A stretch of 36,953 bases of DNA from a virus: positions 1 to 36,953 of the IMG/VR virus record IMGVR_UViG_3300048838_000939; one strand, given 5' to 3'. Shown piece after piece: positions 1 to 36,953 of this stretch; the first letter of the stretch is position 1; each line of letters starts with the position of its first letter. Under the pieces are notes generated by a model, which searched no databases, was not told where the DNA came from, and saw only the letters and a list, made by a program, of their open reading frames with translations. Position numbers and translations under genes: made by a program.

Positions 1-314
1 ATGCCCTGGCGGTCAGCATTTTCAAACAGCAGGGGTTCATTCTCGGGTTTGCCATCGCGGACCTGGTGCGGGTGTTCGATCCCGGCCTGGTGGTGATCGG
101 CGGGGGCCTGGCGGAAACCTCGTTCCGCGACCAGTACATGGCGTGGATCGGGGAAGGATTCGCCGACCGCGCCTGGCCGGTTTACCAGCGCAGCCCGCTG
201 GACCCGACCAAGCTGACCACCCGCTTCGAATGGGCGCTCGGCGGTGACGCCGCGGCGGCCATCGGGATGGCTTACACCGCACGGGAGTTGTTCCAAAACG
301 GCGGCGCGGCGTGA
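1..314 (+). CDS. ROK-family sugar kinase, C-terminal part (host gene)
   Basis: The reading frame is open from base 3, so this is the 3' end of a gene starting outside the window; about 103 residues are visible. The stretch RVFDPGLVVIGGGLAE, followed by a tail with an Ala/Gly-rich helix (GGDAAAAIGMA), matches the C-terminal segment of ROK-family glucokinases and fructokinases, where the VIGGG loop sits near the end of the nucleotide-binding fold. The protein would phosphorylate a hexose in the cytoplasm; which sugar cannot be told from this fragment. It is followed after 60 bp by an aldolase-like gene in the same direction, suggesting a sugar-catabolic operon. It is bacterial, not phage. Confidence 0.8.
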   Translation, partial: ALAVSIFKQQGFILGFAIADLVRVFDPGLVVIGGGLAETSFRDQYMAWIGEGFADRAWPVYQRSPLDPTKLTTRFEWALGGDAAAAIGMAYTARELFQNGGAA

Positions 315-374
315 GCCAGGTCGCCGAAATGTGAAGCAACATCCGGGTAGGCGCCCCCGTACCCAGGCCACCAC

Positions 375-1064
375 ATGAAACGGCTCGACCGCAAACTTGC
401 CAGCATCCTCGGCGGCTCGACCGCGGCGGCAGATTTCATCATCGCGGATGCCAAGGATGCGGACATGGCCTTCGGCATCACCGCGCCGGGGCCGGCGGGC
501 GGTTCCTGCCGCCACGGGTTCAACGAGTCCGAGGGGTGTTGGAAAACCCTCGCCGATTACCGCAACCAGATCCGCGAGGTGATCGCCCAGGACATCGTGG
601 ACATCGTGCTGCTGTCCGCGTCCAATCTCGAACAGCTCGGGATGCGCGAGAACTTGTTCGCCAATTCGCCGATCACGCCGGCCGCCCGCGCCAATGACAC
701 GTCGGACGTGTGGGCAGTGCGCGGCGGCAAATACCCGACCGAGCATCCGTCGCGCTCGTTCCGCACCGCGACCTTGGATCATATCAAATACGGCCGCCTG
801 ACCGACGACCACTCGCGGCCGGTCACCGGGGCGGACCTCGGGTTGTATTCGATCACCTTCACCAATCACATCGACTGGGATTACAAGGCGCTCACGGACT
901 ACCACGAGTTCCGGATCGAGGCCGAGCGGAAGGGCTTCCGGCATTTTCTCGAGGTCTTCAACCCGAACGTCAATCCCGGCATCCCGGCGTATCCGGCCAA
1001 AAGGTTTTGGAAAATCGGGACAGATGTTTTGGAAAAATCGCCGTTTCAGCTCACGCGTAAATGA
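375..1064 (+). pseudogene. Aldolase-like host gene truncated by the phage left end
   Basis: The first ~205 residues look like a real conserved enzyme: DFIIADAKDADMAFG near the start, then RANDTSDVW, LGLYSITF and FRHFLEVFNPNV. I recall such proteins beside sugar kinases and believe they are TIM-barrel, class-I-aldolase-like proteins of uncertain substrate, normally about 300 or more residues long. From about residue 207 (base ~1,000) the frame reads through phage end repeats (KRFWKIGTDVLEKSPF) and stops at 1,064, so the C-terminal third is missing. The break coincides with the TTTTGGAAAA repeats and therefore marks the insertion site. The expected remainder of the gene does not appear at the right end of the window. 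The family is assigned from memory. Confidence 0.65.
1001..1040. repeat. Left phage-end repeats (candidate transposase-binding sites)
   Basis: Two copies of TTTTGGAAAA lie at 1,005-1,014 and 1,027-1,036, 22 bp (about two helical turns) apart, within longer matches AGGTTTTGGAAAATCG and ATGTTTTGGAAAAATCG. The reverse complement (TTTTCCAAAACCT) recurs at the right end from 36,628. Mu-type phages carry several MuA-binding sites at each end in inverted orientation, so these are the best candidates for attL-type end sites. The exact terminal nucleotide is not determined. Confidence 0.6.
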
Positions 1065-1707
1065 TCCGGCGGCCGTCTGCGCGGGCAGGATGGAGGGCGC
1101 TGGCTGGGCCGTCGAGAGCCACAATGTACCGGGCGCTGAGCAGCGTAAGCCAGTCGCTGGCGTATGCCAGCACGTCGCTGCGGGAGCGTTGGAGGTCGGT
1201 TGCCAGCGGCCCGCATGACGGCATCACGGCCTGCAATCCGCCCTGGGCGAGACGGGCGGCGATGGTCTCCCGGTGCATGTCCGAGAGCAGGAAGACGCGG
1301 TCCCATCGGAACGACGAATGCAGCCGCATGGCGGCGTCTGCCAGCCTGATCGGGTCCCCGGCCGGATTGCGGTGAAAGCGGCCCAGAATGGCCACCTCCG
1401 GGGCGTCCGGCAGCGGCCGGCCGGCCAGGCTGTGAATGATCCGTTGGTAGGCTGCGTCGGCGGCTGTCCGGTCGGCCGCGGCGTGCCAGTCATAACACCA
1501 GGCTGGCCCCCAGCGAGTGGCCATCGCGGGGGGTGCGGAATCGACAAATTCCACCCCTGGAATGCCGGCCGGAAACACGTCCGCATGAGCGGCCGGGCAG
1601 TGGCTATTGACCCGCCACACAAACCGGATTTCAGCGGAGCGACTCAGGCCGTTGGCCATGGCTGCCACCCGGTTTCCGAGCCCCATTCCACAACGCACCT
1701 GGATCAT
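1051..1707 (-). CDS. Fucosyltransferase-like glycosyltransferase (tail-end accessory gene)
   Basis: A 218-aa protein. The N-terminus (IQVRCGMGLGNRVAAMANGL) carries the GLGNR motif of the NodZ/FUT8/POFUT-like fucosyltransferases, and the C-terminal SDWLTLLSARYIVALDGPAS resembles their conserved acceptor/donor-site motif (DW..L..A..IV...S). This suggests a GDP-sugar-dependent transferase, but the domain is short for the family and the sugar is unknown. Its ATG overlaps the stop of the tail hub gene (ATGA at 1,704-1,707), so it is translated with the tail operon. It is the last late gene before the phage end, a usual place for accessory genes. It could glycosylate a virion protein or the host surface; both are inference. 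Confidence 0.55.
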   Translation of the reverse strand: MIQVRCGMGLGNRVAAMANGLSRSAEIRFVWRVNSHCPAAHADVFPAGIPGVEFVDSAPPAMATRWGPAWCYDWHAAADRTAADAAYQRIIHSLAGRPLPDAPEVAILGRFHRNPAGDPIRLADAAMRLHSSFRWDRVFLLSDMHRETIAARLAQGGLQAVMPSCGPLATDLQRSRSDVLAYASDWLTLLSARYIVALDGPASALHPARADGRRIIYA

Positions 1708-3974
1708 GACACGCCGGTGATTCTGGAGAATGTGACGGTATCCTCGGTAGCGCCATCCGAGGGGTCAGTAATGCCGACGTAATTCCCTTGCCGGAACCAA
1801 ACGCCGGTGGGTCCGGTGTACTCGGTATCCGGCTCCAACACGCCGGTCGATTCGACCCACGCTTCCAGGACAATATGGAGGTTCCGATTGTTCCTAGCCG
1901 GCCGGTGGATGATGGGGCCTCCCTGGTGAAATTGCGTCTTCAAGACCACCTCGCCGGCGACTGTTTGGAAGTCCGCGATCTTGTAGTAATAGAGCCCTGT
2001 CTGGCCCCCTGGATCAGGCTGTGCGTGGGCGGGTGTGCCGAGGCTGTTCACGATGGCCGCCGCGGTGGCCAGATCCTGCTTGTCGGTCGTCACTTCGCAG
2101 TAGAGAACGGTGCCTGCGGTGATGGTGAATTCCGTGGTGTCGGCGGGGGTGGTCGGGAGATAGGCGGAGACCGTGCCTGGCTCCGGATTTATGGTGAGTA
2201 CCTGCCCCTGTTTGACCCGGCATTTCCAGGTGCCTGAGTCATTGTAAATGCCATTTACTTGGAACTGTTCGAGCGCGCCAGAGCAATGCCATTGATCGCG
2301 GTCCGGCCCCTCGCAGCCGCCCACCGTATCGCCGGCGGCGGATGGAGCGGCCGCGGCCCCGATCTGGTTGCTGCCGCGCTCGCCATCCGGGCCGAAACTC
2401 CACCACTTGGACGGCCGGAAACGGAGGATGCGCTGGAGTTCCAGAAAGTCCGCCGGGGCCAGCGCCGGGATTGGGCCGAAGCCGATTTCCACCCGCCCGT
2501 TGACCACGTCGAAATCCACGGAATGGATAGGCGCTTTCATCGTCGCCCACGCGGCCGGGCCGCCGGTGAGGCTGAGGTTGCGGCCGTGGTAGCTGGTCGC
2601 TCCAACATCGGCGTCCGTGAGGGTCACCGTGCCTTGGTAGGTCATGGCTGCCAGGATTGCCTGATAGGTTTCCTGGGCGATGCCGGTTGGCACGGTTTCC
2701 GGGGCCACCCATTGGCTGATGCCCTTGTAGATTTTGGTCGTCGCGTTGGTGGCGGTCACGGTGAAGCCACACGGCAGGGATTTGATCGCCGCCCGCTCCG
2801 CGTCGGTGGCACCGGCCAGTGGCACCACCTTCATATCGATCCGCACGGTGCCGCTCTTCCGGCGCATCCAGTCTTCCAGCGTGCCTTTGAGCAGTTCGCG
2901 GGGGAGTTCGTCCGGGTCATCCGGATCATCCAGCGCCACTTTTGGAGCTTGGGCTGAGATCGGATCCGGCATTGGGTCCGGGTCCGCTACCACCGTGCGG
3001 TCCCATTGGGTGACCACGAAATGATCCGGGTCCACCGCGGCCATGGCGGGGAAGCGCTTTATCACATAGGCATCCGCCGCGGCACCGGTGCCGGTGGGGA
3101 TGGTGCGGGTTTGGATCCGGCTTTTCTGGATCTGCATTTGCATGCCCGCCAAGGGGATGGTGGCCATGATCACGCGCGGGCCGGCGTCCGGACCGGAGAC
3201 GGGGAATTTATCCACCACCACATTGCGGTACACCTCGTCATCGATCGTGGTGGCCAGCTCATAGACCACCCTCACGGAATCCGGCAATAGATCGGTGCGG
3301 TGGACCACCTGGAAAGCTTCCACCTGGCCGCTGCCGTCCACGGGGAATGATGCCGCCGTGGCGGTGCCGGTGGGCACCACATGAAACGTGGGCGGCGTGG
3401 TGGAGTGGTCCAGATAGGGGATCCAGTCCGGATGCAGTTTCAGGCAGGCCCGGAGCATTTCCACGCAGGTCACATTGGAGACTTCCGAGGGGATCATCAG
3501 CTCGCCGGTGGGCAGGCTGCCGAGTTGGATGTCCACGCCGTTGGCGATGGCGTAGTTGATCACCTCCCGGATCTGGGCACCGGCGGTGATCCGCTCCCAT
3601 TCCTCCGAGACGGAGTTCCAGCCGATCCCCAGCACCGCGCGTGGCAGCAGCACGCTGCCGCTGCCCAGTGCCCAGGGTTCCTGATAGACCATGGTTTCCA
3701 AGTCCGCCCAGGCGTCTGAGATTTCCAGTGACTGGCCCTCGACCGCACCGGAGGCACGCACCGGGTTGGAGTGGATTTTGCCTTGGAATACCGGGACGCC
3801 GTCGCGGGCCAGCAGCACTGGCGTGCCGAAGGTAAAGAGCGGAGTGGCGTCATAATCGCACGCCCGTTCCAAGCGCATGGTGGAGACGCCGTAGGAGCGG
3901 AAATGCCCGCTCACCAGGGTGAGCCCGAGCAGATCGAGGCGGGAGTCATTGAGGGTCCAGACTGGGGCGGGCAT
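1704..3974 (-). CDS. Tail hub / tip protein
   Basis: A 756-aa late protein. Residues ~1-80 (LDLLGLTLVSGHFRSYGVSTMRLER, then FGTPVLLARDGVPVFQGKI and LEISDAWADLE) have the pattern of the first domain of tail hub proteins of the Mu gp44/T4 gp27 type, in which a ligand-free beta-barrel is followed by an 'F.G.I' turn. The middle continues with hub-like segments (VSNVTCVEMLRACLKLHPDWIPYLD). The last ~200 residues differ and may be a surface domain. It probably forms the baseplate hub at the tail tip and carries receptor-binding extensions. It lies between the coiled-coil tail protein and the fucosyltransferase-like gene in the tail operon. The exact role is inferred from position and the N-terminal pattern. 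Confidence 0.6.
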   Translation of the reverse strand: MPAPVWTLNDSRLDLLGLTLVSGHFRSYGVSTMRLERACDYDATPLFTFGTPVLLARDGVPVFQGKIHSNPVRASGAVEGQSLEISDAWADLETMVYQEPWALGSGSVLLPRAVLGIGWNSVSEEWERITAGAQIREVINYAIANGVDIQLGSLPTGELMIPSEVSNVTCVEMLRACLKLHPDWIPYLDHSTTPPTFHVVPTGTATAASFPVDGSGQVEAFQVVHRTDLLPDSVRVVYELATTIDDEVYRNVVVDKFPVSGPDAGPRVIMATIPLAGMQMQIQKSRIQTRTIPTGTGAAADAYVIKRFPAMAAVDPDHFVVTQWDRTVVADPDPMPDPISAQAPKVALDDPDDPDELPRELLKGTLEDWMRRKSGTVRIDMKVVPLAGATDAERAAIKSLPCGFTVTATNATTKIYKGISQWVAPETVPTGIAQETYQAILAAMTYQGTVTLTDADVGATSYHGRNLSLTGGPAAWATMKAPIHSVDFDVVNGRVEIGFGPIPALAPADFLELQRILRFRPSKWWSFGPDGERGSNQIGAAAAPSAAGDTVGGCEGPDRDQWHCSGALEQFQVNGIYNDSGTWKCRVKQGQVLTINPEPGTVSAYLPTTPADTTEFTITAGTVLYCEVTTDKQDLATAAAIVNSLGTPAHAQPDPGGQTGLYYYKIADFQTVAGEVVLKTQFHQGGPIIHRPARNNRNLHIVLEAWVESTGVLEPDTEYTGPTGVWFRQGNYVGITDPSDGATEDTVTFSRITGVS

Positions 3975-3995
3975 GGCATGCTTGCGGGTGAACGT

Positions 3996-5456
3996 CTATG
4001 CCCCGGCCGGGCGGTTTGCCGCGCTGCGGGCTTCCAGGGTGGCTATCCGTTTCGCTTGTGCGTTGAGGTCTGCCAGCATCTTCTCCAGGGCCGCCACGGT
4101 GGCCCCGCCCAAGCCGGCGGTGGCTTTGGCAAACTGTTGCTGCAGCCGCTCAATCTCGGCTGCTGATGTGCCGTCATCCAGGCTGTTACCGATGCGGTCC
4201 AGGGCGGCCCCAACCGCCCGGGTCGGCGCGCGGTCAGCGGCAATGCCAAACTTGGCAGCAGCCCCGGCGGCGGATTGATTCAGACCGCTCTTGGCGGTGG
4301 CGATGCCGGCTTTCTCTGCTGCCTCATCTGCCTTGCGCTGCGCGTCGATTTCTGCCTGAATGTTTTCGGCGTTGTGCTGGTCGATGACTGCTTGGTTGCG
4401 CTTGGCGGCGGCAGCTTCGATTTCTTCGGTTTTGGCGGCCGCGCGTTCGTCGATGGTCTGCTTGTCGTTCGTGCCGATCTTTCGGGCGGTCGCATAGTCG
4501 CGGGAGGCTTTTTCAGCCGCTTCGATCTGCTTGCCGGCTTCCACGTCCATTTCGTTGGCTTTGTCAAAGTCAGCGCCAGGCATGTTGCGATAGGCAATCG
4601 CGTCTCTCATCGCCCTTTCCGCTAGGCCTGCGGCCTTGTTCGCCTCGTCGCGCTGTCTGGCCAGAGCTTGGTCGATCCGCTCTTTCTCAGCGTTGGCGTC
4701 GTCTTCGATCCGCTTTTTCTTGATCGCGTCAGGATCGGCACCGGAGGCGATGGCGGCCGCATCCTCGCGGTCTCGTTTGGCTGTTGCCAGTCTGGTTTCG
4801 GATGCCTCGATTTTATCCAGCGCGGCCAATTCAATCGCCAATTCCTTTGCCGCATCCGCCTCCTCTTTGAGCATTTTCCGGAATCCGGCTGCCAAGCGGC
4901 GAGCCGCCGCTTCCTCGTGCTGCCTCGCATGATTCGCCTCCGCGTCCGCAAGGGTTTGAAAAGACTCGCCGGCGTCCGCATTGGCCTGCACCAACTCAAC
5001 GTACGCCTCATAGAGATTGCGGAGTTGGCCGCCCAGGACTGCCAGAGCGGCACCGGCTGCCGCGCCGGCCGGGCCGGCGATGGCGAACCCTTGGGCAGCA
5101 GCGGACGATGCTTGCGCCACATTGTCCATGCCCGTGGCGATGGTTTCCAGGGTGGCCGCCATCTCGGGGTCGGCGTTGCGGAAATCCTCCGCGCTTTCCC
5201 GCACGGCCTTGCCGACCATCGCCGTTTTTTCGGCGATTTGTTGGAGCGAGCGAGCCCGCTCGATGTTGATCTGCTGGCGTTGGAGTTCCGCGGTTGCCGC
5301 GGTTTTCTGCTGTTCTTCCGCGGTCGCGGCGGCTTCCGTGCTTTCGCTTTGGGCCGCGGTCAGCCCCTTGACCGCTTCCGTCGTCTGGGTGACGCCGGCG
5401 GCCGCTTCCGCGGCACCGACGGTGGCCATCTGGACTTCGATTTTCTTCTCGGCCAT
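3996..5456 (-). CDS. Ala-rich coiled-coil tail protein, tape-measure candidate
   Basis: A 486-aa protein starting at the ATG of MAEKKIEVQM; a longer open frame upstream reads Arg-rich non-protein-like sequence and was rejected. It is dominated by Ala/Glu/Lys/Arg heptad-like helices (residues ~30-110 and ~150-400) with one hydrophobic Gly/Ala stretch at ~118-145. Long helix plus a hydrophobic patch is typical of tail tape measure proteins, which set tail length and may contact the membrane during DNA entry, but 486 aa is short for a siphovirus. It sits between the SGNH fibre (8-bp gap) and the hub. No lysozyme or peptidase domain is visible. The alternative is a coiled-coil fibre or baseplate component. 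Confidence 0.5.
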   Translation of the reverse strand: MAEKKIEVQMATVGAAEAAAGVTQTTEAVKGLTAAQSESTEAAATAEEQQKTAATAELQRQQINIERARSLQQIAEKTAMVGKAVRESAEDFRNADPEMAATLETIATGMDNVAQASSAAAQGFAIAGPAGAAAGAALAVLGGQLRNLYEAYVELVQANADAGESFQTLADAEANHARQHEEAAARRLAAGFRKMLKEEADAAKELAIELAALDKIEASETRLATAKRDREDAAAIASGADPDAIKKKRIEDDANAEKERIDQALARQRDEANKAAGLAERAMRDAIAYRNMPGADFDKANEMDVEAGKQIEAAEKASRDYATARKIGTNDKQTIDERAAAKTEEIEAAAAKRNQAVIDQHNAENIQAEIDAQRKADEAAEKAGIATAKSGLNQSAAGAAAKFGIAADRAPTRAVGAALDRIGNSLDDGTSAAEIERLQQQFAKATAGLGGATVAALEKMLADLNAQAKRIATLEARSAANRPAGA

Positions 5457-5464
5457 GGGAAATC

Positions 5465-7291
5465 TTAAGTTGGCATGGCGGCGGCGATCAGCCCGGCAAC
5501 GATCGCGTTGCCGTCGCCGTTGAGATGAATCGCGTCGCGCCACAGCGCGGCGTTGGCTCCGGTATGATTCGGGATGGCGGCGTCGATGTCCGCCGATAGT
5601 TCGAAATCACCGTTGGTGAGGCCGGCGCGGATCAGGCCGTTGAGGCTGTTGGCGGCCGCGAACCAAGTCGGATTGGATATGGACCAATCGGGAACGGCAA
5701 GCGTGGGAATCATGGCCAGGCAACCGGCGGCCCGCGCGGTATTGGTGGCCGCCAGCAATGAGGCATACACCGTGGCGGCCGATGCCCCGGCCATCAGATC
5801 GTTCACGCCGGCCCAACAACAATACAGGTTGAGCTTGCCCCCGACGTAGTTGCGGCCAACCTCGGTCGCCCACTGCCCCGCCATCGATGATGCCAGATGC
5901 CCGCTGCTGGCGGCATGTACGCCGATGCGGACGGCGGAGTCGAATCCGGAGACGGCCAGGATTTTATCCGGCCAGTGGTCGCGATAATACGAAAGGCTGT
6001 AAATGCTCTCCGACGTGGAATCGCCCTCTACCAGCAGATTGATAGGGCGACGGTCAAGCATGCCAATCGCCACCGTGGCGGCGATAACTTCGGCATCCGA
6101 GAGTCGCTTGTCGAACAACAACCACGAGTGGATTCGCCCGCGCAGTTGGAACGTCGATCCGAACGAAACCGCGGTCAAATCCACGGCGGTGGAATAGGTC
6201 GGCGGAGTGGTCGGTGTGGAGAGCATGCCGTCAACCCAACAGGCGCTCGCCGAGCCTCCGCCGAATGCCATCGCCACGGTATTGCGGTCCCGGTTCCGCA
6301 TCCAGGTCATCCGCGAACCGACCCCGTTGGCGGTATTCCCGGAGATGGTGTACGCGCCGGCGTTTTTGGCGAACAACGCGCCGGTGCCTCCGTTATTGGA
6401 GCCAAACATCGCGACATTGGCCAAATCCGCGCTGGCCACTTCAGCGAACCCTGAATAGGCGGCCGCATCGTGCGCGGAGCTGCCATCCACCAACAACGTA
6501 CCAGTCCGCAGGCCGGTTACGGTGTGACGAATGTTCGCGCTTCCCGTGGCAGGAAACACCAGACCGTACCCATCCCGCGTGAAGGTGCCGGTGAAGGTGC
6601 TCGCCGCCACCCCGCGGAATGAGAGCGGGGCGCCGGTGGCCTTTTGGGCATCCGTCCCATAGTAGCCGCCGTCCACCAGATTGGAAAGAATGCCGGCGGT
6701 TTCCAGGATCACCAGCGCCTTGGAGAGGCGGATGATGGATGCTGGCTCCGGCGTGACTCCGGCGGCCAGCAAGGCGGCCAGGTACGAGGCCGCGAGCGGG
6801 CTGAGACCATACCCGGACAGCAGATAGGGGCTTTCCTCATCCCACTCGTTTTCCGAGATCCGTTTCAGGCGGATGGTCGCGGAGGGTGCCGCATACGTCT
6901 GCCCGCGGTGGATGGTGACTCCGGTTCCGCCAACTACCGACCCCAGGCCAGTGGGCGAGGTCCGCAGGACCAGTTCGGTATTCGCCGGCCACGCGACATC
7001 GGCCTGCGGAGGGATGGTCACCGAGTACTCGGTAACGGTTTCCATCCGGACATACCGGTCCTTATCCGCCAGTTCAAACGTAACTGCCAACGCATCCTTC
7101 GGCACCACCGGCCGCGGAATACCGACCTCAGTACCACCCACTTGCAAACCCGTGCTGGTAATGCTCAGCGGCGTGGGGGTTCCATCGCCCAGGCAGATGG
7201 GGCGCGGGGTGCCGGAGAGCGGCCCGCCGGCCCCGGCTTGGAGCAGCCAGGGATACGTGTCTTTCGGTTTCCGTCCGGTGAGTGAACTCAT
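5465..7291 (-). CDS. Tail fibre/appendage with LamG-like and C-terminal SGNH-hydrolase domains
   Basis: A 608-aa protein in three parts. Residues ~1-150 are a beta-rich N-terminal region, probably the attachment to the tail. Residues ~200-410 resemble a concanavalin/LamG-like domain, ending in RGRIHSWLLFDKRLSDAEVI, a common closing motif of that fold. Residues ~417-608 are an SGNH/GDSL esterase: GDS with Ser425 (block I), GVND with Asn497 (block III) and DAIH with Asp586/His589 (block V). Such domains remove acetyl groups from polysaccharides, so the fibre probably deacetylates a capsule or other surface glycan during adsorption. The start codon follows a TTTTGAA triple repeat directly, and no Shine-Dalgarno sequence is evident. 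Host substrate is unknown. Confidence 0.75.
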   Translation of the reverse strand: MSSLTGRKPKDTYPWLLQAGAGGPLSGTPRPICLGDGTPTPLSITSTGLQVGGTEVGIPRPVVPKDALAVTFELADKDRYVRMETVTEYSVTIPPQADVAWPANTELVLRTSPTGLGSVVGGTGVTIHRGQTYAAPSATIRLKRISENEWDEESPYLLSGYGLSPLAASYLAALLAAGVTPEPASIIRLSKALVILETAGILSNLVDGGYYGTDAQKATGAPLSFRGVAASTFTGTFTRDGYGLVFPATGSANIRHTVTGLRTGTLLVDGSSAHDAAAYSGFAEVASADLANVAMFGSNNGGTGALFAKNAGAYTISGNTANGVGSRMTWMRNRDRNTVAMAFGGGSASACWVDGMLSTPTTPPTYSTAVDLTAVSFGSTFQLRGRIHSWLLFDKRLSDAEVIAATVAIGMLDRRPINLLVEGDSTSESIYSLSYYRDHWPDKILAVSGFDSAVRIGVHAASSGHLASSMAGQWATEVGRNYVGGKLNLYCCWAGVNDLMAGASAATVYASLLAATNTARAAGCLAMIPTLAVPDWSISNPTWFAAANSLNGLIRAGLTNGDFELSADIDAAIPNHTGANAALWRDAIHLNGDGNAIVAGLIAAAMPT

Positions 7292-7296
7292 CTAGA

Positions 7297-7317
7297 TTTT
7301 GAATTTTGAATTTTGAA
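7297..7317. repeat. Three tandem TTTTGAA units
   Basis: Three perfect 7-bp units fill most of the 30-bp gap between the fibre start (7,291) and the stop of the upstream tail gene (7,322). I recall this unit as a common short dispersed repeat in Verrucomicrobiota and Planctomycetota. See the findings for the other such repeats here. Confidence 0.8.
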
Positions 7318-7321
7318 GTTG

Positions 7322-8086
7322 TCAGGAATCCTCCCAGTTGCCGCCCACGGGCCACGGGATGTCGCTGTTCCAGGTGCCGGGGAGATCGTTGGCGAGCCGG
7401 CCGCCGGTGGCGGTGTAGGAGAGGATCACGCTGCACCCGATCACCCGGCGGTCCGGCGGGTCCAGCACCGCTTCCAGCAGGTAGCGGTGGTCGGGATAGT
7501 CCCCGATCAGCGCGGGGGTGCCGGTGGCCGGGGCGGTGGACGTCCAGGTGGTGACCAACTCGGGGCTTGCCACATCCTCGGTTGAGCTGAACACCGGGCC
7601 GATGCCGGTGATGCACAAGCTCCACTCGGAGCCGGTCCAGAACACGGCGGTGTCATTGTCCAGCGGATCGTTGTATTCGGCCCGGCCGCTGGTGATCCCG
7701 TAGTACTCCAGCCGCGGAAAAACCAGCGGCGTGGTGCCGTCGCTGGTCAGGTCGCCGGCCACGATGATGGAGTCCGGTTCGCTGGTCATGCCGCTGGGGA
7801 TCAGCCCCAGCACCCCGGAGCGGGGGAAGGTCTCGTCATAGTCCGCCGACCAAAGTTCCGCATCCGCCGGGGTGGAGAAGGTGCGGACGGTGCTGAATTG
7901 GACCGTGGTTTTGAGGTTCTTGCGGTCCCAGGTTTGGGCGGCGTCCGCGCGGACCCGTTGCGCCGTTTGTTTGGCGATCTCGCCGTTGATGCGCAGTTCC
8001 GCCACGCTGGAATGCACGCTCTCCGCCACCCCGGCTTGACCCGCCAGAGGGTAGATGGTGCCGCCGTTGATGAGGTACGCGCGCAT
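7322..8086 (-). CDS. Tail protein with 'TSDG...DVASP' display module
   Basis: A 254-aa late protein of unknown family. Residues 30-95 (ELRINGEIAKQTAQRVRADA, then KNLKTTVQFSTVRTF) resemble small phage tail/baseplate proteins. Residues ~108-194 form a module (VAGDLTSDGTTPLVFP, then STEDVASPELVTTW and ATGTPAL) that is clearly related to the C-terminal part of the tail-terminator-like protein encoded at 9,067-10,098. The C-terminal ~50 residues are predicted beta-rich. The gene lies between the tail tube and the SGNH fibre in a tightly packed operon, so a structural role at the tail or its tip is likely. No catalytic motif is seen. Confidence 0.55.
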   Translation of the reverse strand: MRAYLINGGTIYPLAGQAGVAESVHSSVAELRINGEIAKQTAQRVRADAAQTWDRKNLKTTVQFSTVRTFSTPADAELWSADYDETFPRSGVLGLIPSGMTSEPDSIIVAGDLTSDGTTPLVFPRLEYYGITSGRAEYNDPLDNDTAVFWTGSEWSLCITGIGPVFSSTEDVASPELVTTWTSTAPATGTPALIGDYPDHRYLLEAVLDPPDRRVIGCSVILSYTATGGRLANDLPGTWNSDIPWPVGGNWEDS

Positions 8087-8098
8087 GCCGTGAGTCGG

Positions 8099-9040
8099 TT
8101 AGGCAAGGGCCACGGAGAACAGCGCGGCGGGCAGCAGCGGCGTGCCGGAGAACGGCCGGGTGGCCTGCCAGGCGCAGGGGCCGATCCGTTTGGCGGCCGG
8201 GCCGTAGAGCAGGCCGGTTTCCGTCATGATCGCGTTTTTCAAGGTGACCACCGGTGCCCCGGTGATGGCGGAGGTGAAGACCAGGTCGCTGCCGGAGGCG
8301 GCGGCGCCCAGCGCCCCGGAGGGTTGGTGGGCGGTCAGGATCTGGGCGGCGGTGGGTCCCACCGGCGTGGCCCGGGCGCTGACATCCACCCCGACCAAGC
8401 GCATGTCCACGGTGCCCAGCCCGTCCACCGCCTGTTCCTGGAGGCGGAGGGCGAAGCTGATCTCCGCGCCATCCGCGGTGAAGTTGTTTGCCCATGGGGC
8501 TACGCCGCCTTTCCAGCTCATGGAGATGCCGGAGGTGGGGATGTCCGCCACGGCGTAGCCCACGTCTCCCGGATAGGCGGCGGTGGTGACCGTGAAATAA
8601 TCCCCCTCCGCGGTGCCGGCGGTGGAGTTCGCCACCAGGCCGGTGAATTCCACCGGCCCCACCACGGTCTTGCCCACGCCCAGCCGGAGGTTGGGCATTT
8701 TGGTGAGGGCGGCGTTGAGGATGGTGACCTTGATCCCGTCCCGGCCCCAGATGACCAGGGCGCTATCGGAGCCGCCGAAGATGCTGCTGCCCACGCTCGG
8801 GTTGGCGTAGGGCCACAGCAGCGCGTTCACGCCGGCGGTGAACCGGCCGTCCGGCTCGAAGGTGACGAGAATCCGGCGGTCCGCCACGCGGGTTTCCAGC
8901 GTGCCGAATGCGGCGCTTTCCACGTTGAACCGGCGGTGGGTGGGCTTGACCGAGATGTCGCCCTTGGACCAGAAGCTCTGGCCGCCGTATTGGACCAGCG
9001 CGGGGCCGGTGATGATGAGGGTGCGATTGATGCCTGGCAT
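8099..9040 (-). CDS. Major tail tube protein (probable)
   Basis: A 313-aa protein made almost entirely of alternating short beta-type segments. It begins LIITGPALVQYGGQSFWSKGDISV, followed by a run on subtle changes in height and volume (FEPDGRFTAGVNALLWPY), a style I associate with tail tube proteins of Mu-like siphoviruses from this host group. It lies directly downstream of the tail-terminator-like gene and upstream of the tail tip genes, the expected place for the tube subunit. No sheath gene accompanies it, which argues for a non-contractile tail. Assignment rests on position, size and composition; no diagnostic motif exists. Confidence 0.55.
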   Translation of the reverse strand: MPGINRTLIITGPALVQYGGQSFWSKGDISVKPTHRRFNVESAAFGTLETRVADRRILVTFEPDGRFTAGVNALLWPYANPSVGSSIFGGSDSALVIWGRDGIKVTILNAALTKMPNLRLGVGKTVVGPVEFTGLVANSTAGTAEGDYFTVTTAAYPGDVGYAVADIPTSGISMSWKGGVAPWANNFTADGAEISFALRLQEQAVDGLGTVDMRLVGVDVSARATPVGPTAAQILTAHQPSGALGAAASGSDLVFTSAITGAPVVTLKNAIMTETGLLYGPAAKRIGPCAWQATRPFSGTPLLPAALFSVALA

Positions 9041-9066
9041 ATGCGGTGGTGGTTAGGGTGGGGAGG

Positions 9067-10098
9067 TCAGTTGGGAGGATCGGTGATGGTGATTTCGGTC
9101 ACGTCGCCGGGGAGCATCCCGGCGGCGTAGGCCGCGGCGCGGACCACGGTGCAGTGGGTGAGCAGGGCCGGGCCGGCGGTGAGCACGGGCGTGCCGGTGG
9201 CGGTGCCGGTGGCCACCCAGGTGGTGCAGAGGTCCGGGCTGGCCACATCGTCGTAGGAATGCCACATGGCGGTCTGATCGTTGTAGCTAAGCTCCCACCG
9301 CTCATCGAAACTGTTCCAGATACACAATGATCCATCCGGCCCGGAGGCCGAGGCGTACCGCGGGCGGTTGTTTTCCATCTGGCTGAAGCGGAACCCCGCG
9401 AAGGTCACTGCCGTGACGCCATCGCTGGTCAGGCTGCCGGCCACCGTGAAGGTGCCGGGGACCAGCGCCTGGATGGGATCAAAGTACTCACACCCGGCCG
9501 GGTTGGTGGGAGTGGGATAGCTGCCATCCCAGGTGAGATAGACCGTGCTGCCAGGCGTGGCGCAGGATAGCGCGAGCGTCTCCGCCTGGTCGTCATAGAC
9601 CGCGCCCACTCCGGCTGGCTTGTCCGGCCGGGTAATGCCGCGGTACGCGATGGCAAGCTTGAGGGTGTGGGAAAGGAAGCCGGGCTTCACATTCACCGGC
9701 TTGAGCGCCTCCTGGCCGGCATACAGGGCGCAGTGGCCAAGGCTGTGCAAATGCAGGGCGGCCAGCGCGCGGATGGCAGCCACGCTGGAGCGGATGCCGG
9801 TGCCGGTGGCGGAGCGGTTGATTGTGGGTTGCTCGATCACCTGGATTTCCAGCGAGATGTTCACCGCCGGGCCGGGGAGGTTGCTTTCCGCGGCCTCGAT
9901 TTGCGGGAGCATCACCACCAGCACCAGGCCTGCCTTGCTGGTGCCGCCGCCGGTCAGGGTGCCAAGCTTGCGGAGAATCTTCTGTTCCATGTCCCCGTCA
10001 TCCTCCGGGATGATGTTGGCGTCCGCCAGCTCCGGGCAGTTGGCCAAGACGGCCACCACATCGGCTTGCAAGGTCTCGAGTAACGTGTCGCCGGTCAT
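9067..10098 (-). CDS. Tail terminator-like protein with C-terminal display domains
   Basis: A 343-aa protein. The start is the ATG that overlaps the stop of the upstream gene (ATGA at 10,095-10,098); the longer open frame upstream is antisense-like. Residues ~1-155 fit a tail terminator/completion protein (DUF1834- or gpU-like role: LLETLQADVVAVLANCPEL, then VNISLEIQVIEQPTINRS). Residues ~172-200 (TLALSCATPGSTVYLTWDGS) match the chitobiase/hexosaminidase C-terminal (CHB_HEX_C) pattern, a small Ig-like fold. Residues ~218-309 repeat the 'LTSDG...DVASP' module of the tail protein at 7,322-8,086. Terminators are normally only ~150 aa, so the extra half is an appended surface domain. Confidence 0.55.
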   Translation of the reverse strand: MTGDTLLETLQADVVAVLANCPELADANIIPEDDGDMEQKILRKLGTLTGGGTSKAGLVLVVMLPQIEAAESNLPGPAVNISLEIQVIEQPTINRSATGTGIRSSVAAIRALAALHLHSLGHCALYAGQEALKPVNVKPGFLSHTLKLAIAYRGITRPDKPAGVGAVYDDQAETLALSCATPGSTVYLTWDGSYPTPTNPAGCEYFDPIQALVPGTFTVAGSLTSDGVTAVTFAGFRFSQMENNRPRYASASGPDGSLCIWNSFDERWELSYNDQTAMWHSYDDVASPDLCTTWVATGTATGTPVLTAGPALLTHCTVVRAAAYAAGMLPGDVTEITITDPPN

Positions 10099-10697
10099 GG
10101 GGTGAGAGCGGATTGGATGGCAGATTCGATGTAAAATCCGGTGGCTACCCCGGCTTCCTCCTGTAGCTGGTCGAACGGAATTAGGTTTCTGTCTTCCGGG
10201 ATGGTGGCCTTTTTCACTAGCAGGTAATACGGGCGGTAGGTGTCCGACCCGGTGGGCTTGACGAGCATCGCGGTGTTTTCCTGCTTGAGGAAAATGAACT
10301 TGAGCCCGTCGATCTCTCGGGCGCCCTTGCCGTAGGCATCGGCCGTGATCGGGATGGTGAGCCACTTTTTTTTCACCGGCCTGACGGTGTAGGATCCGAA
10401 CGCGGCGCGGAGTCGACCTCCGCCTGGTATCCAGAGACTGGCCGCGGATGCGCTGGACGTGGCCTCGATGCGGTTGTACGCGTCCGTCAGGTGACCGGTT
10501 GGCTTGGCTCCCAGGTTTTCCGCCGTGGCGTGCTCGGTCTTGGCGATCTCATTGCCGGTCCTCTTGAGCCAGCTTTCGGTATGGGCGGCCACGGCGGCAT
10601 GCAGGGCAGAGGTATCCGCCAGCGCGGCGGCGGCGAGGCCAAGTTCCTGCACCGTGCGGTCCGCTTCCGGGATGGTGACATTCAGCCGGGTGATCAC
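10095..10697 (-). CDS. Neck/tail completion protein (gpG/gp10-like position)
   Basis: A 200-aa protein. The N-terminal ~60 residues are helical (TVQELGLAAAALADTSALHAAV); the centre has a basic beta segment (YTVRPVKKKWLTIPITADAYGKGAREIDGLKFIF); the C-terminus is amphipathic. This layout and position correspond to Mu gpG or HK97 gp10-type neck proteins that join head and tail. It overlaps the flanking genes at both ends (stop/start overlaps at 10,095-10,098 and 10,694-10,697), so translation is coupled. Family assignment is tentative. Confidence 0.5.
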   Translation of the reverse strand: MITRLNVTIPEADRTVQELGLAAAALADTSALHAAVAAHTESWLKRTGNEIAKTEHATAENLGAKPTGHLTDAYNRIEATSSASAASLWIPGGGRLRAAFGSYTVRPVKKKWLTIPITADAYGKGAREIDGLKFIFLKQENTAMLVKPTGSDTYRPYYLLVKKATIPEDRNLIPFDQLQEEAGVATGFYIESAIQSALTP

Positions 10698-11878
10698 GGT
10701 TGGGTAGCCCTTTCTTCGTTGCGTTTCTGATACTCGATCCGGCGGTCGGCAATGGTCTTGGCCATGCGGGCGGCGCTGGCATCCTGCAACGCGGCCATCC
10801 GAGCCTTACTCCGGCGCATGAGATCGTCCGCATTGTCAGGCGGAGTGAGTTTGGTGCCTACACGCACGGCGGGGGTGCTGGCAGTCACCGCGGCGACCAG
10901 TTCCGGATCGGCATCCGCAACGGAGATCACTGGCGGAGGTACAGTATTTAGTACCGGTGGATCGGTGGCGGTCCAATCTTCAATCGTTTCCCCGTCCGGA
11001 CCAGTGAGCCCGAGTTCCAGGCATTCCGCCAGGCCGAGTTCCCGCCAGCCCATGCCCGACTCGAAAGCAAATGGAGGATAGTCAACGTCCAAGGCGTCAT
11101 CGAAATTTTCGGAAGCACCCAGCTCGCCCCAGACTGGATGTCCTTTGAGAGCGATCATGCGGGTGGCCAGCTTGTTCTTGCTGCCCAGGACGATCCACAC
11201 GGACGCCCATTTTTGGGAGAATTCCCGCCAGCCCTGGCTATCGAAATTCCGGCGGTTCTTGGGGATCGCGGCCAGTTCCTCGTTATACGTTTCCAGCTCG
11301 CGGTCGTAGCGTTCCTGCCACTTGCGTTCAAGCTCCGCCACTACGGCCGCGGACAGCATCGGTCCATCGGCGACCTTCCAGCGTGCCCACCAATCGCGCG
11401 GGACATCGCGGTCTGAGATGCGGACCAGTTCCCACGCCGGTGCCTGCTTCATCCGCGCCGCTCCCATCCCGCGCAATTGCTGACCCCGGCCAACCATCAG
11501 CGCGAGTTGCGTGTTGACGATCAGATTGAGCCGACGCATGCTGGTTAGGTCCTGCAAGGTGCCCTTGAGCGCCGGCGGTACCTGTCCTACCGCCACGTCC
11601 GGAAAGCCGCCCTCAGGCGTGTAGCCGATGACCCGCAAGGTTTCCAACAACGTCACCCGAGCGCTGGCCTTGTCCATCTCGCCATTGGCCACCGCCGTGG
11701 TCACCTCCTTGACTTTGGAAAGGAAAACCGCATTCGCACAGCGGCTGACGAACACGCTCCGCGCCCGCACGTCCGCCGCGATCTCCGCGCGGATCTCCGC
11801 GCTGCCCAGGGTGGTGGGAAGCAGGTCGCGGATCTCGGCCACGCGGGCGGCGTCGGATTTGGTTGGGTCATCGGTCAT
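10694..11878 (-). CDS. Minor head / head morphogenesis protein (Mu F-like, tentative)
   Basis: A 394-aa, mostly helical protein. Residues ~40-90 (RSVFVSRCANAVFLSKVKEV, then KASARVTLLETL) and 115-180 (LNLIVNTQLALMVGRGQQLRG, then PRDWWARWKVADG) recall the helical core of Mu gpF/SPP1 gp7 minor head proteins; HPVWGELGASENFDDALDVD near 265-285 resembles the end of that domain. Such proteins sit inside the capsid near the portal and may be ejected with DNA. In Mu the gene follows the portal; here it follows the DUF1320 gene. The start codon lies within a GTCATCG/GTCAGCG tandem repeat. A helical C-terminal tail (340-394) is Arg/Glu-rich. Confidence 0.5.
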   Translation of the reverse strand: MTDDPTKSDAARVAEIRDLLPTTLGSAEIRAEIAADVRARSVFVSRCANAVFLSKVKEVTTAVANGEMDKASARVTLLETLRVIGYTPEGGFPDVAVGQVPPALKGTLQDLTSMRRLNLIVNTQLALMVGRGQQLRGMGAARMKQAPAWELVRISDRDVPRDWWARWKVADGPMLSAAVVAELERKWQERYDRELETYNEELAAIPKNRRNFDSQGWREFSQKWASVWIVLGSKNKLATRMIALKGHPVWGELGASENFDDALDVDYPPFAFESGMGWRELGLAECLELGLTGPDGETIEDWTATDPPVLNTVPPPVISVADADPELVAAVTASTPAVRVGTKLTPPDNADDLMRRSKARMAALQDASAARMAKTIADRRIEYQKRNEERATQP

Positions 11879-11899
11879 CGGTCAGCGGTCAGCGGGTCA
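11867..11899. repeat. Tandem GTCATCG/GTCAGCG repeat across a gene junction
   Basis: Four 7-bp units (two GTCATCG, two GTCAGCG) and a partial fifth span the stop of the DUF1320 gene (11,897) and the start codon of the Mu F-like gene (11,876-11,878). The same unit in reverse appears near 26,266-26,282. I recall GGTCAGC-type arrays as dispersed repeats in PVC-group genomes. Confidence 0.75.
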
Positions 11900-12337
11900 G
11901 AGGCCGGAAAGGTTCTGCCGGGTCATCAGGCGATCGTGGGTGGAGACGTTCTCAATGGTGGCGGGCGGGCTGCTCGAGTCGATCTCGCCATCCGGTTGCT
12001 CGATGGCGACCCGGCCCTCGCTGACCCGCTCGAAAAACCGGATGGCGTCGCGTTTCGCGCTTTCGCGGTCTTTGCTTACCTCAAGATCCAACCGGGTGAG
12101 CATTTCCACGCGAACCAGATGCAGGGCGGAAAGGTGGACGCGCTCAGGCAGCGTGAGACCGGCGGCCAGGCTGTTGGACGGATTGTCCGCGATGTAGCCG
12201 CGGCATTGGTTGGTCACCGCGGTGATCGCATCCGTCATCGGGTTCTGGCCACCACCGATCACGGCCGCCTGATAGGCGTTGAACTCAGCGGAGTTGAGCA
12301 CCCCGAGTACGTCCGCTTCAGTCAGTTCGCGCCACAT
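11897..12337 (-). CDS. DUF1320 head-tail connector (Mu gp36-like)
   Basis: A 146-aa protein with the form of the DUF1320/Mu gp36 family: a short helical bundle that starts with the element-loading segment LTEADVLGVLNSAEFNAYQ, a middle helix with the Arg-rich stretch ERVHLSALHLVRVEMLTRL, and EVSKDRESAKRDAIRFFERV before a flexible tail. These proteins are adaptors below the portal. It follows the capsid gene, the same order as in Mu (T, gp35, gp36). A long non-coding gap with a strong hairpin separates it from the capsid gene, which may lower its expression relative to capsid. Confidence 0.7.
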   Translation of the reverse strand: MWRELTEADVLGVLNSAEFNAYQAAVIGGGQNPMTDAITAVTNQCRGYIADNPSNSLAAGLTLPERVHLSALHLVRVEMLTRLDLEVSKDRESAKRDAIRFFERVSEGRVAIEQPDGEIDSSSPPATIENVSTHDRLMTRQNLSGL

Positions 12338-12356
12338 GATTGGAAAATTCTAAATT

Positions 12357-12444
12357 CTAAGCACTAAATCCGAAACGGAAGACGCACCGCGCGGTGCTTG
12401 CTCCTGGCTTTGTTTCGTGCTTCATGCTTGGTGCTTAGTGCTTT
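12357..12444. repeat. AAGCACTAA / TTAGTGCTT inverted repeat in the capsid-DUF1320 gap
   Basis: AAGCACTAA (12,359-12,367) and its complement TTAGTGCTT (12,435-12,443) flank a stretch that includes the degenerate GTGCTT run CGTGCTTCATGCTTGGTGCTT. The 188-bp gap between the capsid and DUF1320 genes contains no reading frame that I could support. The unit is a dispersed-repeat type also seen in the protease/scaffold gene (15,085-15,120). Confidence 0.6.
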
Positions 12445-12523
12445 GATTCAGAGCCCCGGTGAGGCGGCGGGTGGGAAGAAAGGCGTAACACCTCACCCGC
12501 CGCCCGGACCGGAGTCCTGAATC
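12445..12523 (-). terminator. Long hairpin directly after the capsid gene
   Basis: Nested arms are visible: GATTCAG (12,445-12,451) pairs with CTGAATC (12,517-12,523), and GGCGGCGGGTG (12,463-12,473) pairs with CACCCGCCGCC (12,494-12,504), with a CCGG/CCGG pairing between them. It begins 3 bp after the capsid stop on the late strand. No U-run follows in the late direction, so an attenuator or an mRNA-stabilising/processing structure is more likely than a full terminator. It would set capsid expression apart from downstream genes. Confidence 0.55.
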
Positions 12524-12525
12524 GG

Positions 12526-13620
12526 TTAGCTGATGGTTCCCTTGCGCATCCCGATGGTGCTGGTGAGCTTGATCAGCTCATAGTGGCCCACGGCGAGGAT
12601 GTGGCGCTTTGCGCTCACCTGTTGGGAATAGACCTGGAATTGGCCCCCTCCCTGATTGGCACTGCCCATGGAGACGAAGCGCTTGATGTTGGAGAAATCC
12701 TCCGTATCCGCGCCGGAGAGCGCGGAGAACATCAGCACCTGGTTGCCCACCACCTGGGTGCGGGCCGTGCTGCTCGCCGTGTAGCGGGCCTTGGTCACCT
12801 GTACTTCATCCACCTGGAGGAACCCGGCGAGATGTTCCGGCGTGAGGCTGGCACTGCCAAAGCCGCCGGCGCTGGCCTGGAAGCGATGGGAGAGCAGCCG
12901 CTTGGACCAGCTTGTGTCACCGTAGCCCACCCGGTTCGGGCGGACTCCGGAGGCATCCGAGGCGGTGACCAGGTCAAGCAGGATGTCCTGATCCGGATCC
13001 TTGCCGGCCACCGCGCTCCACGTGTAGGCGGTGTTGGTGGCGGTGCCGGAGATCAGGGCCACGGCCCGGCGCAGGCTGTTGCGGCGGATCCGGCGGATCA
13101 GCTTCTGGGTGTACATTTCCTCCCAGTTCGGCATGCCGTCCAGTTCGTCCAGATCCAGGCAGATTTGCAGGCCGCGGTTGACGGTCTTGGCTTCCACCTT
13201 GCTGGAGACGTATTCCACGCTCTTGAAGTCCGCGCCGATGGGACGCTCGTCATCATCCGAGCTGAGGAATTCCTCGGCATTGTCCCACGCCGAATAGGAG
13301 AACCGGCGGGGCGTGGGCACCATGGGCGCGTAGAATTCCAGTTGCTTTTCCACGTCTTCGCTGTCCCGGAATCCCACCGCGTAGTTGGTGAGCGGTTCGT
13401 TGAAGAACGCCTGGTCGAGCAGGCTGGCGTTGGCTTCCGTCACCCGCTCATGGACGAAGCCGCCGGAGGCCGGGGCCTCGTAACTGGCGGTCTCGATCTC
13501 GCGGATGGTGTTGGCCATGATCTCGCGCGGCGAGTAAGCATTGCACACCACCTCCCGCTGCGGGCGGAAGATGGAAGCGGCGGCGAGCAGTACCATGCTC
13601 AGGGAATGTTTCAGTTTCAT
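12526..13620 (-). CDS. Major capsid protein
   Basis: A 364-aa protein in the Mu gpT position after the protease/scaffold and decoration genes. It has long HK97-like features: a spine-like helix (WEEMYTQKLIRRIRRNSLRRAVALISG), a beta-rich domain (VEYVSSKVEAKTVNRGLQICLDLDEL), and a C-terminal beta segment (QFQVYSQQVSAKRHILAVGHYELIKL). The first ~28 residues (MKLKHSLSMVLLAAASIF, then CNAYSPRE) are a hydrophobic signal-like leader, unusual for a capsid protein, whose DNA is nearly identical to the start of the decoration gene. An internal Met35 (13,518) would give a leaderless form. The leader may be removed by the prohead protease. Confidence 0.8.
   Translation of the reverse strand: MKLKHSLSMVLLAAASIFRPQREVVCNAYSPREIMANTIREIETASYEAPASGGFVHERVTEANASLLDQAFFNEPLTNYAVGFRDSEDVEKQLEFYAPMVPTPRRFSYSAWDNAEEFLSSDDDERPIGADFKSVEYVSSKVEAKTVNRGLQICLDLDELDGMPNWEEMYTQKLIRRIRRNSLRRAVALISGTATNTAYTWSAVAGKDPDQDILLDLVTASDASGVRPNRVGYGDTSWSKRLLSHRFQASAGGFGSASLTPEHLAGFLQVDEVQVTKARYTASSTARTQVVGNQVLMFSALSGADTEDFSNIKRFVSMGSANQGGGQFQVYSQQVSAKRHILAVGHYELIKLTSTIGMRKGTIS
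13582..13620. repeat. 39-bp leader repeat, copy 1 (start of capsid gene)
   Basis: The first 39 coding bases of the capsid gene match those of the decoration gene (14,137-14,175) at 37 of 39 positions, although the rest of the two genes is unrelated. They encode the hydrophobic leader MK(L/M)KH(S/T)LSMVLLA. Confidence 0.9.
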
Positions 13621-13677
13621 ATATCTGTTGATCTGGTCTTGTGTCGTGCGTCTTGCAGTCTCGGGTCTTGAATTGGT

Positions 13678-14175
13678 TCAGAGCGTCGCGACTGCGTTGA
13701 TCATCGGGAAGCAGTGCTGGACCTCGATGGTCTCGCCATCGGCCCCGGCTGCGGTCAGTGCGCGGCCCACCAGGAAGGCGGTTGCGCCGTACGCGTCCGT
13801 CACTTTGCCGCCGGCGGCGGTATAGACGGGGGATCCAGCGGTGATGGCCTTGCTGGCGATCATTTTCATGGTGCCAGGCTTGGCCCCGAGCAGTTGGACG
13901 GCGGCGGCGTCGCCAACCGCCGGCTCATCCATCACCACGCCAAGCGGCCGGGTGGTGGCCACGTTGACGATGAAATTCACGCCCGGGCTAGCGCCTGGCT
14001 GGACCAGGAGATAACGGGTGGTGATGGCGGCTACCGAGCAGAGCAAATTGATCACCCCGTTTTCCGTGGTGCCGACGCTCTGGGCCACATTGCAGACTTC
14101 CTCGCGTTTCCGCCCGAGGGCGAACAGCGAGCCGATGGCGAGCAGTACCATGCTCAGGGTATGTTTCATTTTCAT
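13678..14175 (-). CDS. Capsid decoration/cement protein (DUF2190-like)
   Basis: A 165-aa protein. After a hydrophobic leader (residues 1-22) it shows the DUF2190/decoration pattern: a beta-barrel with LLVQPGASPGVNFIVNV, then GVVMDEPAVGDAAAVQLLG, MIASKAITAGSPVYTAAGGKV and VGRALTAAGADGETIEVQH. It would sit on the capsid surface and stabilise it. It precedes the capsid gene, as in many Mu-like phages. The start chosen is the MKMKHTL methionine because its DNA is shared with the capsid gene; a start 18 codons upstream (14,229) reads through a dispersed repeat and is rejected. The signal-like leader is unexplained. Confidence 0.7.
   Translation of the reverse strand: MKMKHTLSMVLLAIGSLFALGRKREEVCNVAQSVGTTENGVINLLCSVAAITTRYLLVQPGASPGVNFIVNVATTRPLGVVMDEPAVGDAAAVQLLGAKPGTMKMIASKAITAGSPVYTAAGGKVTDAYGATAFLVGRALTAAGADGETIEVQHCFPMINAVATL
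14137..14175. repeat. 39-bp leader repeat, copy 2 (start of decoration gene)
   Basis: Partner of the repeat at 13,582-13,620; two mismatches in 39 bp. The similarity ends abruptly on both sides: upstream of the start codons and after codon 13 the sequences diverge. Confidence 0.9.
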
Positions 14176-14200
14176 GCTTGGAGAGGTGGATTCAGATTGG

Positions 14201-14234
14201 TTGAACCGCCAAGACGCCAAGGGCGCCAAGGGGG
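14201..14234. repeat. 34-bp dispersed repeat, intergenic copy
   Basis: This stretch (core AACCGCCAAGACGCCAAG) matches the reverse complement of 16,967-17,000 at 32 of 34 positions. Here it lies between the decoration gene and a small gene; the other copy is inside the portal gene in frame. I recall this motif, with its peptide NRQDAK, as a widespread dispersed repeat in Planctomycetota and Verrucomicrobiota. Confidence 0.85.
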
Positions 14235-14241
14235 ATGGAGG

Positions 14242-14445
14242 TCAGCCTTTGGTCTTGGGCTTGGCTTTGGCCTGGGCCGCGTCGTGTTCGGCTTGGGCTT
14301 GCAGGACCTGGATGGCTTGTTTGCGGGTGATGCCAAGGGCGACCTTGGCCGCGATGTCATCTTCCGTGATGCCCTTGGGGGCTTTGGCAGGGGTGCGCTC
14401 GGCGATCTCCGCGGCGACCCATTCTTCGATTGATGGTGGTTTCAT
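14242..14445 (-). CDS. Small helical head-region protein of unknown function
   Basis: A 67-aa protein: MKPPSIEEWVAAEIAERT, then GITEDDIAAKVALGITRKQA, and a Lys/Ala-rich tail. The central part looks like a short two-helix domain; the tail is basic. It sits between the protease/scaffold gene and the decoration gene, where Mu-like phages often have a small head protein of unknown role (gp35-like position). Codon use agrees with its neighbours. Confidence 0.5.
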   Translation of the reverse strand: MKPPSIEEWVAAEIAERTPAKAPKGITEDDIAAKVALGITRKQAIQVLQAQAEHDAAQAKAKPKTKG

Positions 14446-14462
14446 AGGGCAAGTTTGCTAGT

Positions 14463-14490
14463 TTTCAGGTTTCAGGTTTCAGGTTTCAGG
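14463..14490. repeat. Four tandem TTTCAGG units
   Basis: Four perfect 7-bp units run across the stop codon of the protease/scaffold gene (14,486-14,488). I recall this as a dispersed repeat common in PVC-group genomes. It shows that such repeats here have settled exactly at a gene end. Confidence 0.85.
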
Positions 14491-15976
14491 CTGGTCGCTG
14501 CATGGCCTCGAACACTGGCTTGAGCGCGGGATCCCGTTTGGCGAGGTTCCATGCTTCGTGATAGGTCACGCCTTTCTTGGTCATGATCTCGGAGACCGCG
14601 TTGGCAATGGTTTCCCGGCGGGCCTTTTCATCGGTCACCGCGCCGCGGTTGCGGTCGATGTCCAGGGCGGAGGTATTGAGCACCGGCTTGATGGCGGCGA
14701 GGTTGTTGGCCTCGGCCTCGCGGTTCTCCCCGGTGAGGCGCGGCAGCCAGGCGGGGCGGTCAGCGGGGGTGATCCGGCCGGCGGCTTGGGCGGCGTCCAG
14801 CAGGGCGTTCGCATGGGCCTCGCGGGAGGCTTGCAGGTCGGCGGCCAGCGCGGTGGCGCGGGCGGTTTCCGCGGCCAGCGAGCAGGCGAGGTTCTCTTTC
14901 TCCGCTTTCTCGGCGGTGGCCTCGTTGACGGCGGCTTGGGTGGCGGCTTCCGCCGTTTCCATTTGCGCGGTGAGGCTGTCGAGCTTGGCGAGGATTTCCT
15001 CATCCGTGGCGGTCACGGGGAGGCCCAGTTTTTCAGTGATGACTTTGCGGTCCATATCGGTGGTGGTGGTTTGGTCTTGGTCTTCGTTTGGTGCTTGGTG
15101 CTTCGTGCTTGGAGCTTCCTCGGAGTTCGTGACTGGCTCGCTGGTCGGAATCCGGGGCGTGTTCGTCAAGCCGATTGACAACAGCCGGTCCGGCCGGAAC
15201 TCCGCACGCCCGGCGGGGGCGTCCCAGCGGGGGGATGGATAGACCCAGTAGCCCTCCTGGAGATTCTCGCGGCCCAGCGCGTTCCACTCCACTTCCGCCC
15301 ACAGGCCATCTGCGCGGGTTTGCAGGGTGATGATTTTGCCCAGCCGGCGGTGATCGGTGTAAAGGTCCGGGTTCTGGTCCGGGTGGCCGATGAACACCGG
15401 CGCGCCGCGGAACAGCCGGCCCAACCGGCCGCGCAGCGAATTGAACTCCGCCACAATGGCGTTGGACTCCGCCTCCGTGAAAATCTGCGGGCGGCTGGGT
15501 TTGCTGCCAGGGAAGGTGCCGAATGGGCTGACCTTGAGCCAGCCGGTATCCTCGCCGTCGATGGGCGCGTCCGCGGCGTTGGCCTCCGCGGCTTCGCGGG
15601 CGGGGGCGTCGTTGGCGTGGGTTTCGCGGTCGCGGGCTTTTATCTTGGCCGCGGTCGAATTGAGTTCGGCAAAGCTGCCGTATTGGAGGGTGGTCATGGG
15701 GTCGTCGTTGGTCACCACTTCCCGCTTGCCGGAGGTTCCCCGGCGGTATCCAATCGGCAGGGTCACCAGACCCAACCGGATGGCAAGCCAGAGCGACGCG
15801 CCGGCGATGCCAATCATTCCAGAGCCCAAACCCCAAACCAGCAACTGGATGCATCCACGCAAGCACTCGTCATTGCCGCCAGCGAGGACTTCTCCAAGGC
15901 AATTGCCGCTGCTGCCAAGCAGCATGAGGCAACACAGGGCGATGGCGATGAGGATCGGTTGTAAAATGCGTTTCAT
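14486..15976 (-). CDS. Prohead protease I fused to scaffold Z (Mu I/Z-like), with N-terminal membrane segment
   Basis: A 496-aa protein from the ATG of MKRILQP. Residues ~1-70 hold two hydrophobic segments (ILIAIALCCLMLLG, then CIQLLVWGLGSG to LVTLPIG). Residues ~130-290 match Mu protease I: GWLKVSPFGTFPGS, FRGAPVFIGHPD, ADGLWAEVEWNALG, YWVYPSPRWDAP and LLSIGLTNTPRIP. The C-terminal ~190 residues are a helical scaffold; an internal ATG at MDRKVITEKLGLPV could give a separate scaffold as Mu gene Z does. A dispersed repeat encodes the linker EEAPSTKHQAPNED between the two parts. Alternative starts: 16,141, overlapping the portal stop, and 15,697 (MTTLQYGS), which would remove the membrane segments. 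Confidence 0.75.
   Translation of the reverse strand: MKRILQPILIAIALCCLMLLGSSGNCLGEVLAGGNDECLRGCIQLLVWGLGSGMIGIAGASLWLAIRLGLVTLPIGYRRGTSGKREVVTNDDPMTTLQYGSFAELNSTAAKIKARDRETHANDAPAREAAEANAADAPIDGEDTGWLKVSPFGTFPGSKPSRPQIFTEAESNAIVAEFNSLRGRLGRLFRGAPVFIGHPDQNPDLYTDHRRLGKIITLQTRADGLWAEVEWNALGRENLQEGYWVYPSPRWDAPAGRAEFRPDRLLSIGLTNTPRIPTSEPVTNSEEAPSTKHQAPNEDQDQTTTTDMDRKVITEKLGLPVTATDEEILAKLDSLTAQMETAEAATQAAVNEATAEKAEKENLACSLAAETARATALAADLQASREAHANALLDAAQAAGRITPADRPAWLPRLTGENREAEANNLAAIKPVLNTSALDIDRNRGAVTDEKARRETIANAVSEIMTKKGVTYHEAWNLAKRDPALKPVFEAMQRPA
15085..15120. repeat. GTGCTTGG-type dispersed repeat inside the protease/scaffold gene
   Basis: A degenerate GGTGCTTGGTGCTTCGTGCTT run lies in frame and encodes the linker APSTKHQAP between the protease and scaffold halves. 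It is related to the run at about 12,416-12,437. I recall KHQAP-type peptides as the protein trace of a PVC-group dispersed repeat. Confidence 0.65.
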
Positions 15977-16096
15977 TTTGGAGTTGAAATGGGTGAGGAG
16001 CGTGGTATGGTGTGGGTCCTGACAGCACCCGCCCGGACGAAACCAATACATCCGTGGTGCGTAGATGGCGGCAGTGGCCGTGTTCATCTGTCTTGA

Positions 16097-16117
16097 GCCC
16101 GGCATCCTGTGCCGGGC
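16097..16117 (+). terminator. GCCCGGCA/TGCCGGGC hairpin with T-run, between portal and protease genes
   Basis: GCCCGGCA (16,097-16,104) pairs with TGCCGGGC (16,110-16,117) around TCCTG, followed by ATTTTT on the plus strand. That orientation would stop antisense (plus-strand) transcription; on the late strand the hairpin follows 17 bp after the portal stop and has an A-run before it, so it may act as a weak bidirectional terminator or processing site. The 158-bp gap otherwise holds only the possible 5' extension of the protease frame. Confidence 0.5.
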
Positions 16118-16133
16118 ATTTTTATTGGCCCGT

Positions 16134-18305
16134 TCAGTCATCTTCGTAGTGGGTGAGAATCCATGAGTTTTTCTCGTCTTCGCGCTTCACGAGAATGGCT
16201 AGGAACCTGCTTCCGCCGCGAGCATGGCTGAGAGTGCGCTTGGATTTGTCGATCGATCCGTCCGCACGGTAAGTCAGGGTGATCTTTCCCATGGCAAGTG
16301 TCTCAGCCATCCTGAAAACGTCGGCCTCATGTTTGGCAGCGATGTGCTGAATCCCTTCGCCGCGCTTCCAATCAGCGCGCTTCACGCCTGGGCGGCCCGA
16401 TGGAAGATCCACCTTTCCAAGGCCCTTTCTCCAGACTACGCCACGCACAGGAGATCCGCTTCTAAAGGCCCACGCCACGGCCTTCTTAGCCCTCTCCATG
16501 TTATCGCGAGGGGACAGGTACTCGTCGTCGTTACCGGGGATCCTGCCGAACACGTCGGTTTTGAATCCGGCGCTCTCGCCCTCCCGGCCGCGACCGTACT
16601 TGTATTGGTTCCCTCGGAATGGGTGCCCCTGAAAATCACCATTCGCCACCTCTTCATCCTCTCCCGCCAGGGCGGCGATGAACTGATCTTCCAGATAGGC
16701 TTCAAACCCGGCGGTTTCCATTAAGTCCGGCATGCGGGCGGAGATCTTCTTGAGCGCGGCCCGCATCGCGGCGTCATCGCCGGCGGCCATCGCGCTTTCC
16801 AGCGCCTGGCCCAGCGGCTTCATATCGCCTGAAAAGGCGGCGAGCCAGGCCGGCGGGTCATCAGTGGCGGAGTCGCCGTCCGCGTTGTCACCAACGCGCC
16901 CACGGGCAGGCCGGGCCGCTTTCATGAAATCCGCAAAACTCTTATAGTCGGCATTGGCAACCGTTTCCCCCTTGGCGCTCTTGGCGTCTTGGCGGTTCAG
17001 ATTACCACCGAGCCTATCAGATGCTTCTTTCGCCGCCGGAATCCCGGCCCGGTCCATCAGCGCGCTCATGCTAACCGATGCTCCCGCGCCGGCGAGGGCC
17101 AGCCCGGAGCGGATGACTTTTTCGGAATCCTCTTGGACCGGCACCACCAGTTCCACGCGGGCGAGCGGCTCGGTGCCGTGGCCGTAGTGCCATTCGATCA
17201 CCATCCGGGACACGTCCGCCAGCGTTTCGGAGATCATCTCCGCGTCATCGCGGCGGAGGATGTCGGTTTCCTTTTCCTGGAGGCTGGCCCCGGTGCCCTC
17301 GCCGCTGCCGCTGCTCATGCTGGACAGATCCGCGCCGCGATAGAGGGCGGCGAACTTGCGGTCCACCCGCTCGATCACGGCGGGCATGGGCATTGCCGAC
17401 GGGTTGCCCTGGGCCTGGACCAGCTTGATTGGCTCCGCGTGCGTGCCGTCGTCGCCATAGACCACCGCCACCCAGTCGTGGCCGAAGCTTTCCACGGCGG
17501 CGCGCATGGCCTCCGCCTCCGGGCTGCCCTTCTTGCCGGTGGTGCGGCCGAGCACGCCAGGGACCGAGAATTTCTCGGAAAAGATCAGCCAGTCATTGAA
17601 CGCGCTGCGTTTGGCCAGGTAGCCGATGCAGCAGGAAATCATCAGGCCATCCCCGGTGGTGACCATCCACTCGCCATCCGTTAGCAATTCGCCGCTTTGG
17701 GCGGATGGGCTTTTCAGATAGCGCAGGCTGCCGGTCCGGTTTTCGAACATCCACAGCGGGACGTACTCGAACGTGGCCCGCAGCGTGCCATCCGGCCGCG
17801 GCTCCCAGATGATATGATGGGCGGCGTAGCGGTAACTCACGGCCGTCATCATCTGCTTGACCAGCCGGCGGAATCCGCCGCGCTCGTTGCGGTCATAGCT
17901 ATTGATGCAGCGGACGTTGCGCCAGAACTCTTCGAGCGTTTCCTTGTGCGCCGCGGCGGCCGGGTCGGTGGGATCGGCTACCACCACCTGCATGTCGAGC
18001 TGCGAGACGTCCTTTTCCCGCTTGGGTTTGACCGAGGCGATCACATCATCCCGCTCCGCGATTTTCTCCCACAACAGGACCGCCTCGACCAGGTAGCCAT
18101 GGTCGAATGCTTCCAGCACGCGCGAGAGCATGTCCGGGGTGAGCTGGCGCAGCGGGTTCCATTTGTTCTGCCGCACGGTCCGCAACGCCTCCGCGCTGGT
18201 CACCAGCGGACTGGTGCCAGCCGCCGGGGGGGCGGTGTTGTGCTTGGATCGTCTGCGGGCTGCCATGTGGGTGGATGTTGGGGTGGTTTCCGGACCGGCG
18301 CTCAC
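16134..18305 (-). CDS. Portal protein (DUF935, Mu gp29-like) fused to a C-terminal BECR-type nuclease domain
   Basis: A 723-aa protein. Residues ~40-430 are a DUF935 portal: WNPLRQLTPDMLSRVLEAFD, then VSYRYAAHHIIWEPRPDG, YVPLWMFENRTG, DWLIFSEKFSVPGVLGRTTG and ETDILRRDDAEMI. Residues ~480-550 are helical. The motif GHPFRGNQYKYG (~560-571) is a known linker in phage head proteins. Residues ~587-723 fit the phage-barnase-EndoU-ColicinE5/D-RelE-like nuclease pattern: VRGVVWRKGLGKVDLPSGRPG, then GIQHIAAKH (~651-659) and the end SWILTHYE. Most portals end near 500 aa. GTG start at 18,305 overlaps an upstream small gene's stop; an ATG at 18,266 is the alternative. A 34-bp dispersed repeat lies in frame (NRQDAKSAKG). 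Confidence 0.75.
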   Translation of the reverse strand: MSAGPETTPTSTHMAARRRSKHNTAPPAAGTSPLVTSAEALRTVRQNKWNPLRQLTPDMLSRVLEAFDHGYLVEAVLLWEKIAERDDVIASVKPKREKDVSQLDMQVVVADPTDPAAAAHKETLEEFWRNVRCINSYDRNERGGFRRLVKQMMTAVSYRYAAHHIIWEPRPDGTLRATFEYVPLWMFENRTGSLRYLKSPSAQSGELLTDGEWMVTTGDGLMISCCIGYLAKRSAFNDWLIFSEKFSVPGVLGRTTGKKGSPEAEAMRAAVESFGHDWVAVVYGDDGTHAEPIKLVQAQGNPSAMPMPAVIERVDRKFAALYRGADLSSMSSGSGEGTGASLQEKETDILRRDDAEMISETLADVSRMVIEWHYGHGTEPLARVELVVPVQEDSEKVIRSGLALAGAGASVSMSALMDRAGIPAAKEASDRLGGNLNRQDAKSAKGETVANADYKSFADFMKAARPARGRVGDNADGDSATDDPPAWLAAFSGDMKPLGQALESAMAAGDDAAMRAALKKISARMPDLMETAGFEAYLEDQFIAALAGEDEEVANGDFQGHPFRGNQYKYGRGREGESAGFKTDVFGRIPGNDDEYLSPRDNMERAKKAVAWAFRSGSPVRGVVWRKGLGKVDLPSGRPGVKRADWKRGEGIQHIAAKHEADVFRMAETLAMGKITLTYRADGSIDKSKRTLSHARGGSRFLAILVKREDEKNSWILTHYEDD
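16967..17000. repeat. 34-bp dispersed repeat inside the portal gene
   Basis: Reverse complement of 14,201-14,234 with two mismatches. It is in frame and encodes NRQDAKSAKG within a surface-like linker between the portal core and the helical C-terminal part. Confidence 0.85.
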
Positions 18306-18529
18306 CGTTCCGTCATGTTCGTTCTCAGCGGGGCGTTTGCGGGGCGGATTGCCCGGCCCGAGGCAGCGGCCTGGAAACGCCGGTCCGCTCGATCACGGAA
18401 AGGGGTTGTGCCGCCCGTGCCATGCCCCGTGCCGCCCGCGCAGGCGATTCCGGCTGCCAATGGGCGCAAACGGGCCACCCCCGCCAAATTCGGCGTTTTA
18501 CGCGATCGGTCTTTGGGTGGCGTGCTCAT
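18302..18529 (-). CDS. Small basic protein between terminase and portal (tentative)
   Basis: A 75-aa frame: MSTPPKDRSRKTPNLAGVAR, a Gly/Thr-rich middle (GGTGHGTGGTTPF) and an Arg-rich end. It starts 8 bp after the terminase stop, and its TGA overlaps the GTG start of the portal gene (18,302-18,305), an arrangement expected for a translated, coupled gene. The sequence is low in hydrophobic residues and matches no family that I recognise, so it may instead be untranslated leader. If the portal begins at 18,266, the coupling argument disappears. Confidence 0.35.
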   Translation of the reverse strand: MSTPPKDRSRKTPNLAGVARLRPLAAGIACAGGTGHGTGGTTPFRDRADRRFQAAASGRAIRPANAPLRTNMTER

Positions 18530-18536
18530 GTCCGTT

Positions 18537-20531
18537 TCAGCCCGCGTATCTCCGCGCCCGCGGGATCGAAAATGTCTCAGGTTCCACCGGAGCCGCGGCC
18601 ACCGCGTGCCCGCCCACCATTTCAGCCAGGGCGGAGTAGGCGTCGGCCAACAGGAGGTGGTTTTCGCAACCGTCCACGAAATCGAGCGCCTCGCCGCCAT
18701 CCTTGGATGCTCGCTTCGAGCCGGTGATCAGATGGCTGTCCAGCGTCTCCACGATGGGCGGGCTGCCGGCCTCGCGCCGCGGCAGCCGCATCACCGGCTC
18801 TTCCAACAGCGTGCCGGCCACCACCCGGATCACGTTTTCAGCGGGCGTGAGGAACTCATTGACCGCCCGCAGAATGCTCTCGAACCGGTTGCACTGGATG
18901 ACCGGATAGAACCGGTTGTAGCCGCCCTGGGGATCGATCCCCAGCTTGTGGACCATGCCCGCGCCCTGTTTGAGGGCGAACTCCACCACAAAGCACCGCA
19001 GGCCGGTCCACCGTTTGTTGGCACCGTCCCAAGTAAGTCCGCCCGGGAATTGCAGCCGCGCCTCGGCCGGTCGGCCATTGAACGCGGCCCAGTCGATGCC
19101 ATCCAGTCCGTTCAGCCGGTAGCACAGCGCGCGCGCCTCATCCACCGCCGGGTTGGCGTCGATGGCCAGGCATGAGAGGCCAAGCTTGTGAAACAGCGCC
19201 TCCGCCCGCGCGACCATTTGGGAAAGCGGGATTTGTTCGGCCCAATTGACGTGTTTGCGATCCTCTCCGAACACGTCGCGGGACACGAACCAGCAGCGGT
19301 TGCCGGTGTCCAGTCCGCCGAAGCGGGGCACGGCGACCGGGGCCATGGATAGATCAAACGGGGTTTCGGTGGACCGTGCGCGCAGGATCACTTCCGGGTT
19401 GATCGCCTGCTCGGTGTTGCTCGGCAGCGCCATCACATCACACCTGAAAACAGTCATCATCTCCGGATCCTTGATCGCGTCCTGCCAGCGGGAGACAAAC
19501 TGCTGCACCGGCATCGCCGCGATGCAAAACTGAGAGATCCGGAAACTCCACCGCCGCAGCTTGATCCGCTCAGGCTTCAGATGGACCAGGAGCGGCTTGG
19601 TCCTGTCGATCACCGCGCCCGTCTCCGGGTCCGCGAAGTAATAGACTGCTCCCGGCTCATAGGCCCACGCCCGGCCCGCGTCATCGCGGAACTCCCCGGC
19701 CGTGGTCAGCTTGGGGTCGCCCGGCCGCGGCTCGCCGTCCACCGCCAACCGGCACACTTGCGGCCAGTTCTCTTCCAGGTTGAGCGGCTTCGCGCCGCCG
19801 GTCTCGAACACGAAGATTCCCTGGCTGCCATCCTCCCAACATTTCTGTTGGCCGGCGGCGTGCGTCCGCTGCGTGCCGATGGATGACCGCAGCCGCAGGT
19901 CGGAGGCCGTCATGCGGCCCGTGAGATATTTCGAGCGCTTGGCCGGGATGTCATCCTTTTCGTCCTCCATCGCCACATCCATGGAAAACGAGGTGGGGAT
20001 CTTGCCCATGCCGCGGATCATGCCCTGCGCCTTGCGCCGGCCATCGCTCACCTGGAACGCGCCCTTGCGATTGACGCTCCGGCCGCGTTTGTCATCCATC
20101 TTGCCCACCTGCATCAACGGCCCCAGCCAATCGATCTGCTCGATCACATCGGGACGCAGCTTGGTATCGACGATGCCCTCGACCAGGTCATCGTCCGGCA
20201 GATAGTAGCCCCAGTTGCGGAACAGGCAGCCCGTGACATAGACGCCGAAATTGAGCGCAAGGATCGTCTTGCCAAACTGCGCGCCGCCGCAAATGTCAAT
20301 GGTGGCGTCCGGCAGCGGCTGGCCGGTGTGGCTCCCCAGCACCAGGTCGAACACCTCCACGATCGGAATCAGCGCCTCGCGGCCGGCGAGGGAATAATGG
20401 ACATACGACCCGCCCGGGGTCTTAACCATGGCGTACTTTTCCAGGAACTCGCGAAAGCTCGCCACGCTCGGCACGTGGCCGTGGTCCGGCTCCGCCAGCA
20501 TCCCCGCGATTCTATCAAGCGCGCCCTTCAT
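18537..20531 (-). CDS. Large terminase (packaging ATPase/nuclease, Mu gp28/GpA-like)
   Basis: A 664-aa protein. The ATPase part shows a Walker A-like loop GGAQFGKT (residues ~83-90) after LPDATIDIC and a Walker B-like segment FSMDVAMEDEKDDI near 180-195. The typical GYYLPDDDLVEGIVDTKLRP segment lies between them. The nuclease half contains VPRFGGLDTGNRCWFVSRD (~400) and CLAIDANPAVDEARAL (~455) with the acidic residues expected of an RNase H-like fold. It cuts and pumps DNA into the prohead. Its start overlaps the stop of the DUF3486 gene (ATGA at 20,528-20,531). Mu-like phages package headfuls from near one end of the inserted copy. Confidence 0.8.
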   Translation of the reverse strand: MKGALDRIAGMLAEPDHGHVPSVASFREFLEKYAMVKTPGGSYVHYSLAGREALIPIVEVFDLVLGSHTGQPLPDATIDICGGAQFGKTILALNFGVYVTGCLFRNWGYYLPDDDLVEGIVDTKLRPDVIEQIDWLGPLMQVGKMDDKRGRSVNRKGAFQVSDGRRKAQGMIRGMGKIPTSFSMDVAMEDEKDDIPAKRSKYLTGRMTASDLRLRSSIGTQRTHAAGQQKCWEDGSQGIFVFETGGAKPLNLEENWPQVCRLAVDGEPRPGDPKLTTAGEFRDDAGRAWAYEPGAVYYFADPETGAVIDRTKPLLVHLKPERIKLRRWSFRISQFCIAAMPVQQFVSRWQDAIKDPEMMTVFRCDVMALPSNTEQAINPEVILRARSTETPFDLSMAPVAVPRFGGLDTGNRCWFVSRDVFGEDRKHVNWAEQIPLSQMVARAEALFHKLGLSCLAIDANPAVDEARALCYRLNGLDGIDWAAFNGRPAEARLQFPGGLTWDGANKRWTGLRCFVVEFALKQGAGMVHKLGIDPQGGYNRFYPVIQCNRFESILRAVNEFLTPAENVIRVVAGTLLEEPVMRLPRREAGSPPIVETLDSHLITGSKRASKDGGEALDFVDGCENHLLLADAYSALAEMVGGHAVAAAPVEPETFSIPRARRYAG

Positions 20532-21091
20532 GCCTTTCTGACGATCTCCTTGATTTGTTGGAACAGCTCCACCGCTTTGGGATTGCCCTTGATCTCGTCA
20601 TAGAGCGCGTCCAGGCCGGCATCGATCTTGCTGCGGGTCGCCGCGTTGAGCCGCTCCCGTGCGATCGCGTTGGCCTCCTTGCGCAACTCGATCTCCCTGT
20701 CTTTCTGGGCCGCGCGGTAATCCTCCCCCTCCAGGGAGGCGGCGGTCGCGAACTTGGCCACGTCCCGCTCAAGGATCCCGTCCGCCATGAACAGTCGCTG
20801 CCCGGCCTTGCGCACCTGCTCGGCACTGAGGCTGGCATCCCGCGCGATGATCTCCTTGACCTGGTCGATCAATTGTTCCCGCGCCCACATGCGCCGTTGG
20901 ACTTCCAGCCACACGTAAAACTCCGCCAGCGCGCTCTTGCCGATGGTGATGCCGTATTGATCCGGCAGCAGCGCCGCGATCTCCACCAGGCCGAGCGCCT
21001 TCTGCGCCGGATCGGAGGGATACTTCAGCTCCCACAGCTCGTCGAGCGTTTCGCGCGGGAGGTTCTTGAGTTTCGCGTCTGACCTGGCCAT
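20528..21091 (-). CDS. DUF3486 protein (Mu gp27-like, probable small terminase)
   Basis: A 187-aa protein with the DUF3486 pattern: basic N-terminus MARSDAKLKNLPRETLDELW, a helix-turn-helix region (KALGLVEIAALLPDQYGITIGKSALAEFYVWLE), then long helices to the end (KDREIELRKEANAIARERLN). In Mu the homologue gp27 lies just before the gp28 terminase and probably recognises the packaging site. Here it is directly upstream of the terminase, with a 4-bp overlap. No membrane segment. Confidence 0.75.
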   Translation of the reverse strand: MARSDAKLKNLPRETLDELWELKYPSDPAQKALGLVEIAALLPDQYGITIGKSALAEFYVWLEVQRRMWAREQLIDQVKEIIARDASLSAEQVRKAGQRLFMADGILERDVAKFATAASLEGEDYRAAQKDREIELRKEANAIARERLNAATRSKIDAGLDALYDEIKGNPKAVELFQQIKEIVRKA

Positions 21092-21096
21092 TGCGG

Positions 21097-21345
21097 TTAG
21101 AGCGTGTTGAGTTTGGCGGCACCCCGCGGCGTGAGGTACCAGAGCACCTCGCCGTCCTCTTCGGCGGAGCGGATCAGCCGGTCAGCCAGGGCGGCCTCCA
21201 TCACATCCCGCAGCTCCTGCAAGCCGGGAGTCTCGCGACAGAGGTCGCCCACCAGCTCGCGGATCATGGCTTCGTGCTTGCCGTAGCCCTCCGACATGCG
21301 CAGCGCCTCCAGCAGTTTTTTTCGCAAAATTTTCGTCGGGATCAT
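21097..21345 (-). CDS. Small winged-helix-like protein (Mu gp26-like position)
   Basis: An 82-aa protein: MIPTKILRKKLLEALRMSEG, then CRETPGLQELRDVMEAALADRLIRSAEEDGEVLWYLTPRGAAKL. The pattern helix-helix-strand-strand with LTPRGAAKL is that of a winged helix, and the gp26 (VpaChn25_0724-type) proteins of Mu-like phages have this form. The longer frame upstream is antisense-like and is rejected. It lies 5 bp before the DUF3486 gene. Confidence 0.6.
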   Translation of the reverse strand: MIPTKILRKKLLEALRMSEGYGKHEAMIRELVGDLCRETPGLQELRDVMEAALADRLIRSAEEDGEVLWYLTPRGAAKLNTL

Positions 21346-21346
21346 C

Positions 21347-21871
21347 TCAGGGAGTGGTTTGGTTGTGCATGCAGGGCCGCCCCATGATCGCCTTGCCCAA
21401 GGAGCCCAGGCCCTTGCTGATGTCCGCCTTGGTTTCGATCGCCGCGAGCCGCTGCCCCTGGGCATTGACAGTCTCGTGGATCCGCCGCCGCGCCTCGTAG
21501 GCACCGCTTGCCACCGCCTCGATCTTCAAGCTGAGGGCTTCGGCGGTTTCCTTCACCGTCCGGCGCATCGTTTCGTCGCGAACCAGGATCACCTCGCTCA
21601 TGCGGTCCACGCTGTTGCGGATGTCCTTGACGTCGCTCTTGATCTCCGCCTTGAACTCGATGAATTCGGTGCGGGTCACGTAGGCATCGTGGAGCCGCAC
21701 GCCCACCGGCTGCCCGGCCACGGTCACCTCGCGTTCCACCTTGCCTTTCGCCACCCCGCGGCGGTAAGCGTTGAGCACCAGCGCCCAGGCCGCCCCCACC
21801 GCGCCGATGGCTCCGGTCCCGATGGTCAACACGTTCGTTCCGTCTATCTCAGCCAGCATTTGTCCGATCAT
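21347..21871 (-). CDS. Membrane-anchored coiled-coil protein (DUF2730/Mu gp25-like)
   Basis: A 174-aa protein from ATG 21,871. Residues ~12-33 are one membrane segment (NVLTIGTGAIGAVGAAWALVL), followed by a basic stretch (NAYRRGVAKGKVERE) and a long helix rich in Lys/Glu/Arg (residues ~60-160). An N-terminal anchor plus coiled coil matches DUF2730 proteins, found at the gp25 position in Mu-like phages just before gp26/gp27. Role unknown; an i-spanin-like function is the alternative. Its first 23 bases overlap the upstream 77-aa gene. Confidence 0.55.
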   Translation of the reverse strand: MIGQMLAEIDGTNVLTIGTGAIGAVGAAWALVLNAYRRGVAKGKVEREVTVAGQPVGVRLHDAYVTRTEFIEFKAEIKSDVKDIRNSVDRMSEVILVRDETMRRTVKETAEALSLKIEAVASGAYEARRRIHETVNAQGQRLAAIETKADISKGLGSLGKAIMGRPCMHNQTTP

Positions 21872-22082
21872 GGCATTGTTGTTTGAAAAACCGCTTCGCG
21901 CCCTCCAGCACGCATACCCACTTGAGCACCCCCGGAATCCCGCCCTTGGTGTCGTTTCCCCGCATGATCCCCTCCGCGTAGGAGAGCAGTGCCGCCAGCT
22001 CCGCATCTGTCAACCTGGCCGCGTATGCCGCCGGGTTGGCCGCGCGGCACGCCTGGTCATAATCATACTCGCCGCCGGTCAT
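21849..22082 (-). CDS. Small protein of unknown function (Mu gp24-like position)
   Basis: A 77-aa protein: MTGGEYDYDQACRAANPAAY, then AARLTDAELAALLSYAEGIMRG and GVLKWVCVLEGAKRFFKQQC. It is a helical protein with acidic N-terminus and basic C-terminus. Its ATG (22,082) overlaps the amidase stop (ATGA), and it overlaps the next gene by 23 bp, so it is part of the coupled lysis/packaging operon. No family is recognised. Confidence 0.6.
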   Translation of the reverse strand: MTGGEYDYDQACRAANPAAYAARLTDAELAALLSYAEGIMRGNDTKGGIPGVLKWVCVLEGAKRFFKQQCHDRTNAG

Positions 22083-22636
22083 GATCTGCCTCCGTTCCAT
22101 GCGGCGATGCCATCGGCGATCACCTGTGCCAACTTGTGCTGGTGGGTTTTCACCCACGCCCATTCGCGCGGGTTGGAGCCGAAGTAGGGCTCGCAAATCA
22201 CCGCCGGGCATGGGGTGGCCCGCAGGAACTCGGCTCCGCGACCTTTGGCCGTCACTGCCACGAGGCCACGGGCTTTGTGATCGGGGCATGCCGCGATCAT
22301 GCTCTTGTTGAGCGCCTGCGCCAGATACCGGCCGCCCACGCTGTCATGCCAATGCAGCCACTCGTGGCCGTGCGCTTCCGGCACGCCCCAATTGAAATGC
22401 AGCTCCACCGCCGCCATGGCCCGCAGGGTGGTGAGCTTGCGCCCCAGCCAGCGCATGGCCGCGCCGTAGTTGCCGCCCTGGTAGGAGGCGATCACCTCGC
22501 ACGCGATGCCATGATCTTCCAGTCTGGCCCGGATCTGTTTGGCCAACAGACCGTTGGCGAACCGTTCGGACACTCCGCCCACTGATACCGCGCCCGAGTC
22601 TCCCGGGCGGCTGTGGCCCACGCAAACCGCGATCAT
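22079..22636 (-). CDS. N-acetylmuramoyl-L-alanine amidase (endolysin)
   Basis: A 185-aa protein of the amidase_3 fold. Visible zinc ligands and catalytic residues: His8 in VGHSRPGDSGA, Glu24 in GVSERFAN, His80 in AVELHFNWG and Glu149 in VICEPYFGSN. It cuts the bond between MurNAc and L-Ala in peptidoglycan at the end of infection. No signal peptide, so it needs a holin. The ATG at 22,636 is chosen over one at 22,651 because GGAGGGAGGG lies 4-5 bp before it and it overlaps the stop of the 39-aa gene (ATGA). Confidence 0.85.
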   Translation of the reverse strand: MIAVCVGHSRPGDSGAVSVGGVSERFANGLLAKQIRARLEDHGIACEVIASYQGGNYGAAMRWLGRKLTTLRAMAAVELHFNWGVPEAHGHEWLHWHDSVGGRYLAQALNKSMIAACPDHKARGLVAVTAKGRGAEFLRATPCPAVICEPYFGSNPREWAWVKTHQHKLAQVIADGIAAWNGGRS

Positions 22637-22752
22637 TTGCCCTCCCTCCATTTCCGGATGAGCGCGATCGCCTCTTCATCGGCATTGCGACGGCGGCGGA
22701 GCGCCTGCAGCAGCGCGGCGGTAATGGCGATGGCGAATAGGGTCGCGGTCAT
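22633..22752 (-). CDS. 39-aa single-membrane-segment protein in the lysis cassette
   Basis: A short gene read from ATG 22,752: one hydrophobic segment MTATLFAIAITAALLQAL followed by RRRR and a charged tail ending RKWREGK. Its TGA overlaps the amidase ATG (ATGA at 22,633-22,636), and the amidase ribosome-binding site lies in its last codons, which supports it as real. The position, between a holin-like gene and the endolysin, and the TM-plus-basic-tail form suggest a holin partner, pinholin or spanin component. No sequence match is recognised. Confidence 0.65.
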   Translation of the reverse strand: MTATLFAIAITAALLQALRRRRNADEEAIALIRKWREGK

Positions 22753-22783
22753 GGTCTATGCGAGTGTGGTGTTAGGTTCCCGC

Positions 22784-23230
22784 TCACTTGCCGCCGCGCC
22801 GGTCCACCGTGGCCGTCAATCCCTCCGCGGTGGAGTAGCACACCTGATTGCCACTGCGGTCGATGTAACACGCCTTGACCGGCATGTTTTGCGCCGCGGC
22901 GGGCGTGAAGGGGATGCAGCCTGGCAGGGGAAAACCCATAACCCCTGCCAGGCCGGCCGGCAGCAACCATGCGGGAATCCGCCGGCCTTGGTTCTCCCCG
23001 GTGGCGTCCTGTCCGGCAGCCTCGGGAGTCACCTCATTTGTCCCATTGGGAAAAAGGCTCACCGCATCACTGGTGATCCAGCGCACCAGGATGTTCAGCG
23101 CGCCCAGCGCCGCCAGTGGCTCCATCGGATTGGCCGCCATCCAGGACCGCGCCGCCGGCCACAGCAGCAGCAGCAGCGCGATGAGGTTCAGCCAGACGGT
23201 TTTGGATTGCAGCAGGTGTTTCGTGTTCAT
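22784..23230 (-). CDS. Holin-like membrane protein, first gene of the late operon
   Basis: A 148-aa protein. MNTKHLLQSKTVWLNLIALLLLLWP is typical of one class of phage holins (SKTVWLN motif, residues 9-15, then a membrane helix), with a second segment at ~37-52 (LAALGALNILVRWITS) and a third hydrophobic stretch at ~95-108 (AWLLPAGLAGVMGFPLPGC). The C-terminal ~40 residues contain three Cys and probably lie outside the membrane; the PLPGC is lipobox-like but has Pro at -2. ATG 23,230 was chosen; a start 11 codons upstream (23,263) would read through a hairpin. It lies upstream of the small membrane protein and amidase. Confidence 0.6.
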   Translation of the reverse strand: MNTKHLLQSKTVWLNLIALLLLLWPAARSWMAANPMEPLAALGALNILVRWITSDAVSLFPNGTNEVTPEAAGQDATGENQGRRIPAWLLPAGLAGVMGFPLPGCIPFTPAAAQNMPVKACYIDRSGNQVCYSTAEGLTATVDRRGGK

Positions 23231-23237
23231 GGCAGCA

Positions 23238-23258
23238 GGGGCCTCGCGGCGAGGCCCC
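23238..23258. promoter_or_regulatory. 9-bp hairpin just before the holin start
   Basis: GGGGCCTCG (23,238-23,246) and CGAGGCCCC (23,250-23,258) form a perfect stem around three bases. On the late strand it lies 7-28 bases before the holin ATG, where the ribosome must bind, so it may limit holin translation. The rest of the 133-bp gap up to 23,363 shows no clear late promoter. Confidence 0.5.
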
Positions 23259-23363
23259 ACCACTAGCCGCCGGCCGGTCCAGGCTGCCGCATTCCCCCCA
23301 CTTTCCGCCGCGACAGAGCCGATTTTTTCCGCCTGCTGAAAATCCTGCTACACTGGCTCCGCC

Positions 23364-23834
23364 ATGCCCGCCGCCCGCAAAATCCACCTGCTCCCTGATC
23401 ACCCGGATCTCTTCGAACTCCCGGTATCCATCGCCACCCTCGCCCTGCCCACCGTCCAGGAGGCTTTCACCGCACCCATCCGGTGGGATGAGGATACCGA
23501 GGTCAAGACCTCGAAAGGCACCCGCAAACGCCGGTTCGGCAGCTTCTCCGCCGCCCGCCGGATGCTGGATTGCGAGCCCGAGAAACTCCGCGCCATCCTG
23601 CGGACCGGCCTCATTTACGCCTACAAAGGCACGGATGCCGCAAAAAGCTGGTGGGTGATCGACTTGGCCGGAATCTACCTCTACCGAGAAAACCAGCGCC
23701 GCCGCGCCATCGGCCTCCAACCCGCCGCGGATTGGGCCGCCTATTCCGCCCACATGGCCGCCCTCAACGCCAAAGACGCCGCCACCACCACCGGCCCGCC
23801 ACCCGTCGGCAAAACCACGGCGGACGGGATGTGA
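23364..23834 (+). CDS. Probable DNA-binding regulator at the late/immunity boundary
   Basis: A 156-aa protein that stands alone, divergent from the late operon. Residues ~55-105 (RRFGSFSAARRMLDCEPEKLRAILRTGLIYAYKG, then WWVIDLAGIYLYREN) have the helix-turn-helix plus wing form of MerR/excisionase-like domains. The C-terminus is Ala/Pro-rich and looks flexible. A lone HTH gene pointing away from the late genes could encode the late activator (role of Mu Mor/C) or a late repressor; neither is proven. A 22-bp palindromic site follows 12 bp after the stop. A TACACT (23,349-23,354) lies close to the start, but I see no convincing -35. Confidence 0.5.
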   Translation: MPAARKIHLLPDHPDLFELPVSIATLALPTVQEAFTAPIRWDEDTEVKTSKGTRKRRFGSFSAARRMLDCEPEKLRAILRTGLIYAYKGTDAAKSWWVIDLAGIYLYRENQRRRAIGLQPAADWAAYSAHMAALNAKDAATTTGPPPVGKTTADGM

Positions 23835-23845
23835 GGGGGACGGCG

Positions 23846-23867
23846 AATGGAACACATGTGTGCCATT
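23846..23867. promoter_or_regulatory. Palindromic site AATG-N3-CACATGTG-N3-CATT, copy 1
   Basis: The 22-bp imperfect palindrome has symmetric ends (AATG/CATT), a perfect CACATGTG centre and 3-bp spacers GAA and TGC. The same plan and spacing occurs inside the gene at 27,012-28,043 (27,513-27,534). It lies between two converging genes, so an operator role for an adjacent promoter is not obvious. Confidence 0.55.
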
Positions 23868-23893
23868 TGGAATTCACCGCCAGCGAAACGAAA

Positions 23894-23923
23894 AAGCCCC
23901 GGACCTGAGACAGGCCGGGGCTT
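23894..23923 (-). terminator. Intrinsic terminator of the leftward immunity operon
   Basis: AAGCCCCGG pairs with CCGGGGCTT (inner CCTG/CAGG extends the stem with one bulged base). On the minus strand it is followed by TTTTTCG. It ends the lipoprotein/RHH transcript 19 bp after the lipoprotein stop; for the converging plus-strand gene it may also act, but with no U-run. Confidence 0.8.
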
Positions 23924-23942
23924 ACACGTTCGATTCAATGCG

Positions 23943-24323
23943 TCACTTCTCAGTGATCTGCACCTCTCCGGTTCTTACGACTCTATCATCGCTGTCTCCG
24001 ACGTAAATCGAGACATCGAAATCGACGCTGGCACCAGGTGGCAAATAGTTGATGACAGCGGACTTGCTGCCGAGATCGATTGCCTTGTCCACCGCTGTGG
24101 AAATATCTGTCGCCTGAAATTGGATGGTGATCTTCACTTCCTCAGCCGGGGATGTCCTTGGATTGTGAATGATTCCTCTTACTTCATACACATCTCCCTT
24201 TCTCCAAAGGGCCTTTTTCACGATCCGGAGATCCTCCTTGGATTTCGATTGACCGGCTTCCCGGCACGCACCCACCAGTATCAGTGCCAAGGCCAGTAGC
24301 GCTACGTTCGTTGGATATTTCAT
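23943..24323 (-). CDS. Membrane lipoprotein with FxLYD-like domain (lysogenic-conversion candidate)
   Basis: A 126-aa protein. A signal peptide (KYPTNVALLALALILVGAC) ends in lipobox LVGAC with Cys20, so it is lipid-anchored. The mature part (KKALWRKGDVYEVRGIIHNP, then VKITIQFQATD and INYLPPGASVDFDVSI) has the beta-sandwich pattern of FxLYD-type domains. GC is lower than in the late genes. It is last in a leftward unit with a small membrane protein and an RHH regulator, ended by a strong terminator, which suggests expression from the prophage. Prophage lipoproteins of this kind often block superinfection; that role is inference. Start 24,371 was rejected in favour of the signal-peptide Met. 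Confidence 0.65.
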   Translation of the reverse strand: MKYPTNVALLALALILVGACREAGQSKSKEDLRIVKKALWRKGDVYEVRGIIHNPRTSPAEEVKITIQFQATDISTAVDKAIDLGSKSAVINYLPPGASVDFDVSIYVGDSDDRVVRTGEVQITEK

Positions 24324-24346
24324 GATTGGATAGAGCTGGAAACCAC

Positions 24347-24475
24347 TCAAAGGATATACCCAAGAAGCCACTTCACTATTACAATCGCCAGCAAAATTAC
24401 CACGCCCACCGCGGCCTGGCTCAGGATTGGCGGGACTCCGCTCCCCCGGTCACCCATCGGTCTCCGATTCCGCAT
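24347..24475 (-). CDS. 42-aa small membrane protein
   Basis: Short gene reading MRNRRPMGDRGSGVPPIL, then one strong membrane segment (AAVGVVILLAIVIVKWLLGYIL). A GAGGAAG lies just before ATG 24,475; the second Met (24,457) overlaps the end of the possible RHH frameshift extension (ATGGGTGA), a coupling signal, and would give 36 aa. It lies between the RHH gene and the lipoprotein in the leftward unit. It may take part in exclusion or membrane signalling; no family is recognised. Confidence 0.5.
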   Translation of the reverse strand: MRNRRPMGDRGSGVPPILSQAAVGVVILLAIVIVKWLLGYIL

Positions 24476-24574
24476 CTTCCTCTTCGATGATCTCGAACCC
24501 TTCATATTCGCGCTGTTTGCTGCCTGCCCAGGGGCCGACGATGATCGATCCTATCCGGCCGCCTTCTTTCCCAC
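24450..24574 (-). other. Candidate programmed -1 frameshift extending the RHH protein
   Basis: In the RHH gene, the codons GTG GGA AAG (24,574-24,566) contain the X XXY YYZ heptamer GGGAAAG in the zero frame. Five bases after it, GGCCG (24,560-24,556) can pair with CGGCC (24,537-24,533). The -1 frame has no canonical start codon but stays open for 38 codons to a TGA at 24,452-24,450, encoding an acidic tail (FEIIEEEDAESETDG at its end). A shift would replace the last 4 residues of an 82-aa protein and give a 116-aa one. Everything here is read from sequence; the frameshift itself is inference. Confidence 0.35.
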
Positions 24575-24799
24575 ATCAGGCGTCACTGCCGGTTTGCGTG
24601 GCCGGCCGCCCTTGGCTGCCCCAACGCGGTCTTGGGGGTAAGCAAGATCCTGATCGACCATGTCGGATACCGCCTCGAATATCGCGTTGCGGACAAATTG
24701 GCTGCGGGTCATCCGCATTTTTGCACGCTTGGCATCCAGCGCCGCAAGCAATTGCGGGTCTAATCGGATGCCAATGAACGTCTGATTCTCGCGTTGCAT
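24551..24799 (-). CDS. Ribbon-helix-helix protein, repressor candidate (leftward)
   Basis: An 82-aa protein. Residues ~6-48 (QTFIGIRLDPQLLAALDAKR, then MRMTRSQFVRNAIFEAVSDM) show the RHH plan: a beta strand that enters the major groove (FIGIRL), helix A and helix B with the RSQFVR turn. The C-terminal part is basic and Pro/Gly-rich (KGGRPRKPAVTPDVGKK). It points away from a second RHH gene across an 83-bp gap with a palindrome, and heads the leftward unit, the usual arrangement for a phage repressor. It would bind the 24,855-24,869 palindrome as a dimer of dimers. No C-type (Mu repressor) or CI-like protein is seen elsewhere. Confidence 0.65.
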   Translation of the reverse strand: MQRENQTFIGIRLDPQLLAALDAKRAKMRMTRSQFVRNAIFEAVSDMVDQDLAYPQDRVGAAKGGRPRKPAVTPDVGKKAAG

Positions 24800-24841
24800 G
24801 AAGCCGTTTTACCAACCCCAAAAAATAATTCAAAATTTTTC

Positions 24842-24870
24842 TTGCTAAACCGTGTTAAACGTCGTTTAAT
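24842..24870 (+). promoter_or_regulatory. Early promoter with palindromic operator TTAAACGTCGTTTAA
   Basis: TTGCTA (24,842-24,847), 17 bp, TTTAAT (24,865-24,870) is a good sigma-70-like promoter for the early operon. The perfect 7+1+7 palindrome TTAAACG-T-CGTTTAA (24,855-24,869) covers the spacer and -10, so a bound repressor would block it. A half-site (TAAACCG, 24,846) lies upstream. Transcription would begin about 6 bases before the ATG at 24,883, so the message may be nearly leaderless. The leftward promoter in the same gap is not clear. Confidence 0.65.
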
Positions 24871-24882
24871 TCTCCCGCCGCC

Positions 24883-25056
24883 ATGAGTGACCCTAAAATG
24901 AAACGCAAGACCAAGCGCACAAACAAGACCGCGACAATGATCGGCGTGTGGGTGCCAACCGACCTGTTGGCCCGTCTCGATCAAGCGGCAGAACAGCAGG
25001 ATCTTGACCGCTCCAAACTGATCCGCCGCGTGCTGCGGGAGAAACTCTCCGCCTAA
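24883..25056 (+). CDS. Second ribbon-helix-helix protein, first early gene (Ner/Cro-like position)
   Basis: A 57-aa protein: basic arm MSDPKMKRKTKRTNK, strand TATMIGVWVPTDLL, helix RLDQAAEQQDLD, then DRSKLIRRVLREKL. This is an Arc/CopG-type RHH. It shares the core T.IG......LLA.LD...RS...R with the leftward RHH protein, so the two may be distant paralogues that compete for one operator. As first gene of the early operon it holds the position of Mu Ner or lambda Cro. Met6 at 24,898 is an alternative start. Confidence 0.75.
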   Translation: MSDPKMKRKTKRTNKTATMIGVWVPTDLLARLDQAAEQQDLDRSKLIRRVLREKLSA

Positions 25057-25079
25057 CCCCCAACCCAACCCCAACCCCG

Positions 25080-25307
25080 ATGACATTCGCCCAATACTGG
25101 CAGGAGACCGTGTCCCGCGGTCAGCAAGACAGCGCCGCCGCCCGCGTGCTGGCGGAGGAAGCCTGGGATGCCGCCCTCTGCGCGGTCCAGGCGCAAATCA
25201 CCCGCCCGGCTGGCAAGCTGGCCGATGCCTTGGAAACCGCCGCCGCGGTCTCCGCCCTCCACACCTGGAACGCTCCCAAACCATCAAATTCGCCCAAAAC
25301 CGCCTGA
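25080..25307 (+). CDS. Small early protein of unknown function
   Basis: A 75-aa, mostly helical, Ala-rich protein: MTFAQYWQETVSRGQQDSAA, then EEAWDAALCAVQAQITRPAG and a Pro/Ser tail. It begins 23 bp after the RHH gene in the early operon. No motif is recognised. Confidence 0.55.
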   Translation: MTFAQYWQETVSRGQQDSAAARVLAEEAWDAALCAVQAQITRPAGKLADALETAAAVSALHTWNAPKPSNSPKTA

Positions 25308-25310
25308 GCC

Positions 25311-26015
25311 ATGCAAAACACCATCACCTTGAGCCCGTTGGGCTTATTCTTTTTCGGGTTTTTCAGCACCGTCGGTGCCGGACTGTGCTACGGCCTCTTG
25401 TGCTACCTCCACCATTGCCTCCGCGATGCCAGAAAGCTTCATTCCTTGAAGATAGACGAATACGGCGATCGCCTGGCGGAGTCCATCCGTCATATCACAG
25501 AGACGCCTGAGCTGCCAGCATGTCAGTCAGCATCCGTAAATACCATGCCTTCCTCCCATGGTTCTCCCACAGATGAACCAGAGCCCATTGTCGAGTTCTG
25601 TGATGCCAATGATCATCAGAAATTGACGGAGTTGGAAAAAGCGGGTCGGTATATCCTCCCGGATACGAATGATCTGACAGGGGTGTCACAATGGCTTGCG
25701 CGTAAGATAGGCGTTGCCGCAGCAAATAAGCTCCTTTCGGGTCCCATGTTTCAGGGAACTCCAGTGAGCCAGATACCCATTGGTTCACTATCCCCTGAGC
25801 CCATTCATCCCCTGCTCCAAGAAACGTCACCGTGTCCTGATACCACTGAAACCACTCCTTTGGGTCACGCGGAATCAGCCGCAGCGTCGGGACCGGCTGC
25901 GCAGGCAAACCTTTCTGGAGAAATTCCAGCCATCTCAGCACCTCTTGCCAGCGGTTATGAAAACAGAAGTACATGCCCCCTTTGTGGCATCCACCACCCC
26001 ACCCGGCAACCCTGA
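25311..26015 (+). CDS. Early membrane protein with C-terminal CPLC motif; overlaps an antisense frame
   Basis: A 234-aa frame starting 3 bp after the previous stop. Residues ~8-33 are a membrane segment (PLGLFFFGFFSTVGAGLCYGLL), followed by a charged helix (residues 38-65). The last residues contain CPLCGIHH, a zinc-ribbon-like pair. The middle (residues ~65-220) is Ser/Pro/Thr-rich, of lower GC than its neighbours, and lies exactly opposite a plausible minus-strand protein (25,495-25,974). Either the middle is linker and the antisense frame is a shadow, or an oppositely oriented gene has been inserted into an older small gene. The ends look more real than the middle. Confidence 0.45.
   Translation: MQNTITLSPLGLFFFGFFSTVGAGLCYGLLCYLHHCLRDARKLHSLKIDEYGDRLAESIRHITETPELPACQSASVNTMPSSHGSPTDEPEPIVEFCDANDHQKLTELEKAGRYILPDTNDLTGVSQWLARKIGVAAANKLLSGPMFQGTPVSQIPIGSLSPEPIHPLLQETSPCPDTTETTPLGHAESAAASGPAAQANLSGEIPAISAPLASGYENRSTCPLCGIHHPTRQP
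25495..25974 (-). CDS. Possible antisense gene within the early operon
   Basis: A 159-aa frame: RWQEVLRWLEFLQKGLPAQP, then RDPKEWFQWYQDTVTFLG, WDPKGAYLLRQRLSYAQAI and HGRKAWYLRMLTDMLAAQ. It is rich in Trp and Tyr, has amphipathic helices and reads like a globular protein, more so than its plus-strand partner. GGGGG lies 1 bp before the ATG (25,974), a close ribosome-binding site. The segment has lower GC than its surroundings, which fits a horizontally acquired gene ('moron'). No family is recognised. Trp-rich frames can arise opposite Pro-rich ones, so this stays uncertain. Confidence 0.45.
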   Translation of the reverse strand: MYFCFHNRWQEVLRWLEFLQKGLPAQPVPTLRLIPRDPKEWFQWYQDTVTFLGAGDEWAQGIVNQWVSGSLEFPETWDPKGAYLLRQRLSYAQAIVTPLSDHSYPGGYTDPLFPTPSISDDHWHHRTRQWALVHLWENHGRKAWYLRMLTDMLAAQASL

Positions 26016-26043
26016 AATCCCCAACCCCAAACCAGAACCAACC

Positions 26044-26244
26044 ATGCCAACCGCACCCTATGCCACCCGCAAAACCCTGGAAGCAGACATGAACGAAGCC
26101 AAAGAGAATCATCAATACTGGCGACGCCAGGCGGCGATCCGGACGGATCCCGCCGGCATCCGGGAAGCCCGAGTCCGCCAAGCCGCGTGGAAAACCACCC
26201 TCGACGCCCGCGTGGAGGCCCTCGCCAAAGCCAACCAACCCTAA
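26044..26244 (+). CDS. Small charged helical early protein
   Basis: A 66-aa protein: PYATRKTLEADMNEAKENHQ, then YWRRQAAIRTDPAGIREARV and a C-terminal helix. It is a probable coiled coil with no hydrophobic core. Start at 26,044; the longer frame beginning at 25,780 belongs to antisense territory. It is followed by a GCTGACC-type dispersed repeat (26,266-26,282). No function is known. Confidence 0.5.
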   Translation: MPTAPYATRKTLEADMNEAKENHQYWRRQAAIRTDPAGIREARVRQAAWKTTLDARVEALAKANQP

Positions 26245-26265
26245 CCCATGCGGCCCCTCTTCCGC

Positions 26266-26282
26266 CTGCTGACCGCTGACCA
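26266..26282. repeat. GCTGACC dispersed repeat
   Basis: GCTGACCGCTGACC, followed by a partial CAATGAC unit, lies directly before the start of the small membrane protein gene (26,283). It is the reverse complement of the GGTCAGC units at 11,880-11,899. Confidence 0.6.
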
Positions 26283-26483
26283 ATGACTACCATGCAACCG
26301 ATCCTCGACACGTTTCTAACCGCCGGCCTGGCCGCCTTCCTGCTCGCGGCAGGGGCCGCGATCGGCTGGCTGGCCTGCTCCATCGTGTGGGCGGCCAAAT
26401 ACCGCCGGTGCCGGAATGATACCTGGCGGGAAGCCAGCCGCCACTACGCCAGGCACTTCCACCAGCTCATCTCCAAACTCTGA
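26283..26483 (+). CDS. Small early membrane protein
   Basis: A 66-aa protein with one membrane segment at residues ~10-36 (FLTAGLAAFLLAAGAAIGWL) and a basic tail (KYRRCRNDTWREASRHYARH). The orientation rule predicts the tail in the cytoplasm. It belongs to the early operon; function unknown. A second Met at codon 4 could be the true start. Confidence 0.6.
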   Translation: MTTMQPILDTFLTAGLAAFLLAAGAAIGWLACSIVWAAKYRRCRNDTWREASRHYARHFHQLISKL

Positions 26484-26489
26484 CCCACC

Positions 26490-26768
26490 ATGGCACTCCC
26501 AACCCTTATCGATCCCACCACCAGCGCCGCGCTGGCGTACAACGAAGAGCGCCTCTGCGACATCGCCGGCAGCCTCATTGATCAAGCCGGCACGACGGAA
26601 GATCACCTCGCCGCCCTCGCTGATCACCTCGCCGCCGTCCAGCTCGCCAACGAATTGGCCTGGGCGCATCAGTCAGACCATCCGGCCGACCGCGACCTCT
26701 ACCGCGCCGCCGTCCAGCTCAAACACTGGCACCTCTGCCAACTCGACAACCTCACCACCGTCCAATGA
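26490..26768 (+). CDS. Small helical early protein of unknown function
   Basis: A 92-aa protein: YNEERLCDIAGSLIDQAGTT, then EDHLAALADHLAAVQLANEL and RAAVQLKHWHLCQLDNLTTV. It is acidic and His/Leu-rich, probably a helical bundle. The stop overlaps the start of the next gene (ATGA at 26,765-26,768). Confidence 0.55.
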   Translation: MALPTLIDPTTSAALAYNEERLCDIAGSLIDQAGTTEDHLAALADHLAAVQLANELAWAHQSDHPADRDLYRAAVQLKHWHLCQLDNLTTVQ

Positions 26769-27004
26769 AACGCGATCGCAGAGCCGAGCACGTCCGCAAC
26801 GCCGCCAAGCAGCGGCGGATCGACCTGGGGCTGGCAGTCTCCGCGCTCAGCATCCGCCCCGGCGAGTGCCGCGGCGTGAAAACGCTGGCCAAGTACTGCG
26901 ACTGCTCACCCCAGGCGATCTCCCTGATCTCCGCCGCGGCCATCGCCAAAATCCGCCGCGCCCTGCGCCAGCGCTACGGCATCAGCTCCACCAACCCCAG
27001 ATAG
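26765..27004 (+). CDS. Helix-turn-helix protein resembling sigma region 4
   Basis: A 79-aa basic protein. Residues ~40-72 (GVKTLAKYCDCSPQAISLIS, then AAAIAKIRRALRQRYG) have the form of sigma-70 family region 3/4: a helix-turn-helix whose second helix is followed by A..KIR.AL. It lacks other sigma domains, so it is more likely a small regulator. ATG overlaps the stop of the previous gene. Confidence 0.6.
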   Translation: MKRDRRAEHVRNAAKQRRIDLGLAVSALSIRPGECRGVKTLAKYCDCSPQAISLISAAAIAKIRRALRQRYGISSTNPR

Positions 27005-27011
27005 CACCCCC

Positions 27012-28043
27012 ATGAACCAGCAAGCCGCAAAACTCCGTGCCGATAATAACCTCGCCGCCCTCCCGGAAAAAGACCGACGCGTCGTCGGCATGATCATCAA
27101 CACCTCCGTGGCGGACGCCCGCAATACGATCCAGCTCATGCGGGAGCCGGATGCCGCCAACCAGCGGATTCTGGAAACCGCCTTGGATTTGGAGAAGGCC
27201 AGCCCGGTCCCGCGGGTCTCCATTCTCGATCTGATCCGGGCCGGCCTGCGGCGGGTCACCGTCCGGGAGGCCCCCGTCGAGGTGCTCGCCCCGGAGACCC
27301 CGGCCTTGCCCGCCGCCGCCTCCATCATCCCGCTCATCAACGCCAACCATGCCCGCGCCCAACAGGACGCCGCCCAGGCCCGCGCGCTCGGCGAATCCGC
27401 CGTCCGGCACGCGATTCTCGCCGGCCTGCAACTGGTCCAGCTCAAGGACGCCACCCCCCACGGGCAGTGGGAGGCGCTCTTCGCCAGCGGCCAGAAACGG
27501 CTCAAGAATTCAAATGTTGCACATGTGCAACATTTGAAAATGGACCACAGTACGGCCCGCCGGTACATCGCTGTTGCCACCCAGCTTGTGTCGCGGAAAC
27601 TCCAACCGGAGCAGTCAGCCGCCCTCATGGCGTTGGCCGCCGGCGCCCCGGCGGACGATTCCGCCGCCGCCCTGCTCGACGAGATCACGCCGCCCAAATC
27701 GCTGCGGCAAACCTATCTTGAGCTGGGGATCGTCAAGCCAACCCCCAAGGAGGCCGCCTGGCTGTCCGCGGAACCCGCGTCCAATCCGGCCGACCCGGCC
27801 GCCCCGCAACCCACCCCAGCCGCCCGGCTCCGGTCCCTGAGCGAATCCGCGCGCCGCGACTGGTTCGGCGATGCCGAGCCAGGCTGTTGCGCTCCGGGCT
27901 CCCCGGTAGCCCTGATGGAAACCGAGCTGAACCACCCCGCCCGCGGCACCCTGCGCCTGCTCTCCAAAGAGGATCTGGAGGCCATTGCCGATTTGTTCCG
28001 CCGTTGCGGCCGCGCCGCCGCCGATCACGCCAAGGACAAATGA
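27012..28043 (+). CDS. DUF3102-like early protein
   Basis: A 343-aa protein. Residues ~110-200 (AQARALGESAVRHAILAGLQLVQLKD, then HGQWEALFASG and DHSTARRYIAVATQL) fit the DUF3102 pattern of phage and plasmid proteins (two helices, HG.W, then an 'a.RYm.va' segment). The N-terminal ~100 residues are separate, with INTSVADARNTIQLMREP. The end is Arg/Asp-rich (EAIADLFRRCG). A perfect 30-bp palindrome (27,509-27,538) lies in frame in the middle of the DUF3102 part and encodes NSNVAHVQHLK, an insertion-like interruption. Function unknown; DNA binding has been proposed for this family. Confidence 0.6.
   Translation: MNQQAAKLRADNNLAALPEKDRRVVGMIINTSVADARNTIQLMREPDAANQRILETALDLEKASPVPRVSILDLIRAGLRRVTVREAPVEVLAPETPALPAAASIIPLINANHARAQQDAAQARALGESAVRHAILAGLQLVQLKDATPHGQWEALFASGQKRLKNSNVAHVQHLKMDHSTARRYIAVATQLVSRKLQPEQSAALMALAAGAPADDSAAALLDEITPPKSLRQTYLELGIVKPTPKEAAWLSAEPASNPADPAAPQPTPAARLRSLSESARRDWFGDAEPGCCAPGSPVALMETELNHPARGTLRLLSKEDLEAIADLFRRCGRAAADHAKDK
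27509..27538. promoter_or_regulatory. Perfect 30-bp palindrome inside the DUF3102-like gene (site copy 2)
   Basis: Two 15-bp arms (left arm TTCAAATGTTGCACA) pair with no mismatch and no spacer; the symmetry ends at the next base on each side. It contains AATG-N3-CACATGTG-N3-CATT (27,513-27,534), the same plan as the site at 23,846-23,867. A zero-loop palindrome suits a dimeric DNA-binding protein; the RNA could also fold. Finding it in a coding region is unusual. Confidence 0.7.
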
Positions 28044-28044
28044 C

Positions 28045-28278
28045 ATGAACACCGACCATCCATCCCCGGCCGCCGGCGTCTCCCAGTGCGAGGCCATCCT
28101 GCGAGTCCTCACCGACCGGGCCGGCCAGTGGGTCCCCATGCCCCTGCTCGCCAGCCGCTCCGGCGGCTACGCCGTCCACAGCCGCATCGCGGACCTGCGC
28201 CGCCGCGGCCACCGCGTGGACCACCGCAACCTGAGGATCGGCCGCCGCATCCACTCCGAGTACCGCCTTTCCGACTGA
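28045..28278 (+). CDS. Small winged-helix protein
   Basis: A 77-aa protein. Residues ~12-75 (SQCEAILRVLTDRAGQWVPM, then PLLASRSGGYAVHSRIADLR and RRGHRVDHRNLRIG) have the form of a winged helix as in small phage regulators: recognition helix in AVHSRIADLRRRG followed by a beta wing. Start at 28,045, 1 bp after the DUF3102-like stop. It probably binds DNA in the early operon before the transposase; its target is unknown. Confidence 0.65.
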   Translation: MNTDHPSPAAGVSQCEAILRVLTDRAGQWVPMPLLASRSGGYAVHSRIADLRRRGHRVDHRNLRIGRRIHSEYRLSD

Positions 28279-28308
28279 CCTCCCCCAAGCCCCGCACCTG
28301 CTCCCACC

Positions 28309-28527
28309 ATGCTCTCCGATCTTAGCGACGAGGAATTCCGCGCCCTGGCCACCGCCCTGGAGTACGCCCAGCGCCTCGGTGTGGCACCTCCGCCCGGAGA
28401 GATCTCCACCCGCGAACTGGCGGAATGGTTCGCCACCACGCCCCAGGACATGCGGACCTGGGAAGCCGCCATCCTGGAGAAGCTCCGCCACCACCCCGTC
28501 TTCACCGATCACGTCTCCAACTCCTGA
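28309..28527 (+). CDS. Small early protein of unknown function
   Basis: A 72-aa protein: MLSDLSDEEFRALATALEYA, then ISTRELAEWFATTPQDMRTW and EAAILEKLRHHP. The second part could be a helix-turn-helix (ISTRELAEWF/ATTPQDMRTW). It lies 5 bp before the transposase gene. Function unknown. Confidence 0.55.
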   Translation: MLSDLSDEEFRALATALEYAQRLGVAPPPGEISTRELAEWFATTPQDMRTWEAAILEKLRHHPVFTDHVSNS

Positions 28528-28532
28528 CCGCC

Positions 28533-30581
28533 ATGCCGTTCCCCGCCCTCTATCCGCCAGCGGATGCCCATGAATTCGCCTCGCTCAAACCCAAGGTCCG
28601 CGAACGCGCGTGGGCGCTCTATCATGCCGCCCAGGAAATCCACGCCGCGGGCAGCGGGAAGCGGGTGGAAACCTGCAAGCGGATTGCCGCCGCGATGGGC
28701 AAGAAATCCTGGAAGTCAATCTATCATCCGGTGAGCGACTACCTCCAATCCTACGACTGGCGGGTGCTCATCGACCGCCGCCATCACTCCGACCTCTGGG
28801 TCTCAAAATCCACCGCGCCCTCGTTTCATCCGGCCGAGTTCCTCGCCGATTGGCACGACCGGGCGCTGTCCCAACACCGCTGCGCCAAGACCGCATACCG
28901 CCTGCTCATGCTCGACCTCGCCGCGTGGCGGCGTGGCGACTCTTCGAAACGCATCGCCGGCTACACCACCCCGCCGCCCAACGCCCCCGGCTGCCGCCAC
29001 CCCCGGAAATGGTCCTATCGCGACCTCTGCCGCGCCCTCCCTTCCAAGATCTCCGTGGCGGCAATCCGCCACGGCCGGGATGCCGCCATGCAGATGCTGC
29101 CGGCCATCCGCACCACCCGCAAGGGCGGCTATCCCGGCATGGAGTTCCAGTTCGATGACCGCTGGATCGACGTCAACGCGGTCTATGGTACCTCCCACAT
29201 CAGCCGCATCCTGGAATTCGCCTGCATCGAGTACTACTCCGGCTATCACTTCTCCCCCTGGCTCCGCCCCCGCCTCAATCTGGACGGAGTGAACAAATCC
29301 CTATCCGAACGGGATTTCCGCCTCTTCTCCGTCGCCTTCGCCGCCACGGTCGGCTGGTCTCCGCGCGGCAGCGTTTACCGCGGTGAGCGCGGACTCTGCG
29401 CGTTCCGAGCCGGCCTGGATGAGAAGTTCCGCCGCCACTCGCGCGATCTGATCAAGATCGTGGATCCAGGCATGTCCGGCCAGGCCGCCTACGTGGGAGG
29501 TTTCGCCGAACTCGCCAAAGGCAATCCCAACGCCAAGGCCCTGAAGGAAGGCATGGGCGGCTTTCTCCACAATCTGCTCGGTGGACTCGCCGGCCAATCC
29601 GGATCATCCCCGGCGGACGAGCCGGCCAGCCATGTGGGCCGCGAGGCGGAGACCCGCGCCCTGCTCGCGCTCCAGGGCGTGATCGGCAGGCCGCTCACCC
29701 TCGCCCATCACACCTTCGATCAAGTTTGCGCCGCGATCTTCAAAGCCTATGAAATCGCCAACACCCGCATTGACCATCAATGCGAGGGCTGGCTTGAGGA
29801 GAATCTCGTCACCGATGAATTCTGCGTTGATCCGGCGGCCGACCTCTGGCTGCCGGTCTCCAAACTCGATCCACAGCGCCGTGCCGCTCTCGCCATCCTT
29901 GGCGATTCCCTGGGCAACCTGATCCGCCCCAGGCTGATGTCCGCTGCGGAAGTGATGGATCCGGCCCTCAAAGGCTTCCTCCGCCTTTCCCACGAAGCAA
30001 TCGCCGACTGCATCTATGAGGATGTCCGCCGCAAGGTCACCATCACGGAACGCGAGGCATCTTTCCGGGACCTCGCCAACTACGGTCCAGGCACCTACCG
30101 GTATCCCGCATCCTTCCAGCGGCCGGACGGCTTTCCGCGCACCCTCCCGGACGGCGAGCAGCTCTGGCTGGTGGTCCACCCGGCCATGCCGGATACCGGC
30201 TACTACTACGATTTCGAGGGCTGCTACCTCGGCCGGGTCGCCCGCAAGCATGACATCTCCCGCCACGATGCCGACCGCATCAAACGCGAGATCGGCAAGA
30301 AAGTGGCGCTCTACAACGATGCCACCCTCGCCGCCCAGGTCCGCGCCGGCCTCAAGCGCGCCTCCGCGCTGACCGACAACGCCGCCGCCCTCATGGACGC
30401 CCTGCGCGACGATGTCCGCCGCGAAATGGGCGTACTGCCGCGGCAAGGAACCCGCGGAGACTCCACCAGGGTTCCCCTGTCAGAGCTGTTCGACCCCACC
30501 GGCGATCCGCCGGAAACACCGGAACCAGCGGCCGTAGCCGGCGGCCGTGATCCTCTATCCATCCTCCTCGGCACCCACTAA
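28533..30581 (+). CDS. A: MuA-type DDE transposase
   Basis: A 682-aa protein of the size of MuA (663 aa). The start at 28,533 is chosen because the longer frame reads the previous gene in another frame. Residues ~1-190 are DNA-binding and helical (KRVETCKRIAAAMGKKSWKS, then YRDLCRALPSKISVAAIRHG). The catalytic domain begins with YPGMEFQFDDRWIDV (Asp208/209) and includes VYRGERGLCA (Glu285, where most DDE enzymes have Asp) and GNPNAKALKEGMGGFLHNLLGGLAGQSG (Glu339). The C-terminal ~250 residues resemble the Mu-type beta-barrel and B-interaction tail. It cuts and joins phage ends to target DNA. The triad assignment needs structural confirmation. Confidence 0.8.
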   Translation: MPFPALYPPADAHEFASLKPKVRERAWALYHAAQEIHAAGSGKRVETCKRIAAAMGKKSWKSIYHPVSDYLQSYDWRVLIDRRHHSDLWVSKSTAPSFHPAEFLADWHDRALSQHRCAKTAYRLLMLDLAAWRRGDSSKRIAGYTTPPPNAPGCRHPRKWSYRDLCRALPSKISVAAIRHGRDAAMQMLPAIRTTRKGGYPGMEFQFDDRWIDVNAVYGTSHISRILEFACIEYYSGYHFSPWLRPRLNLDGVNKSLSERDFRLFSVAFAATVGWSPRGSVYRGERGLCAFRAGLDEKFRRHSRDLIKIVDPGMSGQAAYVGGFAELAKGNPNAKALKEGMGGFLHNLLGGLAGQSGSSPADEPASHVGREAETRALLALQGVIGRPLTLAHHTFDQVCAAIFKAYEIANTRIDHQCEGWLEENLVTDEFCVDPAADLWLPVSKLDPQRRAALAILGDSLGNLIRPRLMSAAEVMDPALKGFLRLSHEAIADCIYEDVRRKVTITEREASFRDLANYGPGTYRYPASFQRPDGFPRTLPDGEQLWLVVHPAMPDTGYYYDFEGCYLGRVARKHDISRHDADRIKREIGKKVALYNDATLAAQVRAGLKRASALTDNAAALMDALRDDVRREMGVLPRQGTRGDSTRVPLSELFDPTGDPPETPEPAAVAGGRDPLSILLGTH

Positions 30582-30602
30582 CCACAACCCCATGACCTAA
30601 CC

Positions 30603-31664
30603 ATGCATCCCTGGAACATCGACGAAAGAACCCTCCAAGACAACACCCCGCAACTCAACCCGACCGAACGCCGGGAACTCCTGTGGGCATATAACTATTC
30701 GCAGGCGAAAGGACTGTCCTACCCCGAGTTCGGCGCGGCCGCCGGCATCTCCGGAGACACCCTCCGCAAGCTCGCCAACGGCACCTATGTCGATCCGCGG
30801 GACGCCAACCGCCGACTCGGCATGCCAGACTCCATGCCGGGGACGATCGCCGCCTTGCGCGAATCCATCGCCCGCCTCGCGCCGGCCGGCGTCCAATATG
30901 TCTTCACCGAAACCTCCCGCCGCACCGCCGACAACTGCAATCTGGCCCGCGAGTCCGGCAGCCCCGTATTCCTCCAAGGGGCCAGCCACATCGGCAAGAC
31001 GACCGCCCTGTCCAAATACCGGGACACCCGCCCTCACGACACGTGGCTGGTCACTGTCACCTCGGGCATGGGGGCGAAGGGGCTCGCCGTCGCCATCTGC
31101 GAGGAACTCGGCATCTCCGCTTCCGGCAGCCTGGCCACGCTCACCCGCCGCATCGGCCGGGCGATCCCCAAGGACGGCCTGCTGATCGTGGACGATTTCC
31201 ACGTCCTGACCTTGTCGAGCACTCCGCGAACCTTTCTGGCCGCCATGGAATTTCTGCGCGCGGTTTATGATGTGAACAACTGCGGCATGCTCTTCTCCAC
31301 CACGGACCTGGACTATACCAAGATCCAGAAGGACTTCCGCAACGCGCTCCACCAGCTCATGCGCCGCGGCGTCCACAAGCCCCACCTTGGCAGCCAGCCC
31401 CAACAGAAGGATGTCCGGGCGATCATCGAAGCCCACGGCCTCAAATGGCCCGCACGCTCCCTGGCGATCTCCAACGTCCGCCCGTGGCAGATCCTCGCCA
31501 ACCTCGCCGCCGAGTCCGGCCTCAAAGTGATCACCGAACGCCTGCGCTACGCCTTGCGAATCTCCGCCCGCCAATGCGTCCCCGTCACCTGGGATCACTT
31601 CATCCTCGCCGATACCGCCATCATCCAGAACTCCGAACCTCCGCCCAACGACTGGGCCGCCTGA
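30603..31664 (+). CDS. B: MuB-type AAA+ target-selection ATPase
   Basis: A 353-aa protein. Residues ~20-65 (LNPTERRELLWAYNYSQAKG, then FGAAAGISGDTLRKLANGTY) are an N-terminal helix-turn-helix like that of MuB. Walker A is GASHIGKT at 126-133 and Walker B LLIVDD at 193-198, followed by a sensor segment (MLFSTTDLDYTKI). MuB-type proteins bind target DNA with ATP, deliver it to the transposase and protect the phage genome from self-insertion. It follows the transposase by 21 bp as in Mu. Confidence 0.85.
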   Translation: MHPWNIDERTLQDNTPQLNPTERRELLWAYNYSQAKGLSYPEFGAAAGISGDTLRKLANGTYVDPRDANRRLGMPDSMPGTIAALRESIARLAPAGVQYVFTETSRRTADNCNLARESGSPVFLQGASHIGKTTALSKYRDTRPHDTWLVTVTSGMGAKGLAVAICEELGISASGSLATLTRRIGRAIPKDGLLIVDDFHVLTLSSTPRTFLAAMEFLRAVYDVNNCGMLFSTTDLDYTKIQKDFRNALHQLMRRGVHKPHLGSQPQQKDVRAIIEAHGLKWPARSLAISNVRPWQILANLAAESGLKVITERLRYALRISARQCVPVTWDHFILADTAIIQNSEPPPNDWAA

Positions 31665-31690
31665 CACCCACCCCAAACCAACAACACACC

Positions 31691-32209
31691 ATGCCAGCAA
31701 GACTGAAAGCCACCGCCACCATCGACACCCGCGCCCAATTCGACGCCTGTGTTGATGATATATGCCGCCTCCAATTGGACCGCGAAGCCATCGTCACCCA
31801 GCGTGACAAGGAACTCGCCCGCATCCTGGAGCACCACAATCCAACCATTGAGCGCATCAGCGAAGATATCTCCGCCAAGCTGCTGCTCTGCGAGAAATAT
31901 GCCACCTCCCACCGTGACACCCTCTTTGGCAAACTCAAATCCGCCGCCTCAGCGCTTGCCATTTTCGGCTTCCGGACAGGCAACCCAACCCTCAAACTCC
32001 TCAATCGGAAATGGAAATGGAATGACGTCGTCGCCGCTCTGAAATCCACCGGCCGCTATGAGTTCGTCCGCACCAAGGAGGAACCGGACAAGGACGGGCT
32101 GAAGAAACTACCCGAATCCGATCTCGCATCCGTCGGTCTCCGCATCGATCAGGAAGAGACCTTCTACATCGAGCCCAAACGCGAAGACCCGGACCGCATC
32201 ACCGCCTGA
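31691..32209 (+). CDS. gam: Gam-like host-nuclease inhibitor
   Basis: A 172-aa protein. DTRAQFDACVDDICRLQLDREAIVTQRDKELARI, followed by ERISEDISAKLLLCEKYATS, is the long helical hairpin of Mu Gam/Ku-like proteins; GFRTGNPTLKLLNRKWKWNDVV and the IDQEETFYIEP end also fit. Mu Gam binds double-stranded DNA ends and blocks host exonucleases. It lies 26 bp after the B gene, in Mu order. Start at 31,691; the upstream extension overlaps the B gene. Hairpin arms follow the stop at 32,221. Confidence 0.8.
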   Translation: MPARLKATATIDTRAQFDACVDDICRLQLDREAIVTQRDKELARILEHHNPTIERISEDISAKLLLCEKYATSHRDTLFGKLKSAASALAIFGFRTGNPTLKLLNRKWKWNDVVAALKSTGRYEFVRTKEEPDKDGLKKLPESDLASVGLRIDQEETFYIEPKREDPDRITA

Positions 32210-32220
32210 TCTCGGCCCGA

Positions 32221-32264
32221 GGGGCCGGCGCGGCCAGCCACCGCACGTCTTCATCGCCGGCCCC
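32221..32264. other. 10-bp inverted repeat after the Gam gene
   Basis: GGGGCCGGCG (32,221-32,230) and CGCCGGCCCC (32,255-32,264) form a perfect stem with a 24-base loop in the 76-bp gap after the Gam stop; a smaller CGGCCC/GGGCCG stem overlaps the left arm. No U-run follows, so it may lower read-through or process the early transcript between the transposition and accessory genes. Confidence 0.5.
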
Positions 32265-32285
32265 CAACCTCCCAACCCACCAACC

Positions 32286-32546
32286 ATGCAAAAATCCCGA
32301 GAGACCCCGTACACCATCGCGATCAGCAAGAATGAAATGATCGCGTTGATCAAATGGCACACGGCACAGGTCAAGGCCCTCCCCAAGAAGGTCGGAGCCA
32401 TATCCATGAAGATGGCTGCCGAAAGCGCGTTCCCAAGGACACGCGATTTGAAAGCGCTCCACGACGAAGCCAAGGACGTCATGACCTACCACACCAGCCG
32501 AGCCAAGGGCCTGCTGAGCATCATCAATTCCAACCCAAAAGGCTGA
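32286..32546 (+). CDS. Small basic early protein
   Basis: An 86-aa Lys-rich protein: PYTIAISKNEMIALIKWHTA, then QVKALPKKVGAISMKMAAES and HDEAKDVMTYHTSRAKGLLS. Probably all helical. It starts the accessory block after the Gam gene. No motif is recognised. Confidence 0.55.
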   Translation: MQKSRETPYTIAISKNEMIALIKWHTAQVKALPKKVGAISMKMAAESAFPRTRDLKALHDEAKDVMTYHTSRAKGLLSIINSNPKG

Positions 32547-32549
32547 CCC

Positions 32550-33053
32550 ATGAAAGCCAACCAATGCACCGCGCTCATTCCGCGCAATCCCAAATACCCG
32601 CCTATCCACGTCCTGGAATGCGACGGTCCGCGCTATTCGCGCCTCACCCATCCCGTCCAACGCGGGGAGGGGAATTACTATCTCACCACCTCCAACGGCC
32701 CGCCATGTGATGAGATCATCAGCCGGTCAATGTGGATCGAATCCTACCGGGGTAAGTGGAAGGATTGGGGCACACCCTGCTGGGACCTCTATCTTTACAC
32801 CGATGGCAGAGTCGAAGTCACCGCGAGCCGCCCCACCGAGGATGAGGCGGCGGACGGCGACCTGTTGGGCGAGCTTGGCTCGATCATCCGACTCTGCCAG
32901 CGCCCAGGTCGCTTGGAAATTCGCAACGCGCTGCGCATCGCTCGCAAGCTCTGCAATTGCGACGCGGACGATGGGATCTACGTGACGCGGGCGGAGATTT
33001 TAGGCATTGCCGCAATCGAAACGGTTTTGAACGTAACTCTGATCGGACCATGA
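32550..33053 (+). CDS. Early protein of unknown function
   Basis: A 167-aa protein. The first half is beta-rich with many aromatic residues (YPPIHVLECDGPRYSRLTHP, then GEGNYYLTTSNGPPCDEIIS and WDLYLYTDGRVEVTASRPTE); the second half is helical with Cys residues (IRLCQRPGRLEIRNALRIAR, CNCDADDGIYVTRAEIL). No family is recognised. The stop overlaps the next start (ATGA at 33,050-33,053). Confidence 0.55.
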   Translation: MKANQCTALIPRNPKYPPIHVLECDGPRYSRLTHPVQRGEGNYYLTTSNGPPCDEIISRSMWIESYRGKWKDWGTPCWDLYLYTDGRVEVTASRPTEDEAADGDLLGELGSIIRLCQRPGRLEIRNALRIARKLCNCDADDGIYVTRAEILGIAAIETVLNVTLIGP

Positions 33054-33400
33054 AAGCCCCTGTTATTCTGATTGGGCACCGGCCCTACCTATGCAAGAGC
33101 ATCACAAAGGCCGTTGACCTCGCCAAGCTGCTCAGTGAACTGGTCCCACTCAAGCGCTGCCACTCAGATGGCTATGCAGAGTCATGGTATGAGAAAGAAC
33201 CTGACGACGAGTACGACTCCTTGCAGATCGAATTGAAAGTGTCCGAGCAGGTCCGCAATGCCCCACGACGTCTCGCGCTGCCGGCCCCGAAACGAGGTTC
33301 CCTCCGTTGCACCTGTGGTCGCGGCACCGTGCGGCCGGGGGAATTCTGCCCATCTTGCAACATGCCATTCCACGCCCTGGCCGAAGCCGCACAGTCATGA
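33050..33400 (+). CDS. Small protein with C-terminal zinc ribbon
   Basis: A 116-aa protein. Residues ~1-60 are mixed (APVILIGHRPYLCKSITKAV). The end has two CxC/CxxC pairs (CTCGRGTVRPGEFCPSC), a zinc ribbon that may bind nucleic acid. It overlaps both neighbours by 4 bp (ATGA at each end). Function unknown. Confidence 0.55.
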   Translation: MKAPVILIGHRPYLCKSITKAVDLAKLLSELVPLKRCHSDGYAESWYEKEPDDEYDSLQIELKVSEQVRNAPRRLALPAPKRGSLRCTCGRGTVRPGEFCPSCNMPFHALAEAAQS

Positions 33401-33777
33401 AGGCGATCTCCATCAAACAACCGTGGGCCTGGCTGATCTTGAATGCCGGAAAAAACATCGAAAACCGCACCTGGCGTACTAACTACCGCGGCCGGGTCCT
33501 GATCCATGCCGGAAAGGGCTTGACTCAGCACGATTGGCTCAACGGTCTCGAATCGCTCTGGGCCAACCCTGCTGCCAGGCGGGATTTTCCAGGGCCTGCC
33601 ATGTTCCAGCGCGGCGGCATCGTAGGATCGGTGGAGATCGTCGATTGCGTCACTGCTTCCAACTCGCCGTGGTTCGCCGGCCCCTACGGCTGGGTGCTCC
33701 GCGATCCGCAGCCGCTGCCATTCCAACCGTGCCGCGGCAGTCTCTCATTTTTCATCCCCCAACCCATCCGGCCATGA
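33397..33777 (+). CDS. ASCH-domain protein
   Basis: A 126-aa protein. The start MKAISIKQPWAWLILNAGKN, followed by IENRTWRTNYRGRVLIHAGK and a GGIVGSVEIVDCV strand, is a clear ASCH domain, a PUA-like beta-barrel thought to bind RNA or modified nucleotides; some members cut or deaminate nucleosides. In phages, such genes often sit near methyltransferases and other DNA-modification genes, as here. Substrate unknown. Confidence 0.8.
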   Translation: MKAISIKQPWAWLILNAGKNIENRTWRTNYRGRVLIHAGKGLTQHDWLNGLESLWANPAARRDFPGPAMFQRGGIVGSVEIVDCVTASNSPWFAGPYGWVLRDPQPLPFQPCRGSLSFFIPQPIRP

Positions 33778-34049
33778 GCACCACCCCAGAAACCTTGCCC
33801 AAGCCGCCCGCTCAGGATGCTGTCAACCCGGTTTACCCCTGCGCCGATTGTGGCCGCATCGGGCAATGGCCCCTCCTGATGAACAGCACTGTCTGTGGTC
33901 ATTACGAGCGACTCTGCCCAGACTGCCGCGAGGAAAACGACCCGGACAATGTGATGCAGGAGCCCTGCTGCCACTGCGGAGGCTCCGGCACCGAGTGGGA
34001 AGGATGGCCGTGCGAATACTGCGAGGGCTCCGGCGTGGAGGACTTCTAG
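33774..34049 (+). CDS. Cys-rich zinc-binding protein (DnaJ-zinc-finger-like end)
   Basis: A 91-aa protein with eight to ten Cys: YPCADCGRIGQWPL, then CPDCREEND and CCHCGGSGTEWEGWPCEYCEGSG. The last part repeats the CxxCxGxG element of the DnaJ zinc finger. It may bind protein or RNA. It overlaps the ASCH gene stop (ATGA). Confidence 0.6.
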   Translation: MSTTPETLPKPPAQDAVNPVYPCADCGRIGQWPLLMNSTVCGHYERLCPDCREENDPDNVMQEPCCHCGGSGTEWEGWPCEYCEGSGVEDF

Positions 34050-34064
34050 CCTCGCAAAACACCT

Positions 34065-34478
34065 ATGGAAACTCGACCTTGCAAAATCTGTGGAGCGGCC
34101 CAAAACGGTTGGCCGTTGCGGTCCATCTGCTACGGCTGCGAGCAATCTGCGAGCCAGATGAATGCCGGGGATCCGCCTGAGTGCGAAGACGCCGTGATCG
34201 CAAAGATCCGGATCCGGCGCGAAGCAGGCCGGCGGAAATACGGCACCACCATGGAGCGACTAGACCTCAACAGAATCCAGTGGCTGCAACACGCCCAAGA
34301 GGAAGCCATGGACCTGGCCATCTACCTTGAAAAACTGATCCGCGACGAGCAGAACGCAACAAGTTCCGCCCGGGCAGGCATCGCGCCATCCCTCTCAATT
34401 CCCCCGCTGAGTCAAGCCGTCATCGACCACAACCGCGCTCTCGACATCGAGCGGGGGGAAAACCGAGATTTCGCATGA
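34065..34478 (+). CDS. Phage protein with zinc finger and MazG-like helix motif
   Basis: A 137-aa protein. N-terminal CKICG and CYGC form a zinc-binding pair. Residues ~45-93 (IAKIRIRREAGRRKYGTTME, then IQWLQHAQEEAMDLAIYLEK) have a helix with EExxD that resembles phage MazG-like NTP pyrophosphohydrolase or DUF5664-type proteins. If active it would act on nucleotide pools; without a second EExxD the activity is uncertain. The stop overlaps the PolX-like start. Confidence 0.5.
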   Translation: METRPCKICGAAQNGWPLRSICYGCEQSASQMNAGDPPECEDAVIAKIRIRREAGRRKYGTTMERLDLNRIQWLQHAQEEAMDLAIYLEKLIRDEQNATSSARAGIAPSLSIPPLSQAVIDHNRALDIERGENRDFA

Positions 34479-35059
34479 ACCAACCCTCCAACATTACCTC
34501 CAAAGCCAGGTGGCCTCACGCTGTGGCACTGGCCGTCGCCAACCAACTGTGCGCAGTGCTCTCACCCTACTGCGAGCGGCTCGCCATCGCCGGCTCAATC
34601 CGCCGAATGAAGCCGGATGTCGGCGATGTTGAAATCGTCTTTGTGCCGAAAACCTGTAGGCAGCAGATCGATCTGTTGGCATGGCAAGAGATCAGCATGG
34701 CTGATCTCGCCATTGAACGGATGGTCGCCACCGGCATCCTGGCACAGCGAAAATCAAAAATCGGAACGGTGGCATGGGGATCCAAGAACAAGCTTGCCGT
34801 CCATTCCTCGGGAATTCCGGTGGATCTTTTCGCCACGTCCGAACCATGCTGGTACAACTACCTTGTCTGCCGCACAGGTCCAGCATCCAGCAATGCCCGC
34901 ATCGCCACGGCCGCCCAGGCCAAAGGCTGGAAGTGGCACCCCTACGGCCCCGGATTCTCCCATCGTGCAACCGGCCAGATGATCCCCATGGAGAGCGAGG
35001 AGGCCGTCTTTGATTTCGTCGGACTACCGTTTCTGCCACCCCCACAACGCCAGCCATGA
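34475..35059 (+). CDS. PolX-like (DNA polymerase beta family) nucleotidyltransferase
   Basis: A 194-aa protein. CERLAIAGSIRRMKPDVGDVEIVFVP holds the nucleotidyltransferase GS motif (40-41) and acidic Asp51/Glu53, and GIPVDLFATSE adds Asp117, a plausible metal triad. EPCWYNYLVCRTGPASSNAR and the end AVFDFVGLPFLPP match the fingers/thumb part of phage PolX-like proteins. No helix-hairpin-helix or PHP domain is present, so it is a minimal palm enzyme, about half of a typical PolX. It could do repair or short gap filling during transposition; that use is inferred. Confidence 0.7.
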   Translation: MNQPSNITSKARWPHAVALAVANQLCAVLSPYCERLAIAGSIRRMKPDVGDVEIVFVPKTCRQQIDLLAWQEISMADLAIERMVATGILAQRKSKIGTVAWGSKNKLAVHSSGIPVDLFATSEPCWYNYLVCRTGPASSNARIATAAQAKGWKWHPYGPGFSHRATGQMIPMESEEAVFDFVGLPFLPPPQRQP

Positions 35060-35622
35060 GCTACCACGAACGCCAATCCACGTCGGCCGGAGCACCGCGC
35101 CAGAGGCATCAGGCAAGCGCCCGCCAGTGGGCGTCCAAGCCCCTCACGTCGGCCCAGAAATCAAGCCTCGCAGTCCTTGCCAAGGATGCCTATGCAATTC
35201 AGTGCCGTGCCGGCCTCTGCGATATGCCGCCGGATGATTTCCGTCGTTTGCAGGTGTACATCGCAACGGGCAAAAACGGCCTCCGGGAATGCGACAACAC
35301 CCATTTCAGAGCCATCAAGGCCCACTTCCTACGCATGGCCGGCCGCGCCGCCGAAGCCGATGCCACATGGGCCAAAACCGGGCGGGTAAAAGGTTCGGAC
35401 GAAATCCATGACACTCATGAGAACCGCGAGACCGCAAGGTCCGTCCTGAGGGACCTGGTGAGACTCTCACGCGGAGCCATTTCGGATGCCTATATCGAGG
35501 AAATTCTTGCGGACAGATTCCACGGTGCGTCGCTGGATGATCTCCGCGCATCCCAGCTTCAGGATCTCGTTTTTGTCATCACCCAGCGGTTGCGCAGCAA
35601 GAACCGAGATACCTCCCTATGA
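35056..35622 (+). CDS. Early protein of unknown function (gp16-like position)
   Basis: A 188-aa protein: KSSLAVLAKDAYAIQCRAGL, then DDFRRLQVYIATGKNGLREC, HFRAIKAHFLRMAGRAAEAD and ASLDDLRASQLQDLVFVITQ. The first 110 residues recall a family of short phage helical proteins with a DDFR...GLRE...AHF pattern; Mu gp16/GemA has a similar size and place but I do not see its motif clearly. Both ends overlap neighbours by 4 bp. Confidence 0.5.
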   Translation: MSYHERQSTSAGAPRQRHQASARQWASKPLTSAQKSSLAVLAKDAYAIQCRAGLCDMPPDDFRRLQVYIATGKNGLRECDNTHFRAIKAHFLRMAGRAAEADATWAKTGRVKGSDEIHDTHENRETARSVLRDLVRLSRGAISDAYIEEILADRFHGASLDDLRASQLQDLVFVITQRLRSKNRDTSL

Positions 35623-35801
35623 GCAACTCCGCCCACGATCACCGGCACTGCGGCAAACGCCCTCCGAAACGCCCCAGCGAACCGTCCATGGACAAGGCTC
35701 TGATCCTGTTTCTGGACGCCCGTGGGCTTTACCGTCGCGGCCGTCACGGCATTGATTTCCGCGCTCAAAAAAATCGGCTTGACGCACGCCGCGCCGCGTA
35801 G
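35619..35801 (+). CDS. Small basic His/Arg-rich early protein (tentative)
   Basis: A 60-aa frame: MSNSAHDHRHCGKRPPKRPS, then MDKALILFLDARGLYRRGRH. Its ATG overlaps the stop of the previous gene (ATGA), which supports translation; the composition is basic and unlike a folded domain. An overlapping +1 frame reads TVAAVTALISALKKIGL but lacks its own signals. It ends 14 bp before the methyltransferase start. Confidence 0.4.
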   Translation: MSNSAHDHRHCGKRPPKRPSEPSMDKALILFLDARGLYRRGRHGIDFRAQKNRLDARRAA

Positions 35802-35815
35802 AAATCGCGGGCGAT

Positions 35816-36625
35816 ATGAATACCAAACCGATCCTCAGTTGGCCAGGCGGAAAATCCCGCCTGCTCAAGCACATCGTACCCCACATCCCGGCCGCCGCTG
35901 GATACATCGAAGTATTCGCCGGCGGCTGTGCTGTTCTACTGGCCAAGCCTCCGTCAAAGCTGGAAGTCGTCAACGACATCAACTCGGACCTCATCACCCT
36001 CTACCGAGTGGCAAAATACCACCCAGACGCACTGGTCTCCGAGCTGCAACTCATGCCTGGTTCGCGGCAGTATCTCGCCGACTGCATAGGCCTCATGAAA
36101 ACCGGAGCGCTCACCGATCTCCAGCGGGCAGCGATGTTCCTCCACGCCAACAAAACATCGTTCTGCGCTTCGGGTGGATCCTACGCGGTGGCCAAGAATC
36201 CAGGATCGTCGGTGTTCTCTAATCGGGACGCCCTGTACGACCGCATCGGAATGTTCGCCCGGCGCATGAGCCAGGTCTCGATCGAACACATGGACTACCG
36301 CCGGCTCCTGTCCACCTACGACCACCCCGGAAACCTGTTTTTCCTCGACCCTCCCTACCTCGGTGCTGACGTCTCGAACTACCGCGGCTGGACCGAAATC
36401 GAAATGGGCCAGTTCCAATCGGCTGTGCTCGAACTCTCCGGCCGATGGATCGTCACCATTGACGACTCGGAGTTCAACCGCCGGCTTTGGTCCGGACATG
36501 ACACGCATTTTGTCGTATCCAGGAACGGCGTCGGAAACCAAGGCAAGAATCCCGGCCGCACGTTCGGAGAAATGGTGATCTACTCGCGAGGCCTCCGGGA
36601 TGGACGTGCCTTGATGGCCGCATGA
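35816..36625 (+). CDS. D12-class N6-adenine DNA methyltransferase (Dam-like)
   Basis: A 269-aa protein. It has the D12 (Dam/DpnM) motifs in order: LSWPGGKSRLL (GGK 11-13), IEVFAGGCAVLL (FAGG 34-37), VNDIN (52-56), the target-recognition helical region (90-170), and FFLDPPYLGADVSNYRG (DPPY 178-181). It methylates adenine in a site not predictable here. It is the last gene before the right phage end, much as Mu's mom modification gene is at the tip of its genome, and could protect against restriction or regulate promoters. No paired restriction enzyme gene is present. Confidence 0.85.
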   Translation: MNTKPILSWPGGKSRLLKHIVPHIPAAAGYIEVFAGGCAVLLAKPPSKLEVVNDINSDLITLYRVAKYHPDALVSELQLMPGSRQYLADCIGLMKTGALTDLQRAAMFLHANKTSFCASGGSYAVAKNPGSSVFSNRDALYDRIGMFARRMSQVSIEHMDYRRLLSTYDHPGNLFFLDPPYLGADVSNYRGWTEIEMGQFQSAVLELSGRWIVTIDDSEFNRRLWSGHDTHFVVSRNGVGNQGKNPGRTFGEMVIYSRGLRDGRALMAA

Positions 36626-36626
36626 G

Positions 36627-36777
36627 TTTTTCCAAAACCTCTGGCAATATCCCGGATTCTGCCCGGATTTTTCCGGAACCTCCTTGGGATCTCGATTGGG
36701 CGACCCCAGCCGGAAAACCCTACGGATTCCGGGAAATTCCGCCTTGATCCGCCATTTTCCGGTTTACCCAAACCTCC
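36627..36777. repeat. Right phage-end repeats (candidate transposase-binding sites)
   Basis: TTTTCCAAAACCTCTGG (36,628-36,644) repeats as TTTTCCGGAACCTCCTTGG (36,669-36,687) and more loosely at 36,755-36,778 (TTTTCCGG, then AAACCTCCTG). They are inverted relative to TTTTGGAAAA at 1,005 and 1,027. A CCCGGATT pair (36,651; 36,663) and a GGAAAA in the other orientation (36,712) lie between. No gene is seen in this 225-bp stretch before the tandem repeat. Confidence 0.6.
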
Positions 36778-36953
36778 TGTCCTTTCGCGATAAACCCAAC
36801 AGCCGCCTCCAAAAATACCGCCTCACCGCAAAGGGAAGCGCCATTCTTCCATGAAGTCGCAGGTGAAGTCGCAGGTGAAGTCGCAGGTGAAGTCGCAGGT
36901 GAAGTCGCAGGTGAAGTCGCAGGTGAAGTCACAGGTGAAGTCACAGGTGAAGT
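36748..36953 (+). other. Open frame with (EVAG)n run, reaching the window edge (flanking DNA?)
   Basis: After a stop at 36,745-36,747, one frame stays open to the edge and reads TASPQREAPFFH, then EVAG repeats (two later ones EVTG). Such EVxG runs are what I recall from the C-terminal linker of AAA_4/RecG-like or Fic-family regulators, which suggests that this is the end part of a bacterial gene. There is no start codon in this frame inside the window. Other readings: plus-frame KSQV from an ATG at 36,851, or minus-frame ATSP. I cannot prove which, if any, is translated. Confidence 0.35.
36853..36953. repeat. 12-bp tandem repeat, at least 8.4 copies, cut by the window edge
   Basis: Unit GAAGTCGCAGGT. 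Six perfect copies (36,853-36,924) are followed by two with A for G (GAAGTCACAGGT) and five bases of a ninth. It is a whole number of codons (4 aa per unit), as expected for a coding repeat. The sequence stops inside it, so total length is unknown. Confidence 0.9.

Follow-up and report, generated by a model that had tools for sequence, protein, structure and literature searches.

In CdiA, a short conserved peptide, VENN, marks the point where the conserved carrier gives way to an exchangeable toxin domain. Among the PBECR domains, which include the Pfam family PBECR1 (PF18809), the simplest architectures are those in which a PBECR is joined to a MuF or a portal domain, larger PBECR proteins have been suggested to be packaged and injected, and the C terminus of Mu's own MuF (gp30) has been described as an inactive PBECR (Iyer et al. 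2017, PMC5512222). In MuF polymorphic toxins the toxin domain is C-terminal and variable, whereas the head protein that carries it is conserved and belongs to the packaging module (PMC5576092), and the internal proteins of phage T4 are diverse anti-host proteins that share only a short capsid targeting sequence (PMC3012670). Here, we report the analysis of a viral record of 36,953 nt (IMGVR_UViG_3300048838_000939, in full, hereafter the window), in which a Mu-type portal, the ring protein that gives passage to the phage DNA, carries a PBECR1 domain behind a conserved junction motif.

The window protein has the Pfam family, the helix and four strands, the His and Thr/Ser pair and the portal fusion in common with the PBECR–portal fusions published in 2017, and its fusion is therefore not new in kind (PMC5512222). 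It differs from them by the conserved junction motif, which goes unmentioned in the main text of that paper (0 occurrences of ‘gnq’). As in the MuF toxins, a variable C-terminal domain follows a conserved head protein of the packaging module; here, however, the carrier is the portal, and the record holds no detectable MuF domain (PMC5576092). The motif resembles the T4 capsid targeting sequence (PMC3012670) in preceding diverse domains, often near the N terminus, but it also lies inside multi-domain proteins and, rarely, at the C terminus; it is common to unrelated effector and head proteins, which may be packaged in heads, and a targeting role may be proposed by analogy. Like VENN, it stands at the border between carrier and swapped domain; in contrast to VENN, GHxF[RH]GNQ occurs in many copies per genome, also precedes stand-alone ORFs and was detected almost exclusively in phages. 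A domain of the type found in DarA, the antirestriction head protein of phage P1 (NCBIfam NF052326), occurs in the motif-bearing protein of Xanthomonas phage Rb1, but was not found in the window protein with Pfam or NCBIfam.

A Mu-type portal with a C-terminal PBECR1 domain

The fusion protein is encoded in a Mu-like head module comprising, by Pfam, the portal, a PF10123 protease and a PF09956 cement protein (Table 1). The Portal_Mu profile matches the portal part over nearly its whole length (E 8e-46, profile positions 3–336 of 336), PHROGs matches are confined to that part, and NCBIfam gave no meaningful match to the protein. The earlier note had called this ORF a phage portal, with exactly the extent and length given in Table 1, and the strings it quoted, GHPFRGNQ (residues 560–567), LGKVDLPSGRPG, GIQHIAAKH and SWILTHYE, can all be read in the translation. 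A second possible start, an in-frame ATG at residue 14 (MAARRRSKHN, within 18264–18305), resembles the start of related portals and may be the one actually used. Phage Mu has a MuF slot between its portal and protease genes. In the window, the two ORFs overlap, so that the portal ORF runs straight into the Mu-type protease (16141–14486) with no MuF gene between them, and a search of the whole record for the MuF domain (PF04233) had no match even at E ≤ 1. The host is probably an Akkermansiaceae-type member of the Verrucomicrobia, as suggested by the portal relatives L138, L143 and L145, which come from Akkermansiaceae records.

Table 1 Features of the portal locus in the window.
Feature	Position (nt)	Strand	Basis or location
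Portal–PBECR1 fusion ORF, 723 aa, GTG start	16134–18305	−	ORF and translation
Mu-type portal domain PF06074, residues 78–422	17040–18074	−	Pfam, 157.3 bits
Junction motif GDFQGHPFRGNQY, residues 556–568 (GHPFRGNQ core, 16605–16628)	16602–16640	−	Sequence comparison
PBECR1 domain as modelled, residues 596–723 (Pfam match 625–722)	16137–16520	−	Pfam, alignment, model
Predicted catalytic His654 and Thr718	16344–16346; 16152–16154	−	Within PBECR1 domain
Mu-like head maturation protease PF10123, candidate processing enzyme	14486–16141	−	Pfam; directly downstream of portal
Phage cement protein PF09956	13678–14229	−	Pfam
Probable major capsid protein	12526–13620	−	Position only, no Pfam match
Probable terminase large subunit	18537–20531	−	Position only, no Pfam match

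The C-terminal region matches PBECR1 above the curated cut-off (E 6.4e-7, 30.3 bits against 27.6). Run over the whole record, the profile hits this one place only (35.6 bits). It finds nothing in 14 control genomes, and its match here lies well beyond chance. In an alignment of the window protein with five homologues (six sequences), an LG pair, a Gly, His654, Lys658, His659 and Trp715 are invariant, and position 718 is Thr or Ser. The best of five models of residues 596–723 reaches a mean pLDDT of 82 (the others 81.6, 76.0, 50.4 and 44.5, two of the five being poor). It consists of a helix (56–77) and four strands (79–84, 90–101, 104–112 and 119–127 in the model), with His654 in the helix and Thr718 in the last strand, the arrangement given for PBECR domains (Iyer et al. 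2017, PMC5512222).

The solved structures nearest to the model are BrnT (Z 5.5), a CDI toxin (Z 5.0; Foldseek probability 0.90, E 0.033) and HigB, RelE and ParE (about Z 4). These scores against BECR toxins are low to moderate, up to Z 5.5; the toxin class heads the list, with NTF2-like folds lower down, and a minor capsid protein and polyvalent ADP-ribosyltransferase proteins are among the matches in a viral structure library. The catalytic residues, the predicted fold and the sequence all point to PBECR1, and ribonuclease activity is predicted for the domain. The BECR-type nuclease that the earlier note had placed at the portal C terminus thus holds up in its family (the last roughly 100 residues), in a BECR-like topology with toxins as nearest, if weakly scoring, neighbours, and in the conservation of the catalytic positions among homologues; its remark that such nucleases are fused to phage head proteins agrees with published PBECR–portal fusions (PMC5512222). 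Neither tblastn in cultured phages nor a single-sequence search in viral contigs found relatives of the domain, a three-sequence alignment used as query recovered only three, and the six-sequence alignment is too diverse to serve as a query.

Domain exchange and conservation at the portal junction

Relatives of the portal were collected from viral and Verrucomicrobial genome contigs and share 40–87% identity with it over residues 40–430. Behind the junction, PBECR1 is found in the window and L145, and PBECR3 in L138 (above cut-off) and L143 (below cut-off). The portal core of L003 is 87% identical to that of the window, with no such C-terminal domain, no motif and no separate gene between portal and protease; the L004 portal likewise has no such domain. 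Since relatives carry PBECR1, PBECR3 or neither, the domain is exchanged and is dispensable for the portal. The motif in turn is not required for the fusion, because L002 has PBECR1 on an 81%-identical portal without it, and L214, from the order-level genome set around L145, has PBECR1 after a different linker, HDQRGRFTHAGG (QRGRFT). No copy of the motif was found in the records of L002 and L003.

The alternative junction of L214 (1201–1800), behind which PBECR1 lies, reads GNPYHDQRGRFTHAGGA; a second candidate linker, RD..GRF/W-T, was set aside, as its enrichment is too weak (31 in the fetched loci against 12–18 after shuffling). L004 has an ORF (5550–6365) between portal and protease, the slot where MuF sits in Mu, that resembles a patatin-like phospholipase, with GGGMPG and GTSAG read by eye.

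In the four motif-bearing portals the junction is an island of conservation between diverged flanks. Residues 550–566 of the window protein, around NGDxxGHPFRGNQ, are 88, 76 and 88% identical to those of L145, L138 and L143, against 31, 29 and 19% for the 115 residues before the junction and 36, 20 and 16% after it. One would not expect the best-conserved part of a region to be a passive linker. That GHPFRGNQ is a mere linker, as had been assumed when the domain was first noticed, is not supported by this conservation together with the recurrence of the motif elsewhere.

Recurrence and context of the junction motif

The consensus of the motif is φxKGDxxGHxF[RH]GNQ[WYHF], behind which glycine-rich sequence is common. 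Degenerate DNA patterns were run twice against IMG/VR, with at least 120 stretches returned each time, and the choice of patterns biases this sample. Across these viral loci, the looser pattern G[DE]xxGxx[FY]xGNx occurs in at least 379 copies, compared with 0 in three codon-shuffled controls. Among the matches listed, all 379 copies have the His, though the second DNA pattern left it free, and 377 have Arg or His after the Phe. A chance origin is ruled out by these counts and by the lack of any match to the reversed pattern in the listed genomes and records. The 26 viral records examined, which were chosen because they matched, all contain the motif, and none the reversed pattern; the highest counts per record are 25 (69 kb), 22 (67.6 kb) and 20 (121 kb).

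Of the 687 bacterial genomes sampled, three have the motif, and all three had seeded the search. Across 257 Gb of contigs from bacteria and archaea, 21 stretches match the bare 24-base pattern, and seven of these have the extended in-frame motif; the remaining ones fit our own estimate of about 15 chance matches. Codon entropy at the invariant residues is mostly near that of the surrounding genes (L027 being more uniform), which rules out a repeat at the DNA level; as synonymous codons mostly vary as they do in neighbouring genes, selection appears to act on the peptide. A search for the motif letters found no relevant paper in the open literature, subscription papers, preprints and supplements lying outside its scope, and within the open literature the motif looks undescribed.

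The motif stands between head proteins and effectors. The 84 segments before it match, in Pfam and PHROGs, XkdF and S78 head maturation proteases, MuF and portals among others; the 111 segments after it match, in Pfam, ART-PolyVal, zeta toxin, ADP-ribosylating toxins and GNAT among others, and further rifampin ADP-ribosyltransferase, DarA_C, the topoisomerase IB N-terminal domain and, once, MuF. Many flanking segments have no match, and ORFs with several motifs have effector domains on both sides. In single-motif ORFs among the matches listed, the motif lies within 45 aa of the first possible start in 70 of 130, internally in 59 and at the C terminus in 2. Beside the head protease, it lies close to the start of ORFs that stand alone; it also occurs internally, as in the window protein. 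It is not strictly an N-terminal tag, because it is C-terminal in L006 and stands behind PBECR1 in L130. In L006, this reversal of the usual place concerns two small ORFs (2209–2232 and 4458–4481). In L130 (58–1272), PBECR1 precedes the motif and a His-rich, helical-looking segment, SGSAVRASxxAKHAExxG, follows it; similar segments recur in L133, L140, L146 and phage Rb1 (L125).

Ten records that have an XkdF protease contain 63 motif copies in the 20 kb retrieved, every one of them on the strand of the protease, although the genes of a phage operon share one direction anyway. XkdF is found in 11 of the 26 motif-bearing records at E ≤ 0.001 (10 above cut-off), the protease family of the window itself (PF10123) is a different one, and no protease family is detectably common to these records; a single protease partner for the motif is thus not established. 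One array, in L230 (2987–19017), consists of ten consecutive motif-tagged ORFs after the head protease, nine of them without a Pfam match. One tagged ORF of this record shares its C-terminal domain with the XopAD effector family. Among cultured phages, the only clear carrier is Xanthomonas phage Rb1 (PQ569993), in an ‘internal head protein’ with InPase and DarA-type domains; a match in Sphingomonas phage Carli is not significant (E 8).

Proposed function and alternatives

Starting from the identity of the domain, its conserved catalytic pair, the conservation and recurrence of the junction, and its place between head proteins and effectors, we consider it rather probable that the portal bears a tagged PBECR1 domain whose junction motif acts as a head-cargo signal; ribonuclease activity, packaging, cleavage and injection are the parts of this reading that we infer. 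The PBECR1 endoribonuclease domain would ride into the virion on the C terminus of a Mu-like phage portal, with the junction peptide EEVANGDFQGHPFRGNQY holding or releasing it. At infection it would enter the host and cut RNA, which might be host or phage mRNA, or tRNA or crRNA. The motif would serve in capsid-cargo targeting, in processing by the head protease or in both, with effector domains swapped behind it. A joint model of the junction and the domain has a pLDDT of 37.

A simpler reading would make the motif a flexible linker or a recombination junction, comparable to VENN before CdiA toxins, with no part in targeting or processing. Its position at domain boundaries with swapped cargo and the glycine-rich sequence behind it fit such a reading, which we nevertheless judge improbable: the motif is far better conserved than either flank, in more than half of the single-motif ORFs listed it lies near the start of a stand-alone ORF where there is nothing to link, and its synonymous codons are for the most part as variable as those of nearby genes, so that the DNA itself is not conserved. 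It is also unlikely, in our view, that the domain is a structural or RNA/DNA-binding stand-in for the missing MuF and not an effector. The catalytic His and Thr are retained, and the domain switches between PBECR1 and PBECR3. L003, moreover, has neither the domain nor a gene between portal and protease, from which it follows that this type of phage does not need a PBECR domain. These points stand against the lack of a detectable MuF in the record, the position of the protease directly after the portal and the description of the PBECR of Mu gp30 as inactive (PMC5512222).

Swapping of C-terminal domains on a conserved carrier also recalls the MuF toxins known from temperate phages (PMC5576092), and the domain could accordingly be a prophage-borne polymorphic toxin aimed at competitors, with an immunity gene guarding lysogens. 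The carrier here is the portal and not MuF, however, and because the ORFs of portal and protease overlap, an immunity gene would not fit immediately after the toxin; we regard this reading as distinctly unlikely. Still harder to credit is action in the producing cell late in infection, where the domain would trim mRNA as T4 RegB does instead of being injected. RegB is a phage ribonuclease of the BECR fold that cleaves phage mRNA (PMC5512222), but a portal that is made late and built into the head would be a poor source of free cytoplasmic enzyme, and similar fusions, to proteases and to MuF, suggest a place inside the head.

Beyond the portal-borne nuclease as tagged head cargo, we tentatively suggest, at somewhat less than an even chance, that the motif is a general capsid-cargo signal of many uncultured tailed phages, which loads, and perhaps processes, arrays of injected anti-host proteins. 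The portal RNase of the window would then be one single-copy user of this signal, and the motif would read out the injected arsenal. If so, a short, testable sequence would flag phage proteins that are packed into the head and injected, many of them without a known domain. It would lead straight to new phage proteins for anti-defence and host takeover, and might offer a handle on head loading in phages other than T4.
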